DNA of 64,000 nt. Origin: Hymenobacter sp. CRA2. GTDB lineage: Bacteria; Bacteroidota; Bacteroidia; Cytophagales; Hymenobacteraceae. A program made the position numbers and the translations under genes. Under the pieces are notes generated by a model. That model was not told the DNA's origin. It searched no databases and saw only the letters and a program-made list of their open reading frames with translations. The stretch covers positions 1 through 64,000 of the forward strand of contig NZ_MVBC01000002.1 of NCBI RefSeq assembly GCF_002007105.1. The letters run 5' to 3'. Each line of letters opens with the position of its first letter. Position 1 is the stretch's first letter. Of this stretch, positions 1 to 64,000 are shown piece after piece.

Positions 1-145
1 CCTTGCCACTGCGAGTCAGTAAGGGGTTGAAAGCACTCAACCATAAGGGAACGGAAGCCTAGGAACTCCCGCCCCAACTTACTGGCTCGTTTCTGTTTAC
101 GCCCTACTCAATTCCCCAACACGCTCTAAGTCATTGCTGTAATCC

Positions 146-186
146 ATGAAACGAAGTCCCGGCTGCTAGTCGGGACTTCGTTTCAT
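146..186. terminator. Perfect 16-bp hairpin
   Basis: Positions 146-161 pair perfectly with 171-186 around a 9-nt loop. The stem starts ATGAAACGAAGTCCCG. It is symmetric and could end transcription from either side, but no long T run follows. Confidence 0.5.
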
Positions 187-372
187 GCACACGGTACAAC
201 CCTACCGCAAAGCTGACTCGTCGCTGTATCAAGCACCCTGCACTGCAGCTGGCAGCGCCTCGGTGAATTGGATGGTGGTCTGGGCGCGGCGGCCCTCGCG
301 GTAGGTTGGGAAGCTGCCACCCTTGAGCAGGATTGGCACCCAGGGCCCTTCTTGTTGAACCTGCTTCCTGGA

Positions 373-418
373 AAAGCCAATGGCCCCGGCAACAGTCGTT
401 GCCGGGGCCATTGGCTTT
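373..418. terminator. Perfect 21-bp hairpin, likely terminator of operon C
   Basis: Positions 373-393 pair perfectly with 398-418 around a 4-nt loop. The stem is GC-rich in the middle, with AAA and TTT at its ends. It lies about 65 bp past the stop codon of the symporter at 482, the last gene of the minus-strand operon, as expected of an intrinsic terminator. Confidence 0.6.
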
Positions 419-481
419 GAGCCAGTGCCGCATCGTTACGAAACATCAACTCACCATTTCACTATCTCACCACCTCACCAC

Positions 482-2068
482 TCAGTGTCCGTTGAACACC
501 ACGTACAGCGCCACCATCACCACGGCCAGGGCGGCCCAGAGCAGCTGCACACGGCGCGAAGTAGCGGGCAGGGCGGTGCGGTCGAAGGGTGTGCGGGGCT
601 GGTGAGTGCTGTCGAGCAAAGAGATGAGTACGGCGGCCAGCAGCAACGCGGCGAAGATGAAGAAGGACAAAACCAGGTAATGCGGCCAGAAGCTGTACTG
701 GCTGGGTGGCAATACCCAGAGATAGAGTACGCCTACGCCCAGGCTGAAGGCAGAGCCTACCGAAAGAATGGCGTTGACGGCCCGGCGGGTGGTGCGCGGC
801 CAGAAGACCGTCAGCAGGAACACGGCGGACAAGGGCGGCGCGATAAAGCCGAGGACGGCCTGGAACACGTCGAACAGGTTCAGGCCCTTTACCGCGTCGA
901 TGGCTAGGGCTACGAAGACGGCAAAGGCGCAGCCGACCAGCACTGTGAGGCGGCCGATACGCACTACGTCTTTCTCGGCGGCTTCGGGGTTGATGTTGCG
1001 GGCGTACACATCCATAGCGAAGACGGTGCTCAGGGCATTGAGCGAGGAGCTGATAGTGCCCACCAGCACGGCAATCAGCACGACGATAACCAGGCCCTTC
1101 ATGCCGGCGGGAAACAGGCTCGTTACCATCGTCATGTAGGCCTGATCGGGGCTGGCCAGATTCGGGAAGAGCACGTAGCAGAGCACGCCGGTGAGGATGA
1201 ACAACGGCAGCGACAGAATCTTAAGCCAGCCGATGAAGTTCACGCCCAGCTGGCCCTGCTCCAGGCTCTTGGCGCCCAGCACCGATTGCACCATGGCCTG
1301 ATCAGTACAGAAAAACGCCACGGCCGACACCGGGTAGCCCAGCAGGATGGCGTACCAGGGGTATTTCGGGTCGGAGGCGGGCTGGATGAGGTTCCAGTAG
1401 TGGCCCGGCACGCTGTGCCAGAGCTGCGTGAGCCCACCCACTTTCATCACCCCGATAACCGTCAGCGTGAGCGATACGCCGATGAGCAGCAGCATCTGAA
1501 ACACGTTGACGCGGGCAATGGCTTTCAGCCCCCCGGCGAAGGTGAAAAAGCCAGCGAACAAGACCAGCACGATAACCGACTGCCACATCGGAATGCCCAG
1601 AATCTGGCGCACTAGCACCCCGCCCGAGAACAGGCCCAGGGACAGCCAGGAAATCAGAATCTTGATCAGCGCGTACCAGGCCAGGATGTTCTGCGTGGAG
1701 CCGCCGTACTGCTGCCCCATAAAGCCGGGCATGGTGCTCACGCGAGCCGCCAGGTAGCGCGGGGCAAACACGGTGGCCAGCAAGAACAGGAACACGAAGG
1801 CGTACCACTCAAAATTCACCGCCACGATGCCGGTGCTGTAGCCGATGGAGGCAAACGCGAGCAGCATGGACGGCCCCACGTTGGTGCCCCACATATTGAA
1901 GCCGATGCTGGCCCAGCCCAGCGACTTGCTGGCCAGAAACTGGGAGTCTTCGGTCTGCTCCTTTTGCGCGGCGCTGGCCCGGTAGCCAATGCCCACGAGG
2001 ATGACGACGTAGGCCGCCACGATGGCGTAGTCCCAGAGGCTTAGCTGGCCGAGTAAATTGTTTCCCAT
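482..2068 (-). CDS. Sodium/solute symporter (SSS family)
   Basis: A 528-residue integral membrane protein of the sodium:solute symporter (SSS/SGLT-like) family, expected to bring a monosaccharide or uronate across the inner membrane with sodium. Repeated hydrophobic segments run along the whole length. The N-terminus begins with the first membrane helix (about residues 12-29) followed by a loop with SQFLASKSLGW, and Gly-rich helices follow as in SGLT-type carriers. It is the last gene of operon C, after the Gfo/Idh/MocA oxidoreductase and the rhamnosidase genes, so rhamnose or another pectin sugar is a reasonable guess. The substrate cannot be read from the sequence. Confidence 0.9.
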   Translation of the reverse strand: MGNNLLGQLSLWDYAIVAAYVVILVGIGYRASAAQKEQTEDSQFLASKSLGWASIGFNMWGTNVGPSMLLAFASIGYSTGIVAVNFEWYAFVFLFLLATVFAPRYLAARVSTMPGFMGQQYGGSTQNILAWYALIKILISWLSLGLFSGGVLVRQILGIPMWQSVIVLVLFAGFFTFAGGLKAIARVNVFQMLLLIGVSLTLTVIGVMKVGGLTQLWHSVPGHYWNLIQPASDPKYPWYAILLGYPVSAVAFFCTDQAMVQSVLGAKSLEQGQLGVNFIGWLKILSLPLFILTGVLCYVLFPNLASPDQAYMTMVTSLFPAGMKGLVIVVLIAVLVGTISSSLNALSTVFAMDVYARNINPEAAEKDVVRIGRLTVLVGCAFAVFVALAIDAVKGLNLFDVFQAVLGFIAPPLSAVFLLTVFWPRTTRRAVNAILSVGSAFSLGVGVLYLWVLPPSQYSFWPHYLVLSFFIFAALLLAAVLISLLDSTHQPRTPFDRTALPATSRRVQLLWAALAVVMVALYVVFNGH

Positions 2069-2120
2069 GCGGGGCGGGTGGGGTTAGTTCGGGTGGGAGT
2101 TAGAGCAGTATTCGCAGGGC

Positions 2121-2160
2121 GTCACATGGAGCGAAGCCGCACAGCCTCGCTTCATGTGAC
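2121..2160. repeat. Imperfect inverted repeat beside the tandem array
   Basis: GTCACATGgAGCGAaGC pairs with GCcTCGCTtCATGTGAC, 15 of 17 positions matching. The right arm ends exactly where the first 21-bp tandem unit begins. Confidence 0.6.
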
Positions 2161-2365
2161 AAGGCGTTCAACGGCCGTGGCAATGACCTTGCGCGAGGTG
2201 ACAAGAAGTTCGCTGAAGGTGACATGGACTTCACGGGGGCTGGCATGAGGTTCAATGACCGTGGCATGAACCTCAATGCAGGTGACATGAACCTTGCAAG
2301 AGGTGGCAAGACGTTCAAACGAGGTGGCAATGACCTCAACGGAGGCGTCAGGAACCTTGATGGAT
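2156..2365. repeat. 21-bp tandem repeat, ten degenerate copies
   Basis: Ten consecutive units of exactly 21 bp start at 2156, 2177, 2198, 2219, 2240, 2261, 2282, 2303, 2324 and 2345, with a partial eleventh from 2366. Most units begin GTGGCA or GTGACA and carry TTCAA or CTCAA in the middle. Units differ at many positions, but no insertion or deletion breaks the period. Because 21 is a multiple of three, plus-strand frames read as heptapeptides rich in Gly, Asn and Met. There is no sign of a gene start or of family similarity. Confidence 0.85.
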
Positions 2366-2384
2366 GTGGCAAGGGGGCAACGTC

Positions 2385-2443
2385 AGCACGCGAGATGCCT
2401 GGCTACGCCTTCCTTCGGTTCGATAAGCTCGGCATGACGTTCT
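2385..2443. repeat. Partial copy of the CGTCATGTCGAGC palindrome family
   Basis: Contains the conserved CAGCACGCGAGATG block followed by AAGCTCGGCATGACGTTCT, the right-hand end of the dispersed palindrome family seen in full at 23537, 30308, 49953 and 56297. The left half is missing. Confidence 0.6.
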
Positions 2444-2461
2444 TTTGCGGGCGGTTTCGGA

Positions 2462-3532
2462 TTACAGCTGCACGCCGTGCTCGTCGAGCAGCTCCTGCAC
2501 GCGCACCGGGCGGCCGGTTTGCAGGGAGCGGTCCATGGCCTGCAGCAGGGCGATGGTGCCGATGCCCTCGCGAATGTTGGGGTAGGCGGTGAAGCCCTCG
2601 GTGATGGAGTCGGCGAAGTATTCGAGGTAGTTCTGGTACTCGCCGGCGTGGTGGCTTTTGCCCTCGAAGCGGAAGTAGTGCTTGAGCTTATGCTCCCACG
2701 TGACGATGCGCTCCTCGCCGGTGCGGTCGGTAATGGCGTAGCGCAGGTCCATGTAGTCGGCCTGGCTGGCGCCCTCGGTGCCGCGCAGGATGCAGCTCAT
2801 TTCCGAGTCGCGGGTGACGGGCTGCACCGGGCCGGTGTACGCGCCGCTGACGCGGGCCACGCGGCCGTCGGTGGCCTTGAAGATGAAGTGCATGGTGTCC
2901 TGGTGCTTGAGCCCGCCTGCCCGGCCGTTGGCGCTGAGCATACCGTAGCCCATGACTTCCTCGATGTTGGGCAAGTACCAGCGGATGAAGTCCACGGGGT
3001 GGCTCAGGCCGCCGTAGAGCCACTTGAAGCTTTCCTGCAAGGACCAGCCCTTGGCCAGAAACCAGCGGTGGTCGGCGTGGTAGTAGCCCTCGATGGTAAT
3101 CAGCTCCCCGATCAGGCCGGCCTCGAAGTCGGCGCGCTGCCGCTTGACGGGTTCGAAAAAGCGGGAGCTTTGGCCGATAAACACCTTTTTGCCGGTTTGC
3201 TCGGCCAGGGCCAGCAGCTCGTTGGCCTTGGAGAGGTCGTCGATAAAGGGCTTGGTGCACACCACGTGCTTGCCCGCCCGCAGGGCCTGCGCCACGTGCT
3301 CGGCGTGCAGGTGGTCGGGGGTGTAGATGGCAATGATGTCGATTTCGGGGTCGTCGAGCAGGTCCTGGTAGTTCGGCGTGACGCGGCCCTGAAACTGAAA
3401 CTCGGCCACGCGGTGGCGGCACAGCTCCTCGTTACGGTCGCAGATGGCGCGCAACTCCAGCTTCTCGCTTTGCAGGGCGGCCGACATGGTGCTTCTCCCC
3501 TCGCCCAGGCCCAGGATTCCTAATTTCAGCAT
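2462..3532 (-). CDS. Gfo/Idh/MocA family oxidoreductase
   Basis: A 356-residue cytoplasmic NAD(P)-dependent sugar dehydrogenase-like protein. A Rossmann fold opens the protein with the dinucleotide motif GILGLGEGRS (residues 5-14). Cys92-Thr-Lys94-Pro95 is the position of the family's catalytic EKP lysine. The alpha/beta C-terminal domain follows. Family members oxidise or reduce hydroxyl groups on sugars, inositols and their derivatives. It sits in operon C between the mutarotase-like gene and the symporter, consistent with intracellular processing of a released pectin sugar. The substrate is unknown. The start is the only ATG giving a complete Rossmann motif. Confidence 0.9.
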   Translation of the reverse strand: MLKLGILGLGEGRSTMSAALQSEKLELRAICDRNEELCRHRVAEFQFQGRVTPNYQDLLDDPEIDIIAIYTPDHLHAEHVAQALRAGKHVVCTKPFIDDLSKANELLALAEQTGKKVFIGQSSRFFEPVKRQRADFEAGLIGELITIEGYYHADHRWFLAKGWSLQESFKWLYGGLSHPVDFIRWYLPNIEEVMGYGMLSANGRAGGLKHQDTMHFIFKATDGRVARVSGAYTGPVQPVTRDSEMSCILRGTEGASQADYMDLRYAITDRTGEERIVTWEHKLKHYFRFEGKSHHAGEYQNYLEYFADSITEGFTAYPNIREGIGTIALLQAMDRSLQTGRPVRVQELLDEHGVQL

Positions 3533-3575
3533 TGCTTGAGTTGTCAGTTGGTAGTGGTTGATGGTCAGGGCGGGG

Positions 3576-4346
3576 TTACTTTTTAACCGGCGGCGCGTTT
3601 TTGGCCGGCGGCGCGGCTACGGGCTCGAAGGTCACCCAGGTCTGGGTGGAATCGGCCTCGGGCAAGGGGCGCTGAAACTGCTTCATCAGCTGGTTCCACT
3701 CGTCCACGCGCGGGTTGTTGTCGGTGGTTTTGGGGTTCAGCTCGTCCAGGGTTTTGCCCTTCGGAATGCTGATGATGACCAGCAGCTGCTGGTTCTGCTG
3801 GAATACCTGCAGTTGCTGGAAACTGGCGTTGCAGAAGCCCTGGCTCACTTCGGGCCACTCGACAGCCTGTTTCTCGTGCAAGCTGAGGTAGCGGCGCTGC
3901 AGGAGCGTGTCTTCCACCAGGCCGGTGCTCAGGATGACGTTGTCCCAGCGCTTGGCCAGGGTTTTATCGGTGCAGCTGCTGCGGTCGAAGCGGTAGAACG
4001 GGGCTTCGTAGAACTGCAGGCGCGTGTTGGTATAGTCCTTTTTCAGGGAGAACATCAGCTCCTTGATCTGCTCCGTGGGGCCGTAGACCAGCAGGTAGTT
4101 GCGCCAGCCGTAGATGCTGCTGACAGGCAAGCCTTGCTTCTGGCACAAGGCCTGCAGCTTGGCCGGCAGCAGCGGCTTGCCCGTTATTTCCTGGAGCTGC
4201 AGCACGGAGGTGCTGCTGGCATTCTGGGCATAGCTGCCGATGCTCAGCAGCCACAGCAGCAGGGCTATTCCAAGCACGCGGCGCGGACGACGTTTCTCGC
4301 GGAGGGTTGCAGTGTTTTGCGCAGTGGGTCGTAGAAGTTGTTTCAT
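3576..4346 (-). CDS. Secreted L-rhamnose mutarotase-like protein
   Basis: A 256-residue protein with a hydrophobic export segment (about residues 25-41) and two ferredoxin-like parts. The second (about 140-240) resembles L-rhamnose mutarotase: YLSLHEKQ with His157, then WPE at 164-166, like the H...WPE arrangement of RhaM. Mutarotases interconvert alpha and beta anomers of rhamnose. Its start overlaps the stop of the upstream GH78 rhamnosidase in a TAATG junction, implying translational coupling, so it may act on rhamnose as it is released. Length is over twice that of E. coli RhaM. The first half (about 45-135) is a diverged second copy or another domain. Export is predicted; activity is inferred. 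Confidence 0.7.
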   Translation of the reverse strand: MKQLLRPTAQNTATLREKRRPRRVLGIALLLWLLSIGSYAQNASSTSVLQLQEITGKPLLPAKLQALCQKQGLPVSSIYGWRNYLLVYGPTEQIKELMFSLKKDYTNTRLQFYEAPFYRFDRSSCTDKTLAKRWDNVILSTGLVEDTLLQRRYLSLHEKQAVEWPEVSQGFCNASFQQLQVFQQNQQLLVIISIPKGKTLDELNPKTTDNNPRVDEWNQLMKQFQRPLPEADSTQTWVTFEPVAAPPAKNAPPVKK

Positions 4347-6541
4347 TACAATGCTTGGTAAGTCACCACGTACTCGCGGCCGGGCTGCAGCTGCAGTTCG
4401 TACTGGCCGTTGCCTTTGGCTTCGATTTTGGCGCCTTTGCAGTTGGGTTTTGATTTACTCTTGAAGCGCAGGGTACCGGTGCCGCTAGTGCCTTTCACTT
4501 TCAGCTCTTTGGTGGTGGCGCGCACGGCAATGTCGCCCTGGGGCGTGGGCACGGAGCCTTCCATCCACTGCAGGCCGCCGAGGGTGGGCACCACTTCGTA
4601 GGTGGCGTAACCGGCCGAGAGGGGCTTGACGCCGAGGTAGTACTTGCCCAGCAGGTAAATCGGGCTGGCGCCCCAGGCATGGCAGAGGCTTTTGCCGAAG
4701 GGGCGGCCGTACATCGTGAGGTGCTCGGTGCCCTTCTTGGTCGGGTCGTATTCTTCCCAGAAGGCGGTGGCGCCTTCGTTGAGCATGCCGCCCCAATAGG
4801 TCTTCATTTCCTTGAGCACGTAGGGCTGCTCGCCGAGGGCGCAGAGGGCTTCCAGCTCGTAGAAGCGCATGTAGGGCGTGGTGATTTTGGCCACCCCGGG
4901 GTTCAGCAGCACCGATTTTTTCACCTGCTGCTCCTGCTCCGGGCTGAGGTAGTCGAAGAAGATGGCGAACATGTTGGCGTAGCGGGTCACGTTCTCCGTC
5001 GGCTGCCCGGCCACGCGGCTGTGCACCAGCGCGCCCTTGGCCGGGTTCCAGTAGGTGGCGAAGATTTTAGTTTTCAGATCAGCCGCCAACTGCTGGTACT
5101 TCTGGGCGCCGGCCGGGTCATTCACCAGGTTGGCGCACAGCGCCATGCTTTCCAGGCTGCGGCACAAGAGCAGCTGCTCGAAGCTGACTTCGCCCTTCTT
5201 GCTCAGCCCGTCGGCCCAGTCGATGAATACCCAGTCGCCGGCCAGGCCTTCCATGTAGCCGTCCTTGTTGCGACGCGAGAGGCAGTAGTCCATCAGGCTC
5301 TGCATGCGCGGGTAGAGCTGCTGCACCACGGTTTTGTCGCCGGTGTACTGGTAGGCGTCGTAAATGCCAATAAACCAGTAGAAGGTGTAGTCCATGATGG
5401 TATTGACGTGGCTGGTAACCGGGTCCTTGCCGCGCAGGGCGAAGGTGGTACGGTTCACGGTCGGCGTGTCGAAGTACAGGTAGTAGTTCATCAGGTAGCT
5501 CTGGTAGGCGTCGCCCGACCATACCCACCTATCCCGCTTGATGCCGTCGATGAAAAACTCCCGCGACGTGAGCTGCATGGTGTAGGCGGCCACGTCCCAG
5601 ATCTTGTTCAGCTGCTCATCCGAGCACCGGAACCGGCCCCGCTCCGTCAGCGGCGCGTACTCGTAGAGCATGGACACCGAATCCACGGTCACGCCCTTCT
5701 CGGGCCGGATATTCACGAAGCGAAAGGCCTTAGTCAAAGTCGTGAGCTTGTCGGCTTTCTGCGGCTGGTTTACCTCCAGGCGCTCCAGCGTCTCGCAGCC
5801 CTCCACGCTCAGCGCCTCCTCCTTCGATTCGCCGAAGTACAGGGTGGTCGGCCCCTGCCCTTGCAGGCCGTGCAGGCGCACGTAGCCGAAGGTTTCGCGC
5901 CCGAAATCCACCAGCATACTGCCGTCGGCATTGCGTGTGACCTTGGCGGCCCGGCGCGGCTCGGTTTTGAGCTTGAAGGCCGAAGGCAGCCCCTGGGCCT
6001 CGTTGAAGTTCCAGGAGCCGGCCGTCAGCCAGGTGGTGCCCGACTGGTCCGAGACCTTGCCCGAGGCGTCAATCCACTCCTTGTCCTCGTAGGTCACCAG
6101 CCACTTGCCGTCGGTGCCGATGGTTTTGCCCTGCACGAACACCGCCGGCACGTGCTGCTGGTTGTATACCTTGATGTTGAGCCGGTGCTTGCCGGCCGGC
6201 ACCGTCAGGCGCGTGGGGTAGCCGGTGATGAGCTTGCCGTCGAGCTTGACGTTGTACTGGCCCTCGGCGCGCAGCTCCACCTGCTCGGCCTCTTTCAGGT
6301 CGAAGTCTTGGTGAAAATCGATGAGCGGGTAGTGGCTATCCAGCCGCCAGAACGGCGGGAAAAAGGAGCCGCGCTCGGTGCGGCGGTTCTGCATCTGGTT
6401 GCTGAGCCAGATTTCGTAGTCGCCGGGGTACCAGATCCAGGTGGCCTTGCTGGCCTGCTGGGCCTGGGAGGTTTCGGCGGCTAGTAGCGCCAGCGCGGCA
6501 GCGGCGGCAGCGGTGAATTGTTTCAGGGTAGCGTGGGGCAT
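4346..6541 (-). CDS. Alpha-L-rhamnosidase, GH78
   Basis: A secreted 731-residue enzyme expected to remove terminal alpha-L-rhamnose from pectin side chains. The chosen start (codon at 6539-6541) gives a classic signal peptide ending TSQAQQ; an upstream in-frame ATG at 6631 would put 30 charged residues before it. Beta-sandwich domains occupy about residues 30-290. The (alpha/alpha)6 catalytic domain follows with DGIKRDR (332-338) and WSGD (341-344), the acidic motif of GH78. A beta-sandwich closes the chain. The organisation resembles the RG-II rhamnosidase BT1001 of Bacteroides thetaiotaomicron, recalled from family knowledge. It is coupled to the downstream mutarotase-like gene. Confidence 0.88.
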   Translation of the reverse strand: MPHATLKQFTAAAAAALALLAAETSQAQQASKATWIWYPGDYEIWLSNQMQNRRTERGSFFPPFWRLDSHYPLIDFHQDFDLKEAEQVELRAEGQYNVKLDGKLITGYPTRLTVPAGKHRLNIKVYNQQHVPAVFVQGKTIGTDGKWLVTYEDKEWIDASGKVSDQSGTTWLTAGSWNFNEAQGLPSAFKLKTEPRRAAKVTRNADGSMLVDFGRETFGYVRLHGLQGQGPTTLYFGESKEEALSVEGCETLERLEVNQPQKADKLTTLTKAFRFVNIRPEKGVTVDSVSMLYEYAPLTERGRFRCSDEQLNKIWDVAAYTMQLTSREFFIDGIKRDRWVWSGDAYQSYLMNYYLYFDTPTVNRTTFALRGKDPVTSHVNTIMDYTFYWFIGIYDAYQYTGDKTVVQQLYPRMQSLMDYCLSRRNKDGYMEGLAGDWVFIDWADGLSKKGEVSFEQLLLCRSLESMALCANLVNDPAGAQKYQQLAADLKTKIFATYWNPAKGALVHSRVAGQPTENVTRYANMFAIFFDYLSPEQEQQVKKSVLLNPGVAKITTPYMRFYELEALCALGEQPYVLKEMKTYWGGMLNEGATAFWEEYDPTKKGTEHLTMYGRPFGKSLCHAWGASPIYLLGKYYLGVKPLSAGYATYEVVPTLGGLQWMEGSVPTPQGDIAVRATTKELKVKGTSGTGTLRFKSKSKPNCKGAKIEAKGNGQYELQLQPGREYVVTYQAL

Positions 6542-6593
6542 CAGGGGAAGTTGATGTTCTGCGTTTCTCGGGCTAGAGTCGAGAACTACCAGG

Positions 6594-6787
6594 CCGTCAT
6601 GCTCGATTTGGCGTCCGCGCAGTCGAAGCATCTCTACCGCTTCGTCTGCTCCTCTCGGCCGTCATTCCGAGCATGTCGTGCATCAAGCGAGGATCGGTGC
6701 TGACGTTGGGTAGTATTCTTTTTCGTTGGGGTTACTATCCGATGTCAGCACGCGAGATGTCTCGGCTTCGCTCGACATGACGTTCTT
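6594..6787. repeat. Dispersed palindromic repeat, composite copy
   Basis: Starts CGTCATGCTCGA and ends CTCGACATGACGTTCT, with the conserved internal blocks TCGTTGGGGTTACTATCC and GTCAGCACGCGAGATG. An additional segment (AGTCGAAGCATCTCTACC and onward) occurs again at 17130 and 58030. It fills the gap between the GH141-like and GH78 genes. Confidence 0.65.
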
Positions 6788-6791
6788 ATAG

Positions 6792-8705
6792 TTACTGCTG
6801 GCTCTTTCCGGCCTTGGACTCCGCTTTCGGCATGGTCCCGCCCAGGTCGCGGAAAGCGGCTTCGAGGCCGGCAGCCTGCTTAATGGCGTCGGACACCATG
6901 GGGCCGTTGTTTTTCCAGACGTTATTGGGGCCGTTGGCATTGGCCAGGAACTTCTCCGCCGGGCACCAGTTGTCCTGCACCGTGATGCCCGAGGAGCCTT
7001 CGTCGAGGTAGAGGTAAAACCAGTGCTCGGGGTCGTGCACGTAGGCGGCGCGGCCGATTTCGTCCACGCGGTTTTCGCTGATGACGGTGCCGGGCTGGGC
7101 CGAGAGGGTGTACACGCCGGCCACGTCGTAGGTATGCTGGGCGTAGTGGTGGATGTAGTTCTGGGTCACGCGGTTGTCGCGCATGGCGTTGGCCGTCTTG
7201 GTCCAGCCCCAGCCCAGGCTGATACCGGTGTAGGGCACCTGGCTGATTTCGTTGTGGCGGATGGTGGTCTGGCGCACGTAGCCAGCCGTGACGGCGCAGG
7301 CGCCCCAGTCCTCGTTGCCGCAGTCGGTAAAGAGGTTGTTTTCCACCAGCTCATTCGAGCAGATTTCCCGCTCGTCCTTGGGCAGGTAAGGCAGATGGGT
7401 TTCGATGCCGGGGTCGGAGAACTTGCCCAGCTGCAGGCCGTTCACGGCCACGTCGCGGAAGGTGCAGCCGACGATGACGTCGTCGTGGGTGCCCTGCTGG
7501 TAGTCGAGGCCGGAGGCGCCCAGGTGCTCGAAGCGGCAGCGCTCGAAGCGGGTGTGGTCGGCGCCGCTGAGCTGCACCGCCCCAGGCGGGCGGCCAATCC
7601 ACGCCTGGTTTTCCAGGCCAGCTTTGTCGGGCGTACCGGGCTTGGCCAGGGAGTAGCCGTCGAGCAGATACATACCGGCCTGCAGGGGCACGTGGCCCTG
7701 CTCGGAGGGGCGCAGCCAAGTAGTGTAGGCGAAGGTCAGGCCCTTGAACTGGACATGGCTCACCGGCGCGTCAAGGCTTCCCGCCACCTGCACCAGGGTT
7801 TCCAGCGCGGGCACTACGGTTTGGGCGCTGCTCATCGTTTCGCCGGGGCGGGGCCAGTACAGCACCTGCCGATGGGCCTGGTCGTAGTACCATTCGCCGG
7901 GCTCATCGAGCAGTTCCGGGGCATTGGCAAGGTAAAAGGCCGAGCTGCCGTTTTTGCCGTCGATAATGGGCCGGGGCCAGGGGTGCTCAAACTGCACCCG
8001 GCTTTCGGGCTCGTGAAAAGTTACCCGCGCTTCCTTGCCCTGCACGGTCACCGCCTTCACGCGCAGCACGTTGACGGCCCACATCTGGTGCAGCACCATT
8101 TCCAGCTGCCCGGCCCGCTGCACGCCGCCGAGCGCGGCGGCCGGAATCCAGGCTTCGCGCTTGTCGGTGTCCCAGCGCAGCAGGCGGGGCAGGTTGTCGT
8201 TGTTGGGCGTGCGGGCGCGCACAGCCTTGCGGCCATTCACCCACAGCTGCCGAAAATCCAAGTTACGGCCGGCCAGCAGGGGCGCATCGGCCACCCACAC
8301 CTGCCCTTGCGCGGCTTTGGGCAGACCTGGCACAGCCGCCACGGCCTTTTTCCAGCCCGTCACCGGCACACCGCCGCTAAGTACCGGCTGCTCCCCGGGC
8401 GCGGCTTCGATGATGGTCGGGCTCGTGGCCGTGCCGGCATCCTCGGGCCGGAACAGCCAGGGCTCGGACAGCCGGTACTCGCCGCCTTTCACCCAGATGT
8501 GCACGCCGTTTTGCACCGAAGCATCGCGGAGGCGGCGCAGGTCGCGGGCCTGGCGCAGGGCCATGGTCAGCGTGGCCAGGGGCTTGTCGGCAGTGCCGGG
8601 GTTGCGGTCGGAGCCGGTAGGCGCCACCCATATGTCGGCGGCAACGGCTGGTGCGCTCAGCAGAGTAGCGGCGAGAAGCAGGCTAACGGAAATTGAGCGG
8701 GTCAT
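6792..8705 (-). CDS. Right-handed beta-helix glycosidase, GH141-like
   Basis: A secreted 637-residue protein. The start at 8703-8705 gives a signal peptide ending AVAADIW; the longer frame runs into a palindromic repeat. The mature protein opens with IWVAPTGSDRNPG, typical of DUF1565 beta-helix proteins, then a strand-rich N-domain with QLWVNGRKAVRARTPN, and repeated helix coils with Asn/Asp ladders (NNLFTDCGNEDWGA, MRDNRVTQNYIHHY). This matches the layout of GH141, whose founder BT1002 removes alpha-L-fucose in RG-II. Family assignment comes from recognition of overall pattern, and catalytic residues were not verified. It could also be a related uncharacterised beta-helix hydrolase. Confidence 0.7.
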   Translation of the reverse strand: MTRSISVSLLLAATLLSAPAVAADIWVAPTGSDRNPGTADKPLATLTMALRQARDLRRLRDASVQNGVHIWVKGGEYRLSEPWLFRPEDAGTATSPTIIEAAPGEQPVLSGGVPVTGWKKAVAAVPGLPKAAQGQVWVADAPLLAGRNLDFRQLWVNGRKAVRARTPNNDNLPRLLRWDTDKREAWIPAAALGGVQRAGQLEMVLHQMWAVNVLRVKAVTVQGKEARVTFHEPESRVQFEHPWPRPIIDGKNGSSAFYLANAPELLDEPGEWYYDQAHRQVLYWPRPGETMSSAQTVVPALETLVQVAGSLDAPVSHVQFKGLTFAYTTWLRPSEQGHVPLQAGMYLLDGYSLAKPGTPDKAGLENQAWIGRPPGAVQLSGADHTRFERCRFEHLGASGLDYQQGTHDDVIVGCTFRDVAVNGLQLGKFSDPGIETHLPYLPKDEREICSNELVENNLFTDCGNEDWGACAVTAGYVRQTTIRHNEISQVPYTGISLGWGWTKTANAMRDNRVTQNYIHHYAQHTYDVAGVYTLSAQPGTVISENRVDEIGRAAYVHDPEHWFYLYLDEGSSGITVQDNWCPAEKFLANANGPNNVWKNNGPMVSDAIKQAAGLEAAFRDLGGTMPKAESKAGKSQQ

Positions 8706-8719
8706 TGAGCGGGTCAGAG

Positions 8720-8842
8720 TGTAGCGCTGAGTAATACCCGGCGCTGCCGCGGCACGCGGCAATGTGGTTCTGGTATCTAGCGGACGGCGCGGTTTCGCCT
8801 CGACGCGTGCCGCGCCGGCGCCGAGTATCACTCAGCGCTACA
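8720..8842. repeat. 123-bp palindromic element with TGTAGCGCTGAGT ends
   Basis: Terminal arms 8720-8744 and 8818-8842 are inverted copies differing at two of 25 positions; both begin TGTAGCGCTGAGT. Pairing continues inward through GGCACGCG and CGCGTGCC. It separates the esterase and GH141-like genes and differs in sequence from the other palindromes here. Confidence 0.75.
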
Positions 8843-8853
8843 GGCGGGCGAGC

Positions 8854-10272
8854 CTAGTTTTTTTGCGCCTGGCCTTGCGGTGCATTTAGGTTAAACAGCG
8901 CCTGTAGCGCCTCGAAGCTGTGCAGGGCATTGGCTGGCAGCCTCTCTCCTTTCGACCCAAATACCAGCTGCTGCTCCTGCTTCTCCACGGTCACTTTCGA
9001 CTCGTCCAGCTTGCCGCTGGCATCTTCGGCCATGCCTAGGTTCAGGCCCAGGTTTTTGGCCATGAACTCGTACATGGCCTGGCGCTTGGAGGCGCCGTAG
9101 TCGTGGCCTTCCTTGGGAAAATGAGCATTCTGCACCAGCTCGGGCTTGCCGTAGTAGCCGTAGATGTTCTTGAGGTAAGGCATGGCCACGTCGGGCGTTT
9201 GGGCGGTCCAGTCGCCGCCGTCGGTCACGGCCAGCATGGGGCGTGGGGCGGCCATGGCGGCCAGCTCGGCGTTGTTGGTGCCGCCCCCGCAGAGGTGCAC
9301 CGGCATGCCGCTTTCGCAGGGGCAGCCCCCGCTGTGGTAGGTCGAGAGCATCACCACCGGCACGCTGACTTTGATTCGGTCATCGAGGGCGGTGAGCAGC
9401 ATGGTCTGGCTACCGCCGCCCGAGCCCCCGGTCACGGCCACGCGGTCCTTGTCGGCGTTTTTCTGGGCCAGGAGGAAGTCCAGGGCCCGCAGGCCGTTGA
9501 GGGCTTGCACCGTCATGGCCAAGCTGCGACGATGGTCTTCAGGCCTAAACTGCAAGGTCGACTCGCCCCAGGCAAACAAATCGTAGCTGTATACCATGGC
9601 GCCCATGCGGGCCAGCGTGGCACAACGTTTCTGCGCGTCGGACCGGTAGCGCCCGTCGCCGAAGTGGCCGTCGGGGCTGATGATGACCGGGATTTTGCCC
9701 TTGGCTTTGAGCGGCCGGTACAGGGAGCCGGTGACGTACACGCCGGGCAGGGTTTCCAGCGCCACGTTTTCCACCGAGTAGCCCTCGTACGCGCGCTTAT
9801 TGGAGACGATGGGCTTGCTCGCGGGCTTGGCGGGCATGGGCGCGAGGCGCAACGCCGACCACATGCAGCTGCGCAGCTCGGCTTTGCGCTGCTCCCAACT
9901 GGCCTGATCGTGGTAGCGAGCCGCTAGCTCTTTTAGCTGCGCGGCGCCCTCGCCGGGCGTCTTGAGATGGTACTGGAAGGTTTTAAGCTTGTAGGTCTTG
10001 TCGCCCGTTTTAGCGGCCTGGTAGTCGAGGGGCCCGAGCACGTTGCGCAGGGTTTCGTCCACGTCCGGCCGGAAACGCCACTGGGCGTAGGTCACGTACT
10101 TGTCCTTCACCATGGCCGCGTCGGGCCGGATTTTCACCCCGTAGCGCTGCTGAATCTCGTCGAGCACCTGCTGCAGCGGCTCGCGGTACTGCTCGTCGGC
10201 CGTCTGGGCCTGGGCGGCGCCGGCGGCCGTCAGCAGCAGGGCGGCGGCGAGAAGGCGGAGTTTTTGGAACAT
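8854..10272 (-). CDS. Secreted alpha/beta-hydrolase, acetyl/methyl esterase-like
   Basis: A 472-residue protein with signal peptide (1-22, ending AQAQ). Residues about 30-98 form a small alpha/beta domain resembling STN/DUF4974-type modules. The alpha/beta-hydrolase domain follows: oxyanion region ISPDGHFGDG (198-207), nucleophile elbow GGSGGGS with Ser284, an acid candidate in DGGDW (351-355) and His390 in EGHDYG. Secreted hydrolases of this size in pectin loci include acetyl esterases and the RG-II methylesterase BT1017, so de-esterification of pectin is likely. The extra N-terminal module is unusual for an esterase. It sits between sialidase-like and GH141-like genes in operon C. Confidence 0.75.
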   Translation of the reverse strand: MFQKLRLLAAALLLTAAGAAQAQTADEQYREPLQQVLDEIQQRYGVKIRPDAAMVKDKYVTYAQWRFRPDVDETLRNVLGPLDYQAAKTGDKTYKLKTFQYHLKTPGEGAAQLKELAARYHDQASWEQRKAELRSCMWSALRLAPMPAKPASKPIVSNKRAYEGYSVENVALETLPGVYVTGSLYRPLKAKGKIPVIISPDGHFGDGRYRSDAQKRCATLARMGAMVYSYDLFAWGESTLQFRPEDHRRSLAMTVQALNGLRALDFLLAQKNADKDRVAVTGGSGGGSQTMLLTALDDRIKVSVPVVMLSTYHSGGCPCESGMPVHLCGGGTNNAELAAMAAPRPMLAVTDGGDWTAQTPDVAMPYLKNIYGYYGKPELVQNAHFPKEGHDYGASKRQAMYEFMAKNLGLNLGMAEDASGKLDESKVTVEKQEQQLVFGSKGERLPANALHSFEALQALFNLNAPQGQAQKN

Positions 10273-10283
10273 TGGGCGGTTGG

Positions 10284-10442
10284 CGCCTCACCCCCTAGCT
10301 CCCTCTCCGAAAAGGAGAGGGGGAACTAGCTGCTAGTTTTCTAGAGCTAGATGCGTAGAAGGCATCGGACGAAAAAGTGCTAGAGCTATTTTTTAGGCTA
10401 GTCCCCCTCTCCTTTTCGGAGAGGGGGCTAGGGGGTGAGGCG
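10284..10442. repeat. Paired inverted repeats, MITE-like, related to the DUF559 unit ends
   Basis: 10284-10329 (CGCCTCACCCCCTAG, then the CCCTCTCCGAAAAGGAGAGG hairpin) is inverted at 10398-10442, which ends GGGTGAGGCG. About 68 bp of unrelated AT-richer DNA lies between. The same hairpin and flank bound the DUF559 unit at 20074-20681, so this looks like a gene-less member of that family. Confidence 0.75.
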
Positions 10443-10466
10443 AACGTCAGGTGCCTCTAAGGCCGC

Positions 10467-11624
10467 CTAGTCCTTGGTGATTTCCGCCGTGCCCGTGGGG
10501 GCCTTGTAGCCCTTCAGCGCCGGCCATTGCCCATTCTCAATTTTGACCAGCTTGAGCTTCTTGAGGTCGATGACGGCGTGCTTGATACTCTTGCGGCGCC
10601 AGGTGTACACGAAATGCACCTTGCCGTCCTTGGTTTGAATCACCGAGGGGTACGAGTACTGGCTGATGGGCGAGTCTTCCAGAATGGCCGCCGCGTACCA
10701 CTCCTTGCCGTCCTTGGACACGGCCACGTTCAACGGAGTGCGCGGGCCCTTGGCCAGGGTGCCGGGCGGCAGCACGTGGTTGTAGACCAGCAGCTGGCGC
10801 CCGTCCTGCAAGGTCACCGCGTCGGTGCCGGAGTTGTTGTTGGGTAGGTTGGTCTTGGCCAGCGGCGTCCACGTCTTCCCTTGGTCCGAGGACCACGACT
10901 CCAGGATTGCCCGGTCGCGACTGCGGCAGAGCAGCTGCAGGCGCCCGTCCTTGTGCGTCAGAATGCTGGGCTGAATGGCGCCCTGGGTTGAGCCGTTTTC
11001 GATGGGCCCGATCATGCTCCACGTCTTGCCGAAGTCCGTGGTGGCTTCCAGGTGCACGCGCCAGCCACCGCTGCCCTCGGTGCTGGTGGGGCTGAGCAAA
11101 GTGCCGTTGGAGAGCAGCACCGGCTTGTTTTTCACCGGCCCGATGTAGCCCTCCGGCAGCGCCCGGGCTTCCGACCAGGTACGGCCGTGGTCCTTGGAGC
11201 TGCGCATGAAACCTTTCCAGTCCGAAGGCTTGGGCCCGATCTTGTAGAACAGCAGCAGCTCGCCGCCGGGCACTTGGTAGAGCACCGGGTTCCAGGTCGG
11301 GTAGCGCAGGGTTTCACTCTGCACGCCGTTGGCGACTTCCACCGGGGCAGTCCATTTGCCGTTTTCCTGCCGGCTCACCCAGATGCCCACGTCGGGGTTG
11401 CGCTCCTTGGTGCCGCCAAACCACGAGGCCACCAGCCCCTGCGGCGTTTCGGCCAGGGTAGCCGCGTGGCTTTCCGGGAAGGGCATTTTCTCCTGGATGA
11501 ACTCATCGACAATGACGGCGCGCTGCCAGGGGTTCTTCTGGGCAGTGGTTTTCGCCGGGTTCTGAGCTACGGAGCAGCTGACCGTCAGGCCGCTGGCAAG
11601 AAGTAAGGCAAGCGTGTGCTTCAT
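10467..11624 (-). CDS. Sialidase-like BNR-repeat glycosidase (lipoprotein)
   Basis: A 385-residue beta-propeller protein with a lipoprotein signal (LTVSC, cysteine near residue 17 from the chosen start at 11622-11624). Asp-box repeats are visible: SKDHGRTW, TTDFGKTW and SSDQGKTW. This is the BNR_2/GH33-like fold used on 2-keto-3-deoxy sugars such as sialic acid and Kdo, and on other uronates. In an RG-II setting, removal of Kdo or Dha side-chain sugars is conceivable, but the sequence does not show specificity. It is second in operon C, downstream of GH78. Confidence 0.75.
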   Translation of the reverse strand: MKHTLALLLASGLTVSCSVAQNPAKTTAQKNPWQRAVIVDEFIQEKMPFPESHAATLAETPQGLVASWFGGTKERNPDVGIWVSRQENGKWTAPVEVANGVQSETLRYPTWNPVLYQVPGGELLLFYKIGPKPSDWKGFMRSSKDHGRTWSEARALPEGYIGPVKNKPVLLSNGTLLSPTSTEGSGGWRVHLEATTDFGKTWSMIGPIENGSTQGAIQPSILTHKDGRLQLLCRSRDRAILESWSSDQGKTWTPLAKTNLPNNNSGTDAVTLQDGRQLLVYNHVLPPGTLAKGPRTPLNVAVSKDGKEWYAAAILEDSPISQYSYPSVIQTKDGKVHFVYTWRRKSIKHAVIDLKKLKLVKIENGQWPALKGYKAPTGTAEITKD

Positions 11625-11632
11625 GTATGCGG

Positions 11633-11801
11633 TGTAGAGACGCATACTTGCGTCTCAATCGTTGCTGATGTTGGGGGTGGTACTGGCGGTGGTTCTGGTC
11701 GTTCAGTGCGGGCCGTTCAACGCCGAGACGCAAGAGCTGATGTAGTTCTGGTCGTTTAAGACGGGCCGTTCAAAGCCGAGACGCAAGTATGCGTCTCTAC
11801 A
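11633..11801. repeat. Element with perfect 24-bp inverted ends and internal direct repeats
   Basis: TGTAGAGACGCATACTTGCG at 11633 onward (24 bp) is perfectly inverted at 11778-11801. Inside, a unit of about 42 bp beginning TTCTGGTCGTT and ending GCCGAGACGCAAG occurs twice in tandem. A fragment of the same sequence appears near 58220-58250. It fills the gap upstream of the sialidase-like gene. Confidence 0.75.
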
Positions 11802-11818
11802 TCGGCCGGGTATGTTCT

Positions 11819-14584
11819 TCATTTCACCACGAAGGCATACTCCCCCGAGCCGACTTCAAACACGGCCCGGTCGCCCTCCTGGCGCAGAAACTTCACGCCC
11901 GGCGCGGCCGCGGCTTTCTTGCCGCCTTCCTGCACCCGCTCCGCATCCTTGGCCGGGAGGTAGACCAGGGCTTTGGTGTTGCCGGGCACCGTCAGGTTCC
12001 AGCTGAAGCGCTTGGCGTCCTGCTTCCAGCTGCTCTTGACGAGGCCGCGCACCGATTGGTAGGAGGCGTTGACGAAGGTCAGGCCGGCGGTGGGCGTGGG
12101 CTTCATTTCCAGGCGCTGGAAGCCCGGCGCGTCGGGGGCGGATTTGATGCCGGCCAGGTTTTCGTACTGCCAAATAATCAGGTCGCCGAGCAGCATCACG
12201 TGGTTTTGGGAGTTCATGGCCGGGTCGGCGGTGTTGCCGTTCCACAGCTCCCAGATGGTGGTGGCGCCGTTGGCGGCCATGTAGCCCCAGCTCGGGTAGT
12301 CGCGGTTGGAGGCCAGGCGCAGGGCCACGTCGGGGCGGCCGTGCTGGCTGAGGCCCCGCATCAGCCACTGCGTGCCGATGACGCCGGTGCTGATGTGGCC
12401 CTTATTCTCCACCATGATTTTGTCGACAATGTTCTGGAACACCTTGGCCTCGGCCTCCGGCGGCACCATGCCGTAGGACAAGGGCAGCAGGTTGGCCGTG
12501 ACGGTGTTGTTGGAGTACTGGCAGCTCTGCTGGTTCAGGAATTTCTCGTTAAAAGCCGTTTTCAGCGCGGCCATCTGCTGGGTGTACTCGTCGGCATCCT
12601 TGGTTTTGCCCAGCGTGCCGGCGAAACCGCGCATGAGGTCCAGCATGTGATAATAGGTGCTGCTGGCAATGAGCGCCCCATCGGTGTTGCGGGCGGGGTC
12701 CTTGGAGTGGATGAGCTCTTTTGACTCCGGGGGCACGCACCAGTCGCCGTACTTGTCCTTGGTGACCAGGCCGTTTTCGGAGTAGTTCTGGCCCATATAC
12801 ACCAGCCAGCGGCGCATGGAGTCGTAGTGGCGGGCCAGCACCTGCTGGTCGCCGTACTGGCGGTAGAGCATGTCGGCCACGGTGAGGTAGGTGCCGGGCC
12901 AGGTCACGTTGTCGCCGTAGTAGCGCCAGAAGGCGGGGGCCACGTCGGGGATGCTGCCGTCGGCTTTCTGGGCCTGCTCGATGTCGCGCAGCCACTTGGC
13001 GTAGAGGCGGGAGTTGTCGAAGAGGAAACTCTCGCCGTAGGCCCCGGTGGTCCGGTCGCCGAGCCAGGGCTGCCGCTCGTTGCGCTGCGGGCAGTCCACG
13101 GGCATGCCCTTGTAGTTGCTGCGGATGCCCCAGTAGGCGTTGCGGTACACCTGGTTGATGGTCTGGTCGGAAGTAGTCAGCGCGCCGGTGGTGGCCATGT
13201 CGTCGTACACCACGCGGCCGTCGAAGTTGGCCAGGGTGGGCGCCGCGCCGGCGGGCCAGCCGCTGATTTCCGCGTAGCGGAAGCCGTGGTAGACGAAGCG
13301 GGGTTCCCAGGTTTCGCGGGCGCCGCCTTTTAAGGTGTACACGTCGGTCACGCGGGCGTCGCGCAGGTTGCGCACGTAAAGCTCGCCGCTGGGCTGCAGG
13401 GTTTCGGCGAAGCGCAGCGTCACCTTGTCGCCGGCCTTGCCCTGCACGCGCAGGCGCAGCCAGCCGGCCAGGTTCTGGCCCATGTCGAGGATGTACTTGC
13501 CGCCGGCCAGGGGCTTGATGGATACCGGTTTCAGGGTTTCCATCACCTTCATGTTCTCGTTCATCTGCGCCTCGTAGGCACCGCCAGGCTCCTGCACCAG
13601 CTCGGCCGGCAGCCAGCTTTTGGCCTCGAAGCCGGCGGTGGCCCAGCCGGGCATTTCCTTGGTGGCGTCGTACTCCTCGCCGTCGTACTCGTTGTTGGTG
13701 CGGATGGGGCCGTCGGCGGTGCCCTGCCAGCTCTCGTCGGTCTTGACGATGTCGCGCGAGCCGTCGGCGTAGCTTACTTCCACCTGCATGAGCAGCTTGG
13801 GGTAGCCGAAGGTCTTGATCTTGTAGGGCTTGTAGTGCTGGCGCATGGCGTAGAAGCGGCCGTTGCCGAGCACGGCGCCCACGGCGTTGGGGCCCTGTTT
13901 CAGCAGGCCGGTCACGTCGTAGGCGTTGTACTTCACGCCCTGGGTGTAGTCGGTGGGGCCGGGGGCCAGCACCTGTTCCCCTACCCGCTGCCCGTTCAGG
14001 TACAGCTCGTACAGGCCCAGCCCGATGATGTAAGCCGTGGCCTGGCGGATGGGCTTGTCGGCCTTGAACTCCTTGCGGAAGTAGCGGGCCGAGAGGCGGG
14101 CGTGGCTGGTTTCGTCGTCCCAGGGAAAGGCGCGGTCGAAGCCGATCCAGCGGCCTTTCCAGTCGAGGTAGTTGAGCAGGCCCATGCTCCAGCGGGCGGG
14201 CGCGCTCCAGGCCGAGGGGCCCTGAGTCGTCCAGGTGCGCACTTTCCAGTAGCAGCGGGTGCGGCTGCGCAGCGGGGCGCCGGCGTAGGCCACGTGCACC
14301 GATTGGGCCGACGCGACCTGGCCGGAGTTCCACAGGTCGCCCTCGTCGGCGGCCAGCTTTTCGGGGGTGGAGGCCACCAGCACCTGGTAGGCGGTTTGCT
14401 CCAGGCCGCGGGCCGCGCCGCTCAGCTCCCAGCTCAGGCGCGGGGCGGTGGCGTCGATGCCTTCGGGGTTGGTGAGCAGCTCGCAGCGCAGGCGCAGCAG
14501 CTGCACGGGGGCGGGCTTGTCGGCGCGGAAGGCCGTCAGCAGCAGGGCGGTGAGAAGCGAAGAAAGTACAATGCGCAGGTTCAT
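11819..14584 (-). CDS. Alpha-L-rhamnosidase, GH78 (large, multi-domain)
   Basis: A secreted 921-residue enzyme. The start at 14582-14584 gives signal peptide MNLRIVLSS...LLTAF; an ATG six codons upstream is possible. A fibronectin-like N-domain (PRLSWELSG, YQVLVAS, YWKVRTW) is followed by the bacterial rhamnosidase N-terminal sandwich (YELYLNGQRVGEQVLAPG), the (alpha/alpha)6 catalytic domain with CPQRNERQPWLGDR in place of the usual D..QR.ER.GW.GD motif, and a C-terminal sandwich. It is the first gene of operon C, behind a candidate promoter and activator site near 14703-14731. It differs fully in architecture from the GH78 at 4346, suggesting a different rhamnosyl linkage. Confidence 0.93.
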   Translation of the reverse strand: MNLRIVLSSLLTALLLTAFRADKPAPVQLLRLRCELLTNPEGIDATAPRLSWELSGAARGLEQTAYQVLVASTPEKLAADEGDLWNSGQVASAQSVHVAYAGAPLRSRTRCYWKVRTWTTQGPSAWSAPARWSMGLLNYLDWKGRWIGFDRAFPWDDETSHARLSARYFRKEFKADKPIRQATAYIIGLGLYELYLNGQRVGEQVLAPGPTDYTQGVKYNAYDVTGLLKQGPNAVGAVLGNGRFYAMRQHYKPYKIKTFGYPKLLMQVEVSYADGSRDIVKTDESWQGTADGPIRTNNEYDGEEYDATKEMPGWATAGFEAKSWLPAELVQEPGGAYEAQMNENMKVMETLKPVSIKPLAGGKYILDMGQNLAGWLRLRVQGKAGDKVTLRFAETLQPSGELYVRNLRDARVTDVYTLKGGARETWEPRFVYHGFRYAEISGWPAGAAPTLANFDGRVVYDDMATTGALTTSDQTINQVYRNAYWGIRSNYKGMPVDCPQRNERQPWLGDRTTGAYGESFLFDNSRLYAKWLRDIEQAQKADGSIPDVAPAFWRYYGDNVTWPGTYLTVADMLYRQYGDQQVLARHYDSMRRWLVYMGQNYSENGLVTKDKYGDWCVPPESKELIHSKDPARNTDGALIASSTYYHMLDLMRGFAGTLGKTKDADEYTQQMAALKTAFNEKFLNQQSCQYSNNTVTANLLPLSYGMVPPEAEAKVFQNIVDKIMVENKGHISTGVIGTQWLMRGLSQHGRPDVALRLASNRDYPSWGYMAANGATTIWELWNGNTADPAMNSQNHVMLLGDLIIWQYENLAGIKSAPDAPGFQRLEMKPTPTAGLTFVNASYQSVRGLVKSSWKQDAKRFSWNLTVPGNTKALVYLPAKDAERVQEGGKKAAAAPGVKFLRQEGDRAVFEVGSGEYAFVVK

Positions 14585-14702
14585 CGGGACGGGCAGCCGC
14601 ACCCCGCGGCCCCCGCTACGACAGCAGCGGGGAAGCCGGCCGCTACACGGGCCGGCGCCACGGGGCGGTGCTAGGCACTTTTGGCGTCCACTAGTTCACC
14701 AT

Positions 14703-14731
14703 TTTTCCCGTGCCAACATTCTACGATCTTA
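14703..14731 (-). promoter_or_regulatory. Candidate activator site, operon C
   Basis: On the minus strand TAAGATCGTAGAAT is followed by GGGAAAAA, matching the sites at 41540-41565 and 54830-54855, with about three extra bases between the halves. The -7 region downstream keeps only the TA of TAnnTTTG, so this is the weakest promoter match of the four. Confidence 0.45.
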
Positions 14732-14818
14732 GCATAAAGCTTTAGGATTTGGGCATGGTGGGGAGGCTTCTACACTATCGAGCAGTCATAAGAGCTTTAC
14801 CAATCTTCGGCTTGACGA

Positions 14819-15715
14819 TTATTCCAATTCACAGAGAAGGCTCACTGGAAATTTCCATTGTCTAAATACTCTCATATGATCTTCTATGTCTCGAAATATT
14901 TTCGAGACATCTTCAAATGATGATTCATAGCCACAGCATCCATCTTTTTTAAAACTATCCTTTATTTTTAATTTACCCACTACTTCAAACTTATCCTTGA
15001 AGCTTGCCATATCCTTATGAATAACAAGGTTGTAGTTCAGGCCGAAGAAAAAGTTTGACTGTCCGCAATAAGCCCATATACTATCTACATTTGGCTGATA
15101 TGAAACAGTTATATCAGGATCATACCCCGACCCTATCTTAAGCCCAGAAATAAAGCTCGATTTTAGATGATCAAGCGTCGGCTTTACTTTCCCCTTGTAA
15201 GTAGTTGCAACGAGGTCATAAGAACACTGGCCTCGTTGTTGAGTGATTTTAGCACAAATCATTGCATGATAATTGTCCGCAATTTTAAAAACTAAAACAT
15301 CATTTTCTTGAAAAAACAAGTTAACTATCTTTCTATACTTCTTAATTTTTCTAATTTTCTGATTTGGTTGGCTTATTTTCAACCATAACTTATCAAGCTC
15401 CTTCCTGCGCTTTTTGCCTTCCTTCTCATCAGCCTCTTCTTCCCACACTTTGACGCCAGCTCCTTTGTCTATAACACGCTTGACCTCCTCTAATGTACTA
15501 TCGGTCAATCCTCCGATTTCCCAGAAAGCAAGAGCATAGGCAGTAACAAAAATTTCATAATAGAAATCTGTATCATCACCTAATTCGGTCCTCTCAAATG
15601 GAATTACCCCTTTAATATCCTCAATACTCAATCCACTATCATACAAATCCATTATTTGGTTATATGTATCTCTCGCCAAATCTCCATCAATGATTTTAAC
15701 GCCGTCAGTTGCCAT
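14819..15715 (-). CDS. AT-rich hypothetical protein
   Basis: A 298-residue protein of unrecognised function. Its DNA is far more AT-rich than anything around it, with stretches near 15300-15360 almost only A and T, pointing to recent transfer. The protein looks cytoplasmic: no signal peptide, acidic N-terminal third, a Lys/Arg-rich middle (KIRKIKKYRK), and a C-terminal part with several Cys (DGCCGYES) ending VSLLCELE. It stands alone, 45 bp after the PIN toxin gene in the same direction, inside a small island of defence-like or orphan genes. An immunity or stress role is possible but not shown. Confidence 0.75.
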   Translation of the reverse strand: MATDGVKIIDGDLARDTYNQIMDLYDSGLSIEDIKGVIPFERTELGDDTDFYYEIFVTAYALAFWEIGGLTDSTLEEVKRVIDKGAGVKVWEEEADEKEGKKRRKELDKLWLKISQPNQKIRKIKKYRKIVNLFFQENDVLVFKIADNYHAMICAKITQQRGQCSYDLVATTYKGKVKPTLDHLKSSFISGLKIGSGYDPDITVSYQPNVDSIWAYCGQSNFFFGLNYNLVIHKDMASFKDKFEVVGKLKIKDSFKKDGCCGYESSFEDVSKIFRDIEDHMRVFRQWKFPVSLLCELE

Positions 15716-15759
15716 GTTTTGTGCTTAATATTCTTCAATCAATACCCTTTACTCCACCC

Positions 15760-16170
15760 CTACCCAGGCTCAGCAGTCGTCCAATCCTGCAAGTCGATGT
15801 TGCTAATTCGGCTCAGGTGCTTGTGGTTGTTCGATACCATCACCATGTTATTGACGACAGCCGTAGCCCCGATCAGAATATCGAAGTCGTCAATGATGAG
15901 GCCCTGTTTGCGCAGCCGGGCTTTTTCGGCCGCGTAAACGTCCAGCGCGTCATACACGGGAATGACGACGAACTTCGGCAGAAAGGCGGCAATGATGGGC
16001 CGCAGTACCTCGGGCGTTTTGCTGTTTTCGGCGCCGTATTTCAGCTCGGCCACCGTCATTTCGGAAATGAAGCAGTTGGCGGGGCCGACTTGCTCGATTT
16101 TACGGTCGAGCTGGTATAGGCCTTTGAGGAAGTAGATGCAGATGTTGGTATCGAGCAGGTAGCGTTTCAA
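15760..16170 (-). CDS. PIN-domain toxin, VapC-like
   Basis: A 136-residue PIN-domain ribonuclease. The acidic residues of the family are visible: Asp7 in LLDTNICIY, Glu in MTVAELKYG, and Asp residues in IIDDFDILIGA, ending in NNHKHLSRI as in VapC. Such toxins cleave tRNA or rRNA unless bound by their antitoxin. The start codon overlaps the stop of the upstream gene by four bases (ATGA), the usual antitoxin-toxin arrangement. Confidence 0.9.
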   Translation of the reverse strand: MKRYLLDTNICIYFLKGLYQLDRKIEQVGPANCFISEMTVAELKYGAENSKTPEVLRPIIAAFLPKFVVIPVYDALDVYAAEKARLRKQGLIIDDFDILIGATAVVNNMVMVSNNHKHLSRISNIDLQDWTTAEPG

Positions 16171-16415
16171 AGCGGCTCGATGTCACGGGTGGAAACGCGG
16201 GACTGGCGGATAGCCGCAATGAGTTCTTCGGCGGTTTCTTCGCCTTGGTAGGCTCCGAACAGGGCTTGCAGGCTCGTCGGGGCGGCGGGCTGCTGCTCTT
16301 GCTTCAAGGATTGCGACAGGCGGGCAATCAGGTCCAGCTTGCTGTCGGCGCTGAGGTTGCGCAGCACGCCGAGGTAGTAATCGGCAATGCTGGCGGATGG
16401 ATTGATCGGCTGCAT
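16167..16415 (-). CDS. Antitoxin partner of the PIN toxin
   Basis: An 82-residue protein directly upstream of, and overlapping, the PIN toxin gene. It has a helical N-terminal part (DYYLGVLRNLSADSKLDLIARL) and a C-terminal tail with RQSRVSTRDIEPL suited to wrapping around a toxin. Similar small proteins with a YLG.L..LS..SKLDLI start commonly precede PIN toxins in Bacteroidota. No classic DNA-binding fold is obvious. The assignment rests mainly on position and overlap. Confidence 0.75.
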   Translation of the reverse strand: MQPINPSASIADYYLGVLRNLSADSKLDLIARLSQSLKQEQQPAAPTSLQALFGAYQGEETAEELIAAIRQSRVSTRDIEPL

Positions 16416-16457
16416 GGCGTTTTTTCGAAGCTTACGTGCAAATCGGCTTGGAAGTCG

Positions 16458-16667
16458 TTAGCTGGCTCTGCGGGTCGGAGCATTCGGTTTATCAGCAGAA
16501 CATGGAGCCAGCGGCTTACTGCCTTGTTTATTCTGCTTGATCCACTCGCTGATGCGGGTAAATTCCGGCTCCGACAGTTGCCGGCCGGTGGTACAAAAAT
16601 CGACGTCTTTTGGCTCCTGAATCATTGCACTGAAGTTAACCAATCTAGCCGTTTGGTCGCTCACCAA
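16458..16667 (-). CDS. Small hypothetical protein
   Basis: A 69-residue frame whose start overlaps the 3' end of the DUF5713 gene by a few bases, in the same direction. It contains PEFTRISEWIKQNKQ and a basic C-terminus, with no recognised family. The overlap argues that it is translated, but its shortness leaves doubt. Confidence 0.4.
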   Translation of the reverse strand: MVSDQTARLVNFSAMIQEPKDVDFCTTGRQLSEPEFTRISEWIKQNKQGSKPLAPCSADKPNAPTRRAS

Positions 16668-17014
16668 TCCCGAGTTGCCACCAGTTCTTCTCTATCCGCC
16701 TCGAAGCCGTAAGCTTTTGATACGAACTCAAAATCTTCCGCTATACATTCTCTGGCGGCCGTTTCTATTTCGCTGTCGGCTTCTTCAAAATCATCTTGCA
16801 AGTCGTTGAACTTGTCGGTAGCGGCGTGGGTCAGTTCGTACAGCTCATCTAGGGTCTTGGGCTGCTTCTGCTCGATTTCAAAACATAGCCCTACCAGAAT
16901 TGCCTTACCCTTGTCGACTAGCTTATTCGGGAAGTACGAGTCTTCGTACATCTCTTTCAGGAAGGAATAATTCCTAACCGCTTCGTTTGCAAGCTTTTCT
17001 TGCTTCTTAGCCAT
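16661..17014 (-). CDS. DUF5713 family protein
   Basis: A 117-residue protein matching the remembered pattern of DUF5713: MYEDSYFPNKLVDKGKAI, then LDELYELTHAATDKFNDL and a C-terminus ending ELVATRDW. The start at 17012-17014 (MAKKQEKLANEAV) is preferred over an upstream ATG at 17068 because conservation begins near it. Function is unknown; these are small, acidic, helical cytoplasmic proteins often found singly in variable regions. It lies at the right end of the island between the two pectin operons. Confidence 0.8.
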   Translation of the reverse strand: MAKKQEKLANEAVRNYSFLKEMYEDSYFPNKLVDKGKAILVGLCFEIEQKQPKTLDELYELTHAATDKFNDLQDDFEEADSEIETAARECIAEDFEFVSKAYGFEADREELVATRDW

Positions 17015-17121
17015 ATCAGCTACGTTGATGTTGGTACTCAAATAACGGGCATCTGCTTCAGTACCCAACTAAACAGCGGGTAGCAAACCTCTTCGGTTCA
17101 CTACCCGCTGCGATGCTTCAG

Positions 17122-17212
17122 TGTCGTGCTGAGCCTGTCGAAGCATCTCTACCGAACAACTTCGTTCAAATGAAGCGGTAGAGATGCCTCGACAAGCTCA
17201 GCATGACGTTCT
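17122..17212. repeat. Dispersed palindromic repeat, short variant
   Basis: GTCGTGCTGAGCCTGTCGAA at the left is inverted as CTCGACAAGCTCAGCATGACG at the right, and AGCATCTCTACCG pairs with CGGTAGAGATGC inside. It lies between the GH2 stop codon and the DUF5713 gene and could act as a terminator for the GH2 gene. Confidence 0.65.
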
Positions 17213-17240
17213 GGGTTGCGTTGTTCAATCGGCTGCTGCT

Positions 17241-20060
17241 CTACTTCTGCCCGACGGCGCCGGCTGGGGCTTGCTGGCCGGAGAAATCGAAGTACAGGGT
17301 CATTTCCTTGGCGTACGAGGGGTCTTTGCCGTAGTCGTAGTACATGTTGGTTTTGCCCATCGGGCCCATGTTCTCGGCTTTCTGCGACTTGGTGCCGATG
17401 GGCGTGATGCCGTGCATAAAGGAGAGTTGGCCGCTGGGGAAGGCCGGGGCCGTGTTGTAGGGCGTGGCCGAGAAGCGCGGCGTGAACAGGCGCAGGTACA
17501 CGTCTTCCTGGTCGCAGATTACGGTGAAGGGCTGGCCGGTGGTCTGCAGGGTGAGCCAGTAGAAGTTGGAGTAGTAGCCCTTGAACTCGGGGTACTCGGG
17601 GCCGCGGGTGCCGTTCATTTCGCCGGTGCTGGTGTCGTTGTAGCCTTTGGTCCACACGCCCAGGTTGGTGCCCTTCAGGCGGTCTTTCCACACGCGGTAG
17701 GGCCCGTCGCCGCGCCACTGGGCGCCGCGCACCTCCTTTTCGGGGTAGCTGAAGCTCAGGCCGGCCAGGGCGAAGTCGTAGTCTTTGGGGAAGTACTTAG
17801 CCGTGAGGCGCACCCAGCCCGAGGGGTACACCGTCCACTGCAGCGACTGGTAGCGGCTCTGCTTGCCGAACTTGGCTTCGATGACCACGTTCTGGCCGTC
17901 CTGGCGCTGGCTCAGGCCTTCGAAGGCGGTTTCGCCCTCGGCCAGCACGGGGCCGTTGGTGAGCGGGATGAGGCCCTTGGCGTTGCGCACCGAGCGCAGC
18001 AGGCCCGAGCGGCGGCTGAAGCTCAGCTCCACGCCGTTGGCGGCGACGTTGTAGAGCGAGTCGGTTTCGGTGAGCTTGGCGGCGGTGGGGCCATCGGTGC
18101 GGATGAGGCGCTGGGCCACGGCGCTGGGGCGGGTAATGGGCCAGCTCCAGGTGTAGATTTCGCGGCCGTCGGGGTAGTGGGCGGTGAGGTAGAGCACGTC
18201 GTGTTGCTGCCAGTCGGCGGGCAGGGCCACTTTCAGGGTGCCGTAGGTGCCGTTGGGCGCCACGCTGGGCGCGGTAAGGGAGCCGGTTTTGGTGACGGGC
18301 GCGGCCTTGCTGCCGGGGCCAGGCAGCTGGGTTAGCTTCCAGGTGAACTTACACTGATTCAGATCAGTGAAGTGGAAGCGGTTTTGCACGCGGAAGGTGC
18401 CGTCGAAGGCCGGGGTGATTTCGCGGCGCTCGAAGAACACGGGGCTCCATACCTCCTTGATGGTGAAGAAGCTGCCCTCCTTTTCGCGGTAGGGACCGAG
18501 GATGCCGTCGGCGCCGTGGTTGCCGTCGGTGTCGAGGATGCCGCCCTTGTCGGTGCGCACCACGCCGGCGTCGGAGAAGTCCCAAAGGAAGCCGCCGGCC
18601 GAACGCGGATGGGCCCACATCTGCTCCCAGTAGTCTTCGAGGCCGGCGCCGTGGCCGCCGTCGTAGAGGCCGTGCAGGAACTCGGTGGGAAACACCACGT
18701 TGTGGCCCTGCAGGTGGGTGCCGTTGCCGTAGTCGTAGTTGATGTAGTGCTGGGTATCGGTGCCGCGGAACACCTGCCAGGCGTGGATAACGGGGCGCTG
18801 CTGCAAGTCCATGCGGTCGAGCACCGGGTCGAGGTCGAAGTTGTGGCCGCCCTCGTTGCCGTTCACCCACACCACGATGCTGGGGTGGTTTTCGTCTTTG
18901 CGCACCATTTCCTCGGTGAGCTTGGTGCCGGTGGGCGTGTCGTAGTTGCCGTGCCAGCCGGCTATTTCGTCGAGCACCATCAGGCCCAGCGAGTCGCAGG
19001 CGGCCAGGAAATGGTCATCGGGCGGGTAGTGGGCCATGCGCACCGAGTTCATGTTCATGTCGCGCATCAGGTTCACGTCCTGAATGCTGAGGGCCTTGCT
19101 GGTCACGCGGCCCGAAGTGGGCCAGAACGAGTGGCGGTTGACGCCCTTGAACTTGACTTTGACGCCGTTGAGGTACATGCCGTCCCGCTCGCGCACTTCC
19201 ATGGTGCGGAAGCCGATGCGCTTGTCGACGACGTGCACCGGCTGCCCGCCCTTGCGCAGGGTGAAGGCCACGCGGTAGAGGTTGGGCGTTTCGGGCGTCC
19301 AGAGCCGGGCTTGGCTGAGCGAGGTTTGCAGGCGCGTGGTGGCCCCGCCGGCCACGGCCGCGCGGAACTCGGAGCCGGCCTTTTGCCCATCCAGCGTATA
19401 GAGCTGACCCACGACTTCATCGGCCCCGCTGCCCTGGGTGTACACGTCGGCGCGCAGCGAGCCGTCGGCCTTGGCATCCACGGCCACGCGGCTGATGTGG
19501 GTGGCGGGCAGGGCCTCCAGGAACACCGGGCGGAAGATGCCGCCGAACAGCCAGAAGTCCCCACGTCGCTCGGCGTCGTTGACGGACTCGTTGGCCGAGT
19601 GCTTGGCGACGGTGGCTTCGAGCAGGTTGGTTTTGCCCGGCTTGAGCAGCCGAGTAATGTCGTACTTGAAGCGGTAGTAAGAGCCTTGGTGCATCGGGCC
19701 GGCGGACTGGCCGTTAATCTTCACCTCGGTGTCGGTCATGGCGCCGTCGAAGACGATGTTCACCGTCTTGCCGTCCCAGTTTTTGGGCACCTTGAACTCG
19801 TACTTGTACTGGCCCACTTCCTTGCCGCGGGCGGTGTCCTTGGCGTGGCCGTAGTTGTACTTGCCGAAGCCCTGCAGCTCCCAGTTGGAGGGCACCGGGA
19901 TGGTGGTCCACTTACCGGCGTTGCGGCCGGCCGAGCAGTGGAACTTCCACTTGACCGTGTGGTCTTTGTCAGTACCGGAGAGGTACTGGATTTGCGTCTG
20001 CTGGGCGTGGGAGGCCAGGGGCAGCAGCGTCAGGAGGTATGGGAGGAAACGTTTGAGCAT
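17241..20060 (-). CDS. Glycoside hydrolase family 2 enzyme
   Basis: A secreted 939-residue GH2 protein with signal peptide ending SHAQQ. The N-terminal sugar-binding sandwich has VPSNWELQGFG and NGQSAGPMHQGSY; the immunoglobulin-like domain and TIM barrel follow. KFKGVNRHSFWP marks the start of the barrel, VWVNGNEGGHN carries the acid/base Glu, and a nucleophile candidate is in FPTEFLHG. A long C-terminal part resembles the beta-galactosidase small-chain domains. GH2 enzymes in RG-II loci act as beta-glucuronidase, beta-galactosidase or arabinopyranosidase; which one applies is unknown. It is the last gene of operon D, separated from its neighbour by the DUF559 unit. Confidence 0.9.
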   Translation of the reverse strand: MLKRFLPYLLTLLPLASHAQQTQIQYLSGTDKDHTVKWKFHCSAGRNAGKWTTIPVPSNWELQGFGKYNYGHAKDTARGKEVGQYKYEFKVPKNWDGKTVNIVFDGAMTDTEVKINGQSAGPMHQGSYYRFKYDITRLLKPGKTNLLEATVAKHSANESVNDAERRGDFWLFGGIFRPVFLEALPATHISRVAVDAKADGSLRADVYTQGSGADEVVGQLYTLDGQKAGSEFRAAVAGGATTRLQTSLSQARLWTPETPNLYRVAFTLRKGGQPVHVVDKRIGFRTMEVRERDGMYLNGVKVKFKGVNRHSFWPTSGRVTSKALSIQDVNLMRDMNMNSVRMAHYPPDDHFLAACDSLGLMVLDEIAGWHGNYDTPTGTKLTEEMVRKDENHPSIVVWVNGNEGGHNFDLDPVLDRMDLQQRPVIHAWQVFRGTDTQHYINYDYGNGTHLQGHNVVFPTEFLHGLYDGGHGAGLEDYWEQMWAHPRSAGGFLWDFSDAGVVRTDKGGILDTDGNHGADGILGPYREKEGSFFTIKEVWSPVFFERREITPAFDGTFRVQNRFHFTDLNQCKFTWKLTQLPGPGSKAAPVTKTGSLTAPSVAPNGTYGTLKVALPADWQQHDVLYLTAHYPDGREIYTWSWPITRPSAVAQRLIRTDGPTAAKLTETDSLYNVAANGVELSFSRRSGLLRSVRNAKGLIPLTNGPVLAEGETAFEGLSQRQDGQNVVIEAKFGKQSRYQSLQWTVYPSGWVRLTAKYFPKDYDFALAGLSFSYPEKEVRGAQWRGDGPYRVWKDRLKGTNLGVWTKGYNDTSTGEMNGTRGPEYPEFKGYYSNFYWLTLQTTGQPFTVICDQEDVYLRLFTPRFSATPYNTAPAFPSGQLSFMHGITPIGTKSQKAENMGPMGKTNMYYDYGKDPSYAKEMTLYFDFSGQQAPAGAVGQK

Positions 20061-20073
20061 GTCGTTCTTTTGG

Positions 20074-20681
20074 GCGCCTCACGTGCGCCTCACCCCCCGG
20101 CCCCCTCTCCGAAAAGGAGAGGGGGAGCCTGACGACTTCTTTGCTTGGGGTGGTGTAGGTGCTGAGGCTTATGGTAGGTTGGCCTTGATGGCCTGGAGGA
20201 CTTTCTCGGTTTCGTTTAGGGCTTGGTTGTTGGAGAAGCGCAGGACGCGGTAGCCTAGCTCGGCCAGGATTTCGGAGCGCCCTTTGTCGTAGGCGGCCTG
20301 GTCGGGCTCCAGGTGGCCGGCGCCGTCTAGCTCCACTATCAGCTTGTGCGGGAGGCAGACGAAGTCGGCAATGAACCTATCGATGCTGTGCTGACGCCGG
20401 AACTTAACCCCTAGCTGGTTTCCGCGCAGCCGTTGCCAAAGCAGCTCTTCGGCCGGCGTGGGTTCGTGGCGCATCCCGCGTGAGCGGCCTTTCAGGTCGA
20501 GCTTGGCGTACAGCTTCCGGTCAGCGGTAAAGATTTTGTCCTGCGGCAGGTAAGGCTCATTGATTTCCATAGAATCAAATGGAATTGGAAACCAACAATC
20601 TACCCAAATCCGCCCGCGCCACCGTGGCTCCCCCTCTCCTTTTCGGAGAGGGGGCCGGGGGGTGAGGCGCACACGAGGCGC
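20074..20681. mobile_element. 608-bp unit with 56-bp inverted ends carrying a DUF559 gene
   Basis: 20074-20129 and 20626-20681 are inverted copies of 56 bp with two mismatches. Each contains the hairpin CCCCTCTCCGAAAAGGAGAG and the flank TGAGGCGCAC. The only gene inside is the DUF559 protein. The unit sits between two genes of operon D, 13 bp from the GH2 start codon and 4 bp from the stop of the upstream gene. No target-site duplication could be recognised, so mobility is inferred from structure. Confidence 0.6.
20169..20570 (-). CDS. DUF559 (restriction-endonuclease-like fold) protein
   Basis: A 133-residue protein of the DUF559 family, related to very-short-patch-repair-type nucleases. 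It shows PTPAEELLWQRLRGNQLG, FRRQHSIDRFIADFVC and KLIVELDGAGHLE, whose Asp/Glu and ExD residues fit a PD-(D/E)XK active site, then DKGRSEILAELGYRVLRFSN. The start at 20568-20570 (MEINEP) is preferred; a frame from 20672 would read through the inverted end of the surrounding unit and add LTPRPPLRKGEGE, a peptide encoded by the repeat. It lies inside a 608-bp repeat-bounded unit in a polysaccharide operon to which it has no functional link. Nuclease activity is predicted only. Confidence 0.85.
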   Translation of the reverse strand: MEINEPYLPQDKIFTADRKLYAKLDLKGRSRGMRHEPTPAEELLWQRLRGNQLGVKFRRQHSIDRFIADFVCLPHKLIVELDGAGHLEPDQAAYDKGRSEILAELGYRVLRFSNNQALNETEKVLQAIKANLP

Positions 20682-20685
20682 AACG

Positions 20686-22557
20686 TCAGGGCGTCACCGG
20701 CCCCGAGCTGGTCTTCAACGACTTAAGGTAGAACACCGCCAGCTTCTCCGACTCGCCGGCTTTGGGCAAATCATACGCTTGGTCGGCGGGCGTGTCGGGC
20801 GTGGGGAAGTGGCGAGCAGGGCCGGTGCGCAGCATCACCCGCTCGAACGAGGCCACCGGAGCGAAGAAGATGAAGGTGCTGGTCTTGCCGCCGTTCACCG
20901 ATACCGTGCAGGTGCGGTTGGGCGCGTCCAGGGTTACTTTCAGGTCCAGCTGCTGGCCGGCCTGGTACTTGGTCACCCCCTTGAAGCGCGCCCCGGCCTT
21001 GTAGCTGAGCGTGCCGGTGGAGTCGAAGCTCAGCTGCACGGCCGGCTGGCCCTTGGCGTCCTGAAACTCGATTTGCAGCAGGCCGTGGTCGTTCTGGGCG
21101 GGCACCACCGACAGCTCGGCCGTCAGCTGCTTGCTTTCGGGAATGATGCGCTCAGCCTTGCCGTAGTCGAAGCGGTCCGAGTCCTTGAAGACGAGGCCCT
21201 TCGAGCCATCCGGCAGCGGGCCGATTTCCACCGGGGCCTGCACCAGGCTGTAGGTGTTCCACTGGTCCAGCTCCTGGCCGGCGGGCAGCTGGGCGAAAAC
21301 GTCGTTGGCGTGACTGGTAGCGGTGGCTCGCACGGGCACGGGCACCGAGGCAATCCAGAGGTCCTCCTTGTTCACGCTGTAGCTTACCCACAGCTTCTTA
21401 TCGGGCGGCGTGCCGTCGCCTTCCTGGATGCCGCGCACGTACTGCGGGCCGTAGCTTTTGTAGTTGCCGCCGTAGCGCATGGGCGTGATTTCGCCGTGCA
21501 CCAGCCAGAGGTCGGTGTAGTCGAGGCCGTTTGCGGAGGTCGACACGGCCAGCGGCCAGCGGAACTCCGAGGGGTTGTACACCGTGGCGTAACGGCCGTC
21601 GGAAGTGCGCTGGCCCCAGATTTTGGCGTTGCTGTTGACGAAGTGCGGGGCGCGGATAACCGGGTTGGGCCAGGTTTTGCCGCCGTCGGGGCTGATGCTG
21701 GTGAGGGCGTGCTTCCAGAGGCCCACCACGCGGTTGCCATCGGGCAGGTGGTAGTAGCTGAAGGCCTTGTACTCCTTGCGCAGCGGAATGAGCTGGTCGT
21801 CGCGGTCCTGCTCCTCCACCATCTGCTGCATCATCAGCGGCGAGGCCAGAATTTCCTCGCAGGCGGCCACGAAGCCCTTATCCTTGCTCTTGGTGTAGAA
21901 GGGATACGCCGACTTAGCCTGGTCCCAGGTTTTGTTATAGCGCAGGAAGTAGATGGGGCCGAATTTGCCATTGGGCAGCACCTCGCGCACCACCCGCCCG
22001 ATGCCCTGCCCGTCGTTGGGGTCGTCCTTGGCATCGAGGGCAATGCCGTAGTAGCCCAGGGTGAGCAGGCGGTTTTTCTTGGAGGTGTAGAAGCCGATGC
22101 GCTGGTGCATCACGGCCTCCAGGTTCTTGGCCACCTTGCCGGGCTGGTCGGGCTTGGTGAAGCCGTCGGGCACCTTGTAGGGCGGGAAGATAACCACCGG
22201 GTCGGTCCAGGTGTAGCCGTCCTTGCTGGTCAGCAGCAGGGTGCGCCCGGGCGGAATATGCTCGCCCACGGGGTTGCTCAGGTACTGGTAGTAGAACTGC
22301 CCGTTCCAATAAGCCAGCATGGGCGCGTGGTTGTAGGTCCACCCCTCCCCGTTCGCGGCGCTGGGCTGCTCCCGGTTGGCGCGCAGCACCTGCCGGGCGT
22401 GCGTGCCGATAGCCGGCCGCAGCTGGCCATGGTGATAGTCCACGTTGCTGAGCGTGGTGCCGGTGTAGCGGATGGTTTCCGGCGCGGTCTGGGCCTGGGC
22501 CGAGACGCCGCCGAGCGTCGCCGCTAGCGCTGCCCAAATTCCGATCTGCTTGCTCAT
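20686..22557 (-). CDS. Secreted beta-propeller plus sandwich protein, sialidase-like
   Basis: A 623-residue protein. The start at 22555-22557 gives signal peptide ending VSAQAQ and overlaps the stop of the upstream gene as ATGA; the longer frame crosses that gene. The first 400 residues look like a propeller (YNHAPMLAYWNGQFYYQYLS, LLLTSKDGYTWTDP, TSISPDGGKTWPNP with Asp-box character). The last 180 form a concanavalin-like sandwich (GLLQIEFQDAKG, LDLKVTLDAPNRTCTVSVNG). This combination is found in putative exo-glycosidases of Bacteroidota pectin loci. No specific GH family could be assigned. It is translationally coupled to the GH43-like gene, so the two probably act on the same linkage region. 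Confidence 0.7.
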   Translation of the reverse strand: MSKQIGIWAALAATLGGVSAQAQTAPETIRYTGTTLSNVDYHHGQLRPAIGTHARQVLRANREQPSAANGEGWTYNHAPMLAYWNGQFYYQYLSNPVGEHIPPGRTLLLTSKDGYTWTDPVVIFPPYKVPDGFTKPDQPGKVAKNLEAVMHQRIGFYTSKKNRLLTLGYYGIALDAKDDPNDGQGIGRVVREVLPNGKFGPIYFLRYNKTWDQAKSAYPFYTKSKDKGFVAACEEILASPLMMQQMVEEQDRDDQLIPLRKEYKAFSYYHLPDGNRVVGLWKHALTSISPDGGKTWPNPVIRAPHFVNSNAKIWGQRTSDGRYATVYNPSEFRWPLAVSTSANGLDYTDLWLVHGEITPMRYGGNYKSYGPQYVRGIQEGDGTPPDKKLWVSYSVNKEDLWIASVPVPVRATATSHANDVFAQLPAGQELDQWNTYSLVQAPVEIGPLPDGSKGLVFKDSDRFDYGKAERIIPESKQLTAELSVVPAQNDHGLLQIEFQDAKGQPAVQLSFDSTGTLSYKAGARFKGVTKYQAGQQLDLKVTLDAPNRTCTVSVNGGKTSTFIFFAPVASFERVMLRTGPARHFPTPDTPADQAYDLPKAGESEKLAVFYLKSLKTSSGPVTP

Positions 22558-23519
22558 TGATTTCCGCTCGTGGTGGTGGTTGCCGGGGCCGCCGGGGCGC
22601 TCCGCAACAGGTTCTTCAACGTCTTGCGCGGCGCCATAAACACGGTGCCGTGCTTGTGCCCCTGCGGCACGCTGGCCTGATTCGAAACGTCGGTGAACGT
22701 CTTGAAATCGGCCGTTTTCATCACGCCGTAGCGCTTTTCGCGGTAGGCGTCGTAGTAGATCAGCCACTGCTTATTCGGCAGTGCCAGCACGCTTGGCCCC
22801 TCGGTAAAGTTGCCGGTGAAGGGCTCCGACACGCTGGGAAACGGCCCTAGTGCCGAGGGCCCGAAGGCCACCTTGATGTTGCGCATGGGCCGGGTATTGT
22901 CCTTTACCACCAGCACGTAATCCTGCGGCCCGCGCGGCACTACCACGGCATCAATGGCGCTCCAGCCCGGGTCCAGGAAAAGCTTCGCGGGGGTGAAGGT
23001 CTGGAAGTTCTTGGTCGTGGTGTAGTAGAGCCGGTGGTTGTTGTCCTCATCCTCGATGCCCCGCGAGAAGCGCAGCGGAATGGTCGAGGCCCACACGATG
23101 AGGTACTGCTGCGTGGGCGCGTCGTAGAAGATTTCGGGCGCCCACACGTTCACCGTCGTCGGTTCGTGGCCCATCACGTCAACGAAGCGCTGCTCCGACC
23201 AGTGCACCAGGTCTTTCGACGAGGCGTAGCCGAAGCCCTTGTCGCCCTTCCAGCCGCAGGTCCAGACGAGGTGGTAGGTGCCATCGGGTCCGCGCGCGAT
23301 GCTCGGGTCGCGCATGATCTTGCTCGGCCCAACCTGCGGCGCGAGAAAGATGCGGTTCAGGTCCTGCCACTGGTAGCCATCGTAGCTGTAGAGCAGGCGC
23401 AGGCCTTCGTTGGCCGGCTCGTGGAAGGACGTGAACATGTACACGTCGCGCGAGCAGGCCGTGAGCAGCGCGGCGCCGAGCAGTGGGGCAAGGAAGCGGA
23501 CGGCTTTGGTTTTGAACAT
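22554..23519 (-). CDS. Five-bladed propeller glycosidase lipoprotein, GH43/GH143-like
   Basis: A 321-residue lipoprotein (LLTACS near residue 22) with a five-bladed propeller pattern: MRDPSIARGPDGTYHLVWTCG, DLVHWSEQRF, VWAPEIFYD, WSAIDAVVV, FTEGPSVL and GHKHGTVF. The Asp, Asp and Glu positions in RDPS, AIDA and TEGPS are where the GH43-clan catalytic triad lies. The RG-II Dha hydrolase domain GH143 is recalled as having a similar propeller, so this is a candidate for that role; an arabinosidase-type GH43 is the alternative. The stop overlaps the start of the next gene by four bases. Confidence 0.7.
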   Translation of the reverse strand: MFKTKAVRFLAPLLGAALLTACSRDVYMFTSFHEPANEGLRLLYSYDGYQWQDLNRIFLAPQVGPSKIMRDPSIARGPDGTYHLVWTCGWKGDKGFGYASSKDLVHWSEQRFVDVMGHEPTTVNVWAPEIFYDAPTQQYLIVWASTIPLRFSRGIEDEDNNHRLYYTTTKNFQTFTPAKLFLDPGWSAIDAVVVPRGPQDYVLVVKDNTRPMRNIKVAFGPSALGPFPSVSEPFTGNFTEGPSVLALPNKQWLIYYDAYREKRYGVMKTADFKTFTDVSNQASVPQGHKHGTVFMAPRKTLKNLLRSAPAAPATTTTSGNQ

Positions 23520-23536
23520 TTGATTGCAGCAATCAG

Positions 23537-23655
23537 GTCGTCATGTCGAGCTTGTCGAGACATCTCGCGTGCTGACTTCAGGTACTATTCTTTTCGTTGA
23601 GTTTTCTATCAGGAGTTAGCACGCGAGATGTCTCGACAAGCTCGACATGACGTTC
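23537..23655. repeat. Dispersed palindromic repeat, full copy
   Basis: Outer arms CGTCATGTCGAGCTTGTCGA and TCGACAAGCTCGACATGACG are perfect inversions, extended by GACATCTCGCGTGCTGA and its partner GCACGCGAGATGTC. The loop contains TACTATTCTTTTCGTTGAG. It lies between the GH140 and GH43-like genes. Confidence 0.8.
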
Positions 23656-23674
23656 TTCTTTCCAGTTGCTGGAC

Positions 23675-25069
23675 CTATACCGCGTCCAGCACCAGCACCC
23701 AGTCGTTGCCATTTTTCTGCTCACCGGGCGCATTGAACTCCTGCGTACCCTTATTCGGGAAGGTGCCGATGGCCGTCGTCTTTCCATCCCGCGGGCTAAA
23801 CCACGAAGCCTTGACCTTGCTGCCGCTGATTTTGCCCAGGTTCACCTTGATGTTGCGGCCGGTATAAGTGTACACGAAGGCGTAGTTCTTGCCCCGCGTG
23901 GCCATGAGCCGCTCGTACTTCTCCCCTACTTCGCCCGCAATCAGCGACTGATCCGGCACCCGCTCGAAGAAGGGCCGCGACAACATCAGCTGCTTCAGGT
24001 ACTGCATCTGCGCGGCGCCCGGCGCGTTGATGGCCGACGACCACAGTTCCGAGGAGCCGTAGGCGCTGCCCTTATCGAACGAGCTGTGCATCTGCATCAC
24101 CGAGTTCTGCCCGTAGGTGTAGCCGAAAGCGCCCGCGAATACCGACCAGTAGCCGTAGCGGCGCACGTCGGCGTCGGTCCAGCGGGGCTGGGTGATGTCG
24201 TGCAGGCCCTGCGGAATGCCCTCGTACGACGGCTCCCCATCGATGCTGGGCTTGGCCGGCTTCAGTTGGTTGTCGACAACTTGGTAGCGCCAGTTGTCTT
24301 CGCCGTAGTGCTTCTGCTCCTTGCGCGAAGTATCCTGCTCGTAGCGCCGGTGCCCCGACTGATACATATTGAAATCCAGCCACTTGGCGTTGTGAAACCA
24401 GTCCGACGACTGCGTGCGGCCCCGCGGGTGGTAGGTCACCAAGTGGTTTGGATCGACCGCCTTGAGCGTGCTGCCGATGACGTTCCACACCTTCAGCGAG
24501 TCGGAGCCAGCAATATCGCCGCCGTTGAGCCAGATGATGTTCGGCCGGTTCTTGTAGCGCTCCGCCAGGAAGGTAGCGTAGGCTTTGGCCTGCGCCTGAT
24601 TCACCTTGCCGCCCTTCACGTTGGTACCCCACACCGGCACCAGGCCCATGTACAGGCCTTTTTTAGCCGCCAGATCCACGATGTAGTCGACGTGGTCCCA
24701 GAAGTCGTACTGCGCCGGGTCAGTCGGCGAGTTGCCTTTGCTGACGAGCGGCGTGGCCACATTGCCACGCACCAGAGCCGAGTCGCCGTACACGTTCACG
24801 GCCGGCACCTGGTGCAGCACCATCACCTGGATGACGTTGAAGCCCTTTTTGCGGCGGTCTTCGAGGTAAGTTTCGGCTTCTTCGCGCTTGAGCTTGTTGA
24901 ACAAAAGCCAGCCGGTGTCGCCCAGCCAGAAGAAGGGTTTGCCGGCTTCGGTCTGCAGGTAGCGGCCGTTGGCGGATACTTTCAGCTTGCTCACGGGCTC
25001 CGAGGGCGCGGCGGCCACGGTCAGAGCTGACACAGTTAGAACGGAGAGCTTACAAAGCCAACGGTTCAT
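23675..25069 (-). CDS. Apiosidase-type glycosidase, GH140 (DUF4038)
   Basis: A secreted 464-residue TIM-barrel enzyme. The start at 25067-25069 gives signal peptide MNRWLCKLSVLTVSALTVAA. Diagnostic stretches include LQTEAGKPFFWLGDTGWLLF, DHVDYIVDLAAKKGLYMGLV, NIIWLNGGDIAGSD and PSIDGEPSYEG, with candidate catalytic acids in GGD and GEP. A C-terminal sandwich (KVKASWFSPRDGKTT) follows. GH140 (founder BT1012) cleaves the apiose-GalA bond joining RG-II side chains to the backbone, making this the strongest single sign of RG-II use in the window. It is in operon D between the GH138-like and propeller genes. Confidence 0.87.
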   Translation of the reverse strand: MNRWLCKLSVLTVSALTVAAAPSEPVSKLKVSANGRYLQTEAGKPFFWLGDTGWLLFNKLKREEAETYLEDRRKKGFNVIQVMVLHQVPAVNVYGDSALVRGNVATPLVSKGNSPTDPAQYDFWDHVDYIVDLAAKKGLYMGLVPVWGTNVKGGKVNQAQAKAYATFLAERYKNRPNIIWLNGGDIAGSDSLKVWNVIGSTLKAVDPNHLVTYHPRGRTQSSDWFHNAKWLDFNMYQSGHRRYEQDTSRKEQKHYGEDNWRYQVVDNQLKPAKPSIDGEPSYEGIPQGLHDITQPRWTDADVRRYGYWSVFAGAFGYTYGQNSVMQMHSSFDKGSAYGSSELWSSAINAPGAAQMQYLKQLMLSRPFFERVPDQSLIAGEVGEKYERLMATRGKNYAFVYTYTGRNIKVNLGKISGSKVKASWFSPRDGKTTAIGTFPNKGTQEFNAPGEQKNGNDWVLVLDAV

Positions 25070-25193
25070 CTTACCGGCTGTCCGGCGTTCAGCCGGCTTG
25101 CGCCCCGTCTGCTCCTCGCCGGGTTTGTTCTCTTGGGTCATTCGAATCTGGTTTCTGTTCTTCTAAGTTCTCCGCTCTCACTTCTAAGCGCCG

Positions 25194-28100
25194 CTACCCT
25201 TTGTCCACCCACAGAATGGCGGGGGCGGCTTGCGGGTTTTTGAGGTCGAGCACCTGCCCGCCCTTCACTTTCTGAGCTTTGCCGAGCAGCTGCCCGTTGC
25301 GGGCGTCGAGCCACTGCACGCGGAAGGCGCCGGACTCCTTGCTGAGGTCGAGCTGGGTGGCGGCCGTCGGCTCGCAGTAGCGGATGTAGCCCTGTCCGGG
25401 GCTGACGAGCTGCCACTGCTTGGCCACGGCAGCCTGCTGCTCGGCGGGTTTCATCCGGGCCACGGCCGCCAGGAACTCCTGGCTGGGCACGGCCGGCACG
25501 TCGGGCAGGGAGCCGCCGGCCAGCAGCACGGCCCAGCCGTACTTGTCGGCGCCGTCGCCGGAGTACATGACGGCCTTGTCAGGAAACTGCTGGCGGTATT
25601 CGCGCACGGCCCGGTACACTTGCTCGAAGGACGTGGCCTTGGGCTTCAGGAGGCGGGCGTGCTGGCGCGGAGCCAGGTTCAGGCCGCCCGGCGGGGCGTA
25701 GGCCAAGCCGTCGGCCTGGTAGTGCCAGTAGCGGATGTCGATGATGTCGACCACGGCGGCGCGGGCGGGGTCGGCCAGGATGGCGTCCTGCACGTCCTTG
25801 GTCGTGCTCAGGCCCACCAGCACCTGCTTGCCGGTTTCCTGCTCCCACTCCTTAATAGTATCGAGCCAGAACTGGGCGAAGCTCAGCGGCCCGGTGTATT
25901 CCTCGCTCAGCAGCTGAACCACGCCGCTGTTGCCGGTGAAGTTGTTGAGACACTGCCGGATGTAGGCCCGGTGCAGCGCCCGGCGGGACGGGTTCGTCAC
26001 GTCGTAGAATTGCTCGGCCATGAAGATGCGCTTGTCGCCGGCGTAGTTGGGCGGCTCGGGCAGGCCGGTGTCGTTCACATTGTTGGCCGGGCGCCAGGGA
26101 AAGTCGGCGTAGTGGGCCCCGGCCTCAATGATGTTGTGCTGAAAGTAGTTCTGGTGCACCAGCACCAAGCCTTTCTGATCCGCCAGCTCGGCAAACTCGC
26201 GCAGGCGGCCCCAGTACCAGGGGTTGTAGCGGGTCAGATCGTACTTGCTCAGCCCGTCGTAGGCCGTGCCCTGCCCGCTGCGGGCAAAGGGCAGCTCGTA
26301 GAAGGGCGGCCACACGTCACCGTCCATGCGGCGGATTCGCTCGTGGTCGTCGCGGCGCCGCTCGTACCAGAGGGCGTAGTTCTGCTCCATGCCCACCTGG
26401 TGCCGGGCCTGCATGGAGTCGGTCAGGGCCTGCAGGTCGTCGGTGAGGCCACGGCCGCTGCGGCCGGGCACGTAGCGGGTAATGGCGGGTTTGGCCTGGG
26501 CCAGGCCGTAGGGCCGCGAGGAGCCGTTCCACCACGGCACTTGCCCGCGGCTGCCGGTGAGCACCGTGGTGCCGCGCACCAGCACGCCGTTTTGCACGCG
26601 CAAAGGCGCCGCGGCGGTGGCGGCGGCCGGCTGCTTGAGCTTGAGCTGATCGAAGTTCTTGGCGCCGGCCGTCGAGGTCGAAATAGCCTGGCGCTGCCCG
26701 GCTTGCTTGATCCAGTCGATGAGCTGCGGGGCGGGCTGCCGAGCTTCAGCGGTGAGCTGCTGGGCCACGGCCACCGAGGGGCTGCTGGAGGCTTCGGTCT
26801 GCACCGTCAGCAGCTGGGGCTGCACGGCCATTTTCCCGCCGAGGCGCTCGGCCAGCTGGGCGTAGTAGAGGCTGCGCGGGTTGATGGCGTTGTTGGACTC
26901 GCCCCAGTACCCGTCGCCCTGAAACTGCGCCCAGCTGCCAAATGCCCAGTTCTGGGCCGTGGGCGGCTTGGGCAAATCGATGCGGGCGGCGGTGCACTGG
27001 TAGAACACGCTGTTGGCCGCCGACCAGCCCGCGCCCTGCCCGTCCTGCCCGCGGTTGGCGTAGCTCAGGGCGTTGCCGTCGATGTTGACGATGTCGAACA
27101 GCAAACCCGAAGCCCAGCTGTCGGTGGCACCGCTGAAGCCCAGCGACTCCCGCGTTTGGCACTGCACGAAGGCATTCGGGCCGGCGGCGCAGTAGCCCAC
27201 CGCAAAGTCGTGGAAGCCCTGCTCGGAGCAGAGACGCTGAAACAAGGTCTGCTGCCCGGCGGTGAAAAAGGCGTTGCGGCGCTGCCCGCCCACTTCCGAC
27301 ACCGGCGCGAGGCTCAGGCAGTCTTCCACCGTCACGCGCCTGGCCGATTCGAAAGCGGCCACCGCCGAACCGGCGAAGTGCTCAAACGCCACCTGCCGCA
27401 CCCAAGCGTCGGCCACGTTTTCCAGGGTCACGCCCATCCAGCGGTGCGCCTCGTCTTTGGGGTTCTTTTCGTCGAAGGTGGAGCGGCAGCGCAGGTTTTC
27501 CACGCCCACCTGGCTGATGCGGCCCGCCCAGCGGTAGGGCTGCACGGTGGCCCCGCCGTACTGCGCGTCGAGGGCCGTGGTCAGCGGGGCGTCCAGCGTG
27601 ACTACGTCGCCCTGCACGGCCACCACTTGCCGGTCCCAGTACAGGTCGCGCTGCCCGGGTTTCCAGCCCAGGGCCGAGATGCCGCCGCCGAAGGTTTCGG
27701 TACCCAGGGCCTGAATCCACTCCTTGGTCGAAGGCCGGTGCACCAGCACCTTGTCCCCGGCTTTCAGCGTGTGCGCGGCCAGCTTGAGTTGGGTGGCATT
27801 GACGGGCACGTAGCTATCCGCCACGGCCACGGCTTTATCGAGTTGCCGGTCGTCGCGGCCGGCCACGCGGATAAGTGTCTGCCGGTCCAGGCCGCTGCCG
27901 AGCAGCACGGTGCCTTCCTCGCCCATGCCACTACCGCGCAGCACCACGCCCGAGGCCTTCAGCACGAGGCCGCCGGCTACGTCGTAGGTGCCTTTTTCGA
28001 GCAGCACGGCCCCGCGCAGGCCGGTGGCTTTGTCGGCGGGCAGGGCGGCCACATAGTCCAGCGCGGCCTGAATGCGGGCGGTGGCGTCGCCGGTTTTCAC

Positions 28101-28376
28101 GGGCACCACTACGCGCACGGGGGCCATAGGAATGGCTTTTTCGCTGGCCGCGTAGCCGCAGTAAGAAAAGTCCGGCACGCGGTTGCCCTGCGCGTCGGCT
28201 ACGTACACCAGCTTGTGGTCCTTGCCTTCCGACAGCGGCGGCAGGGGCCGCTCCACCTTCGGCTTCTGGGCGTAGACGGCCGCCAGCCAGGGCGCGGTGC
28301 TCAGGGCCAGGCCCAAGGCCAGGCCGAGCAGGCGCGGGTGAAAGCGAAAAACCAGGATGGTGGGCTGCGGGGTCAA
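25194..28376 (-). CDS. Beta-helix plus TIM-barrel glycosidase, GH138-like (DUF6298)
   Basis: A secreted 1060-residue protein. After a signal sequence (about 1-36, ending VYAQK) it has DHKLVYVADAQGNRVPDFSYCGY, a pectate-lyase-3-type beta-helix (about 60-560: VVLRGSGMGEEGTVLLG, CRSTFDEKNPKDEAHRWMGV), then a barrel domain (about 600-960) with GMEQNYALWYERRRDDHER, VQLLSEEYTGPLSFAQFW and IIDIRYWHYQADG. Acidic residues in LSEEYTG are catalytic candidates. This layout is that recalled for DUF6298 proteins and for GH138 alpha-galacturonidase of RG-II. Family assignment is moderate; the two-domain structure is clear. Confidence 0.7.
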   Translation of the reverse strand: MTPQPTILVFRFHPRLLGLALGLALSTAPWLAAVYAQKPKVERPLPPLSEGKDHKLVYVADAQGNRVPDFSYCGYAASEKAIPMAPVRVVVPVKTGDATARIQAALDYVAALPADKATGLRGAVLLEKGTYDVAGGLVLKASGVVLRGSGMGEEGTVLLGSGLDRQTLIRVAGRDDRQLDKAVAVADSYVPVNATQLKLAAHTLKAGDKVLVHRPSTKEWIQALGTETFGGGISALGWKPGQRDLYWDRQVVAVQGDVVTLDAPLTTALDAQYGGATVQPYRWAGRISQVGVENLRCRSTFDEKNPKDEAHRWMGVTLENVADAWVRQVAFEHFAGSAVAAFESARRVTVEDCLSLAPVSEVGGQRRNAFFTAGQQTLFQRLCSEQGFHDFAVGYCAAGPNAFVQCQTRESLGFSGATDSWASGLLFDIVNIDGNALSYANRGQDGQGAGWSAANSVFYQCTAARIDLPKPPTAQNWAFGSWAQFQGDGYWGESNNAINPRSLYYAQLAERLGGKMAVQPQLLTVQTEASSSPSVAVAQQLTAEARQPAPQLIDWIKQAGQRQAISTSTAGAKNFDQLKLKQPAAATAAAPLRVQNGVLVRGTTVLTGSRGQVPWWNGSSRPYGLAQAKPAITRYVPGRSGRGLTDDLQALTDSMQARHQVGMEQNYALWYERRRDDHERIRRMDGDVWPPFYELPFARSGQGTAYDGLSKYDLTRYNPWYWGRLREFAELADQKGLVLVHQNYFQHNIIEAGAHYADFPWRPANNVNDTGLPEPPNYAGDKRIFMAEQFYDVTNPSRRALHRAYIRQCLNNFTGNSGVVQLLSEEYTGPLSFAQFWLDTIKEWEQETGKQVLVGLSTTKDVQDAILADPARAAVVDIIDIRYWHYQADGLAYAPPGGLNLAPRQHARLLKPKATSFEQVYRAVREYRQQFPDKAVMYSGDGADKYGWAVLLAGGSLPDVPAVPSQEFLAAVARMKPAEQQAAVAKQWQLVSPGQGYIRYCEPTAATQLDLSKESGAFRVQWLDARNGQLLGKAQKVKGGQVLDLKNPQAAPAILWVDKG

Positions 28377-28440
28377 AACGGGTACGCTTGAAAAACGGTG
28401 GGCTCGCCGAAGCGAGGTAATCGGCTAACTAAAGCCGGGG

Positions 28441-28586
28441 CTAAGGTTAGTTCCCCTCCTCCGCTGAGGAGGGGCTAGGGGTGGTTGGCCTGACGTTGGG
28501 ACGAATTCTAACTCTAGCTTTCTACTTCTGGCCTTCCCCCCCCCAACCCCTCCTCAGCTGAGGAGGGGAGCTAATTCTAGCCTTAG
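28441..28586. repeat. Paired GGAGGGG palindromes
   Basis: Left arm 28441-28490 (CCCCTCCTCCGCTGAGGAGG, then GGTGGTTGG) is inverted at 28531-28586. The right arm contains the stop codon of the PL1 gene. A second pair of the same type lies at 51657-51792. Confidence 0.7.
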
Positions 28587-30244
28587 GACTTGCGCGTACC
28601 GGGCGCGGCGGGCTTCACTTTCTGGGTGTCGACCACGCTGTTGAGGAATTCCTCGATGTTGGTGTAGCCGTCGTTGTCGCGGTCCTTGACGGCGTCGGAG
28701 GCGTCCTTGGGGTTGAGTCCGTGCTTTTTCTCCCAGTCGTCGGGCATACCATCCTTGTCCGAGTCGGTGTAGGGCTTGCCCTTGTACTCGGGGTAGCCGC
28801 CCACCTGCTGCGGATCGGTAATGATGCCCTGCTTGTAGGAGTCCTCGGGCAGGCGGCGCTTGATGTAGGGGCTCTTGGCCGAGGGCTTGGCGTCCTTGGC
28901 GTACACGATTTTGCCGGTGCGCACTTCCTCCACGATGCGGGCGTCGACGGCGTCGCGCTTGGGCAGAGTGGCGCCCACGTTGGCCAGCACGTAGCTGTAA
29001 GCGTCTTTAGCCGGCAGCAAGGTTACGTTCGGCATGGCGAAGGGCTTGTCGGTGCGGATACCGGCCAGGATTTTGTCCGGCTCGGGCACGTCCTCCAGCT
29101 GCACGCCGCCGGCCCAGTTGTCTTTGGTTACCTTCTCGTTGCCCTCGATGACGTTGCCCGCCACGTAGGCCTTGCCAAACACCAGCCCCAGGGCTTTGTC
29201 GCGGCTGGCCTCGGGCTTGAGGATGCGGTAGCTGATGGGTTTATCCAGCGGGGTAATCGGCCCGGGCTTGTAGTAGTTGTTCACGAAGTTGTACTCCGAG
29301 CGGTTGTCGCCGCCGTCAGCCGAGCGGTTCCACCAGTTGAATACTACGTTGTTGGCGAAGCCAAAGTCGCCGTACATGCCCACCGAGGGGTTGCGGGCAA
29401 TGTTGTTGGCCCACAGGTTGCGCATGAAGGTGCTGTTCAGCCCGCCGATGGTGCTGCCGAAAGCGTGGTTGTAGTAGTCCAGCGCCTCCGAGAAGATGCT
29501 GTTCTGAATGGTCACGTTCACCGTCGGCAGCTTGTCAGCCTTGCCCGTTTCGGGGTTGTGGTACACGTGGCGGTACATCGACATGTTCTCGTCCAGCCCC
29601 CACGAAGCCGACACGTGGTCAATCATGATGTTGCCCACCGGGTTGCCGCCCAGCGCGTCGTCGCGGCGGCCTACTTCGGTGGCGCCGCGGCGGAAGCGCA
29701 GGTAGCGCACCACCACGTCGTGCGTGTTCAGCCACACCGATTCGCCGGCCACGCACACCCCGTCGCCGGGCGCGGTCTGGCCGGCAATGGTGATGTAAGG
29801 CGCCCGGATGATGATGGGCGACTTCAGGCGAATGATGCCGGCCACGTTGAACACCACGATACGCGCCCCGCCCTGCTCACAAGCCTCGCGCAGCGTGCCG
29901 GGGCCGCTGTCTTCCAGGCTGGTCACCACGTACACCTTGCCGCCGCGCCCGCCAGGGGTGTAGGCCGCGCCGCCCTCTGCGCCTGGAAACGCGGGAATTT
30001 TGGCCTGGGGAAGGTCCGAAGGCTTGGCCGCCCAGGGCACGTAGGGCTTGCCAGCCTTGGCTTCCCGCTCGATGACGGGCAGGGCCTTGGCCCAGGCTTC
30101 GTCGGAGCGCTTTTCGGCTTCGGCCTGGGCGGCATCGGCCTTGGCTTGCACCTCGGGCGGAATGGTGGGGTACTGGGCCCAGGCGGGGCGGGCAGTGCCG
30201 GCCGCAGCGGCCGTGAGGGCGAGGAAAAGCAGGCGGTTTTTCAT
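28583..30244 (-). CDS. Pectate lyase, PL1
   Basis: A secreted 553-residue polysaccharide lyase with signal peptide ending PAWAQ. A 70-residue charged linker precedes the beta-helix lyase domain: FPGAEGGAAYTPGGRGGKV, ITIAGQTAPGDGVCVAG, VVVRYLRFRRG, MIDHVSASWGLDE. PL1 enzymes cut de-esterified homogalacturonan by beta-elimination, here presumably the RG-II backbone. The C-terminal 70 residues carry DSDKDGMPDDWEKKHGLN and DRDNDGYTNIEEFL, calcium-binding repeats of thrombospondin-3/EF-hand type. It lies just downstream of SusD, as expected of a surface enzyme that opens the polymer. Confidence 0.92.
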   Translation of the reverse strand: MKNRLLFLALTAAAAGTARPAWAQYPTIPPEVQAKADAAQAEAEKRSDEAWAKALPVIEREAKAGKPYVPWAAKPSDLPQAKIPAFPGAEGGAAYTPGGRGGKVYVVTSLEDSGPGTLREACEQGGARIVVFNVAGIIRLKSPIIIRAPYITIAGQTAPGDGVCVAGESVWLNTHDVVVRYLRFRRGATEVGRRDDALGGNPVGNIMIDHVSASWGLDENMSMYRHVYHNPETGKADKLPTVNVTIQNSIFSEALDYYNHAFGSTIGGLNSTFMRNLWANNIARNPSVGMYGDFGFANNVVFNWWNRSADGGDNRSEYNFVNNYYKPGPITPLDKPISYRILKPEASRDKALGLVFGKAYVAGNVIEGNEKVTKDNWAGGVQLEDVPEPDKILAGIRTDKPFAMPNVTLLPAKDAYSYVLANVGATLPKRDAVDARIVEEVRTGKIVYAKDAKPSAKSPYIKRRLPEDSYKQGIITDPQQVGGYPEYKGKPYTDSDKDGMPDDWEKKHGLNPKDASDAVKDRDNDGYTNIEEFLNSVVDTQKVKPAAPGTRKS

Positions 30245-30307
30245 GGATTGGTGAGGGCGTGGATGCGGAAGAAGCGGGCGAGGCAGCTGGTTTGGGCAAG
30301 CTTAATC

Positions 30308-30416
30308 AGGGCGTCATGTCGAGCGCAGCCGAGACATCTGGCCCGATAGTATCCCGTTGAGTTTACTATCTGGTGTCAGCACGCGAGATGTGTCGACAAG
30401 CTCGACATGACGTTCT
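30308..30416. repeat. Dispersed palindromic repeat, full copy
   Basis: CGTCATGTCGAGCGCAGCCG on the left pairs with CTCGACATGACGTTCT on the right; the inner GATAGTA and TACTATC pair around CCCGTTGAG. It separates the SusD and PL1 genes. Confidence 0.7.
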
Positions 30417-30436
30417 ATTTTTCACTTATCCTGGCA

Positions 30437-32176
30437 TTAATACCCCGGGTTCTGCGGGAAGTCGCCGCGGCCGCCGACGGCATCGATGTCGCTCTGCGGA
30501 ATGGGGCGCAGCGCGTGGAAATCCTGGATGCTGGTGCGGGCGTCGGGGTTGTGGGCGCGCACGCGCTCTACCAGCTTGCCGGTGCGCTTCAGGTCGAGCC
30601 AGCGTACCTGCTCGCCGGCCAGCTCGCGGGCCCGCTCGTCGAGCACGAAGTCCAGCGTCATCTGTGCGGGCGTCACCTGCATGGCGGCGGTGCGGCCGGG
30701 CAGGGCGGCGCGGGTGCGCACCAGGTTCACGTAGTAGGCCGCCGAATCGGTTTTGCCCAGGCGTACCTGTGCTTCGGCTCCGATGAGAATGATGTCACCC
30801 AGGCGGAGCATGTTGGCGTCGCGCGAGCTTTCCGTAACGGTGGGCGTGGCCCGCGTCGGGTCGTCAAACTTGCGCAGCGAGGGGTAGTAGCGCCGCTCCC
30901 CTTTCAAGGAGCCGTCGGCGTTGTACAGGTCGTCGATGTCGTACGTCTTGTAGCGGTAGCGGCGGGTGTAGCGCTGCTGGAAGTCGTCGATGCTGCGCTT
31001 GCTGGTAAACACGGCCGTGTCGCCGACGGTGAACTTGGGCTGGTTCAGCAGCGGGGCCAGGGCCGGGTTCTGGTTGACCTCGGCCTGCGACCAGCGCGGA
31101 ATGGTGCTGGCGTTGTTGGCAATCCAGGCCTGCTTAAACGAGCCGAGGTAGCGCGCGTCGTTCTGCTCGTTGTAGAGGTCGAGCAGGAAGCGCGTGGGCA
31201 TGTAGCGCACGCCCGGCAGGCCGTTGGCCACGTCGCGCGCCATGCCCGGCTGGTCGTCGTACTTCATCAGAAACCACTGGTGCGCCGTGTTGCTGCCCGC
31301 GTTGAAGGTCAGGTTGGTGGAGTAGTTCACCGCCCAGAGCACCTCCGAGTTCTTCTGGTTGTTGATGTCCCAGAGGCTGGCGTAGCTCGTCACCAGCCGG
31401 ATGCCCTGGCCCGTGTAGCCGGTAGTCACCTTGCGGGCGTAGTTGGCCGCCTTCTGGTACTGCCCGTTCGAGAGGTAGGCCTTGGCCGCAAACGCCTCAG
31501 CGGCGGGACGGGTGATGCGGCCGTAGTCGTTGGCCGTCACGGGGGCCGCAAACTGGCCCAGCGTCACCGGCAGGTTGGCTACGGCGAAGTCCAGGTCGGC
31601 AAAAATCTGGGCGTACACCTCCTGCACCGAGGCACGGGTAGCGGTGTTGACCACGCCCTCGGTGGGCTCCAGGCGCAGCGGCACCGCGCCGAAGCTCTCC
31701 ACCAGGTGGTAGTAGTACCAGGCGCGCATGAAGCGCAGCTCGGCTTCGGCCGAGGGGCGGCGCGGCGCGCTCAGCCCGGCGGTGTTGATGTACTTCAGCG
31801 CCTGGTTGACGAGGTTGATGCCCTGGTAGCAGGGCGTCCAGAGGTTGTTTTTCACCCACACGTTGTCGGTGTTCAGGCCCTGGTAGTTCATCAGCGGCGG
31901 CTGCGGGCGGGTGTTGCTCGACTGCGAGTCACCGTTGTTCTGGGCGTTGGTCCAGATGTCGGTGCCCATTTCAAGCAGCGCCAGGCCCGATTCCTTGCCG
32001 TAGATAACGCGGTTGTAGGTGTAGGCGCCGTTGACGGCGGTTTCGAAGCCCTCGGGAGTGGTAAACACGGCTTCGGCGGTGGCGCCGCTGGGGTTGAATT
32101 CGTCGAGTTGATCCTGGCAGGCAGAAGCGGCCAGCACCAGCAGCGCGAAGGTCAGGGGTCGGATGATCTTATGCAT
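30437..32176 (-). CDS. susD: RagB/SusD family outer-membrane glycan-binding lipoprotein
   Basis: A 579-residue lipoprotein (LVLAASAC, cysteine 20) that binds glycan fragments as the lid of the SusC channel. SusD marks include PEGFETAVNGAY, AELRFMRAWYYYHLVESFG, the TPR-like helices with AFAAKAYL, LRLGDIILIGAEAQVRLG and the C-terminal LDFVLDERARELAGEQVRWLDLKRTG, ending QNPGY. It follows SusC by 15 bp. The bound glycan is inferred to be a large RG-II piece from the neighbouring enzymes. Confidence 0.97.
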   Translation of the reverse strand: MHKIIRPLTFALLVLAASACQDQLDEFNPSGATAEAVFTTPEGFETAVNGAYTYNRVIYGKESGLALLEMGTDIWTNAQNNGDSQSSNTRPQPPLMNYQGLNTDNVWVKNNLWTPCYQGINLVNQALKYINTAGLSAPRRPSAEAELRFMRAWYYYHLVESFGAVPLRLEPTEGVVNTATRASVQEVYAQIFADLDFAVANLPVTLGQFAAPVTANDYGRITRPAAEAFAAKAYLSNGQYQKAANYARKVTTGYTGQGIRLVTSYASLWDINNQKNSEVLWAVNYSTNLTFNAGSNTAHQWFLMKYDDQPGMARDVANGLPGVRYMPTRFLLDLYNEQNDARYLGSFKQAWIANNASTIPRWSQAEVNQNPALAPLLNQPKFTVGDTAVFTSKRSIDDFQQRYTRRYRYKTYDIDDLYNADGSLKGERRYYPSLRKFDDPTRATPTVTESSRDANMLRLGDIILIGAEAQVRLGKTDSAAYYVNLVRTRAALPGRTAAMQVTPAQMTLDFVLDERARELAGEQVRWLDLKRTGKLVERVRAHNPDARTSIQDFHALRPIPQSDIDAVGGRGDFPQNPGY

Positions 32177-32191
32177 GATGGTCTGGTCAGG

Positions 32192-35191
32192 TTAGAAGCC
32201 CACGTTCAGGCCTACCACGTAGGCGCGGTTCAGCGGCCGGTCAATCACGCCCTCGCCCTCGGGGTCGAAGTCCTTGATGTTGCTGAGCGTGTAGAGGTTG
32301 CGGCCCGATACGTACACGCGCACGTTATCGATTTTGGCCTTGCCCACCACGCTCTTCGGCAGGGTGTAGCCCAGGGTCACGTTGCGCAGCTTGGCGAAGG
32401 AGGCCTCGCGCTCGGTGAGGGTGGTCACGTAGCTCAGGGAGCGGGTGGCGTTGGGGCGCGGGTACTCGTTGGTGGGGTTTTCGGGCGTCCAGTAGTCCAC
32501 GATGGCGCCGTTGTTGCTGCCGCTGCGGGTGTACTTGGCGTAGTAGTCGGAGCTGATCCACTGGCCCACGCGGGCTACCACCAGCACGTTCAAATCGAAG
32601 CCCTTGTAGCGCAGGTCGTTGCTTAGGCCGGCCGTCCACTTAGGCACCCGCGAGCCGATGACCATGCGGTCGGCGGCGGTGATTTTGCCGTCGGGCACGC
32701 CGTCGGGCCCCGAAATGTCAGCCACTTTGATGTCGCCGGGGATGAACTGGCCCGGCGCGGTGCCGTAGGAGGCGGCTTCCGCTTCCTCGCCCAGCTGCCA
32801 GATACCGATTTTCTTGTAGTCGTAGTACACCTGTGCCGGCTGGCCCACGATGAGGGAGTTGCGGTAGTCGTCGGCGATGACGTTGCCGTTGGGCAGCTCC
32901 ACAATCATCTCCTTGTTGCGGGCGAAGGTCACGGTGGTTGACCACGTCAGGTTGTTGCCGCGCAGGTTCTGCGAGGTCACCGACACCTCCAGGCCGCGGT
33001 TGCGGGTCTTGCCGATGTTGCGGTTGACCGTCGTCACGCCGGTAAAGGCGGGCAGGTTGTAGGGGAAAATCAGGTCCTTGGTCAGCGCGTCGTAGTAGTC
33101 CACGGTGCCGGTGATGCGGTTGTCGAGCACCCCAAAGTCCACGCCCAGGTCGGTGGTGTAGGTTTTTTCCCAGCCCAGGTCCTGGTTGCCGATGGTGCCA
33201 TTGATGGTGTAAGTCGGCGCTGCATTGGCGTCGGTCCAGGAAAACTGCGTGTTGGTCAGCGAGTTTTGGGTGCCGTAGGGGTTGATGCCGTCATTGCCCG
33301 ACACGCCGTAGGAGGCGCGCAGCTTCAGCTCGGTCAGGAACTTGAAGCGCTGCATAAACGACTCGTCCACGAGGCGCCAGCCCACCGAGGCCGAGGGAAA
33401 ATAGTCGCCCTTGTGGCCCGGCGCCAGCTTGGAAGAGGCATCGTAGCGGGCGGTGGCCTGGAACAGGTAGCGGCCCTTCCAGCTGTAGTTTACGCGCCCG
33501 GCCGCGGATATCAGGCTGTTGCGCGAGAAGCCCGAGCCGTAGAAGGGGTTCTGGTTGGCCGCCCCGATGTTGTAGAACGACTGCGAGGGCAGCACCTGGT
33601 TGTTGCCGCCAGCGAAGCTCGAGGTATTGGTAAAAATCAGGTCGCTGGCTATGCCGGTGAGCGTGAGCGAATGGTCTCCGATTTCCTTTTTATAGGTCAG
33701 GATGTTTTCCCAGCTCAGGTTGCGGCTCTGGTTGTTGGTGATGGACGCCTGCGAGTTGGCCCCGCGCCCGTCGATGGTGTTGCGCCCGTAGAAGCTGCCG
33801 GCCTCCGAAGTGGCGAAGTTCACCCCGAACTGCGAGCGGAACGTGAGGCCTTCCAGCGGCGTCAGGTCCACGTAGGCCGAGGCCGAAATGCGGTTGGTCT
33901 TGGTGTTGCGCTCGTAGGCGCCGGGCTGCTCGTCGGCCAGCGGGTTGATCTGCGTGCTACCCAGCAGGTTGTAGATCAGTTGCCCGTTGTCGTCGTAGGC
34001 GCGGCCCAGCGGCACGGCCTGCGAAGCGAGGTTGAACGGGTCGCGGCGGATGTCGTTGTTGATGTAGGCCAGCTGGGCCTGCAGGCCCATTTTCAGCCAG
34101 CGGTTCACCGTCTGGTCCACGTTGGCGCGGGCAGTGTAGCGCTTGAAGCGGTCCAGCTTCATCAGGCCCTTCTCGTCGTAGTAGCCCACCGAGAAGTAGG
34201 CCTTGGTATTCTCCGAGCCGCCCGACAGGCCCACCTGGTAGTTCTGCTGCATGCCGTTGTGCAGCAGCTGGTCGGGCCAGTTGATGTACTGCTCGTTGGC
34301 AATGGCCTCGCGCTGCTGCGGGCTGAAGGCCACCGCGTCGTCGGCGGGCGAGTTCCAGGTGCCGGCCGCGCGGAAGGCTTCGCGGCGGAACGCCACCCAC
34401 TCGGGTCCGTTCATAAACTCGCCGTAGCCGGCCACCTTGGTAATGCCGGTATAGGCATTGAGCGTAATCCGGGGCTTGCCCGCGCTGCCGCGCTTGGTGG
34501 TGATGATGACCACGCCGTTGGCCCCGCGCGAGCCGTAAATGGCCGTCGAGGAGGCGTCCTTGAGCACCTCGATGCTCTGCACGTCGTTCGGGTCGATGTC
34601 GGCCGCGTTGACGTTCTGCACCCCGTCCACGATGTAGAGCACGTTGTTGGAGGAGCCGGGGTTGGCAATGGAGCGGTTGCCGCGGATGCGGATGCTGGCG
34701 CCCTGGCCGGCGTAGCCGTTGGCGCGGGTAATGTCGGCGCCCGGAATCTTGCCCTGCAGCGCCTCGGTCACCGTCGTCACCGGCAGCTTGGTTACCTCCT
34801 CCCCTTTCACCGACGTCACGGCGCCAGTCAGGTCGCGCTTTTTCACCGTGCCGTAGCCAATGACGACTACGTCGCTGAGAGCGGCCGTTTCCGGGGCGAG
34901 CTTGATTTCCACCCGCGGCTGATCGGGGCGCACCAGCAGCTCCTGCCGGGCATAGCCGAGGTAGGACACGACCAGCGTCACGTCCTGCTTGTCGGGCACC
35001 TGCACCGTGAAGCGGCCTTCGGAATCGGTGGTGGCGCCGTTGGTGGTGCCTTTCACCACCACCGTTACGCCGGGCAGGGCTTCGGCCTTGTCGGCGCCGA
35101 CTACTTGCCCGGTGACGGTACGCGTCTGGGCCTGAGCGGCCACCGACACAAGGAGCAGCGACGCCGCTGCCAGTGGAACAATTGGTTTCAT
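32192..35191 (-). CDS. susC: SusC/RagA family TonB-dependent outer-membrane transporter
   Basis: A 999-residue TonB-dependent importer. The start at 35189-35191 gives signal peptide ending VAAQAQ. A carboxypeptidase-like regulatory domain (GQVVGADKAEALPGVTVVVKG, about residues 22-100) precedes the plug (VVVIGYGTVKKRDLTGAVTS, LQGKIPGADITRANGYAGQG, NNVLYIVDGVQN) and the 22-stranded barrel, which ends in a terminal aromatic (YVVGLNVGF) as barrel proteins do. It imports oligosaccharides into the periplasm together with SusD. It is second in operon D, after the sugar isomerase gene. Confidence 0.97.
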   Translation of the reverse strand: MKPIVPLAAASLLLVSVAAQAQTRTVTGQVVGADKAEALPGVTVVVKGTTNGATTDSEGRFTVQVPDKQDVTLVVSYLGYARQELLVRPDQPRVEIKLAPETAALSDVVVIGYGTVKKRDLTGAVTSVKGEEVTKLPVTTVTEALQGKIPGADITRANGYAGQGASIRIRGNRSIANPGSSNNVLYIVDGVQNVNAADIDPNDVQSIEVLKDASSTAIYGSRGANGVVIITTKRGSAGKPRITLNAYTGITKVAGYGEFMNGPEWVAFRREAFRAAGTWNSPADDAVAFSPQQREAIANEQYINWPDQLLHNGMQQNYQVGLSGGSENTKAYFSVGYYDEKGLMKLDRFKRYTARANVDQTVNRWLKMGLQAQLAYINNDIRRDPFNLASQAVPLGRAYDDNGQLIYNLLGSTQINPLADEQPGAYERNTKTNRISASAYVDLTPLEGLTFRSQFGVNFATSEAGSFYGRNTIDGRGANSQASITNNQSRNLSWENILTYKKEIGDHSLTLTGIASDLIFTNTSSFAGGNNQVLPSQSFYNIGAANQNPFYGSGFSRNSLISAAGRVNYSWKGRYLFQATARYDASSKLAPGHKGDYFPSASVGWRLVDESFMQRFKFLTELKLRASYGVSGNDGINPYGTQNSLTNTQFSWTDANAAPTYTINGTIGNQDLGWEKTYTTDLGVDFGVLDNRITGTVDYYDALTKDLIFPYNLPAFTGVTTVNRNIGKTRNRGLEVSVTSQNLRGNNLTWSTTVTFARNKEMIVELPNGNVIADDYRNSLIVGQPAQVYYDYKKIGIWQLGEEAEAASYGTAPGQFIPGDIKVADISGPDGVPDGKITAADRMVIGSRVPKWTAGLSNDLRYKGFDLNVLVVARVGQWISSDYYAKYTRSGSNNGAIVDYWTPENPTNEYPRPNATRSLSYVTTLTEREASFAKLRNVTLGYTLPKSVVGKAKIDNVRVYVSGRNLYTLSNIKDFDPEGEGVIDRPLNRAYVVGLNVGF

Positions 35192-35262
35192 CAGGTTCAA
35201 GGAATGCAATAGGTGAGTCAGGGAGCAGTGTGGTAGTGTGGAGGCCGGCAGTAGTCGGCTGC

Positions 35263-36930
35263 TCAGCCCGTTACCTCCGCCAGTTCGATGTCGCGGAGTG
35301 CGGTCTGGGGCGTGAGCCCCTCAACGGCACCGCAAAAATGCACCTGCAGGCCCATTTCGGCTAGCGCAGCGGCTTTGATGCGGCAGGCAGCGTGGGCCTG
35401 GGCTTCGTCGGCGGTGTACACCACCTGGATGTGGTTGGCCTTGTGGCGGGCCATCATCTGGTCGCGCGTCACGCCCTTCAAAGTGGCGTGCATGATGGGC
35501 CACTGCGGGGTCGTTTCCTGCCAGCGGCGCTGGGTTTCGGCTTCGGGCAGCTGCACGGCCTCGCCCACGCCCAGGTCGCAGTGCAGCTGGTTGTCCTGCA
35601 CGTACACCCGGCTCCACACGATGGCGCCCGGCCGGCTCACCCCCTTCAGGCTGCCCCCGCCGAGGCGGAAGTACATAGGAGGCTGCCGCTCGGAGCTGGC
35701 GCCCGCGTAGCCGCCTTCGAAGTGGGCCGGCGGGGCGGCGCCCGAAATCAGGAACACCCACACAAACTCCTCGCCCGCGCCGGTGTCGAAGCTTTGGCCC
35801 CAGCGCAAATCGTGCAGGGTGGTTTCGCCCGAGAGGCCCAGCTCCTGCCAGAGCTGGTAGGTCAGCAGCGCGTCGAGGCCGGCGCACTCGTCCACTTCGT
35901 TGAAGTGCGGCAGGGCCTGACCGGCGTACAGCTCGCGGCCATCAGCGGCGTACACGGGCGGGCGGTCCTGGTTATTCAGCAGGCCTTCCACCAGGTCGGA
36001 GGCGGGCACCAGGTCCTTCAGGCCCTGCTGGTACTGAATGCCGATGGTGGCGCAGCCGAACTCATCGGCGAGGCGCACGGCGGCGATGTACATCTTGCAC
36101 TGCTCCAGGGTCTGGGCCTGGGTCAGCTCGGTGGCCTCGTCGGTGCCCCAGTTGAAGCGCATGCCCTTGGCCAGCAGCCAGTCGAGCACCTGCCGGGCCT
36201 CCTCATCCGAAACGGTGCGCATGGCGGCGTAGAGCGTGGCCTGGCTCAGGCGCTCCTTGAAGAGGCCCGTGGCGTGCAGCAGCTCGTCGGGCACGATGGC
36301 GTTGTACATGCCCATGCAGCCCTCGTCGAACACGCCCATGATGGCCTTGTCCTGACGCAGGCGGCGGCCGAAAGCACGGCCCTGCGCCTCTTCGGCTTCG
36401 GGCAGCTGCACCTGGCTCAGGCTGCGCACGTGGCGTTGGTCCTGCTCGATCTTGCCCGTGGTCAGCCACTGGCGCAGGCCGGTTTCGAAAAATTCGTCGG
36501 TGAAGTCTTCGCTCCAGAGGGTGCTGTAGTTCACGCCGGCCTTGGTAAGGCAGCCGTTGAGGTTGAGCATGCCCACCAGCCCCGGCCACTGCCCGCTCCA
36601 GTTGGCCACCGTCAGGATGGGGCCGCGGTGCGTGGTGAGGCCGGCCAGCACGTGGTGCGAGTACTGCCACACGCTCTCGGCCACGATGAGCGGCTGCTCG
36701 GGGTCGAGGTGGCGAAACACCTCCATGCCCATCTTCTGCGAGTCGATGAAGCCGTGCTGCTTGGCAGGGTCGTAGGCGTGGGCGCGGCGCACCGAGTAGC
36801 CCTGCCGGGCCAGTGCGGCCGTCAGCTGGGCTTCCATAGCGGCCTGGGCGGCCCAGCAGTCCTGGTTGGCGGCCAGGCGCAGGTCGCCGCTGGCGAGAAG
36901 AAGGATTTCGGTGCGGGGGAAAGTTGCCAC
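35263..36930 (-). CDS. L-fucose/L-arabinose isomerase-fold sugar isomerase
   Basis: A 555-residue cytoplasmic protein with the aldose-ketose isomerase fold of fucose and arabinose isomerases. Visible landmarks are [39 protein letters not shown], the metal-ligand type segment [15 protein letters not shown] (Glu/Asp) and [11 protein letters not shown] near the C-terminus. Enzymes of this fold convert L-fucose to L-fuculose and D-arabinose to D-ribulose. It is the first gene of operon D, directly before SusC, so its substrate is probably a sugar released from the same glycan. Identity is by fold-level recognition; a non-fucose substrate is possible. Confidence 0.82.
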
Positions 36931-37596
36931 GGCGGGTTAGGTGGTTGAGGGTTGCAGATGCTGTCATCGGCCCCAGCGCCCCAGTCCTGCGAAGAGGCGA
37001 CTAGGGGCGACCGGGGCGGCGTCGGGCCCGGCCATAGCCGCGGCCCAGGAAGCCGCGCGGGCCTCAACAGCAAATATGTAGGCTGCTCTTCCTGGCCTTC
37101 TCCGCGCTATTATCTACTTAGTATAGGATGTTAGCATGCCCGCGCAGGGCCCGGGCCGGCATTATTCCCCTTGCCGGCACCTACCTGCTTACTCACCTGC
37201 TTCACCGGGTTCGATGTGTTTCTGCGGCTGATTCTTCGCCCTCCATGACAGCCTGTTTTTCGGCTCATTTAGTCCTTTCGCGGGCTGTCAGAGGCCTTTA
37301 GCGGACCTGCGAACATGAAGAAAAAATTAAGGAAGCAGTAGTCTACAGGAGAGTAACGGCTTGCACGCCTAATACTTTAGTGAGTACGCACTAACCCAAT
37401 GGCCTTTTCCCTGCCTGGCCAAGGTGCTCGTGCAGCTCCAGGATAATATCCTAGAGTAGGGAGCCGGAGCCGCCGGAGCCCTTCCGCAGTCCTACTTCTT
37501 CGCTTCGAACCCTGCAATTCCGGTGGCCTCACCCGGCGTCCCACTCGCCTGCGGCTCCCGTGCTTCTCTCTCCAAGCCCGCTTACCTCGCATTCCC
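36931..37596. other. 666-bp divergent regulatory region (operon D / AraC gene)
   Basis: This gap divides the only plus-strand regulator from operon D. It contains the candidate operon D promoter and activator site (37071-37133). On the plus strand, TACTTTAG near 37373 is a weak -7 candidate for the AraC gene, which would leave a leader of over 200 bases. No gene or strong hairpin is seen in the rest. Confidence 0.5.
37071..37133 (-). promoter_or_regulatory. Operon D promoter with candidate activator site
   Basis: On the minus strand CATATTTG (37078-37071) resembles the TAnnTTTG -7 element. Exactly 55 nt upstream of its first base begins TAACATCCTATA, similar to the CAAGATTnTAnAAT half-site seen at the same distance in units A and B. 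The GGGGAAAA half is poorly kept here. Confidence 0.45.
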
Positions 37597-38490
37597 ATGA
37601 AAGCTCACTTTCACAAAATTCCGATCAGTTCCCAAAGCTCCTTCAGCATCCGCCACGACGTGAAGCCGAACTTCGGCACCGTTTGGCACTACCACCCCGA
37701 GCTGGAGCTGCACTACGTGATTAAGGGCGAAGGCGTGCGCCTCATCGGCGACAACATCAGCAACTTCTCGGCGGGCGAAATCATCCTGCTGGGCCAGAAC
37801 CTGCCCCACACCTGGCGCTGCCGCGAGGAATACTTTCAGTACGACCCGGACCTGGAAGTCGAGGCCATCGTGATTCAGTTTATGCCCGAGTGCCTGGGCC
37901 GCTACCTGCTGGGCCTGCCCGAGGCCTACCTGGTGCCCAAGCTGTTCGAAAAGGCCAAGAGCGGGCTGCTCATCAACGGTGAGGCGCGCGAGAAGCTGGG
38001 CCCGCTGATGCGCCGCGCCGTGGAAGCCACCGACCTGGACCGCATCATCATCTTCCTCTCCATCCTCAAAATCCTGTCGGAAACGGAGGAGGTCGAGAAC
38101 ATTGCCTCCAAGCACCACGCCTTTACGCAGTCGAACGAGTCGGATGCGCTGCGCATCAACAAGGTGTGCAACTACACGCTCTCGAACTACAAAAACGAAA
38201 TTACGCTGGAAGAGGTAGCCTCGATCAGCAACCTAAGCGTAACCTCGTTCTGCCGCTATTTCAAGCTCATCACGAAGAAGACGTACTACGATTTTCTCAT
38301 CGAAATCCGCATCAGCCAGGCCTGCCGCCTGCTTATCGAGGATAAGCTGCCCACCGAAGTCATTTGCTTCGACTGCGGCTTCAACAACGTATCCAACTTC
38401 TACCGGCACTTCAAGAAAATCACGAAGATGACGCCGCTGGAATACAAGCGCAAGTACCTGCGCGGGTACAAGGAGCTGGTGGCCGCGTAA
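37597..38490 (+). CDS. AraC-family transcriptional regulator
   Basis: A 297-residue regulator. The N-terminal cupin sensor domain has WHYHPELELHYVIKGEGVRL and FSAGEIILLGQNLPHTW. The C-terminal double helix-turn-helix (about 195-290) has ITLEEVASISNLSVTSFCRYFK and ICFDCGFNNVSNFYRHFKKI, with the usual TPLEYKRKY. It is the only plus-strand protein gene outside the right-end element and is transcribed divergently from operon D. It is the best local candidate for the activator of the four pectin units. The ligand is unknown but the cupin fold suggests a sugar. Confidence 0.93.
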   Translation: MKAHFHKIPISSQSSFSIRHDVKPNFGTVWHYHPELELHYVIKGEGVRLIGDNISNFSAGEIILLGQNLPHTWRCREEYFQYDPDLEVEAIVIQFMPECLGRYLLGLPEAYLVPKLFEKAKSGLLINGEAREKLGPLMRRAVEATDLDRIIIFLSILKILSETEEVENIASKHHAFTQSNESDALRINKVCNYTLSNYKNEITLEEVASISNLSVTSFCRYFKLITKKTYYDFLIEIRISQACRLLIEDKLPTEVICFDCGFNNVSNFYRHFKKITKMTPLEYKRKYLRGYKELVAA

Positions 38491-38843
38491 GCCTCCTCTG
38501 CATTCCGTCGTAAGATACAGAAGCCAAGCGTCAACAACAGCGGCAGCACTGGCTGTCATGGCGAGCAACGCGAAGCAACCGCAGGAAGGCGTAAGCCAAT
38601 CCTTCCTCTCGCGGCACGACGGTTAAACACGCGCCAACTGAAAACGGCACCGCCCGAAACCTGAGTTGCTGGTTTCGGGCGGTGCCGTTTTTGGGTAACA
38701 CGGAATCTAGCGGCGGTGCTACTGCAGGAAAGATTGCCGCGCTTCGCTCGCCATGACGGCTGGTGCTACGTCCTAGCCTGAAATCGTTCGGCTCCCCCTC
38801 TCCTGTTCGGAGAGGGGGCCGGGGGTGAGGCGCACACGACGCG
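38491..38843. other. Convergent intergenic region with terminator and repeats
   Basis: Lies between the 3' ends of the AraC gene and the aldolase gene. It holds an inverted pair of the TGTCATGGCGAGC type (about 38555-38580 and 38734-38756), a strong terminator (38641-38691), and a single copy of the DUF559-unit end (38790-38848). No gene is seen. Confidence 0.6.
38641..38691. terminator. Bidirectional intrinsic terminator
   Basis: A perfect 21-bp stem (38641-38661 with 38671-38691) of AAAACGGCACCGCCCGAAAC type, 9-nt loop, flanked by A and T runs on both sides. It serves the convergent AraC and aldolase genes. Confidence 0.85.
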
Positions 38844-38848
38844 CTACG
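38790..38848. repeat. Single copy of the DUF559-unit inverted end
   Basis: GGCTCCCCCTCTCC, then TTCGGAGAGGGGGCC and TGAGGCGCACACGA, matching 20626-20685 with three or four differences and one missing G. It runs over the stop codon of the aldolase gene at 38844-38846. Confidence 0.75.
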
Positions 38849-39770
38849 CCGCCCACTCCAGCTCCTTGCGCAGGTTGCTGTAGTCGAGGCAGAGGGTTTC
38901 GACGCCCTTGCGCACGCTGCTGGACAGGGTACCCACTTTGCGGCGGGTGAAGGTGGAAATGTCGATGCCGCGCTGCTTAAGCGAGTACTTGGCCACGATG
39001 GGGTACACGTTGTGCATCACATTCATGTTGCGCACGAAGAAGCGCTGCACCTCCGCCACCTCGGCCGTCAGGTAGGGGTTGTCGTAGTTGTTGCACAGCC
39101 ACACGATCAGCTCGGGGAAGAAATTGCCCTGAATGCAGGACAGCCCGGCCGCCCCGGCGCGTAAGGATTCCACCGCGTGCACCATGTAGGCGTCGTAGAG
39201 GCCAAAGTTGTGGCCTTCCACGGCGGCCAGCTTTTCCCGAATCTGATTGATATCGAGGCAAGTATCCTTGTGGTAAATGACGCGGCCGGTGCCCACAAAC
39301 TCGCGCAGCTGCTCGGCCGAGAGCAGGCGTTTGTAGGGCTCGGGGCACTCGTAGAAGCCCATTGGGATGCCCGCGGTCCAGTCGAGCAGGCGCATCACCC
39401 GCTCGTTGAACACCGCGTCGGACTCCTGCTCGGTGGCCAGCAGACCGGTAATGGCAATGACGGCCTCGGTGCCCGCTTCGTACACTTTCTTAACGAAATC
39501 GGCCTGCTCCACCAGCGTGCCGGCAAAGGTGCCGGTGGCCACCACGGGCACCGCGCCGTCGACCACGTCCACCACGTGGCGGATGGTTTGCAGGCGCTCC
39601 TCGGCGCTGAGCTCGAACATCTCGCTCGAGAGGCAGTTGGCAAACAAACCGGCGGCGCCGGCCTTTAAGTACAACTCCGTCAGGCGCGTAAGCGCCGGGT
39701 AATCGACTTGCCCGTCGCTCTGAAAAGGCGTGAGCATAACCGGGATAAATCCCTTGCGCGATTTTTCCAT
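38844..39770 (-). CDS. DapA/N-acetylneuraminate lyase-superfamily aldolase
   Basis: A 308-residue cytoplasmic TIM-barrel aldolase of the class I pyruvate-dependent type. KGFIPVMLTPFQSDGQVDY opens the barrel, MGFYECPEPYKR carries the catalytic Tyr, and RVIYHKDTCLD the Schiff-base Lys. Related enzymes split N-acetylneuraminate, KDG and other 2-keto-3-deoxy acids into pyruvate and an aldehyde. It follows a symporter gene in unit A. In an RG-II setting, Kdo or Dha, both 2-keto-3-deoxy acids of the glycan, are attractive substrates; KDG from galacturonate is the alternative. Confidence 0.85.
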   Translation of the reverse strand: MEKSRKGFIPVMLTPFQSDGQVDYPALTRLTELYLKAGAAGLFANCLSSEMFELSAEERLQTIRHVVDVVDGAVPVVATGTFAGTLVEQADFVKKVYEAGTEAVIAITGLLATEQESDAVFNERVMRLLDWTAGIPMGFYECPEPYKRLLSAEQLREFVGTGRVIYHKDTCLDINQIREKLAAVEGHNFGLYDAYMVHAVESLRAGAAGLSCIQGNFFPELIVWLCNNYDNPYLTAEVAEVQRFFVRNMNVMHNVYPIVAKYSLKQRGIDISTFTRRKVGTLSSSVRKGVETLCLDYSNLRKELEWAA

Positions 39771-39846
39771 TTCCTTGAGTCCAGTCTTATGAGGGTCGGC
39801 CAGCGTTGTGGAGCCGGCCGGGTTGGGGTATAGCGGGGTTGGCCGC

Positions 39847-41442
39847 CTAGACCACCGAATGGTGGGCTGGCGCCGGAGTTTCTTGGGAAGATTTGTTGCG
39901 GCGCAGCTTGCTTAACAGCAGGCCCACTAGGAAAATCGTGAGCGTACCCACGACGATAATCATGCTCTTGTGCAGGGGGTTACGGAACGCAGTCAGCTCG
40001 TCGGGCAGCTTGCCGGAGAAAGTCATCCACAGAATCACCAGCACGCCGATGATGGTGGCGGTCAGGGCCTCCGCGTTGCCGGTCTGCCGCCCGATGACGC
40101 CGAGCAGGAACAGCCCCAGCATACCGGCGGCGAAGATGCCCGACAGTTCCCACCACACGTCCAGCACGCTCTTCACGCCTATCATGGCAATGCCCACGCC
40201 CATGCCGGCTAGACCGACCACTACGGTGCCGATATGCAGCAGGCGCAGCATGCCGCGGCCGTCAAGGTCGGGGCGGAAGTAGCGCTGGTAGATATCGGCG
40301 GTGAAGACGGTGGCCGAGGCGTTCATGCCCGAGCTGATGGTGCTCATGGCCGCCGACAGAATGGCCGACACAATCAGCCCGACGAAGCCCGCCGGAATCT
40401 TGGTGACCATGAAGTGCGGCATCACCTTGTCGCCGTAGTCGGCCGGGGCCAGCTGGGCGGCGGCTTGGCTGATCTGGGCCGCCGTGGCGGTCAGGGGCAG
40501 CTTTTCGGCGGCCACTTTTAGCTTCACGGCCTCAATCAGCTCGGGGTGCACCTGGTAGTAGGCAAACAGCGCCGAGCCGATAACGAAAAAGAGCAGCGAA
40601 GCCGGCAAATACAGCCACACGCACAGCCAGATGGACTTGGAAGCCTGCTGGGCCGACGCTGCCGTGTGGTAGCGCTGCACGTAGTTCTGGTCGACGCCGA
40701 AGTTGTTCAGGTTGATGAAGAAGCCGTAGAGCAGCACCACCCAGAAGGTCGATTGGGTGAAATCAGGCGCGAAACCGCCCAGGCTGAACTTGTCGTGCTG
40801 CTCGCCGATGCGCATCACCGCGCTCATGCCGCCCGGCAGGTTGTCGACCACCAGATACAGGATGAGCAAGGCGCCGAAGGTCTTGATGACGCCCTGCACC
40901 ACTTCCGTCCAGATAACGGCTTCGATGCCACCGAGCACGGTGTAAACGATGATGCAGATGCCCGTGACTAGCATAATCAGCTCCATCGAGAAGCCCGTGA
41001 GGGCCTGCAACGTCAGCGCGATGCCGAAGAAGATGGACCCGATGCGCGCCAGCTGCGTGAGCAGAAAGCAGATAACGGCGTAGGTGCGGGCCCAGCTGCC
41101 GAAGCGGTGCTCCAAATGCGTGTAGGCCGATATTTCGCCGGTGCTACGGTAAAATGGTACAAAGTAGCGGGCCGCCACCCAGGCCGCCAGCGGCATGGAA
41201 ATGCTAAAAACAAAGGCGTTCCAGTTGGTACCAAATGCCTTGCCGGGTACGCCCAGAAAGGTGTTGCTGCTCAGAAACGTCGCGTAGATGGACAGGCCGA
41301 TGGCCCAGCCCGGAATCAGACCCGAAGCGCTGGAATACTGCTCCGGATTGACGTTGCGGCGGGAAAAATACACTCCCACGGCCACCATACCTACCAGGTA
41401 CAGGGCAATGATGACGAGGTCGAGGACGCGCAGATTGCTCAT
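39847..41442 (-). CDS. Sodium/solute symporter (SSS family)
   Basis: A 531-residue inner-membrane symporter. Helices span the length, with NPEQYSSASGLIPGWAIGLSIYATFLSSN near the start and GLIVSAILSAAMSTISSGMNASATVF in the typical SSS sodium-site region, then a basic C-terminus. It differs clearly from the symporter at 482. It is co-oriented with the aldolase gene 76 bp downstream, so it likely brings in the aldolase's acid sugar. Its own promoter lies at 41503-41565. Confidence 0.92.
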   Translation of the reverse strand: MSNLRVLDLVIIALYLVGMVAVGVYFSRRNVNPEQYSSASGLIPGWAIGLSIYATFLSSNTFLGVPGKAFGTNWNAFVFSISMPLAAWVAARYFVPFYRSTGEISAYTHLEHRFGSWARTYAVICFLLTQLARIGSIFFGIALTLQALTGFSMELIMLVTGICIIVYTVLGGIEAVIWTEVVQGVIKTFGALLILYLVVDNLPGGMSAVMRIGEQHDKFSLGGFAPDFTQSTFWVVLLYGFFINLNNFGVDQNYVQRYHTAASAQQASKSIWLCVWLYLPASLLFFVIGSALFAYYQVHPELIEAVKLKVAAEKLPLTATAAQISQAAAQLAPADYGDKVMPHFMVTKIPAGFVGLIVSAILSAAMSTISSGMNASATVFTADIYQRYFRPDLDGRGMLRLLHIGTVVVGLAGMGVGIAMIGVKSVLDVWWELSGIFAAGMLGLFLLGVIGRQTGNAEALTATIIGVLVILWMTFSGKLPDELTAFRNPLHKSMIIVVGTLTIFLVGLLLSKLRRNKSSQETPAPAHHSVV

Positions 41443-41851
41443 AATACAAGTTTGGGCAAAATGCCGCGAATCGGCGCTGAACGGGGTGCTTGGTGACTGT
41501 TACAAATCTAGGTTCGCCCTGAGCCCCTGCCGTGTATGATTTTCCCCGAGTATTGTAGAATCTTGCCCTGAGCTTTTTTAAGCTGCGCGCCTACTATCGA
41601 TGCTGACCAAGCAGCCCGCAATAAGTCACCTGTCATCCTAAGCCTTAACGAACCGAAGGTCGATGTAGTCAAGAACCTGCCTCCCACCCCGCACCGCTGC
41701 TAGTGCCGACGCTGCCCCAATGGAACGTCTAAGCTCAGTCACCAGCCCCTGTGATTGGTGTTGGCAGCTGCACTTAGTCGCTGCTGCAAGGTGCGAGGCA
41801 GGTTCTTTGCTCTGCTCAGGATGAGAGTACCGCAACAGGTTCAACGATTGG
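41443..41851. other. Intergenic region with unit A promoter and a palindrome
   Basis: Besides the promoter at 41503-41565 this gap holds an imperfect palindrome at about 41630-41826: AGAACCTGCCTC on the left against GAGGCAGGTTCT on the right, with outer TCATCCTAAG and CTCAGGATGA. No gene is seen. Confidence 0.55.
41503..41565 (-). promoter_or_regulatory. Unit A promoter and activator site
   Basis: On the minus strand TAGATTTG (41510-41503) fits TAnnTTTG exactly. Starting 55 nt upstream of its first base is CAAGATTCTACAAT, then GGGGAAAA ending 29 nt before the -7. The same arrangement, base for base in spacing, occurs at 54793-54855. Confidence 0.7.
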
Positions 41852-44800
41852 CTACTGCACGTCCAGCCCCGACACGCTCAGGCCGGCCGCGTCGGTGGCG
41901 GTGAGCTTGATGCGGTAGCTGCCGGCGTTAATCATCGTGCCGGTGGAGGAAGCCAGGTAATTCCACTTGCCGGGCTTGGAGGGTACAAACTCCACCGTTT
42001 CTTCGCGCAGCAGCGTGCCGTCGGCGGCCGATACCGTGAGCTTGCCGGTGAGCGGACGCGTGAGCGTATTGGCGTAGCGCACCGTGAGCGAGTACACGTC
42101 GGCCACGCCGGTCTGAATGGTCCATTCCACGGCAGCGCCGGCAGCTTCCTTGAAGGTCACGCTTTCCTTGCCGTTCACCGTTTCGCGCACCAGCCCGGAG
42201 CCGCTGAGCTTGGCCGCCGCGGGCTTGTAGCCGGTAACAGCTTTCAGGTCGTAGGCGGGCTCAATGTTGCTGGCTCGGCCCACGGCCACCAGGTACGGGT
42301 TGACACTGCCCGGTGGATCGGCGCCGAGCGTAACCGTGGCGCCGGCCGCGAAGCGGCGGCGGTACATGCGGAATGCCTGCGGGCCCGCTTGGTTAATACC
42401 GAGCGTGGTTTTGGTGTCTTCGTAGTCCTTAAGCCAGTCGGGGCGAGCCGTTTGACGCGCCTCGATACCGACGTACACGTCAGCGGCCGTCGTCACCTGA
42501 AAGGTCACTGGAGTTGCCGACGAGACGGGTTTGACCGGGCGGCGCAGCCATTCGGCACCAAACAAGGCCGAGGGCAGGGCGCTGACCGTGGCGGGGGCGT
42601 CGGAGTACGGCTGCAGGCCGGTGTCGAGCCAGGTCTGGGCCGACCACTGACCGCCGTTTTTCGGGTCTCTGACACTCAGATTGCCGACAACGGCCGGCGC
42701 AGCCGGCGCCGGCTTGAGGCCGGCGTCCGCGCTGGCCACGGCAATAGCTGAAATCAGCGCCTGCCCGGAAGCCACGTTCGGGAAGGACACAACCAGTTCC
42801 CCGCCCGTCACGCGGGCCTTCACGGTCTTTTTCAGGGCGCCGTCGTGGCCGGATTCGCGCCAGATGTCTAGGTCCTTGATGACCGTTTCGCCGTTGATGG
42901 CCACGTCGAAGAGGCGCCAGCCGGCGCAGTCCAGCCCGCCGCCGGTGCCTAGCCAGGGCTCGGTGAAGTACAGCTCCACCTGGTACTCGCCGTCGGGCAC
43001 GGGGAAGGCGTAGCGCAGCTTGTCGCGGCCGTAGCAGAAGCTCTGGAACAGCGGCCAGTCGGTAGTGCCTTTGATGGGGTCGAAAGTGCGGCGCTGGCTG
43101 GCGAAGAAGGGCGCGAGGCCGGGAAAGTCCCGGGTCCACGATTCCGAGCCCCAGGTGCCGGGGCCCGAACGGGGCTGGTCGGCTGCCCAGCGCGAGCCGT
43201 GCTGGTCCACGTAATCCGGGCCGCCGCAGTTGACGCGGTAGAGGTAGTTCAGGCCGGCTTGCGGGGCCGTCAGCGGCTGGGCGCCGGCCCGCAGCTTGTC
43301 GAAGTTCGGGGCCTGGGGCAGGTGATGTAGTACAATCAGGTCACGCGCTACGGGTTTGCCAGCCACGTAGCCCACCGCCTGCAGCACGTTGTAGCGCACG
43401 TCCACGCCGTCCCACTGAAAGTGCGTGCCGAAAGCGCCGCGCTGTTTGCGGCCCAGCGACACGGCGTCTACGTCGTTGAATAGCTCTACTTCGTCGCAGT
43501 TGGAGTACACGATCAGGCTGTCCTGGCGGCCGGGCTTAAGCCACCGGTCGGGCCAGGTGTGCGAAGCCAGGTACACCATCGGCTCCGTCGCCTTGGGTGC
43601 GTAGTGCGAGCGGAACATGTAGAACGCGTCCGTGGGCTCCTCCCAGGGCGTGAGCAGGCCCTTGTAGTTCACCGGCCCGATGCGGTCCAGCTCGCGCTGC
43701 CCCTCCCCGCCCTGCACGCGGCCGGGGTTGTCGTGCGAGGTCAGCAGCCAGAAAAAGTGGCCGGCGGTGCGGTCCTTAGCCGATTCCGCGAGGCGCACTT
43801 TCAGCTGCATGAGCTGAGCAAACCGGTCTTCGCTAAACGGGCCGCTGTTGATGGCCGGCGGGCCAGTGCGGTGCAAATCGAGCGTGCGCCAAGCGCCGTA
43901 CTCGCCGATGAGCACCTGCCGCTCCACGTCGGCGGCGTAGAGGTTCGGGTCGCCGCCGTAGGTGCCGGTCCAGTTCTGGGGCACGTCCCAGTCGGTGCCC
44001 TGCCCGCCGTTGCAGGTCGTGACCTTCCGTTCGCGCGAGGCCGTGGGGTCGAGCTGCCGGATGAGGGCGGTGCACTCCCGGGCGAAATCGGCGGGCAAGG
44101 TGCTTTCGTTTTCGAGGCCCCAGAGCACCACCGAGGGCGAGTTACGCCGCTCCTTGATCCAGTCGACGAGCAGGGTTTTGAAGTTCTGGCGGAAGGCGGG
44201 CGTGTCGTACCAGACGTGCGCCGCCATCTGCGGCCACCACAGCCAGCCCAAGGAGTCCCAGTTGGCCTGGTAGCGCAGGTTGTGGGGCTGGTGCGCGTCG
44301 CGGAAGGCGTTGAAGCCAGCGGCTTTCATCTGCCCCACGCGGGAGCGAATCTGCTCGGCCGAAAACGCGTGGCTCTGGCCCAGCAGGTGCTCGTACTCGG
44401 CAATACCGTTGATAAACACCGGCTTGCCGTTAAGCAGAAACTGCTTCTGCCCGGCCGCCGCGGCCTTGCCAATCGGCCAGCTGATCCAGCGGATGCCGTA
44501 GGTCGTAGTTTGCTCGTCCAGGGGCTTTTTGCCAGCGCTGATGCGCGTAACCAGGCGGTACAGGTACGGGTCCTGCAACGACCACAAATGCGGCTGCTTC
44601 AGCGGCGGCAGCTGCTGAAGCAGCTCGGCCGAGGCGCCGGCGGCCAGCTTCTGCTTGCCTTTGACCTCAGCTACTACCCTACCCCGCCGGTCCAGCAGTT
44701 GGTTGAGCACCGTGAGCGTCTGGGCTTTGGCGCCGTAGTTTTTCAGCTCGGTGGTCACGTTGAGTTGGGCCGCTTGGGCCGTCAGCGTGGAATCAGCCCA

Positions 44801-45430
44801 GATGTGCACACCGAAGGGATGAATGCGCACAGCGTGGGTGGTGACGAGGGTGACCGGCCGGAAGATGCCCAGAGGCTGGGAGCCTTCGGAAAAGCCCCGC
44901 TCCTCGGAGCAGCCCCCGCACACCCAGGGCAAATCCTGGATGCCGGCGGGGTGGTCGGCGCGCACGGCCAGCACGTTGGGCTGCCCGTCGCGGCGCAGCG
45001 CGTCGGTGACGTCCAGCGTGAAGGTGGTGCGCCCGCCGGCGTGACTGCCGACCGGCCGGCCGTTCAACCACACCGTGGCGTAGGAGCCTACGCCTTCAAA
45101 AAACAGGAAGCTGCGCTGCTCCTTGCTGGGCACGGGCGCAGTGAAGCTTTTGCGGTACCAGGCGTAGCCGTGGCGGTTGCCGTGACGCTGTCGGCGGTAG
45201 CCCTCGTAGGCGTCCCAGTTGTGGGGCACGGCCACGGCTTGCCAGGCTTTGTCATCGAAGCCGGGCTGCTCGAAACCCTCGTGGGCCCGCTGGTTTTTAT
45301 CGTCGGCCACAGTGCGCCAGCCGCTGAGCAGCGGCGTTTCGCGGCGCAGCGTGGGCTGCGCCCAGCCGGTCGACACGGTGAAAGCCAGGACCAGCAGCGG
45401 CCAGAATCGGGTCAGGAGTACGCTTCGCAT
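41852..45430 (-). CDS. GH2 glycosidase with malectin-like and C-terminal carbohydrate-binding domains
   Basis: A secreted 1192-residue enzyme (signal ending TGWAQ). The GH2 N-domain has PHNWDAYEGYRRQRHGNRHG and LNGRPVGSHAGG; the barrel has FINGIAEYEHLLGQSHAFSA, acid/base Glu in VVLWGLENEST and the nucleophile candidate in LIGEYGAW. A malectin-like domain follows in the second half (VNCGGPDYVDQHGSRWAADQ, YQVELYFTEPW), and a CBM6-like sandwich ends the chain. Such GH2-malectin proteins act on beta-linked sugars in pectic side chains; the exact sugar is unknown. It is the last gene of unit B. Confidence 0.9.
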   Translation of the reverse strand: MRSVLLTRFWPLLVLAFTVSTGWAQPTLRRETPLLSGWRTVADDKNQRAHEGFEQPGFDDKAWQAVAVPHNWDAYEGYRRQRHGNRHGYAWYRKSFTAPVPSKEQRSFLFFEGVGSYATVWLNGRPVGSHAGGRTTFTLDVTDALRRDGQPNVLAVRADHPAGIQDLPWVCGGCSEERGFSEGSQPLGIFRPVTLVTTHAVRIHPFGVHIWADSTLTAQAAQLNVTTELKNYGAKAQTLTVLNQLLDRRGRVVAEVKGKQKLAAGASAELLQQLPPLKQPHLWSLQDPYLYRLVTRISAGKKPLDEQTTTYGIRWISWPIGKAAAAGQKQFLLNGKPVFINGIAEYEHLLGQSHAFSAEQIRSRVGQMKAAGFNAFRDAHQPHNLRYQANWDSLGWLWWPQMAAHVWYDTPAFRQNFKTLLVDWIKERRNSPSVVLWGLENESTLPADFARECTALIRQLDPTASRERKVTTCNGGQGTDWDVPQNWTGTYGGDPNLYAADVERQVLIGEYGAWRTLDLHRTGPPAINSGPFSEDRFAQLMQLKVRLAESAKDRTAGHFFWLLTSHDNPGRVQGGEGQRELDRIGPVNYKGLLTPWEEPTDAFYMFRSHYAPKATEPMVYLASHTWPDRWLKPGRQDSLIVYSNCDEVELFNDVDAVSLGRKQRGAFGTHFQWDGVDVRYNVLQAVGYVAGKPVARDLIVLHHLPQAPNFDKLRAGAQPLTAPQAGLNYLYRVNCGGPDYVDQHGSRWAADQPRSGPGTWGSESWTRDFPGLAPFFASQRRTFDPIKGTTDWPLFQSFCYGRDKLRYAFPVPDGEYQVELYFTEPWLGTGGGLDCAGWRLFDVAINGETVIKDLDIWRESGHDGALKKTVKARVTGGELVVSFPNVASGQALISAIAVASADAGLKPAPAAPAVVGNLSVRDPKNGGQWSAQTWLDTGLQPYSDAPATVSALPSALFGAEWLRRPVKPVSSATPVTFQVTTAADVYVGIEARQTARPDWLKDYEDTKTTLGINQAGPQAFRMYRRRFAAGATVTLGADPPGSVNPYLVAVGRASNIEPAYDLKAVTGYKPAAAKLSGSGLVRETVNGKESVTFKEAAGAAVEWTIQTGVADVYSLTVRYANTLTRPLTGKLTVSAADGTLLREETVEFVPSKPGKWNYLASSTGTMINAGSYRIKLTATDAAGLSVSGLDVQ

Positions 45431-45445
45431 CTATCGGCGCCGGGG

Positions 45446-48253
45446 CTATTGCGGCTGCAGCGCCCCGTTGAGTTGGTAGGTTTTGCCGGCCTTGGTGGCC
45501 AGCGTCAGTTGTTGGTTGCCGTAGCGCACTTGGCAGGGTCCGCCGGCTTCCGACTTGATTTCGAGCTGCTGCAGCTGCCCGTTCTGCCAGCGCAGGTTCA
45601 CTAGGAAGCCCCCGCGGGCGCGCAGGCCGCGCACTTCGCCGGTGGGCCAGGCCTGGGGCAGCGCGGGCAACACGTCGAGGTAGTCGGCGTGGCTTTGCAG
45701 CAGCATTTCGGCCATGCCCGACGCGCCGCCGAAGTTGCCGTCGATCTGAAAGGGCGGGTGCGCGTCGAAAAGGTTGCGGTACACCCCGCCCCGCTCGCTG
45801 CCGCTGCCGTTTTCGGCCGGGGAAAGGAGGTTTTCGAGGATGCGCAGGGCGTGGTCCCCGTCGCGGAAGCGGGCCCAGAGGTTGACTTTCCAGGCCAGGC
45901 TCCAGCCGGTGCCCTCGTCGCCGCGCTGGGTGAGCGAGGTGCGGGCCGCCTGAGTCAGCTTCTGGTCGGTCCAGGCTATGTCGGTGCCGGGAAACACGCC
46001 CCACAGGTGCGAGACGTGGCGGTGGGTATCCTTGGGGTCGTCCTTGTCTTCCAGCCACTCCTGCAGCTGCCCGTGCCGGCCGACTTGGTTGGGCGCCAGC
46101 TGCCGGGCTTTGTTCGTGAGCTGCTGACGCAAATCGGCGTCTACGCCCAGTGCTTCGGCGGCGGCACTGGTGTTCTTAAACAGCTCGCGGATGATCTGGT
46201 GGTCCATGGTCGGGCCGGCCACCAGGCCGCCGTGCTCGGGCGAGTTGGAAGGCGTACTGATTAGCCAGCCGGTGCGCTCATCCTTGACAAGGAAATCCAG
46301 AAAAAACTCGCTGGCTTGCTTCATTACCGGGTACTGCCGGCGCAGAAAATTCTTGTCCTGGGTAAACTGGTAATGCTCCCAGATAGGCTGCGTGAGCCAG
46401 GCCGCGCCCGTCACCCAAATGCCGTGGTTCGAAGCATTAATGGGGGCCGTGCCGCGCCAGATATCCGTGTTGTGGTGCAAGACCCAGCCGCGGGCATTGT
46501 AGTGCTCCTTGGCCGTGACCTTACCGGCTTCGGCGGCCTCGTCGATGAGCCCGAACAGCGGGACCGTGCAGGCCGAAAGGTTCAGCAGCTCGGCCGGCCA
46601 GTAGTTCATTTCCAGGTTGATGTTGGTGGTGTACTTGCTGCCCCAGGAAGGCGTCAAGGACTCGTTCCACAGGCCCTGCAGGTTGGCCGCCTGGCCGCCC
46701 TGGCGCGAGGAGGCAATGAGCAGATAACGGCCGTACTGCTGGTAGAGGGCCAGCAGCGCCGGGTCGGCTGCAGGGCTAAACTTCAGAATCCGCTCGTCGG
46801 TGGGCAGCTGCTCGTTCGGCGTGTGGCCTAAGTCGATGTGGTAGGCGTTGAACAGTGGCTGGTAGTCACGCAGGTGCTCTTTCAGCAGCTTGTCGAAGCC
46901 CTGGCCGCTCACGCCGCGCATGGCATCGGCGGCGCGCTTTTCGGGGTCGGCGCCGGTATGCTGGTAATCCTCGAAGCTGGTGGCCGCTGTCAGGTACAGC
47001 GTTACTTCGTCGGCGCCTTCCACCTGAATCTGCTGGTCGGTCACGGTCACGCGGCCTTTTTTGGCGTCTACGCGCAGGTAGCTCACGCCGCGCAGCACCC
47101 CGTCGCGCACCTGCACGGCCAGGGCCAGCGTATGGTCATCCACGCGGTAGGTGCGGCGCTGCTGGTGCGGGCTGCCGAGGCGGGCGGTGAAGCTCAGGCG
47201 GCCGTTAGCATCGGCCCGCAGGCGGCCCACCACGGCGTTGCGCGGGTAGCTGGCGAAATACTCGCGGGTAAACGTGGTGCCGTTTTGCTGGTACTGCGTG
47301 CGGGTTAGGGCCTGGCGCAGGTCAAGTTCCCGGCGGTAGGCAGTCGGCTGCGCGGCCCGCGCGAAATTCAGCAGCACGTCGCCGAAGGGCTGGTACGAGG
47401 CCTGGTAGCTCGGCGAGAGCGGCGGCTCCTGGTCCTGCACCCAGTACTGCCAGGCCGGATTCAGCGCCACCCCGGTAGCCGGGTCGGCGCCCTCAGGGTA
47501 GGCCACCAGCACCGGCTGCCGCTCCTTCACCCCGATCAGCCCGCCCTTGTCGAAGTAGTTGATAACCTGAATGAGCACCTCGTTGCGGCCGGCCTTGAGC
47601 GCGGCGGCCGGCACCTTATAGCGGCGTTTCTTGCTGATGCCCTCGTCCGAGCCGATGAGCTGGCCGTTGACGTAGGTCAGGTCCTGGTCGCGGATGCGGC
47701 CCAAACTCAGGGTCAGGTCTTTGCCAGCCCAGGCGGCGGGCAGCTCGAAGCTGGTCTTAAACCACACGGCCCCGTCGAGGCCTTCGAGGCCGGCGGCTTC
47801 CCAGCCGTTGGGCGTGGGTAGGCTGATGGGTTGCCAGGTGTTGCCAGCGGCCAGGGCCTGGGGCACACCTACGGCTTTTACCTTCTGCAGCCAGGCGGCT
47901 TTCTGCTGCTCGTAGCCGTCCTCGTGGTCTTTCAGGCCCATGAAGTGCGCGGCGGCCAGGGCTTCGGCCTCGGCCTGCTTGCCCTGGGTTAGCAAGGCGC
48001 GGATCTGCGGCAGGTACTGGGCGGCGCCGGGGCGCGCGTAGGCGCGCGGGCGACCGGTCCAGAGGGTGGTTTCGTTGAACTGCAGCCGCTCCTGCCCCAC
48101 CCCGCCAAACACCATAGCGCCCAGCCGGCCGTTGCCCAGCGGCAGCGCGTCGGTCCACTTCTCGGCGGGTTTGGTGTACCACAGCGTCAGCGGCTGCTGG
48201 GCCGTGGCGGTCAAGCTTACAAGTAAAGCGAGGAGTAAGAGTGGGCGGAGCAT
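45446..48253 (-). CDS. GH95 alpha-L-fucosidase/alpha-L-galactosidase with inserted domain
   Basis: A secreted 935-residue GH95 enzyme (signal ending TATAQ). The N-domain shows WTDALPLGNGRLGAMVFGG (33-51) and NETTLWTGRP (60-69). Residues about 110-285 are an insertion: a jelly-roll domain of the kind found in sialate O-acetylesterases and GH2 proteins (GAVWFKTSFELPAAW, YVNGQLIGSDEG). The (alpha/alpha)6 catalytic part follows with NLQGLWNESLTPSWGSKYT, NINLEMNYWPAELLNL and PPFQIDGNFGGASG, holding the catalytic Asn/Asp cluster. In RG-II, BT1010 of this family removes alpha-L-galactose from side chain A. It lies between GH28 and GH2 in unit B. Confidence 0.93.
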   Translation of the reverse strand: MLRPLLLLALLVSLTATAQQPLTLWYTKPAEKWTDALPLGNGRLGAMVFGGVGQERLQFNETTLWTGRPRAYARPGAAQYLPQIRALLTQGKQAEAEALAAAHFMGLKDHEDGYEQQKAAWLQKVKAVGVPQALAAGNTWQPISLPTPNGWEAAGLEGLDGAVWFKTSFELPAAWAGKDLTLSLGRIRDQDLTYVNGQLIGSDEGISKKRRYKVPAAALKAGRNEVLIQVINYFDKGGLIGVKERQPVLVAYPEGADPATGVALNPAWQYWVQDQEPPLSPSYQASYQPFGDVLLNFARAAQPTAYRRELDLRQALTRTQYQQNGTTFTREYFASYPRNAVVGRLRADANGRLSFTARLGSPHQQRRTYRVDDHTLALAVQVRDGVLRGVSYLRVDAKKGRVTVTDQQIQVEGADEVTLYLTAATSFEDYQHTGADPEKRAADAMRGVSGQGFDKLLKEHLRDYQPLFNAYHIDLGHTPNEQLPTDERILKFSPAADPALLALYQQYGRYLLIASSRQGGQAANLQGLWNESLTPSWGSKYTTNINLEMNYWPAELLNLSACTVPLFGLIDEAAEAGKVTAKEHYNARGWVLHHNTDIWRGTAPINASNHGIWVTGAAWLTQPIWEHYQFTQDKNFLRRQYPVMKQASEFFLDFLVKDERTGWLISTPSNSPEHGGLVAGPTMDHQIIRELFKNTSAAAEALGVDADLRQQLTNKARQLAPNQVGRHGQLQEWLEDKDDPKDTHRHVSHLWGVFPGTDIAWTDQKLTQAARTSLTQRGDEGTGWSLAWKVNLWARFRDGDHALRILENLLSPAENGSGSERGGVYRNLFDAHPPFQIDGNFGGASGMAEMLLQSHADYLDVLPALPQAWPTGEVRGLRARGGFLVNLRWQNGQLQQLEIKSEAGGPCQVRYGNQQLTLATKAGKTYQLNGALQPQ

Positions 48254-48318
48254 TCGGAGCAGACGGTTGTTAGCCCGCAGAGGGCGCGGAAGGTAGCGCA
48301 GCAGACGCAGAGGAGGTT

Positions 48319-49929
48319 CTAGCGGCGTTCAGGCGTAGTGGCGGCCGGCCCTTCGGCGGCGGTTACTTCCACTGGCTGCTTTACCTCCTCGCCTTTGGCC
48401 ACCGGCGTTTTCACCGATTTCAGGTAGTTGTTCTGCAGCACCACGCCGCGGGTGCCGGCCCCTTTCAGCTTCAAAAACGTGTCGGTGCCGGGGGCCGGGA
48501 AGCAGTTGTACACGAAGGCATCTTCCACGCTGGTGAATTCCACGAGCGGGGCACCGGCCTGCACCTGCCCGCGCAGGCCGTCGAGGCGCAGCTGCTGGGC
48601 ATTTTCGGCGCGGACCGCCGGCCCGCTCTGGGTGTTGACCTGCACGTTGTGGAAGGCCACGTTGCGGGCTTCCTTTACCGTGAAGCCTTGCTTGGCGTCG
48701 AGGTTGAGGTTGGAAAACGTCACGTTTTCGATGGGCATTTCCGCGAGGCCGTTCAGCAGGCCGGCCTGGTTGCCCTCGGCGGTGATGTTGCTGAAGTGGA
48801 TGTTGCGGAAGCGCGGCGTGCGCTCTGACACCGGCTCGGGCTGGGAGTTGGCGTACTGCATGTCGAGCACGATGATCTGCTCCCGGATGTTTTTCATCAC
48901 CACGTTGTCGACGCGAATATCCTCCACCACCCCGCCGCGCCCGCGGGCCGTTTTGATGCGGATGCCGCGGTCGGTGCCGTCGAACACGCAGTTGGAAATC
49001 GTGATTTTCTTCACCCCGCCCGACATTTCCGAGCCGATAACCACTCCGCCGTGCCCGCTGAGCATGGTGCAGTTGGTGATGGTGTAATTCTCGGCCGGCA
49101 CGTTCATCTGCCGCCCCGCCCGGTCCTTGCCCGATTTGATGGTGATGCAGTCGTCGCCGACGCTGATGTGGCAGTCGGAGATGTGCACGTTGCGGCAGGA
49201 CTCCGGGTTGATGCCGTCGGTGTTCGGCGACTTGGGGTTGTTGATGGTCACGCCCGTCACCGTCACGTTCTCGCAGAATTCAGGGTTGACGGTCCAGAAC
49301 GGGGAGTTGCGGATAGTGACGCCCTCGATGCGCACGTTTTTGCAGTACATGGGCTGGATGAACGGCGGGCGCATGAAACCGCGCTCAATCACGCCCGGCT
49401 GGTCGGGCTTAAGTATGTCCTTGTTGAGCCGGAAAAACTCCTGCTGCCACTTGGAGTCCTGGCTGGCCCGGGACTTGCCCTCCGCAAAATCCCACCACTT
49501 CTTGCCCTGCCCGTCGATAATGCCCCGACCCTTGATGGTGATGTTTTCGGCCTTGTAGGCGTAGAACAAGGGCGAGAAGCTGGTGATGTCGATGCCCTCG
49601 TAGCGGGTGGGCACCATGGGCAGGTAGTCGTCGAAATTGTCGCTGAAGTAGAGCACCGCCCCCGCGTCAATGTCGATGGTAATGTTGCTTTTCAGGTGAA
49701 TGGCCCCGGTGCGGTACTTGCCCGCCGGGAAGTACACCGTGCCCCCACCCGCCTTGCTGGCCGCCGCAATGGCCTTTTTGATGGCCTCGGTGCTGAGCTT
49801 GGTGCTGTCGTTGCGGGCGCCGTACTTGAGCACGTTGTAGTACTGCTGGGCTTGGGCGGCCGAGGCGCCGAGCAGCAAAAGCAGGCAGCAGCTAAGGCGA
49901 CGAAGCGAGGCGAGGGAAGTATGGGTCAT
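48319..49929 (-). CDS. GH28 polygalacturonase/galacturonidase
   Basis: A secreted enzyme of 536 residues from the ATG at 49927-49929; an ATG four codons upstream is also possible. Signal peptide ends SAAQAQ. The beta-helix carries all GH28 motifs (numbering from the upstream ATG): NTDG 240-243, GDD 262-264, GHGG 296-299 and RIK 328-330. GH28 hydrolyses alpha-1,4-galacturonosyl bonds, endo or exo. It starts with YYNVLKYGARNDSTKLSTEA as exo-acting members do. Co-located GH95 and GH2 suggest action on RG-II after side chains are removed. Confidence 0.95.
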   Translation of the reverse strand: MTHTSLASLRRLSCCLLLLLGASAAQAQQYYNVLKYGARNDSTKLSTEAIKKAIAAASKAGGGTVYFPAGKYRTGAIHLKSNITIDIDAGAVLYFSDNFDDYLPMVPTRYEGIDITSFSPLFYAYKAENITIKGRGIIDGQGKKWWDFAEGKSRASQDSKWQQEFFRLNKDILKPDQPGVIERGFMRPPFIQPMYCKNVRIEGVTIRNSPFWTVNPEFCENVTVTGVTINNPKSPNTDGINPESCRNVHISDCHISVGDDCITIKSGKDRAGRQMNVPAENYTITNCTMLSGHGGVVIGSEMSGGVKKITISNCVFDGTDRGIRIKTARGRGGVVEDIRVDNVVMKNIREQIIVLDMQYANSQPEPVSERTPRFRNIHFSNITAEGNQAGLLNGLAEMPIENVTFSNLNLDAKQGFTVKEARNVAFHNVQVNTQSGPAVRAENAQQLRLDGLRGQVQAGAPLVEFTSVEDAFVYNCFPAPGTDTFLKLKGAGTRGVVLQNNYLKSVKTPVAKGEEVKQPVEVTAAEGPAATTPERR

Positions 49930-49952
49930 GGTGAAAGTCATAAAAAAACCGT

Positions 49953-50064
49953 TCGTCCTGTCGAGCGCAGTCGAGACATCTCGCCGGATAGCATTCTTCT
50001 CGTTGGGGTTACTATCCTACATCAGCACGCGAGATGTCTCGACTGCGCTCGACATGACGTTCTT
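49953..50064. repeat. Dispersed palindromic repeat, full copy
   Basis: Outer arms of 29 bp (CGTCCTGTCGAGCGCAGTCG and its inverse) differ at one position. Inside, GGATAG and CTATCC pair around CTTCTCGTTGGGGTT, and the GCACGCGAGATGTC block is present. It separates the GH28 gene from the (alpha/alpha)6 gene. Confidence 0.8.
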
Positions 50065-50079
50065 TTTGCTCGTCCCAGG

Positions 50080-51633
50080 CTACCCCGGCAGCTTGGCCGT
50101 CAGGCGCTGCAGCTTGTCAGCCCGCCCTATTTCCTTGCCGTCGGCAAACACGCGTAGGCCTTGGCCTTTGCCGTATTTCTGTCCGGTTCGGTCCCAGATG
50201 ACGGTGAGGGTGCGGCCGTGGTAGCGCAGCTCGTCGAGGCAGAAGTAGTCCCACTGGCCCTCGGGCACCAGCGGCGTGAGCTCCACCACGTTGTCGGCGC
50301 GGGGCTTCAGGCCCACCAGGCCGGTGATGATGAGGTCGGCGAAGCCGGAGTGGTTGTAGTAGCTGCTGCGCGGGTTGTCGCCTTTCAGCCACTCGCCGTT
50401 TTTCTCGTCCTGGTACTCGCCGAGGTAGGGCTGGCCGTTTTTGCGGTGCGAGAGGGCGTATTTGCGCAGCTCGTCGTAGTACACCTGCCGGCTCATGCCG
50501 TCCTGGTGCTTGTACTCGGTAAGTAGGTTCGCGAGGCCCTTGAGCGTCTGGGTGGTGGCGTAGGGCCACACAGCGCCGTCCCACTCGCAGCCGTGGCCCG
50601 ACCCTTGGGTGCGGAAGCCGGGGGCGCGACGCTCGGCCGTGGTCAGGCCCCAAGGCGCTTTGAAGCCGCCTTCGTCGGTGAGCTGCTCCCACTGCCGGGC
50701 GTACTTGGCCTTGTCGGCAGGCAGTGAGAAGTACCACGGGATGTAGCCGAGCTCCTCACGCCACTCGCAGAGGCCGCCCTTCTCGTACTGCACCATGAAA
50801 AAGGACGTTTTCTCGTCCCACAGAGTGCGCTGCACATCGATGCGCAGTTGCTTGGCCTTGGTGGCGTACTTGCGCTGCAGGCTATCGGTTTTGGTCAGCT
50901 TGGCCATTTCCACCAGGGCCTTGGCATTGCCGTACATGTAGCTGTTGATGGTCGGGCGCACGTTCTTGACCTTGCGCCCGCCGCTAATGGATTCCTCCAT
51001 GGCGTCGCGCACGTCGTACTGCCAGAACATGCCGCCCGGCAGCATGCGCTCCTTTTCCCAAAGCTTGTAATCAGCATTAAGCGCCGGCAGCAGCTCCTGC
51101 ACCAGCGGCTTGTTCTGATTCACCAGATACAGGCCCCACACCGCATCCTGCAGCCAGCTGCTGAAGGCGTGCAGCTTGGGCGATGGGCGCTTGGAATCCA
51201 CGTACAGCCAGAACTTGGTGTACTGCTCCACGAACTGCGGGTCGCGCAGCCAGCGGGCTTCGTAAATGTGGTGACCGAGCGCGCTGCTGATGGTGTTGTG
51301 CAGGCCGGCGTGCTTCATCGGGGTGATGAACTCGGTGAACACGTAGCCGTCGGGCGTCTGCTTGAGGTGCTTGCGCATGCACCACCAGCGGTAGTAGTAG
51401 GTGTGCTGCAGGGCCGAGTCGGGGCACTCGAAGCGGGGCACCTGCTGGCTGAGCCAGTCGGCGGCCTGAGCGTTGGACACCAGGTTCACCACGGTTTCCT
51501 GGTCCAGCTCGTTGAAGCGGGCCACGTCGGCGCGCAGCGTGGCGTCGCTGAGCACAAAGCCGGTTTGAGCCTGGGCGACGGTGCCAGTCAGCAGGCCGAA
51601 GGAAAGCAGAAGCGTGGTGGGGCGAAGATGCAT
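50080..51633 (-). CDS. Secreted (alpha/alpha)6 glycosidase, GH142-like candidate
   Basis: A 517-residue protein with signal peptide ending VAQAQ. The whole mature part is a toroid of the GH63/trehalase/MGH1 type: YYYRWWCMRKHLKQ, EFITPMKHAGLHNTISSALG, GMFWQYDVRDAMEESISGG, CEWDGAVWPYATTQTLKGL and GEYQDEKNGEWL with likely catalytic acids (Asp in YDVRD and CEWDG). A short sandwich follows. RG-II contains beta-L-arabinofuranose removed by GH142, an (alpha/alpha)6 family, so this is a candidate; another family of the clan is equally possible. It is second in unit B. Confidence 0.7.
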   Translation of the reverse strand: MHLRPTTLLLSFGLLTGTVAQAQTGFVLSDATLRADVARFNELDQETVVNLVSNAQAADWLSQQVPRFECPDSALQHTYYYRWWCMRKHLKQTPDGYVFTEFITPMKHAGLHNTISSALGHHIYEARWLRDPQFVEQYTKFWLYVDSKRPSPKLHAFSSWLQDAVWGLYLVNQNKPLVQELLPALNADYKLWEKERMLPGGMFWQYDVRDAMEESISGGRKVKNVRPTINSYMYGNAKALVEMAKLTKTDSLQRKYATKAKQLRIDVQRTLWDEKTSFFMVQYEKGGLCEWREELGYIPWYFSLPADKAKYARQWEQLTDEGGFKAPWGLTTAERRAPGFRTQGSGHGCEWDGAVWPYATTQTLKGLANLLTEYKHQDGMSRQVYYDELRKYALSHRKNGQPYLGEYQDEKNGEWLKGDNPRSSYYNHSGFADLIITGLVGLKPRADNVVELTPLVPEGQWDYFCLDELRYHGRTLTVIWDRTGQKYGKGQGLRVFADGKEIGRADKLQRLTAKLPG

Positions 51634-51656
51634 GAGGCTTGAGGCAGGCTTTAGCA

Positions 51657-51792
51657 GAAGCTAGTTCCCCTTCTCCGCGGAGGAGGGGCCAAGGGTGGTT
51701 GATAGGCTAGATTTGGGAAAAGCTAAAGAGAGGTTCAGCAATCAAGGCCCCCCCCTCCTCAGCGGAGGAAAGGAGCTAATTCTGGTCTTAGC
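51657..51792. repeat. Paired GGAGGGG palindromes, second copy
   Basis: Arms 51657-51702 (TTCCCCTTCTCCGCGGAGGA, then GGTGGTTGAT) and 51740-51792 are imperfect inversions of one another and match the pair at 28441-28586. About 40 bp of unrelated DNA lies between. It precedes the stop of the next gene. Confidence 0.65.
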
Positions 51793-51807
51793 TCTGGTAT
51801 TCATAGT

Positions 51808-54582
51808 TTACTCAAACAGCCAGTCCACTTCGCCGTCTTTATTGGTCACGCCCAGGCCGGCGTTGTAGGTGCGGATGGGCTCCTCGGCCGGCACAAAGCC
51901 CAGCAGCAGCGCGGCGCCGCGGCCTAGGTTCAGCGTGTGCGTGCCAGGCTTGAAGGAGTAAGTGTGCACGTTTACGGGCGGCAGGCCAGTTACCGTGGCG
52001 GCGTTGCTGATTTTGATGTCGGCTTGCCCGTAGTCATTGGCCGAGGCGTCGGTTTCCAGCTGCGGCGCGGGCAGGTAGCGCGGGTGTTTGCTGCCAAAGT
52101 AGCCCACCAGCAGCTTCACCGGCTGCTTGGTGCTGAAGCGCAGCTCGGTGCGCTGATTCTGCATCTGAGCTTTGCCGAGACGGATACCTTTCAAGCCCTG
52201 CAACTCGGGCGCCACGGCCGTCAGCTGGGCGGCGGTGTCGGCAAAGGCCACCTGGCCCGCGCCCACGGTGTAGGTCTGGGCCTTGCTCAGCAGCGTTACG
52301 GGCGCGGGAGTCAGGCGGGCAGTTTTCTGGCTGGCTGGCAGCAGGCGCACCTGCTTGAGCGAGTCGAGGTTGTGGCGCAGGTTGGCCAGCTCCTTCTGGT
52401 ACACCGGTAGCATTTCGGCCCAGGTGATGTAGGTGGCATCGACGCCGCGCATCGGGATTTTGCGTTGCGAGGTCTGCATGCTATTAGCGTACAGATACGT
52501 ATCCTTGGTCAGGGCCACCATCCGCTCCCAGTGCTGCACGCTGCGCGCCAGCAAGGGCACGGCGGCTTCCAGGTCGGCCACGTTGTGCGAGTATTTGTAG
52601 CGCAGGGTCAGCAAAGCAGCGCGGACCTTGTCGGCGTAGAAGTTGGCCAGCGCATCCTGGCAGTACATGTCGTTTTTGATGCGCTGAAACTCCGCCTGGT
52701 TTTGCGTCACGCCCGGCGCGGCCCGCTCGATGGCCGCCACGGCCGCTTTGCCGTGGGCCACCACTTCGTCGGCCACCTGCGGGGGCGTCTCGCCGATGTG
52801 CCTCTGCCCTTTCGCTTCCTTTTCGGCGTAGTCGATAATCATTTCGCCCTCCGGCGCTTCCGACTCATACAGGAGCGTAAACAGCCCGTAGCGGCGCGGA
52901 TTGATGAGCTGGGTCATCAGCATGCCCAGCGTCAGGGTCTGCCGGTTGCCGTCGGTGATGCCGTAGCGGCGCAGCAGCTTCGGCTCGATTTCGCCGGCCG
53001 CCTCGTAGGCGTCCAGGATGTGCTTGCCCGTTTCCACGGTGCCAAACTGCTGGCCGATCTGCCGGCCCCAGTAGTCGATTTCGCCCTGGCGCGGGCGGTC
53101 GGCTTTCCAGGCGTAGCGGGCCCACTGCTTGTACCAGAGCCAGTCCCGGTCGATCTGCAGCTGGCGCGGCTCCACCTTGTCGGCCGTGTAGGGCCAGTCC
53201 CAGTACGAGGCCTGCGGGTACAGGTGCAGGCCGTTGGAACCGTAGATGTTGTGCATGGCCTGCACCGATTTCTGGATGAAATCGGCCGAGGCATAGCGAA
53301 ACGGCTCCAGGTTGGCCAGAATGTGCACGTTCTGGATGTGCACCGAGTTCATGCTGCTGAGCTGGCGGTGCAGCTCGGCCCAACTCCCGCGCGGCGTATA
53401 GGTGGTCAGCGCCTCGCCGTTGAACTTGGCCTCGGTGTAGAGGTTCTTGTACAGCGGCAGTGCGGCGTTGATAACGCGCGGCGCGTCGGTGTCGTGGGCG
53501 CGCAGCACGATGGGGGGCAGCTCGGTCTGCTTCAGGGCTTTGAGCCCGTCCTGCACGCCAGGGATAATGGTCTTGGTAAACCAGTCCACGTCGTCCTGCC
53601 CCACGCCTTCCATGGCCTCGCCCAGCGCCACCATCAGGCCCACGTTGGGGTATTTCTCCACGAAGGCGGCAATGGACTTGCGCGTATAGTCGGCAATGAG
53701 CGGGGTGATGGGCCGGTTGCGGTCCTGGGTTTTGATGCCGTGGTGCTCGGCAAAGGGCTTCGAGACGATGATGTTGTAGAACATCTGTATCACCCAGATG
53801 CCGCGCTTGTCAGCCTCTTCGGTGAGGAAGCGGAACATTTCCTCGTTTTTCCGGAACGTAGCCTCGTCCACTTCCACGGCGTAGGGGTAGTCCTTCAGTC
53901 GCACCAGCGAGGCAAACGGGTGCCCGTTCCAGAGGTACAGCGAGTTCATGCGGTTGTCGACGAGCATATCCAGGTAGCGCACCCAGAGCTGCTTGTCGTA
54001 AAACCACGGAAACGTCTCGGGCGTGTACGGGTACTCGTACACGTGGCGGCCCGGCAGGTAGGTGGGCTTCTGCACCCCGATGCAAGCCCCGCGCATCACC
54101 ATTTCGGGCTGGTCGCTCAGGCTGATGCGGTCCTCCAGCTTGCCTTTGGCCTGCACCTGCTCGGCCAGTTCCAGGCAGCCGTAGAGGGCGCCGGAGTTGT
54201 CGGTGCCGCTGACGATGACCACGTCCTTGTCGCCGGAGGAAATAGCGAAACCTTCCTTGCCCGGTGCCTTGTCGGCCGGGGCGTGGAAGGTGGCGGCAGC
54301 TTGCTGCAGCAGCGCATCGGCGGCGCGGCCGATGACAATCAGGTTTTTCTTGCCGCTGAGCTTGTCCTGCTCGGTGATGGTGGCGGTGTAGCCGGCCGCG
54401 CGCAGGGCGGCGGCCAGTCGCTCGGCGCCAAAACGCAGGCGGGCGTGGGCGCCCTTGGGCAGCACGATGGTGCGGGCAGCGGGTTTGGCGGCAGGCGTGG
54501 CCAGGGCCGGGAGGCAGGACAGCAGCAGGCCGACCAGCAGCAAGCAGCTGGGCAGGAAACGGGACCAATACCGGTGGGGCAT
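51808..54582 (-). CDS. Large secreted glycosidase, alpha-glucuronidase/GH20-like barrel, family uncertain
   Basis: A 924-residue protein from the ATG at 54580-54582, which gives signal peptide MPHRYWSRFLPSCLLLVGLL. Residues about 35-160 form the small domain that precedes the barrel in GH67, GH115 and GH20 enzymes (GFAISSGDKDVVIVSGTDNSG, ALYGCLELAEQV). The barrel has MRGACIGVQKPTYLP, RYLDMLVDNRMNSLYLWNGH, GLMVALGEAMEGVGQDDVDW and QASYWDWPY; helical and sandwich parts follow. Acidic residues in LGEAMEG and RAHDTDAP are catalytic candidates. Clan membership is clear, but I cannot place it in a numbered GH family. It heads unit B behind promoter B. Confidence 0.75.
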   Translation of the reverse strand: MPHRYWSRFLPSCLLLVGLLLSCLPALATPAAKPAARTIVLPKGAHARLRFGAERLAAALRAAGYTATITEQDKLSGKKNLIVIGRAADALLQQAAATFHAPADKAPGKEGFAISSGDKDVVIVSGTDNSGALYGCLELAEQVQAKGKLEDRISLSDQPEMVMRGACIGVQKPTYLPGRHVYEYPYTPETFPWFYDKQLWVRYLDMLVDNRMNSLYLWNGHPFASLVRLKDYPYAVEVDEATFRKNEEMFRFLTEEADKRGIWVIQMFYNIIVSKPFAEHHGIKTQDRNRPITPLIADYTRKSIAAFVEKYPNVGLMVALGEAMEGVGQDDVDWFTKTIIPGVQDGLKALKQTELPPIVLRAHDTDAPRVINAALPLYKNLYTEAKFNGEALTTYTPRGSWAELHRQLSSMNSVHIQNVHILANLEPFRYASADFIQKSVQAMHNIYGSNGLHLYPQASYWDWPYTADKVEPRQLQIDRDWLWYKQWARYAWKADRPRQGEIDYWGRQIGQQFGTVETGKHILDAYEAAGEIEPKLLRRYGITDGNRQTLTLGMLMTQLINPRRYGLFTLLYESEAPEGEMIIDYAEKEAKGQRHIGETPPQVADEVVAHGKAAVAAIERAAPGVTQNQAEFQRIKNDMYCQDALANFYADKVRAALLTLRYKYSHNVADLEAAVPLLARSVQHWERMVALTKDTYLYANSMQTSQRKIPMRGVDATYITWAEMLPVYQKELANLRHNLDSLKQVRLLPASQKTARLTPAPVTLLSKAQTYTVGAGQVAFADTAAQLTAVAPELQGLKGIRLGKAQMQNQRTELRFSTKQPVKLLVGYFGSKHPRYLPAPQLETDASANDYGQADIKISNAATVTGLPPVNVHTYSFKPGTHTLNLGRGAALLLGFVPAEEPIRTYNAGLGVTNKDGEVDWLFE

Positions 54583-55110
54583 CGTTCGGGCTGGGGTTCG
54601 GGGTGGTGGGCACGCCGGGCCGACCGGCCAAGCGCCTTCGTCGGTCCAAAAAGTGATAAGCGGCTCAGCCCGCAGAACCGGCCGAGGGGGCGGCGCGATG
54701 ATTCCCACTCTTGCGCGCCGCCCCTACCAATGCCGGGGCGCGTGCCGCCGGGTTGGCCGAATTCACTGCCTTTCTGGTCGAAGGGAGTAGTTCAAAAGTA
54801 CCGGAGCCGGGGTCGGAGGCTGTATACCTTTTTCCCCAATCATTATACAATCTTGCCTTCTGCCAATCAGCAGCGAAAAATCCAGCAAATCCAGCTTGGG
54901 CAGCCGCAGCGCCGGGTTACGGTGCCACCGGCTTTTTGCCGGATGATTTCCGCGGCTTTCGGCCCGGCCAAGTACTGCTGCGCGCCGATTTCAGGACCGC
55001 GACACCCGCCGCGGGACCTTCCGCCGGGCCGGGCCGCTTCATTCAGCGCATGCACATATCCTACAACCCTTACCTGCGCAGCCGGGCGGCAACGCTCGGC
55101 CCAGCCCCAT
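54583..55110. other. 528-bp region upstream of unit B
   Basis: Contains the unit B promoter and activator site at 54793-54855. The rest (54856-55110) holds no supported gene. Reading frames there have no family resemblance. No clear terminator for the LacI gene was found. Confidence 0.5.
54793..54855 (-). promoter_or_regulatory. Unit B promoter and activator site
   Basis: TACTTTTG (54800-54793 on the minus strand) fits TAnnTTTG exactly. CAAGATTGTATAAT begins 55 nt upstream of its first base and GGGGAAAA ends 29 nt upstream, the same spacing as at unit A. Over the 26-bp site the two agree at 21 positions. Confidence 0.7.
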
Positions 55111-56211
55111 CTACGACGCCGCTGCCCGCGGCTTCCGGGCGGCTTTGCCCGCCTTCGTGGCGTGCAAGGACGAGTCGCGCACAATCAGCTCGGGCCGCAG
55201 CACCACTTGCCGCGCCCCGAAAGCAGCCCCGTCGGCTTGCAGCACTTCCAGCAGCAGCCGCACGGCCGCCTGGCCCATTTCCTCGCAGCGCTGGTCCACG
55301 CTGGTCAGGTTGGGCTGCGATATCACCGTGAAGCCCTCGTTGCTGAAGCCCGCCACGGCCACATCCTGCGGCACGCGCCGCCCCTGCCGCTGCGCCTCCA
55401 GCATGGCCCCGAGGGCGCAGTAGTCACCAGCGGCAAACACGGCGTCGGGCGGCTCGGGCAGGGCCAGCAGCTGGCGCATGGCGGCCGCTCCTTGGTCCTG
55501 GGTCATGTCCGTGTCGAGGATGAGGGCGTCGTCCGGGGGCAGACCGGCTTCGCGCAGGGCGCTGAGGTAGCCCTGCCGACGGTTTTTGTAGATGGTCAGG
55601 TGCTGCGGCCCGGCCAGGTGGGCAATGCGCCGGCAGCCCTGCTCGATGAGGTGCCGAGTGGAGAGGTAGCCGCCTTCGTAGTCGTTGAGCACCACAGCGT
55701 TGATGTCGGCGTCGTCCAGCACCCGGTCGAAGAGCACCAGCGGCAGGCCCCGGCTGCGCACCTTCTCGAAGTGCTGCAGATCGAGCGTGGTGCGCGACAA
55801 CGACACCAGAATACCCGCTACCTGCGCGCTGAGCAGGGCGTCCAGGTTGTGCTGCTCCTGGGCTACGTCCTCGTTGGATTGGCAGATGATGACGTTGTAG
55901 CCAGCGCGGCGGGCGGCCGTTTCCATACCGTGTACCACCGAGGGGAAAAAGCGCCCTTCGATGTAGGGCACGATGATGCCCAGCAGCTGGCTTTTGCCCT
56001 TGCGCAGGGCCGAGGCCAGGCGGTTGGGCTGGTAGTTGTACTTCTTGGCCAGCTTCAGCACCTTCTGCTTCATGGCCGGCCCGATGCTGTGGTGGTCGCT
56101 CAGGGCCCGCGAAATAGTGGTCATGCTCACCCCCAGCTCCCGGGCCAGGTCGGCCATGGAAACGGACGAGCCGGCCGCAGCCGGAGCAGATGATTTCTTA
56201 CGCGGAGCCAT
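55111..56211 (-). CDS. LacI-family transcriptional regulator of the arabinose operon
   Basis: A 366-residue LacI/GalR repressor. The helix-turn-helix lies at about 17-40 (VSMADLARELGVSMTTISRALS), the hinge contains NYQPNRLASALRKGKS, and the periplasmic-binding-like sensor domain has GIIVPYIEGRFFPSVVHGME and FDRVLDDADINAVVLNDYEGG, FAAGDYCALGA. It is the last gene after araA, on the same strand. The likely operators are the two CG-centred near-palindromes upstream of the galM-type gene. The ligand is presumably L-arabinose or a phosphorylated derivative. Confidence 0.92.
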   Translation of the reverse strand: MAPRKKSSAPAAAGSSVSMADLARELGVSMTTISRALSDHHSIGPAMKQKVLKLAKKYNYQPNRLASALRKGKSQLLGIIVPYIEGRFFPSVVHGMETAARRAGYNVIICQSNEDVAQEQHNLDALLSAQVAGILVSLSRTTLDLQHFEKVRSRGLPLVLFDRVLDDADINAVVLNDYEGGYLSTRHLIEQGCRRIAHLAGPQHLTIYKNRRQGYLSALREAGLPPDDALILDTDMTQDQGAAAMRQLLALPEPPDAVFAAGDYCALGAMLEAQRQGRRVPQDVAVAGFSNEGFTVISQPNLTSVDQRCEEMGQAAVRLLLEVLQADGAAFGARQVVLRPELIVRDSSLHATKAGKAARKPRAAAS

Positions 56212-56296
56212 GCGAAAAGCGGAGCTAAAGGCAGCAAAGATACAGGCGGAGTGGCTGGCAACGGCCAGAAAGCTCGTTTTGACGACAAAGCCAGAA

Positions 56297-56407
56297 CGTC
56301 ATGCGGAGCGTAGTCGAAGCATCTCGCGTGCTGACTCCGGATAGCAACCCGCTGAAAGGAATTGCTATCTGGCGAGATGTCTCGACTTCGCTCGACATGA
56401 CGTTCTG
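56297..56407. repeat. Dispersed palindromic repeat, full copy
   Basis: CGTCATGCGGAGCGTAGTCG on the left against CGACTTCGCTCGACATGACG on the right. Inner GGATAGCAA and TTGCTATC pair around CCCGCTGAAAGGA. It separates the lacI-type and araA genes. Confidence 0.75.
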
Positions 56408-56429
56408 CTACTCAATGCTTCAGCTAGCC

Positions 56430-57920
56430 TTAACGGCCACTGAAGGCTACCTCGTTGTAGCGCAGCTCGTTTTTGAAGCGGCGCAGCTTGGTGTCCTCGT
56501 CGATGACCACGCACTCGATGCCGGCCATTTCAGCGAAGTCCTCCAGGTACTCGGTGGTCAGGTTCTGGCTGTAGCCGGTGTGGTGGGCGCCGCCGGCCAG
56601 TATCCAGGCAGCGGCACCGGTGGCCAGGTCGGGCTGCACTTTCCAGAGCACGCGGGCCACGGGCAGCTTGGGCAGCTCGGCCTCAGGCGCCACGGCCTCC
56701 ACTTCGTTCACAATCATGCGGAACCGCGTGCCCATATCCACGATGGTGGCGTTCAGGGCCGGGCCGGCGGGGCAGTTGAACACCAGGCGCACCGGGTCGG
56801 CCTTGCCGCCGATGCCCAGCGGGTGCACTTCGGCGCGCACCTTGCCTTCGGCGATGCTGGGACAGATTTCGAGCATGTGCGAGCCGAGCACCTGCTCGTT
56901 GCCGGGGGCCAGGTGGTAGGTGTAGTCCTCCATGAAGGAGTTGCCGCCGGGCAGCCCGGCGCCCATCACCTTCATGGCGCGCACCAGGGCCGAGGTTTTC
57001 CAGTCGCCCTCGCCACCGAAGCCGTAGCCGTCGGCCATCAGGCGCTGGGTGGCAATGCCGGGCAGCTGCGCCAGCCCGTGCAGGTCTTCGAAGGTATCGG
57101 TGAAGCCCTTGGCGTTGGTTTCCTTCAGGAAGCGGCGCAGGCCCAGCTCGATGCGCGCAGCCTCGCGCAGCGAGGAACGGAACGTGCCGCCGTCCCGCAG
57201 GCCTTCGGCCAGCTCGTACTGCGCTTCGTATTCCTGCATCAGCTCCTCTATTTCGCCGTCGCTCACGGCATGCACCACCGCGGCCAGGTCGCCGATGCCG
57301 TAGGTGTTGACGGAGTAGCCAAACTTGATTTCGGCCTCTACCTTGTCGCCCTCGGTCACCGCCACGTAGCGCATGTTGTCGCCGAAACGCACGAAGCGCG
57401 CGCCCTGCCAGTCGGCCCAGGCGCAGGCGGCGCGGGCCCAGATGCTCAGCCGCTCGTGCACGTCGGCGCTCTGCCAGTGGCCCACCACCACCTTGCGGCG
57501 GATGCCCATGCGTGTACCGATGAAGCCGAATTCCCGGTCGCCGTGCGCCGACTGGTTCAGGTTCATGAAATCCATGTCGATGTCGCCCCACGGAATGTCG
57601 CGGTTGAACTGGGTATGCAGGTGAGCTAGCGGCTTGCGCAGGATTTTCAGGCCGTTGATCCACATTTTGGCCGGCGAGAAGGTGTGCATCCAGGCCACCA
57701 GACCCACGCAGTTGTCTGCCGCGTTGGCTTCCTGAATCAGCTGGTAAATGGCCTCGGGGCCCGTCAGCACGGGCTTGAACACCACCCGCACGGGCAGTTT
57801 CTCATCCAGCGCCGCCGCAATCTGCTGGGAGTGCGTGTCGACCTGGGCCAGGGTTTCGGGGCCGTAGAGGTGCTGGCTGCCGGTGATAAACCAGACTTCG
57901 AACTGCGAAAGATCAATCAT
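56430..57920 (-). CDS. araA: L-arabinose isomerase
   Basis: A 496-residue cytoplasmic enzyme converting L-arabinose to L-ribulose, with manganese as usual cofactor. The start at 57918-57920 ([20 protein letters not shown]) matches known AraA N-termini; an upstream frame from 58028 reads through a repeat. Landmarks: [77 protein letters not shown] and [10 protein letters not shown] with metal-binding His. Length is normal for the family. It lies in the arabinose operon between araD and the LacI-family gene. Confidence 0.97.
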
Positions 57921-58010
57921 GGGAGGAGGAAAAAACGGGAGGTGCGCCGCGGCTACGCGGCGCGTTGGGTGGTTTGGGTTACTGGTTGATTGAAGAGAGC
58001 AAGTCACCTG

Positions 58011-58210
58011 CACGTCATGCTGAGGCACAGTCGAAGCATCTCTACCGCTTCGTCTGCGCCTCTTCGGTCGTCATTCCAAGCGAAGTCGAGGACCCGAAGG
58101 AAGGCGCTAGCCAATCTCGCATGCTGACGTCAGGTAACATTCTTTTCGTTGGAGTTACTCTCGGATGTCAGCACGCGAGATGTTTCGGCTTCGCTCGACA
58201 GGACGTTCTA
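58011..58210. repeat. Dispersed palindromic repeat, composite copy
   Basis: Combines the CGTCATGCTGAGGCACAGTC left end, the GAAGCATCTCTACCG segment also at 6630 and 17130, and the TTCTTTTCGTTGGAGTTACT plus GTCAGCACGCGAGATG right half ending in CTCGACAGGACGTTCT. It fills the araD-araA gap. Confidence 0.65.
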
Positions 58211-58248
58211 CTTGAGCCGTTCAATGAGGCCGCGAGTATGCGTCTCTG

Positions 58249-58947
58249 CTACTGCCCGTAGTACGAATTGGCGCCGTGCTTCCGCTCGTAGTGCTTGCGG
58301 ATGAGCGAGTCCTTCAGGCGCGGCAGGCCGGGGCGCAGCGTGCAGCTCAGGTACGCCATGCGGGCTATTTCTTCGAGCACGGCGCTGTTGTATACGGCCT
58401 TATCCACGGTCTTGCCCCAGGTGAAGGGCGCGTGGTTGCCCACCAGAATCATTTCTACTTCCTCGGGTGTGAGGCCGCGCCGCTGCAGCTCGTTGATGAT
58501 CTGCCAGCCGGTTTGGTGCTCGTAGTCTTCCTGGATGTACACGTCGCTCATGGGCGGGGCGCAGGGCACGTCCACGGTGAGGTGGTCGGCGTGGGTGGTG
58601 CCGAGGATGGGAATGTCGAGCTGCGTCTGGGCCCAGGCGGTGGCGTAGGTGCTGTGCGTGTGCACGATGCCGCCGATGCCCTCCCACTGCGCGTAAAGCA
58701 GGGCGTGGGTTTTGGTGTCCGATGAGGGGCGCTTCTCCCCTTCCACGATGTTGTTCTGGAAGTCCACGATGACGATGTCCTCGGGGCGCAGCGTCTCGTA
58801 GGGCACGCCGCTGGGCTTGATGGCGAAAACACTCTTCTGGCGGTCCACCACCGAGGCATTGCCAAAAGTGAAGAGCACCAGCCCGAGCTTGGGCAGCTGC
58901 ATGTTGGCCTGGTAGCAGGCCTCTTTGATATCCTGGTATTGACTCAT
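58249..58947 (-). CDS. araD: L-ribulose-5-phosphate 4-epimerase
   Basis: A 232-residue class II aldolase-fold enzyme converting L-ribulose 5-phosphate to D-xylulose 5-phosphate. Zinc ligands are visible in HTHSTYATAW, and GTTHADHLTVDVPC and NHAPFTWGK follow. TFGNASVVD and KPSGVPYETL bind the phosphate. Length is typical (about 231). It starts 11 bp after the stop of araB, as expected in an operon. Confidence 0.97.
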   Translation of the reverse strand: MSQYQDIKEACYQANMQLPKLGLVLFTFGNASVVDRQKSVFAIKPSGVPYETLRPEDIVIVDFQNNIVEGEKRPSSDTKTHALLYAQWEGIGGIVHTHSTYATAWAQTQLDIPILGTTHADHLTVDVPCAPPMSDVYIQEDYEHQTGWQIINELQRRGLTPEEVEMILVGNHAPFTWGKTVDKAVYNSAVLEEIARMAYLSCTLRPGLPRLKDSLIRKHYERKHGANSYYGQ

Positions 58948-58957
58948 GCGGAAAGGC

Positions 58958-60664
58958 TTAAGCGTTGTCGATCAGCGCCGTTTCGGCCACTTCCCCGGCC
59001 ATCGACTGCGTGTTCTGCTCCACGAACTGCCCAAAGGCGAGGTACTGCTGGTAGCGCGCCTCGTAGTCGGCCACGCGGTCGGGGTTGGGGGCATAGGTTT
59101 CGGCGAAGCCGTTGCCCATGGCGCGCTGGGCGGTGGTCACGTCGGGGTGCAGGCCGGCGGCCACGGCGGCGTACATGGCCGCGCCCAGGGCCGGGGCTTG
59201 GTCCGATTCGGCCACTTTGATGGGGCGGTTGAGCACGTCGGCCAGGGTTTGCATCATGAAGGCCGACTTTTTGGCCACACCGCCTAACCCAATGACCTGC
59301 TTGATAGGCACGCTCTGCTCCTCGAAGCGCTCCACGATGCGGCGCGAGCCGTAGCAGATGGACTCCACCAGGGCCCGGAAAATCTGCGGGGCGTCGGTGC
59401 CCATGCTCAAGTTCATCAGGGCGCCTTTCAGGGCCTGGTTGGCGTCGGGCGTGCGGCGGCCGTTCACCCAGTCCAGGGCCAGCACCGCCGATTCTGCGGG
59501 GTCGACGGCCGCGGCGGCTTCGTTCAGGGCTGCCATCATCTTACCAGCCAGCTCCTCGCGCAGCTTTTCCTGCTGCTCGGCCGTCAGCACCTTCGACTGC
59601 GGCAGCAGCGTACGCAGCGGCCACTCGATCAGCTGCCGGAACCAGGCCAGCAGGTCTCCCACGGCCGATTGGCCGGCTTCCAGGCCCAGCATGCCCGGCA
59701 CCACCGAGCCATCCACCTGTCCGCAGATGCCCGGCACCAGCTTGGCCCCGACTTCCTGCATGGGCGCCACCACGATGTCGCAGGTGCTGGTGCCCATCAC
59801 TTTCACCATGGAATAGGCTTCGATTTCGCCCGCCACCGCGCCAGCGTGGGCATCGAAGGAGCCCACGGCTACTACGGTATCGGGGCTCAGGCCGAGGCGC
59901 TTGGCCCACTCATCGGAGAGCGTACCAGCTACCTGGTCGGCGGTGAAGGTGTCGGTGAACAGGCGGGGGCGCAGACCGGCTAGTTTGGGCTCCAGGTGCA
60001 CCAGGAATTCCTCGCTGGGCAGGCCGCCCCAGCTTTCGTGCCACATGGCCTTGTGGCCGGCGGCGCAGCGGCTGCGCTTGAAGCTAGCCAGGTCGCCGCC
60101 GGTCAGCTGCAGGGTGAGCCAGTCGCAGTGCTCCATCCAGGAGTGCGCGGCCTGGGCCACGGCCTCGTCTTCGCGCACCACGTGCATGATTTTGGCCCAG
60201 AACCACTCCGAGGAATAAATACCGCCCTCGAAGCGGGTGAAATCCTCCCCGCCCCAGGTTTTGGCCTTCTGGTTGATTTCGGCGGCTTCGGCCAGGGCCG
60301 TGTGGTCCTTCCAGAGCACGAACATGGCGTTGGGATTCTCCGCAAACTCGGGCAATAGGGCGAGGCTCTGCCCCTGCTCGTTCACGGCGCCAGGCGTCGA
60401 GCCGGTAGTATCCACGGCCAGGCCCACAATCTGCTCGGCGGGCACCGTGGCAGCTACTTGCCGCACGGTGGCTTCCAGGCCTTCGAGGTGGTCGAGCGGG
60501 TGCTGGCGAAATTGGTTTTGGGTGGCGTTGCAGTAGGCGCCGCGCTGCCAGCGGGCGTACGGGTGCACGGCCTGGGCCACTTCGGCGCCGGTGCGGGCAT
60601 CCACCAACAGGGCGCGTACCGAGTCGGTGCCGTAGTCGATGCCGATGACGTATTTCTGAGACAT
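58958..60664 (-). CDS. araB: Ribulokinase
   Basis: A 568-residue FGGY-family kinase phosphorylating L-ribulose. The start at 60662-60664 (MSQKYVIGIDYGTDSVRALL) gives the expected ATPase-fold N-terminus; a longer frame from 60730 is unlikely. Other marks: AVDTTGSTPGAVNEQG, CDWLTLQLTGG, VAVGSFDAHAGAVAG, VVPGMLGLEAGQSAVGDL and VIGLGGVAKKSAFMMQ. It is second in the arabinose operon. Some ribulokinases also accept D-ribulose. Confidence 0.96.
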   Translation of the reverse strand: MSQKYVIGIDYGTDSVRALLVDARTGAEVAQAVHPYARWQRGAYCNATQNQFRQHPLDHLEGLEATVRQVAATVPAEQIVGLAVDTTGSTPGAVNEQGQSLALLPEFAENPNAMFVLWKDHTALAEAAEINQKAKTWGGEDFTRFEGGIYSSEWFWAKIMHVVREDEAVAQAAHSWMEHCDWLTLQLTGGDLASFKRSRCAAGHKAMWHESWGGLPSEEFLVHLEPKLAGLRPRLFTDTFTADQVAGTLSDEWAKRLGLSPDTVVAVGSFDAHAGAVAGEIEAYSMVKVMGTSTCDIVVAPMQEVGAKLVPGICGQVDGSVVPGMLGLEAGQSAVGDLLAWFRQLIEWPLRTLLPQSKVLTAEQQEKLREELAGKMMAALNEAAAAVDPAESAVLALDWVNGRRTPDANQALKGALMNLSMGTDAPQIFRALVESICYGSRRIVERFEEQSVPIKQVIGLGGVAKKSAFMMQTLADVLNRPIKVAESDQAPALGAAMYAAVAAGLHPDVTTAQRAMGNGFAETYAPNPDRVADYEARYQQYLAFGQFVEQNTQSMAGEVAETALIDNA

Positions 60665-60773
60665 ATGGGTGAAATGGTGAGGTGATGAAATGGCGAGGTG
60701 GAGGTTCGGAAGGCCCAAGCCGCGCAGCAAACGCAGCCAGCACGGTACTCACCAATTCCCCTCCCTATTTCAT

Positions 60774-61970
60774 CTATTTGCGCACGCCGAAGCGGTACTC
60801 GGTCACGGTGTGATACGTTTCGCCGGGGCGCAGCGTGGTGCTGGGGAACTTGGGCTGGTTGGGCGAGTCGGGGAAGTGCTGGGTTTCCAGGCAGAAGCCG
60901 GCGTACTTGCCGTACTGCTTGCCGCCTTTGCCGCGGATGCTGCCGTCGAGGAAGTTGCCGGTGTACACCTGCAGGCCGGGCTGATCGGTTACCACCGTCA
61001 GCGTACGGCCCGAGGTGGGCTCGTACACGGTGGCCGCCTCGCGCGTGCCCGCGCCGTTGAGCGCCCAGTTGTGGTCGTAGCCGCCGGGCACCTGCGCTAT
61101 CCGCTCGCCGAAGGTGTGGGCCTGCCGGAAATCAAACGGCGTGCCCTGCACCGCGCGCAGCTCCCCGGTCGGAATCAGGCCCGCGCCCACCACGGTGTAG
61201 CGGTCGGCGGCCAGCGTCAGCTGGTGCCCGAGCACGTCGGCGCCGGCGGGGTTCAGGTTGAAGTAGCTGTGCTGGGTGAGGTTGACGGGCGTGGACTTAT
61301 CGGTTTTGGCGGTGTACTCGATGCGCAGCACGTCGTCGTGGGTGAGCGTGTAGCGCACCTGCACCTCCAGCGTGCCGGGGTAGCCTTCCTCGCCGTCGTT
61401 GCTGCGGTAAGTCAGTGTCAGGCCCGGGTCGGTGGCCGATACGTCCTCGGCCGCGGCTTGCCACACCACTTTGTCGTAGCCGCGCTTGCCGCCGTGCAGG
61501 TGGTTTTGGCCATCGTTCTGGGCCAGCTGGTAGGTTTTGCCGTCGAGGGTGAAGCGCCCGCCCGCAATGCGGTTGCCGTAGCGCCCGATCAGGGCGCCGA
61601 AGTACGGGTTGGCCTTCAGAAACGCTGGACTCTGGTAGCCGCTCACGCTGTCGAAGCCGAGCACAATGTCGCCGAGCTGACCGGCTTTGTCAGGCACCAG
61701 CAGCTTGGTCAGGGTGCCGCCGTAGTTGGTGATGGTGGCTTGCAGGCCGTGGGCATTGCGCAAGGTGAAGTAGTTCACCTCCTCGCCTTCCTGCGTACGG
61801 CCGCCGGCTACTTTGGCAAAGCTCCCGGCAGCGGATGAATCGGCGGGCGCCGACTGTGCCACCGGGGCCTCGGCCGCCGCGCTTTCCGACTTGTTCTGAC
61901 TACAGGCTGCGCAGAGCAGCAGCCCAACCAAGCTGCCGGAGCGCAGCACGGGGTGTGAGGGGAATGCCAT
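60774..61970 (-). CDS. Aldose 1-epimerase (GalM-type) lipoprotein
   Basis: A 398-residue mutarotase exported as a lipoprotein: the start at 61968-61970 gives a signal with LLLCAACS (lipobox). A 30-residue Ala/Ser linker precedes the beta-sandwich domain: ALIGRYGNRIAGGRF, NDGQNHLHGGKRGYDKVVW with the catalytic His, LTQHSYFNLNPAG, and GYDHNWALNG. It interconverts sugar anomers, here probably arabinose in the periplasm before transport. It is the first gene of the ara operon, directly behind the LacI-type operators. Confidence 0.93.
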   Translation of the reverse strand: MAFPSHPVLRSGSLVGLLLCAACSQNKSESAAAEAPVAQSAPADSSAAGSFAKVAGGRTQEGEEVNYFTLRNAHGLQATITNYGGTLTKLLVPDKAGQLGDIVLGFDSVSGYQSPAFLKANPYFGALIGRYGNRIAGGRFTLDGKTYQLAQNDGQNHLHGGKRGYDKVVWQAAAEDVSATDPGLTLTYRSNDGEEGYPGTLEVQVRYTLTHDDVLRIEYTAKTDKSTPVNLTQHSYFNLNPAGADVLGHQLTLAADRYTVVGAGLIPTGELRAVQGTPFDFRQAHTFGERIAQVPGGYDHNWALNGAGTREAATVYEPTSGRTLTVVTDQPGLQVYTGNFLDGSIRGKGGKQYGKYAGFCLETQHFPDSPNQPKFPSTTLRPGETYHTVTEYRFGVRK

Positions 61971-62022
61971 AAGGGAGCAGGTTGATGACCGCACGACATG
62001 CTGCGGCGGGCGAGTGTTCGAC

Positions 62023-62053
62023 CAAATGTATTCTACTGCATCAGCTTACACAA
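62023..62053 (-). promoter_or_regulatory. Promoter of the arabinose operon
   Basis: TACATTTG (62030-62023 on the minus strand) fits TAnnTTTG exactly, with TTG 20 bp upstream (62053-62051). The upstream TTG lies inside operator 1, so a bound repressor would cover it. Confidence 0.75.
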
Positions 62054-62065
62054 TCGTTTGTGTAA
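62046..62065. promoter_or_regulatory. LacI-type operator 1
   Basis: TTACACAATCGTTTGTGTAA: symmetric at 18 of 20 positions with a central CG, the usual form of LacI-family sites. Confidence 0.75.
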
Positions 62066-62177
62066 ATAATTTCCTCCATCAAGGCGCTTTTGGACGTGGT
62101 TTTATGACCACACTACTAAATATTCTTTCTAGAGTTGCCCATCATAACGCCAAATCAAGAGAAGTAATGACAATGCT

Positions 62178-62197
62178 TTAGTCAATCGTTTGTGTAA
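62178..62197. promoter_or_regulatory. LacI-type operator 2
   Basis: TTAGTCAATCGTTTGTGTAA, identical to operator 1 at 18 of 20 positions, with one half-site kept perfectly. Centres of the two sites are 132 bp apart, which would permit looping. Confidence 0.7.
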
Positions 62198-62453
62198 GGC
62201 CAGCTGCTAAATTACGCTGTATGCTTCTTCGGGTGCCCGCCACCATCATTCGGTTCTGCCACTTCGCCGCCACTGCTGTGCTAATCCGACCCATAGCTTG
62301 CGGGCAACAGCATTTGTCGGAGCCTCATCATTGCCGCACGGCCAAGACAAAAGTTATACTTTGCTGAGCCGCGCCTTCCACCAAGTACTTCCGGAGCATG
62401 CCCGCCCCGCAGTCGACGGCGTTCTGCGTTTGCCCACTGCTTTTCGAGCCTGT

Positions 62454-62561
62454 ATGCGCCTGCTGCCCCTCTTTCCGCTCAACTTGGTTGTCTTCCCCGG
62501 CGAGAAATATAACAAACACAAAAACCACAATTTAAGCACTTTCACAGTGGATTACCTTTGA
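62454..62561 (+). pseudogene. 5' fragment of a LON substrate-binding-domain gene
   Basis: The frame begins MRLLPLFPLNLVVFPGEK, the start of LON peptidase N-terminal-domain proteins, which normally run to about 200 residues. After about 18 codons the sequence turns AT-rich (near 62504-62520), resemblance fades, and the frame ends at 62561. The break lies about 130 bp before a tyrosine recombinase gene, so the gene was probably cut by integration of an element. The rest of the gene is not in the window. Confidence 0.65.
62553..62560 (+). promoter_or_regulatory. -7 element of the recombinase gene
   Basis: TACCTTTG fits TAnnTTTG exactly, about 85 bp before the recombinase start codon, in AT-rich DNA at the likely element border. 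Confidence 0.5.
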
Positions 62562-62645
62562 ATTTTGAGACCCATTTATTACCCCGGAATCGGATGCGTA
62601 CCTTGGGTATCAGCGGCAGGAAACATAACTGCTCGAGCCTTGATA

Positions 62646-63965
62646 ATGTCTAAGATTAGCATTGTTCTACGCCGCGGAAAGATGAATCAGCGTGGGGAGT
62701 GCCCGGTTGCCATCAAGCATACCCACAAAGGGAGCGACTATCTCAAAAGCCTGGGTTTTTCACTTACAGAAAAGGAATGGAACGAAAAGCGAGAGCAGGT
62801 GCGCGACTCGCATCCACTAGCGAGCGAACACAACGAGACAATCAGTAGCCGGAGGCGGGAATTGGAGCAGGCACTGCGCCGGATTGCGGATCAGCAGCAA
62901 CAGCCTACTGCAGCAGCGTTAGAACAAGCCGTCGTTGAGGTACGGGAAATTGCCAAGAATTTGCCAACCCTACTGGAGAAGCTTGACGTGGCGCGTGGCA
63001 ATCGATTGGAGAAAATGGAAGTCGAGTTGCAGGAGTTGCTGCAGAAGGTAGAAGCAAAGCGGGCTCAGATACGACGCTGGCACCGCCTCCACGGGTCGGG
63101 TCGTAGCTTGCTCGTTAGCAAAGAAATGGATGGCTATATCCTCTCGATTGGGGGCTACGCGAAACGCGCAGCGTTGATGGCTGAAGAGGGCACACCGGTT
63201 CAGCGGTTACCAGGCACCGAGGTACTCAAACCAGCAACTGCACGCATTTACGAGACGGTGCACCGGTTACTGGGCGTTTGGCGTCCTGGCCTACAGATAG
63301 GCGACTGTAATGTAGCCGTGATTGACGAGTTCAAAGCGTGGCTCCAAAGTCGTCACGTGAAACCCAGCTCCATCAAGAGCTACCTACTCAAGTTCACCAA
63401 ATTTGCGCGCTGGAGTGCGAAGAATTATGAGTTGGATCACGCTGACGAATTGAAAGAGTATCGCCACGGCGTGAAGTTTCGCATCCGCAGGCCCACTTTT
63501 TTGACGCCGGTAGAACTGGAACAGCTTTGTAACGTGCAATTGCCCACTCGCACCCTGGAAGACGTGCGGGATATGATGGTACTGATGGTCTTTACCGGGC
63601 TCCGCATCAGCGACGCGAAACTCGCTCACCGGGCAATTATCAATGATGAAATTGTCCTGACTACCCAAAAAACTGGAACGGATGTAACTATACCCCTGGC
63701 ACCTGCTGCGAAGCAGTTGCTAAAACGGCGCAACTACCAACTGCCAACCTTCACGTACAGCTACTTCTCACGGGAAATTAAAGAGGTTGCCAAACTCGCG
63801 AAATTGGAACGGCCGATACTCAAAGATGGGAAGTATCGCCCGCTTCACGAGGTGATTTCTGCCCATTGGGGACGCCGCACTTTCGCCTCTTTTGCTTTGG
63901 AAGCCAAGGTAAATCCAGCGGTTTTAAAGGAGTGGCTTGGGCATTCACGAATGGATCAGTGCTGA
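62646..63965 (+). CDS. Tyrosine recombinase (integrase), frame broken before the catalytic Tyr
   Basis: A 439-residue site-specific recombinase of the Bacteroidota type. It has an arm-binding domain (MSKISIVLRRGKMNQRGECP, YLKSLGFSLTEKEWNEK; residues 1-90), a coiled region with Gln repeats, a core-binding domain (GDCNVAVIDEFKAWLQSRHV) and a catalytic domain. Catalytic residues seen are Arg in FTGLRISDAK, Lys in TTQKTGTDVTIPL, His and Arg in SAHWGRRTF, and His in WLGHSRMD. The frame then stops at a TGA. In another frame the next codons read VLTSYAGAMNQRKA, supplying the catalytic Tyr (63971-63973), so one base is missing or two are extra. The ATG at 62646 is chosen over one 27 codons upstream. 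Confidence 0.85.
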   Translation: MSKISIVLRRGKMNQRGECPVAIKHTHKGSDYLKSLGFSLTEKEWNEKREQVRDSHPLASEHNETISSRRRELEQALRRIADQQQQPTAAALEQAVVEVREIAKNLPTLLEKLDVARGNRLEKMEVELQELLQKVEAKRAQIRRWHRLHGSGRSLLVSKEMDGYILSIGGYAKRAALMAEEGTPVQRLPGTEVLKPATARIYETVHRLLGVWRPGLQIGDCNVAVIDEFKAWLQSRHVKPSSIKSYLLKFTKFARWSAKNYELDHADELKEYRHGVKFRIRRPTFLTPVELEQLCNVQLPTRTLEDVRDMMVLMVFTGLRISDAKLAHRAIINDEIVLTTQKTGTDVTIPLAPAAKQLLKRRNYQLPTFTYSYFSREIKEVAKLAKLERPILKDGKYRPLHEVISAHWGRRTFASFALEAKVNPAVLKEWLGHSRMDQC

Positions 63966-64000
63966 CTAGCTACGCCGGCGCTATGAATCAGCGTAAAGCC

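Follow-up and report, generated by a model that had tools for sequence, protein, structure and literature searches.

At 20 kb in the window (the whole 64-kb stretch of DNA that was analyzed), a gene for a DUF559 nuclease of 133 aa, counted from its ATG (20169..20570, minus strand), was delineated by a PF04480 profile match and by orthologue comparison. It lies between two inverted hairpins in a candidate mobile unit of 582 bp (20087..20668, no strand assigned) with terminal GCCTCACCCC and GGGGTGAGGC. The ends of this unit were set by analogy, from in-frame copies in genomes G003 and G007 compared with empty sites and from the repeats of the unit's own genome. As stated in the original prediction, near-perfect inverted ends surround the gene: the left (20074..20129) and right (20626..20681) arms, both without assigned strand and each with 13 nt beyond the unit core, are 96% complementary over 56 nt at a separation of 496 nt, and they are unmatched elsewhere in a sliding scan of the window with the same geometry (623 positions), in which three on-unit positions scored 50 against an off-unit maximum of 15. 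The left hairpin (20101..20125, minus strand) has a homopurine/homopyrimidine stem of 10 bp and a loop of 5 nt, and the right hairpin (20630..20654, plus strand) is the same sequence inverted. At both ends, the stem CCCCCTCTCC and the loop TTTTC (which reads GAAAA on the opposite strand) precede CCGGGGGGTGAGGC. The tails point outward: the left one (20087..20100, minus strand) is a third-strand-like G-run, GGGTGAGG on the minus strand, whose likeness to the BoxC pattern, as quoted in the available part of PMC4666352, was judged by eye, and the right one (20655..20668, plus strand) reads CCGGGGGGTGAGGC. Many repeat copies of the window type, the window repeat included, carry a CGTC tag at their head.

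DUF559, a domain of unknown function, is widespread. The window gene matches its profile (PF04480) at 113.8 bits, compared to a curated cutoff of 20.6, which confirms its earlier assignment as a DUF559 nuclease-like gene. Among the four orthologues, dN/dS ranges from 0.06 to 0.12, and the gene is under purifying selection. The repeat-encoded peptide LTPRPPLRKGEGE, previously read as an addition to the protein, is not a conserved part of the gene: in three of the four orthologues (G001, G002, and G006), it is upstream of a stop codon that separates the repeat from the conserved ATG. A structural model of the nuclease (mean pLDDT 75.6) reaches ~90 across most of the core, with weaker parts at residues 81-100 (61-75) and residues 1-33 (<50). 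Foldseek with this model returned as its top match 3hrl (1.6e-7), which is NGO0050 and bears the title "putative endonuclease-like protein", followed by I-Bth0305I (3r3p, 1.2e-4) and, at rank 7 after mitoribosomal chains, Vsr (6.8e-3); a profile search of solved structures gave 1e-37, 2e-5, and 0.15, respectively, for the same three. As modeled, the window protein is predicted to have a Vsr-like fold of the PD-(D/E)XK type, and residues D69, E80, H86, and D95, invariant in alignments of 42 and 35 rows, are candidate catalytic residues.

The hairpin recurs without the gene at both other places in the window where it had been predicted, namely as an inverted, REPIN-like pair at 10284..10442 (no strand assigned; hairpins 10299-10323 and 10403-10427) and as a single end at 38790..38848 (plus strand; hairpin 38794-38818). 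Just left of this single BoxC-type end is a separate repeat (38597-38763), for which G006 has an inverted match and G003 has matches in both orientations. Genome-wide (5.88 Mb, up to 3 mismatches), the count of copies with and without DUF559 gave 27 hairpin cores of the window type, compared to 0 for the reversed control pattern. These cores include three visible inverted pairs, one of which holds the gene. The two strong nucleases of this genome carry differing palindromes: the second gene (C44) is surrounded by CCCCTCCTCAnnTGAGGAGGGG hairpins with a GGGGTGGTT tail, and a pattern for its stem class finds 65 copies, the two patterns behind the counts of 27 and 65 being of unequal stringency. 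Weak PF04480 matches (G000:C11:560450-560701, L046, and L048) lie in ORFs of ~1650 aa that have no flanking inverted pair, and they probably belong to another protein family. A profile search for the Y1 transposase (PF01797) returned 0 matches in the genome and was positive in 5 of 14 control genomes; a resident RAYT is therefore an unlikely mover in this genome.

The window aligns with four relatives, and nucleotide identity is 83-95% in most blocks. The 20-kb unit is present in G000, G001, G002, and G006, and both its gene and its repeats are missing from G003, where the gap is filled by other DNA and the start of the neighboring gene also differs. The pair at 10284-10442 is present in G000, G002, and G006 and missing from G001 and G003, which have other palindromic DNA. 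At the 38.8-kb site, the inverted pair is complete in G002 and G003 and degenerate in G006, G000 has a single end, and G001 has nothing. Wherever G001 or G003 lacks the pair or unit at the places orthologous to 10284-10442 and 20074-20681 (L201-L203, L208-L210, and L214), the intergenic gap contains another inverted repeat, TAGAGACGC... or GTCGAG..., a possible further mobile palindrome with a partner of its own. Orthologous loci without the unit do exist, in G003 at the 20-kb locus and in six of the eight genus genomes at a helicase site described below. The clean insertion point sought in the original prediction was borne out in part: sites without the unit were found, but their flanks are diverged or occupied by other repeats, the G003 gap is filled, and a search for a clean target-site duplication at the window orthologous sites and the helicase site found none.

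An association of DUF559 with the repeat in related genomes, as had been predicted, was scored by the presence, no more than 400 nt from the gene, of a strict homopurine/homopyrimidine hairpin. Eight genomes of the genus have 19 strong DUF559 hits and 3 weak ones in ORFs of ~1650 aa. The strict hairpin accompanies 18 of the 19 strong hits, 16 of them on both sides, the exception being a divergent gene (L049), and no inverted pair above background was found at the 3 weak hits. A wider set from named genomes consists of the best 80 of at least 575 confirmed DUF559 matches and leans to Bacteroidota because a narrower alignment (A2) was used for the scan; it also spans Pseudomonadota, Acidobacteriota, Cyanobacteriota, Planctomycetota, Nitrospirota, Patescibacteria lineages, and others. 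Within these best 80 of at least 575, the hairpin is present in the left 400-nt flank of 62 of 80 loci and in the right one of 66 of 78 (two loci with <150 nt on the right were dropped from the right-side counts), and the 78 loci with both flanks scorable have it on at least one side in 72 cases and on both sides in 56. Single control windows 1300 nt away contain it in 7 of 147 cases, and the per-window test on the same best 80 of at least 575 sets 128 of 158 flanks against these controls (Fisher, 1e-46). The hairpin test is more sensitive than the inverted-repeat score alone, which reaches 16 or more at 38 of the 80 named loci (best of at least 575) and at 1 of 143 controls. Over all loci compared, 101 of 110 have a strict hairpin within 400 nt; the other nine are L049, L102, L106, L160, L163, L181, L183, L187, and L188, with inverted repeats that have A/T inside the stem at L102 and L106. 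In a class sample of 159 genomes, searched with one stem pattern, 27 are positive and 23 of these have PF04480, compared to 63 of the 132 pattern-negative genomes (Fisher, 5e-4); the four pattern-positive genomes without PF04480 are G098, G127, G154, and G158. Individual loci include one on a Sphingomonas parapaucimobilis plasmid (L103), where a DUF559 gene and BoxC-like hairpins lie between sufB and sufC in an iron-sulfur assembly operon. Distant DUF559 matches also occur in three phage records.

Judged from sequence comparison, the palindrome type follows the nuclease lineage. On the genus tree, palindrome types form clades, namely type C (100/91), type B (92/77, with a named-genome copy of the same gene), and type A (96/88), the last taking in both helicase-borne copies, which have A-type hairpins. 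In the genus (18 loci), the Mantel correlation is 0.77, where the best of 5000 permutations reached 0.49; across 101 loci it is 0.43, with 0.17 as the best of 2000 permutations. Three stem classes placed on the nuclease tree, with 78 labeled among 127 rows, require 11 changes, compared to a shuffled mean of 27.9, and none of 200 shuffles was as low. Matching of loop types between the resident nuclease and solo repeats was tried and rejected. Further copies were found in G002 for the loop type of each of its three A-type units; in G003, GAAAA- and TTAGGG-loop copies have no matching nuclease unit among the matches listed, and covariation is therefore claimed at the stem level only.

DUF559 units also occur inside coding genes. 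By hand count in the class genomes, 43 of the 150 PF04480 matches listed lie in ORFs of at least 600 aa. In all 17 long ORFs examined (15 class and 2 genus loci), DUF559 stands between host domains in one stop-free frame, the hosts being leucyl-tRNA synthetase (LeuRS; seven, at two places), methionine synthase (five, at two places), acetyl-CoA synthetase (Acs; two, at the same place), HsdR (one), and a UvrD-type helicase (two). A strict hairpin is present on at least one side at 14 of the 15 class in-gene loci and on both sides at 7, and the corresponding numbers for the 13 stand-alone class genes are 11 and 8; two of the 30 class loci, clipped at contig ends (L229 and L242), were dropped. Seven of the named loci lie in ORFs of at least 300 aa, and Pfam was run on five of them, L116 and L162 being left out. 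In the gene-interrupting copies, the hairpins encode linkers within the open frame (e.g., SPLSRGEGE). For LeuRS, the only strong match to the editing domain is in the interrupted ORF in all seven genomes searched; six of the seven also have a weaker second match, in a different ORF (879-929 aa). Restriction-modification genes are found repeatedly among the hosts, including HsdR, MmeI, and an N6/N4 methylase. In Methylomonas sp. (L177) and a gammaproteobacterial MAG (L186), DUF559 follows an N6 methylase domain in apparent HsdM genes, and these two nucleases are sisters (100/50) inside a starred clade.

The helicase site is occupied by the unit in G003 and G007, and the corresponding 60-nt stretch is unbroken in G000, G001, G002, G004, G005, and G006; behind the insertion site, the helicases of G002 and G003 have 95% identity across 457 aa. 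Intein junctions are marked by a Cys/Ser start and a His-Asn end, and on visual inspection no such motifs were noticed where the two helicase copies join their hosts. Units sharing a host site are often not one clade on the nuclease tree. The Acs site holds two non-sister nuclease lineages, and near-sisters are found in unlike hosts (L215 in LeuRS with L234 in Acs, 99/89; L225 in LeuRS with L236 in Acs, 94/94). This mismatch between host and tree fits ectopic movement combined with few tolerated sites, with some homing or descent.

The repeats flanking DUF559 genes can be compared to the BoxC or potential intrastrand triplex motif (TMECO). BoxC-type repeats have been reported in E. coli since the 1990s, and the available text of Holder et al. 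(PMC4666352) gives 3610 copies in 262 proteobacterial genomes, 23 of them in E. coli MG1655, at strongly variable sites; it describes their function as unknown, names no partner gene, and reports no association with mobile elements. The plan given there is a C-rich stem, a loop of 3-6 nt, a G-rich stem, a 3-nt loop, and a second G-rich run, and several DUF559-flanking palindromes have this plan in the form CCCTCTCCC-loop-GGGAGAGGG-nnn-GGGTGAGGG. Likeness to BoxC/PIT/TMECO, as portrayed in the same available text, consists of CCCTCNCCC-loop-GGGNGAGGG and a G-rich third run, together with inverted pairs and strain-variable copy number and sites; what differs is that a DUF559 partner is proposed here and that the class is widened to further stem types. 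The window repeat is alike in form, with a hairpin and a GGGTGAGG run, but its stem is CCCCCTCTCC, not CCCTCNCCC.

Near-BoxC forms flank the DUF559 gene in S. meliloti and in E. coli, where this gene is ycjD, situated between sapF and fabI, with one BoxC beyond the gene and a second overlapping its 3′ end. A long hairpin of a different kind lies at the start of ycjD in MG1655 (L192:1760-1802), and in E. coli ETEC6 (L200; record 1402490-1407759) an IS1 element splits ycjD. The ycjD region, used as a query, has a match in 3365 of the 5426 complete E. coli genomes. In a sample of 60 evenly spaced rows, two of which are small records, and with a query that combines BoxC and locus-specific DNA, the 37 rows that match the ycjD locus in full have 14-31 BoxC-like places (median 20), compared to 2-19 (median 4) in the 21 chromosome-sized rows without a match, a contrast confounded by phylogroup. 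Of these 21 rows, 7 hold 15-19 places (one labeled O157:H7) and 14 hold 2-8. According to the available part of PMC12817139, ycjD is conserved in phylogroups A, B1, and C (plus ST69 and ST182), and the eef operon occupies its place elsewhere.

The arrangement resembles that of RAYTs and their REPs and REPINs (IS200-like Y1 enzymes, GTAG repeats), in that one nuclease gene is surrounded by inverted palindromes, gene-less pairs and singles are dispersed, and enzyme and repeat types covary. It differs in the enzyme, which has a predicted PD-(D/E)XK/Vsr fold rather than that of a Y1 HUH transposase, and in the homopurine/homopyrimidine stems, which have a GGGTGAGG-type tail and at which no GTAG tag was noticed. 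The likeness to REP-associated transposases drawn in the original prediction holds as an analogy only: the unit's own genome has no PF01797 match. The stem of CGTC-type REPs is ATTCCCGC-like. No stem of this type was noticed in the DUF559 flanks of Azospirillum and Sinorhizobium, where these genes, unlike CGTC-tagged REPs, have BoxC-type stems, and identity with CGTC REPs is therefore not claimed. DUF559 as a CGTC-REP partner was also considered as the main reading and was set aside because alphaproteobacterial DUF559 flanks show BoxC-type stems. REP superfamilies have been described, and CGTC-tagged REPs, which share inverted pairs and the head tag with many copies of the window type, are said to lack a dedicated transposase in the available text of PMC3733652, in which the term DUF does not occur. 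Palindromic elements of Rickettsia likewise insert in frame within coding genes, as described in the available part of PMC10969869, but the palindromes of the present units enclose a nuclease gene. As for the protein family, the available portions of earlier reports term a Thermosynechococcus DUF559 gene an EDxHD homing endonuclease (PMC9403480) and link YcjD to Vsr (PMC1189080). No report pairing DUF559 with palindromes was found in the literature searched, a partial set with subscription journals largely outside it.

The association of gene and hairpin, the covariation of nuclease lineage and palindrome type, the presence or absence of units at orthologous sites, the dispersed gene-less copies, and the in-frame insertions point to a reading that we regard as probable: a mobile gene of the Vsr/homing-endonuclease fold mobilizes BoxC-class palindromes, in a RAYT/REP-like manner with an unrelated enzyme. 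The 582-bp unit would be a mobile element of minimal make-up, in which two inverted BoxC-class palindromes enclose a nuclease gene of the Vsr/EDxHD fold. The nuclease, probably a dimer on the two inverted ends, would recognize and cut its cognate palindrome type or an empty target, and repair or re-insertion of the cut ends would give rise to copies with or without the gene at other places. The pairs that lack the gene and the single hairpins would be non-autonomous derivatives that are mobilized in trans, as has been proposed for REPINs and RAYTs, and copies landing in frame at a tolerated place could persist as translated insertions. Cleavage, movement, and the spread or upkeep of the palindromes would thereby be attributable to the nuclease itself.

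Two alternatives are weaker than this mobile-unit reading. It is unlikely that the nuclease acts by homing only, cutting unit-less alleles at one fixed site that is then filled by repair copying, with the scattered palindromes as debris. EDxHD homing endonucleases such as I-Bth0305I are indeed the nearest characterized fold and share selfish insertion in conserved genes, and the same helicase site is filled in G003 and G007 by sister nucleases (99/94). However, the palindromic ends, the dispersed gene-less copies, and the in-frame in-gene copies set the present units apart, near-sister nucleases in LeuRS and Acs and the two lineages at the one Acs site do not fit a fixed target, and gene-less copies outnumber units, with 27 and 65 hairpins for 2 strong genes in the unit's own genome. 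We consider it rather doubtful that the palindromes spread otherwise, by replication slippage, recombination, or a RAYT, with DUF559 hitchhiking or being kept, for example, as a nuclease of structure-specific or mismatch-repair type that can tolerate or trim hairpin or triplex DNA. Such a role would accord with the palindromes in some genomes without PF04480, with the link of the motif to genome instability, with no partner gene named, in the available text of PMC4666352, and with the Caulobacter DUF559 protein VsrA, which the available part of PMC12907096 reads as a Vsr-type mismatch-repair enzyme. It is opposed by the type-by-type covariation of nuclease and palindrome, by the lack of a Y1 transposase match in the unit's own genome, and by gene-carrying units within coding genes that have the palindromes at their flanks. 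That the hairpins are no more than terminators or regulatory elements of a resident nuclease gene in an immobile arrangement is highly improbable, even though they are frequently near the gene on both sides, because the empty helicase sites contradict it, as do the presence or absence of units and pairs at orthologous sites, the hairpins within host-protein open frames, and the count of about 160 A-type hairpin places compared to 11 A-type DUF559 genes in the eight genus genomes.

The mobile-unit reading has a broader form, to which we give about an even chance, namely that DUF559 nucleases are dedicated mobilizers of bacterial BoxC/intrastrand-triplex palindromes, including those of E. coli K-12, and insert in frame and unspliced into essential proteins such as LeuRS. 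Nuclease and palindromes would then make up a class of mobile element whose palindromes are spread by an enzyme of restriction fold instead of an HUH transposase. If true, REP-like palindromes would have not only Y1 transposases but also an unrelated nuclease as partners, and nuclease genes would be carried within essential proteins without introns or inteins. The pairing of DUF559 with BoxC makes both testable in E. coli K-12 via ycjD, and the DUF559 gene family may be the missing partner of long-known, unexplained bacterial DNA repeats.
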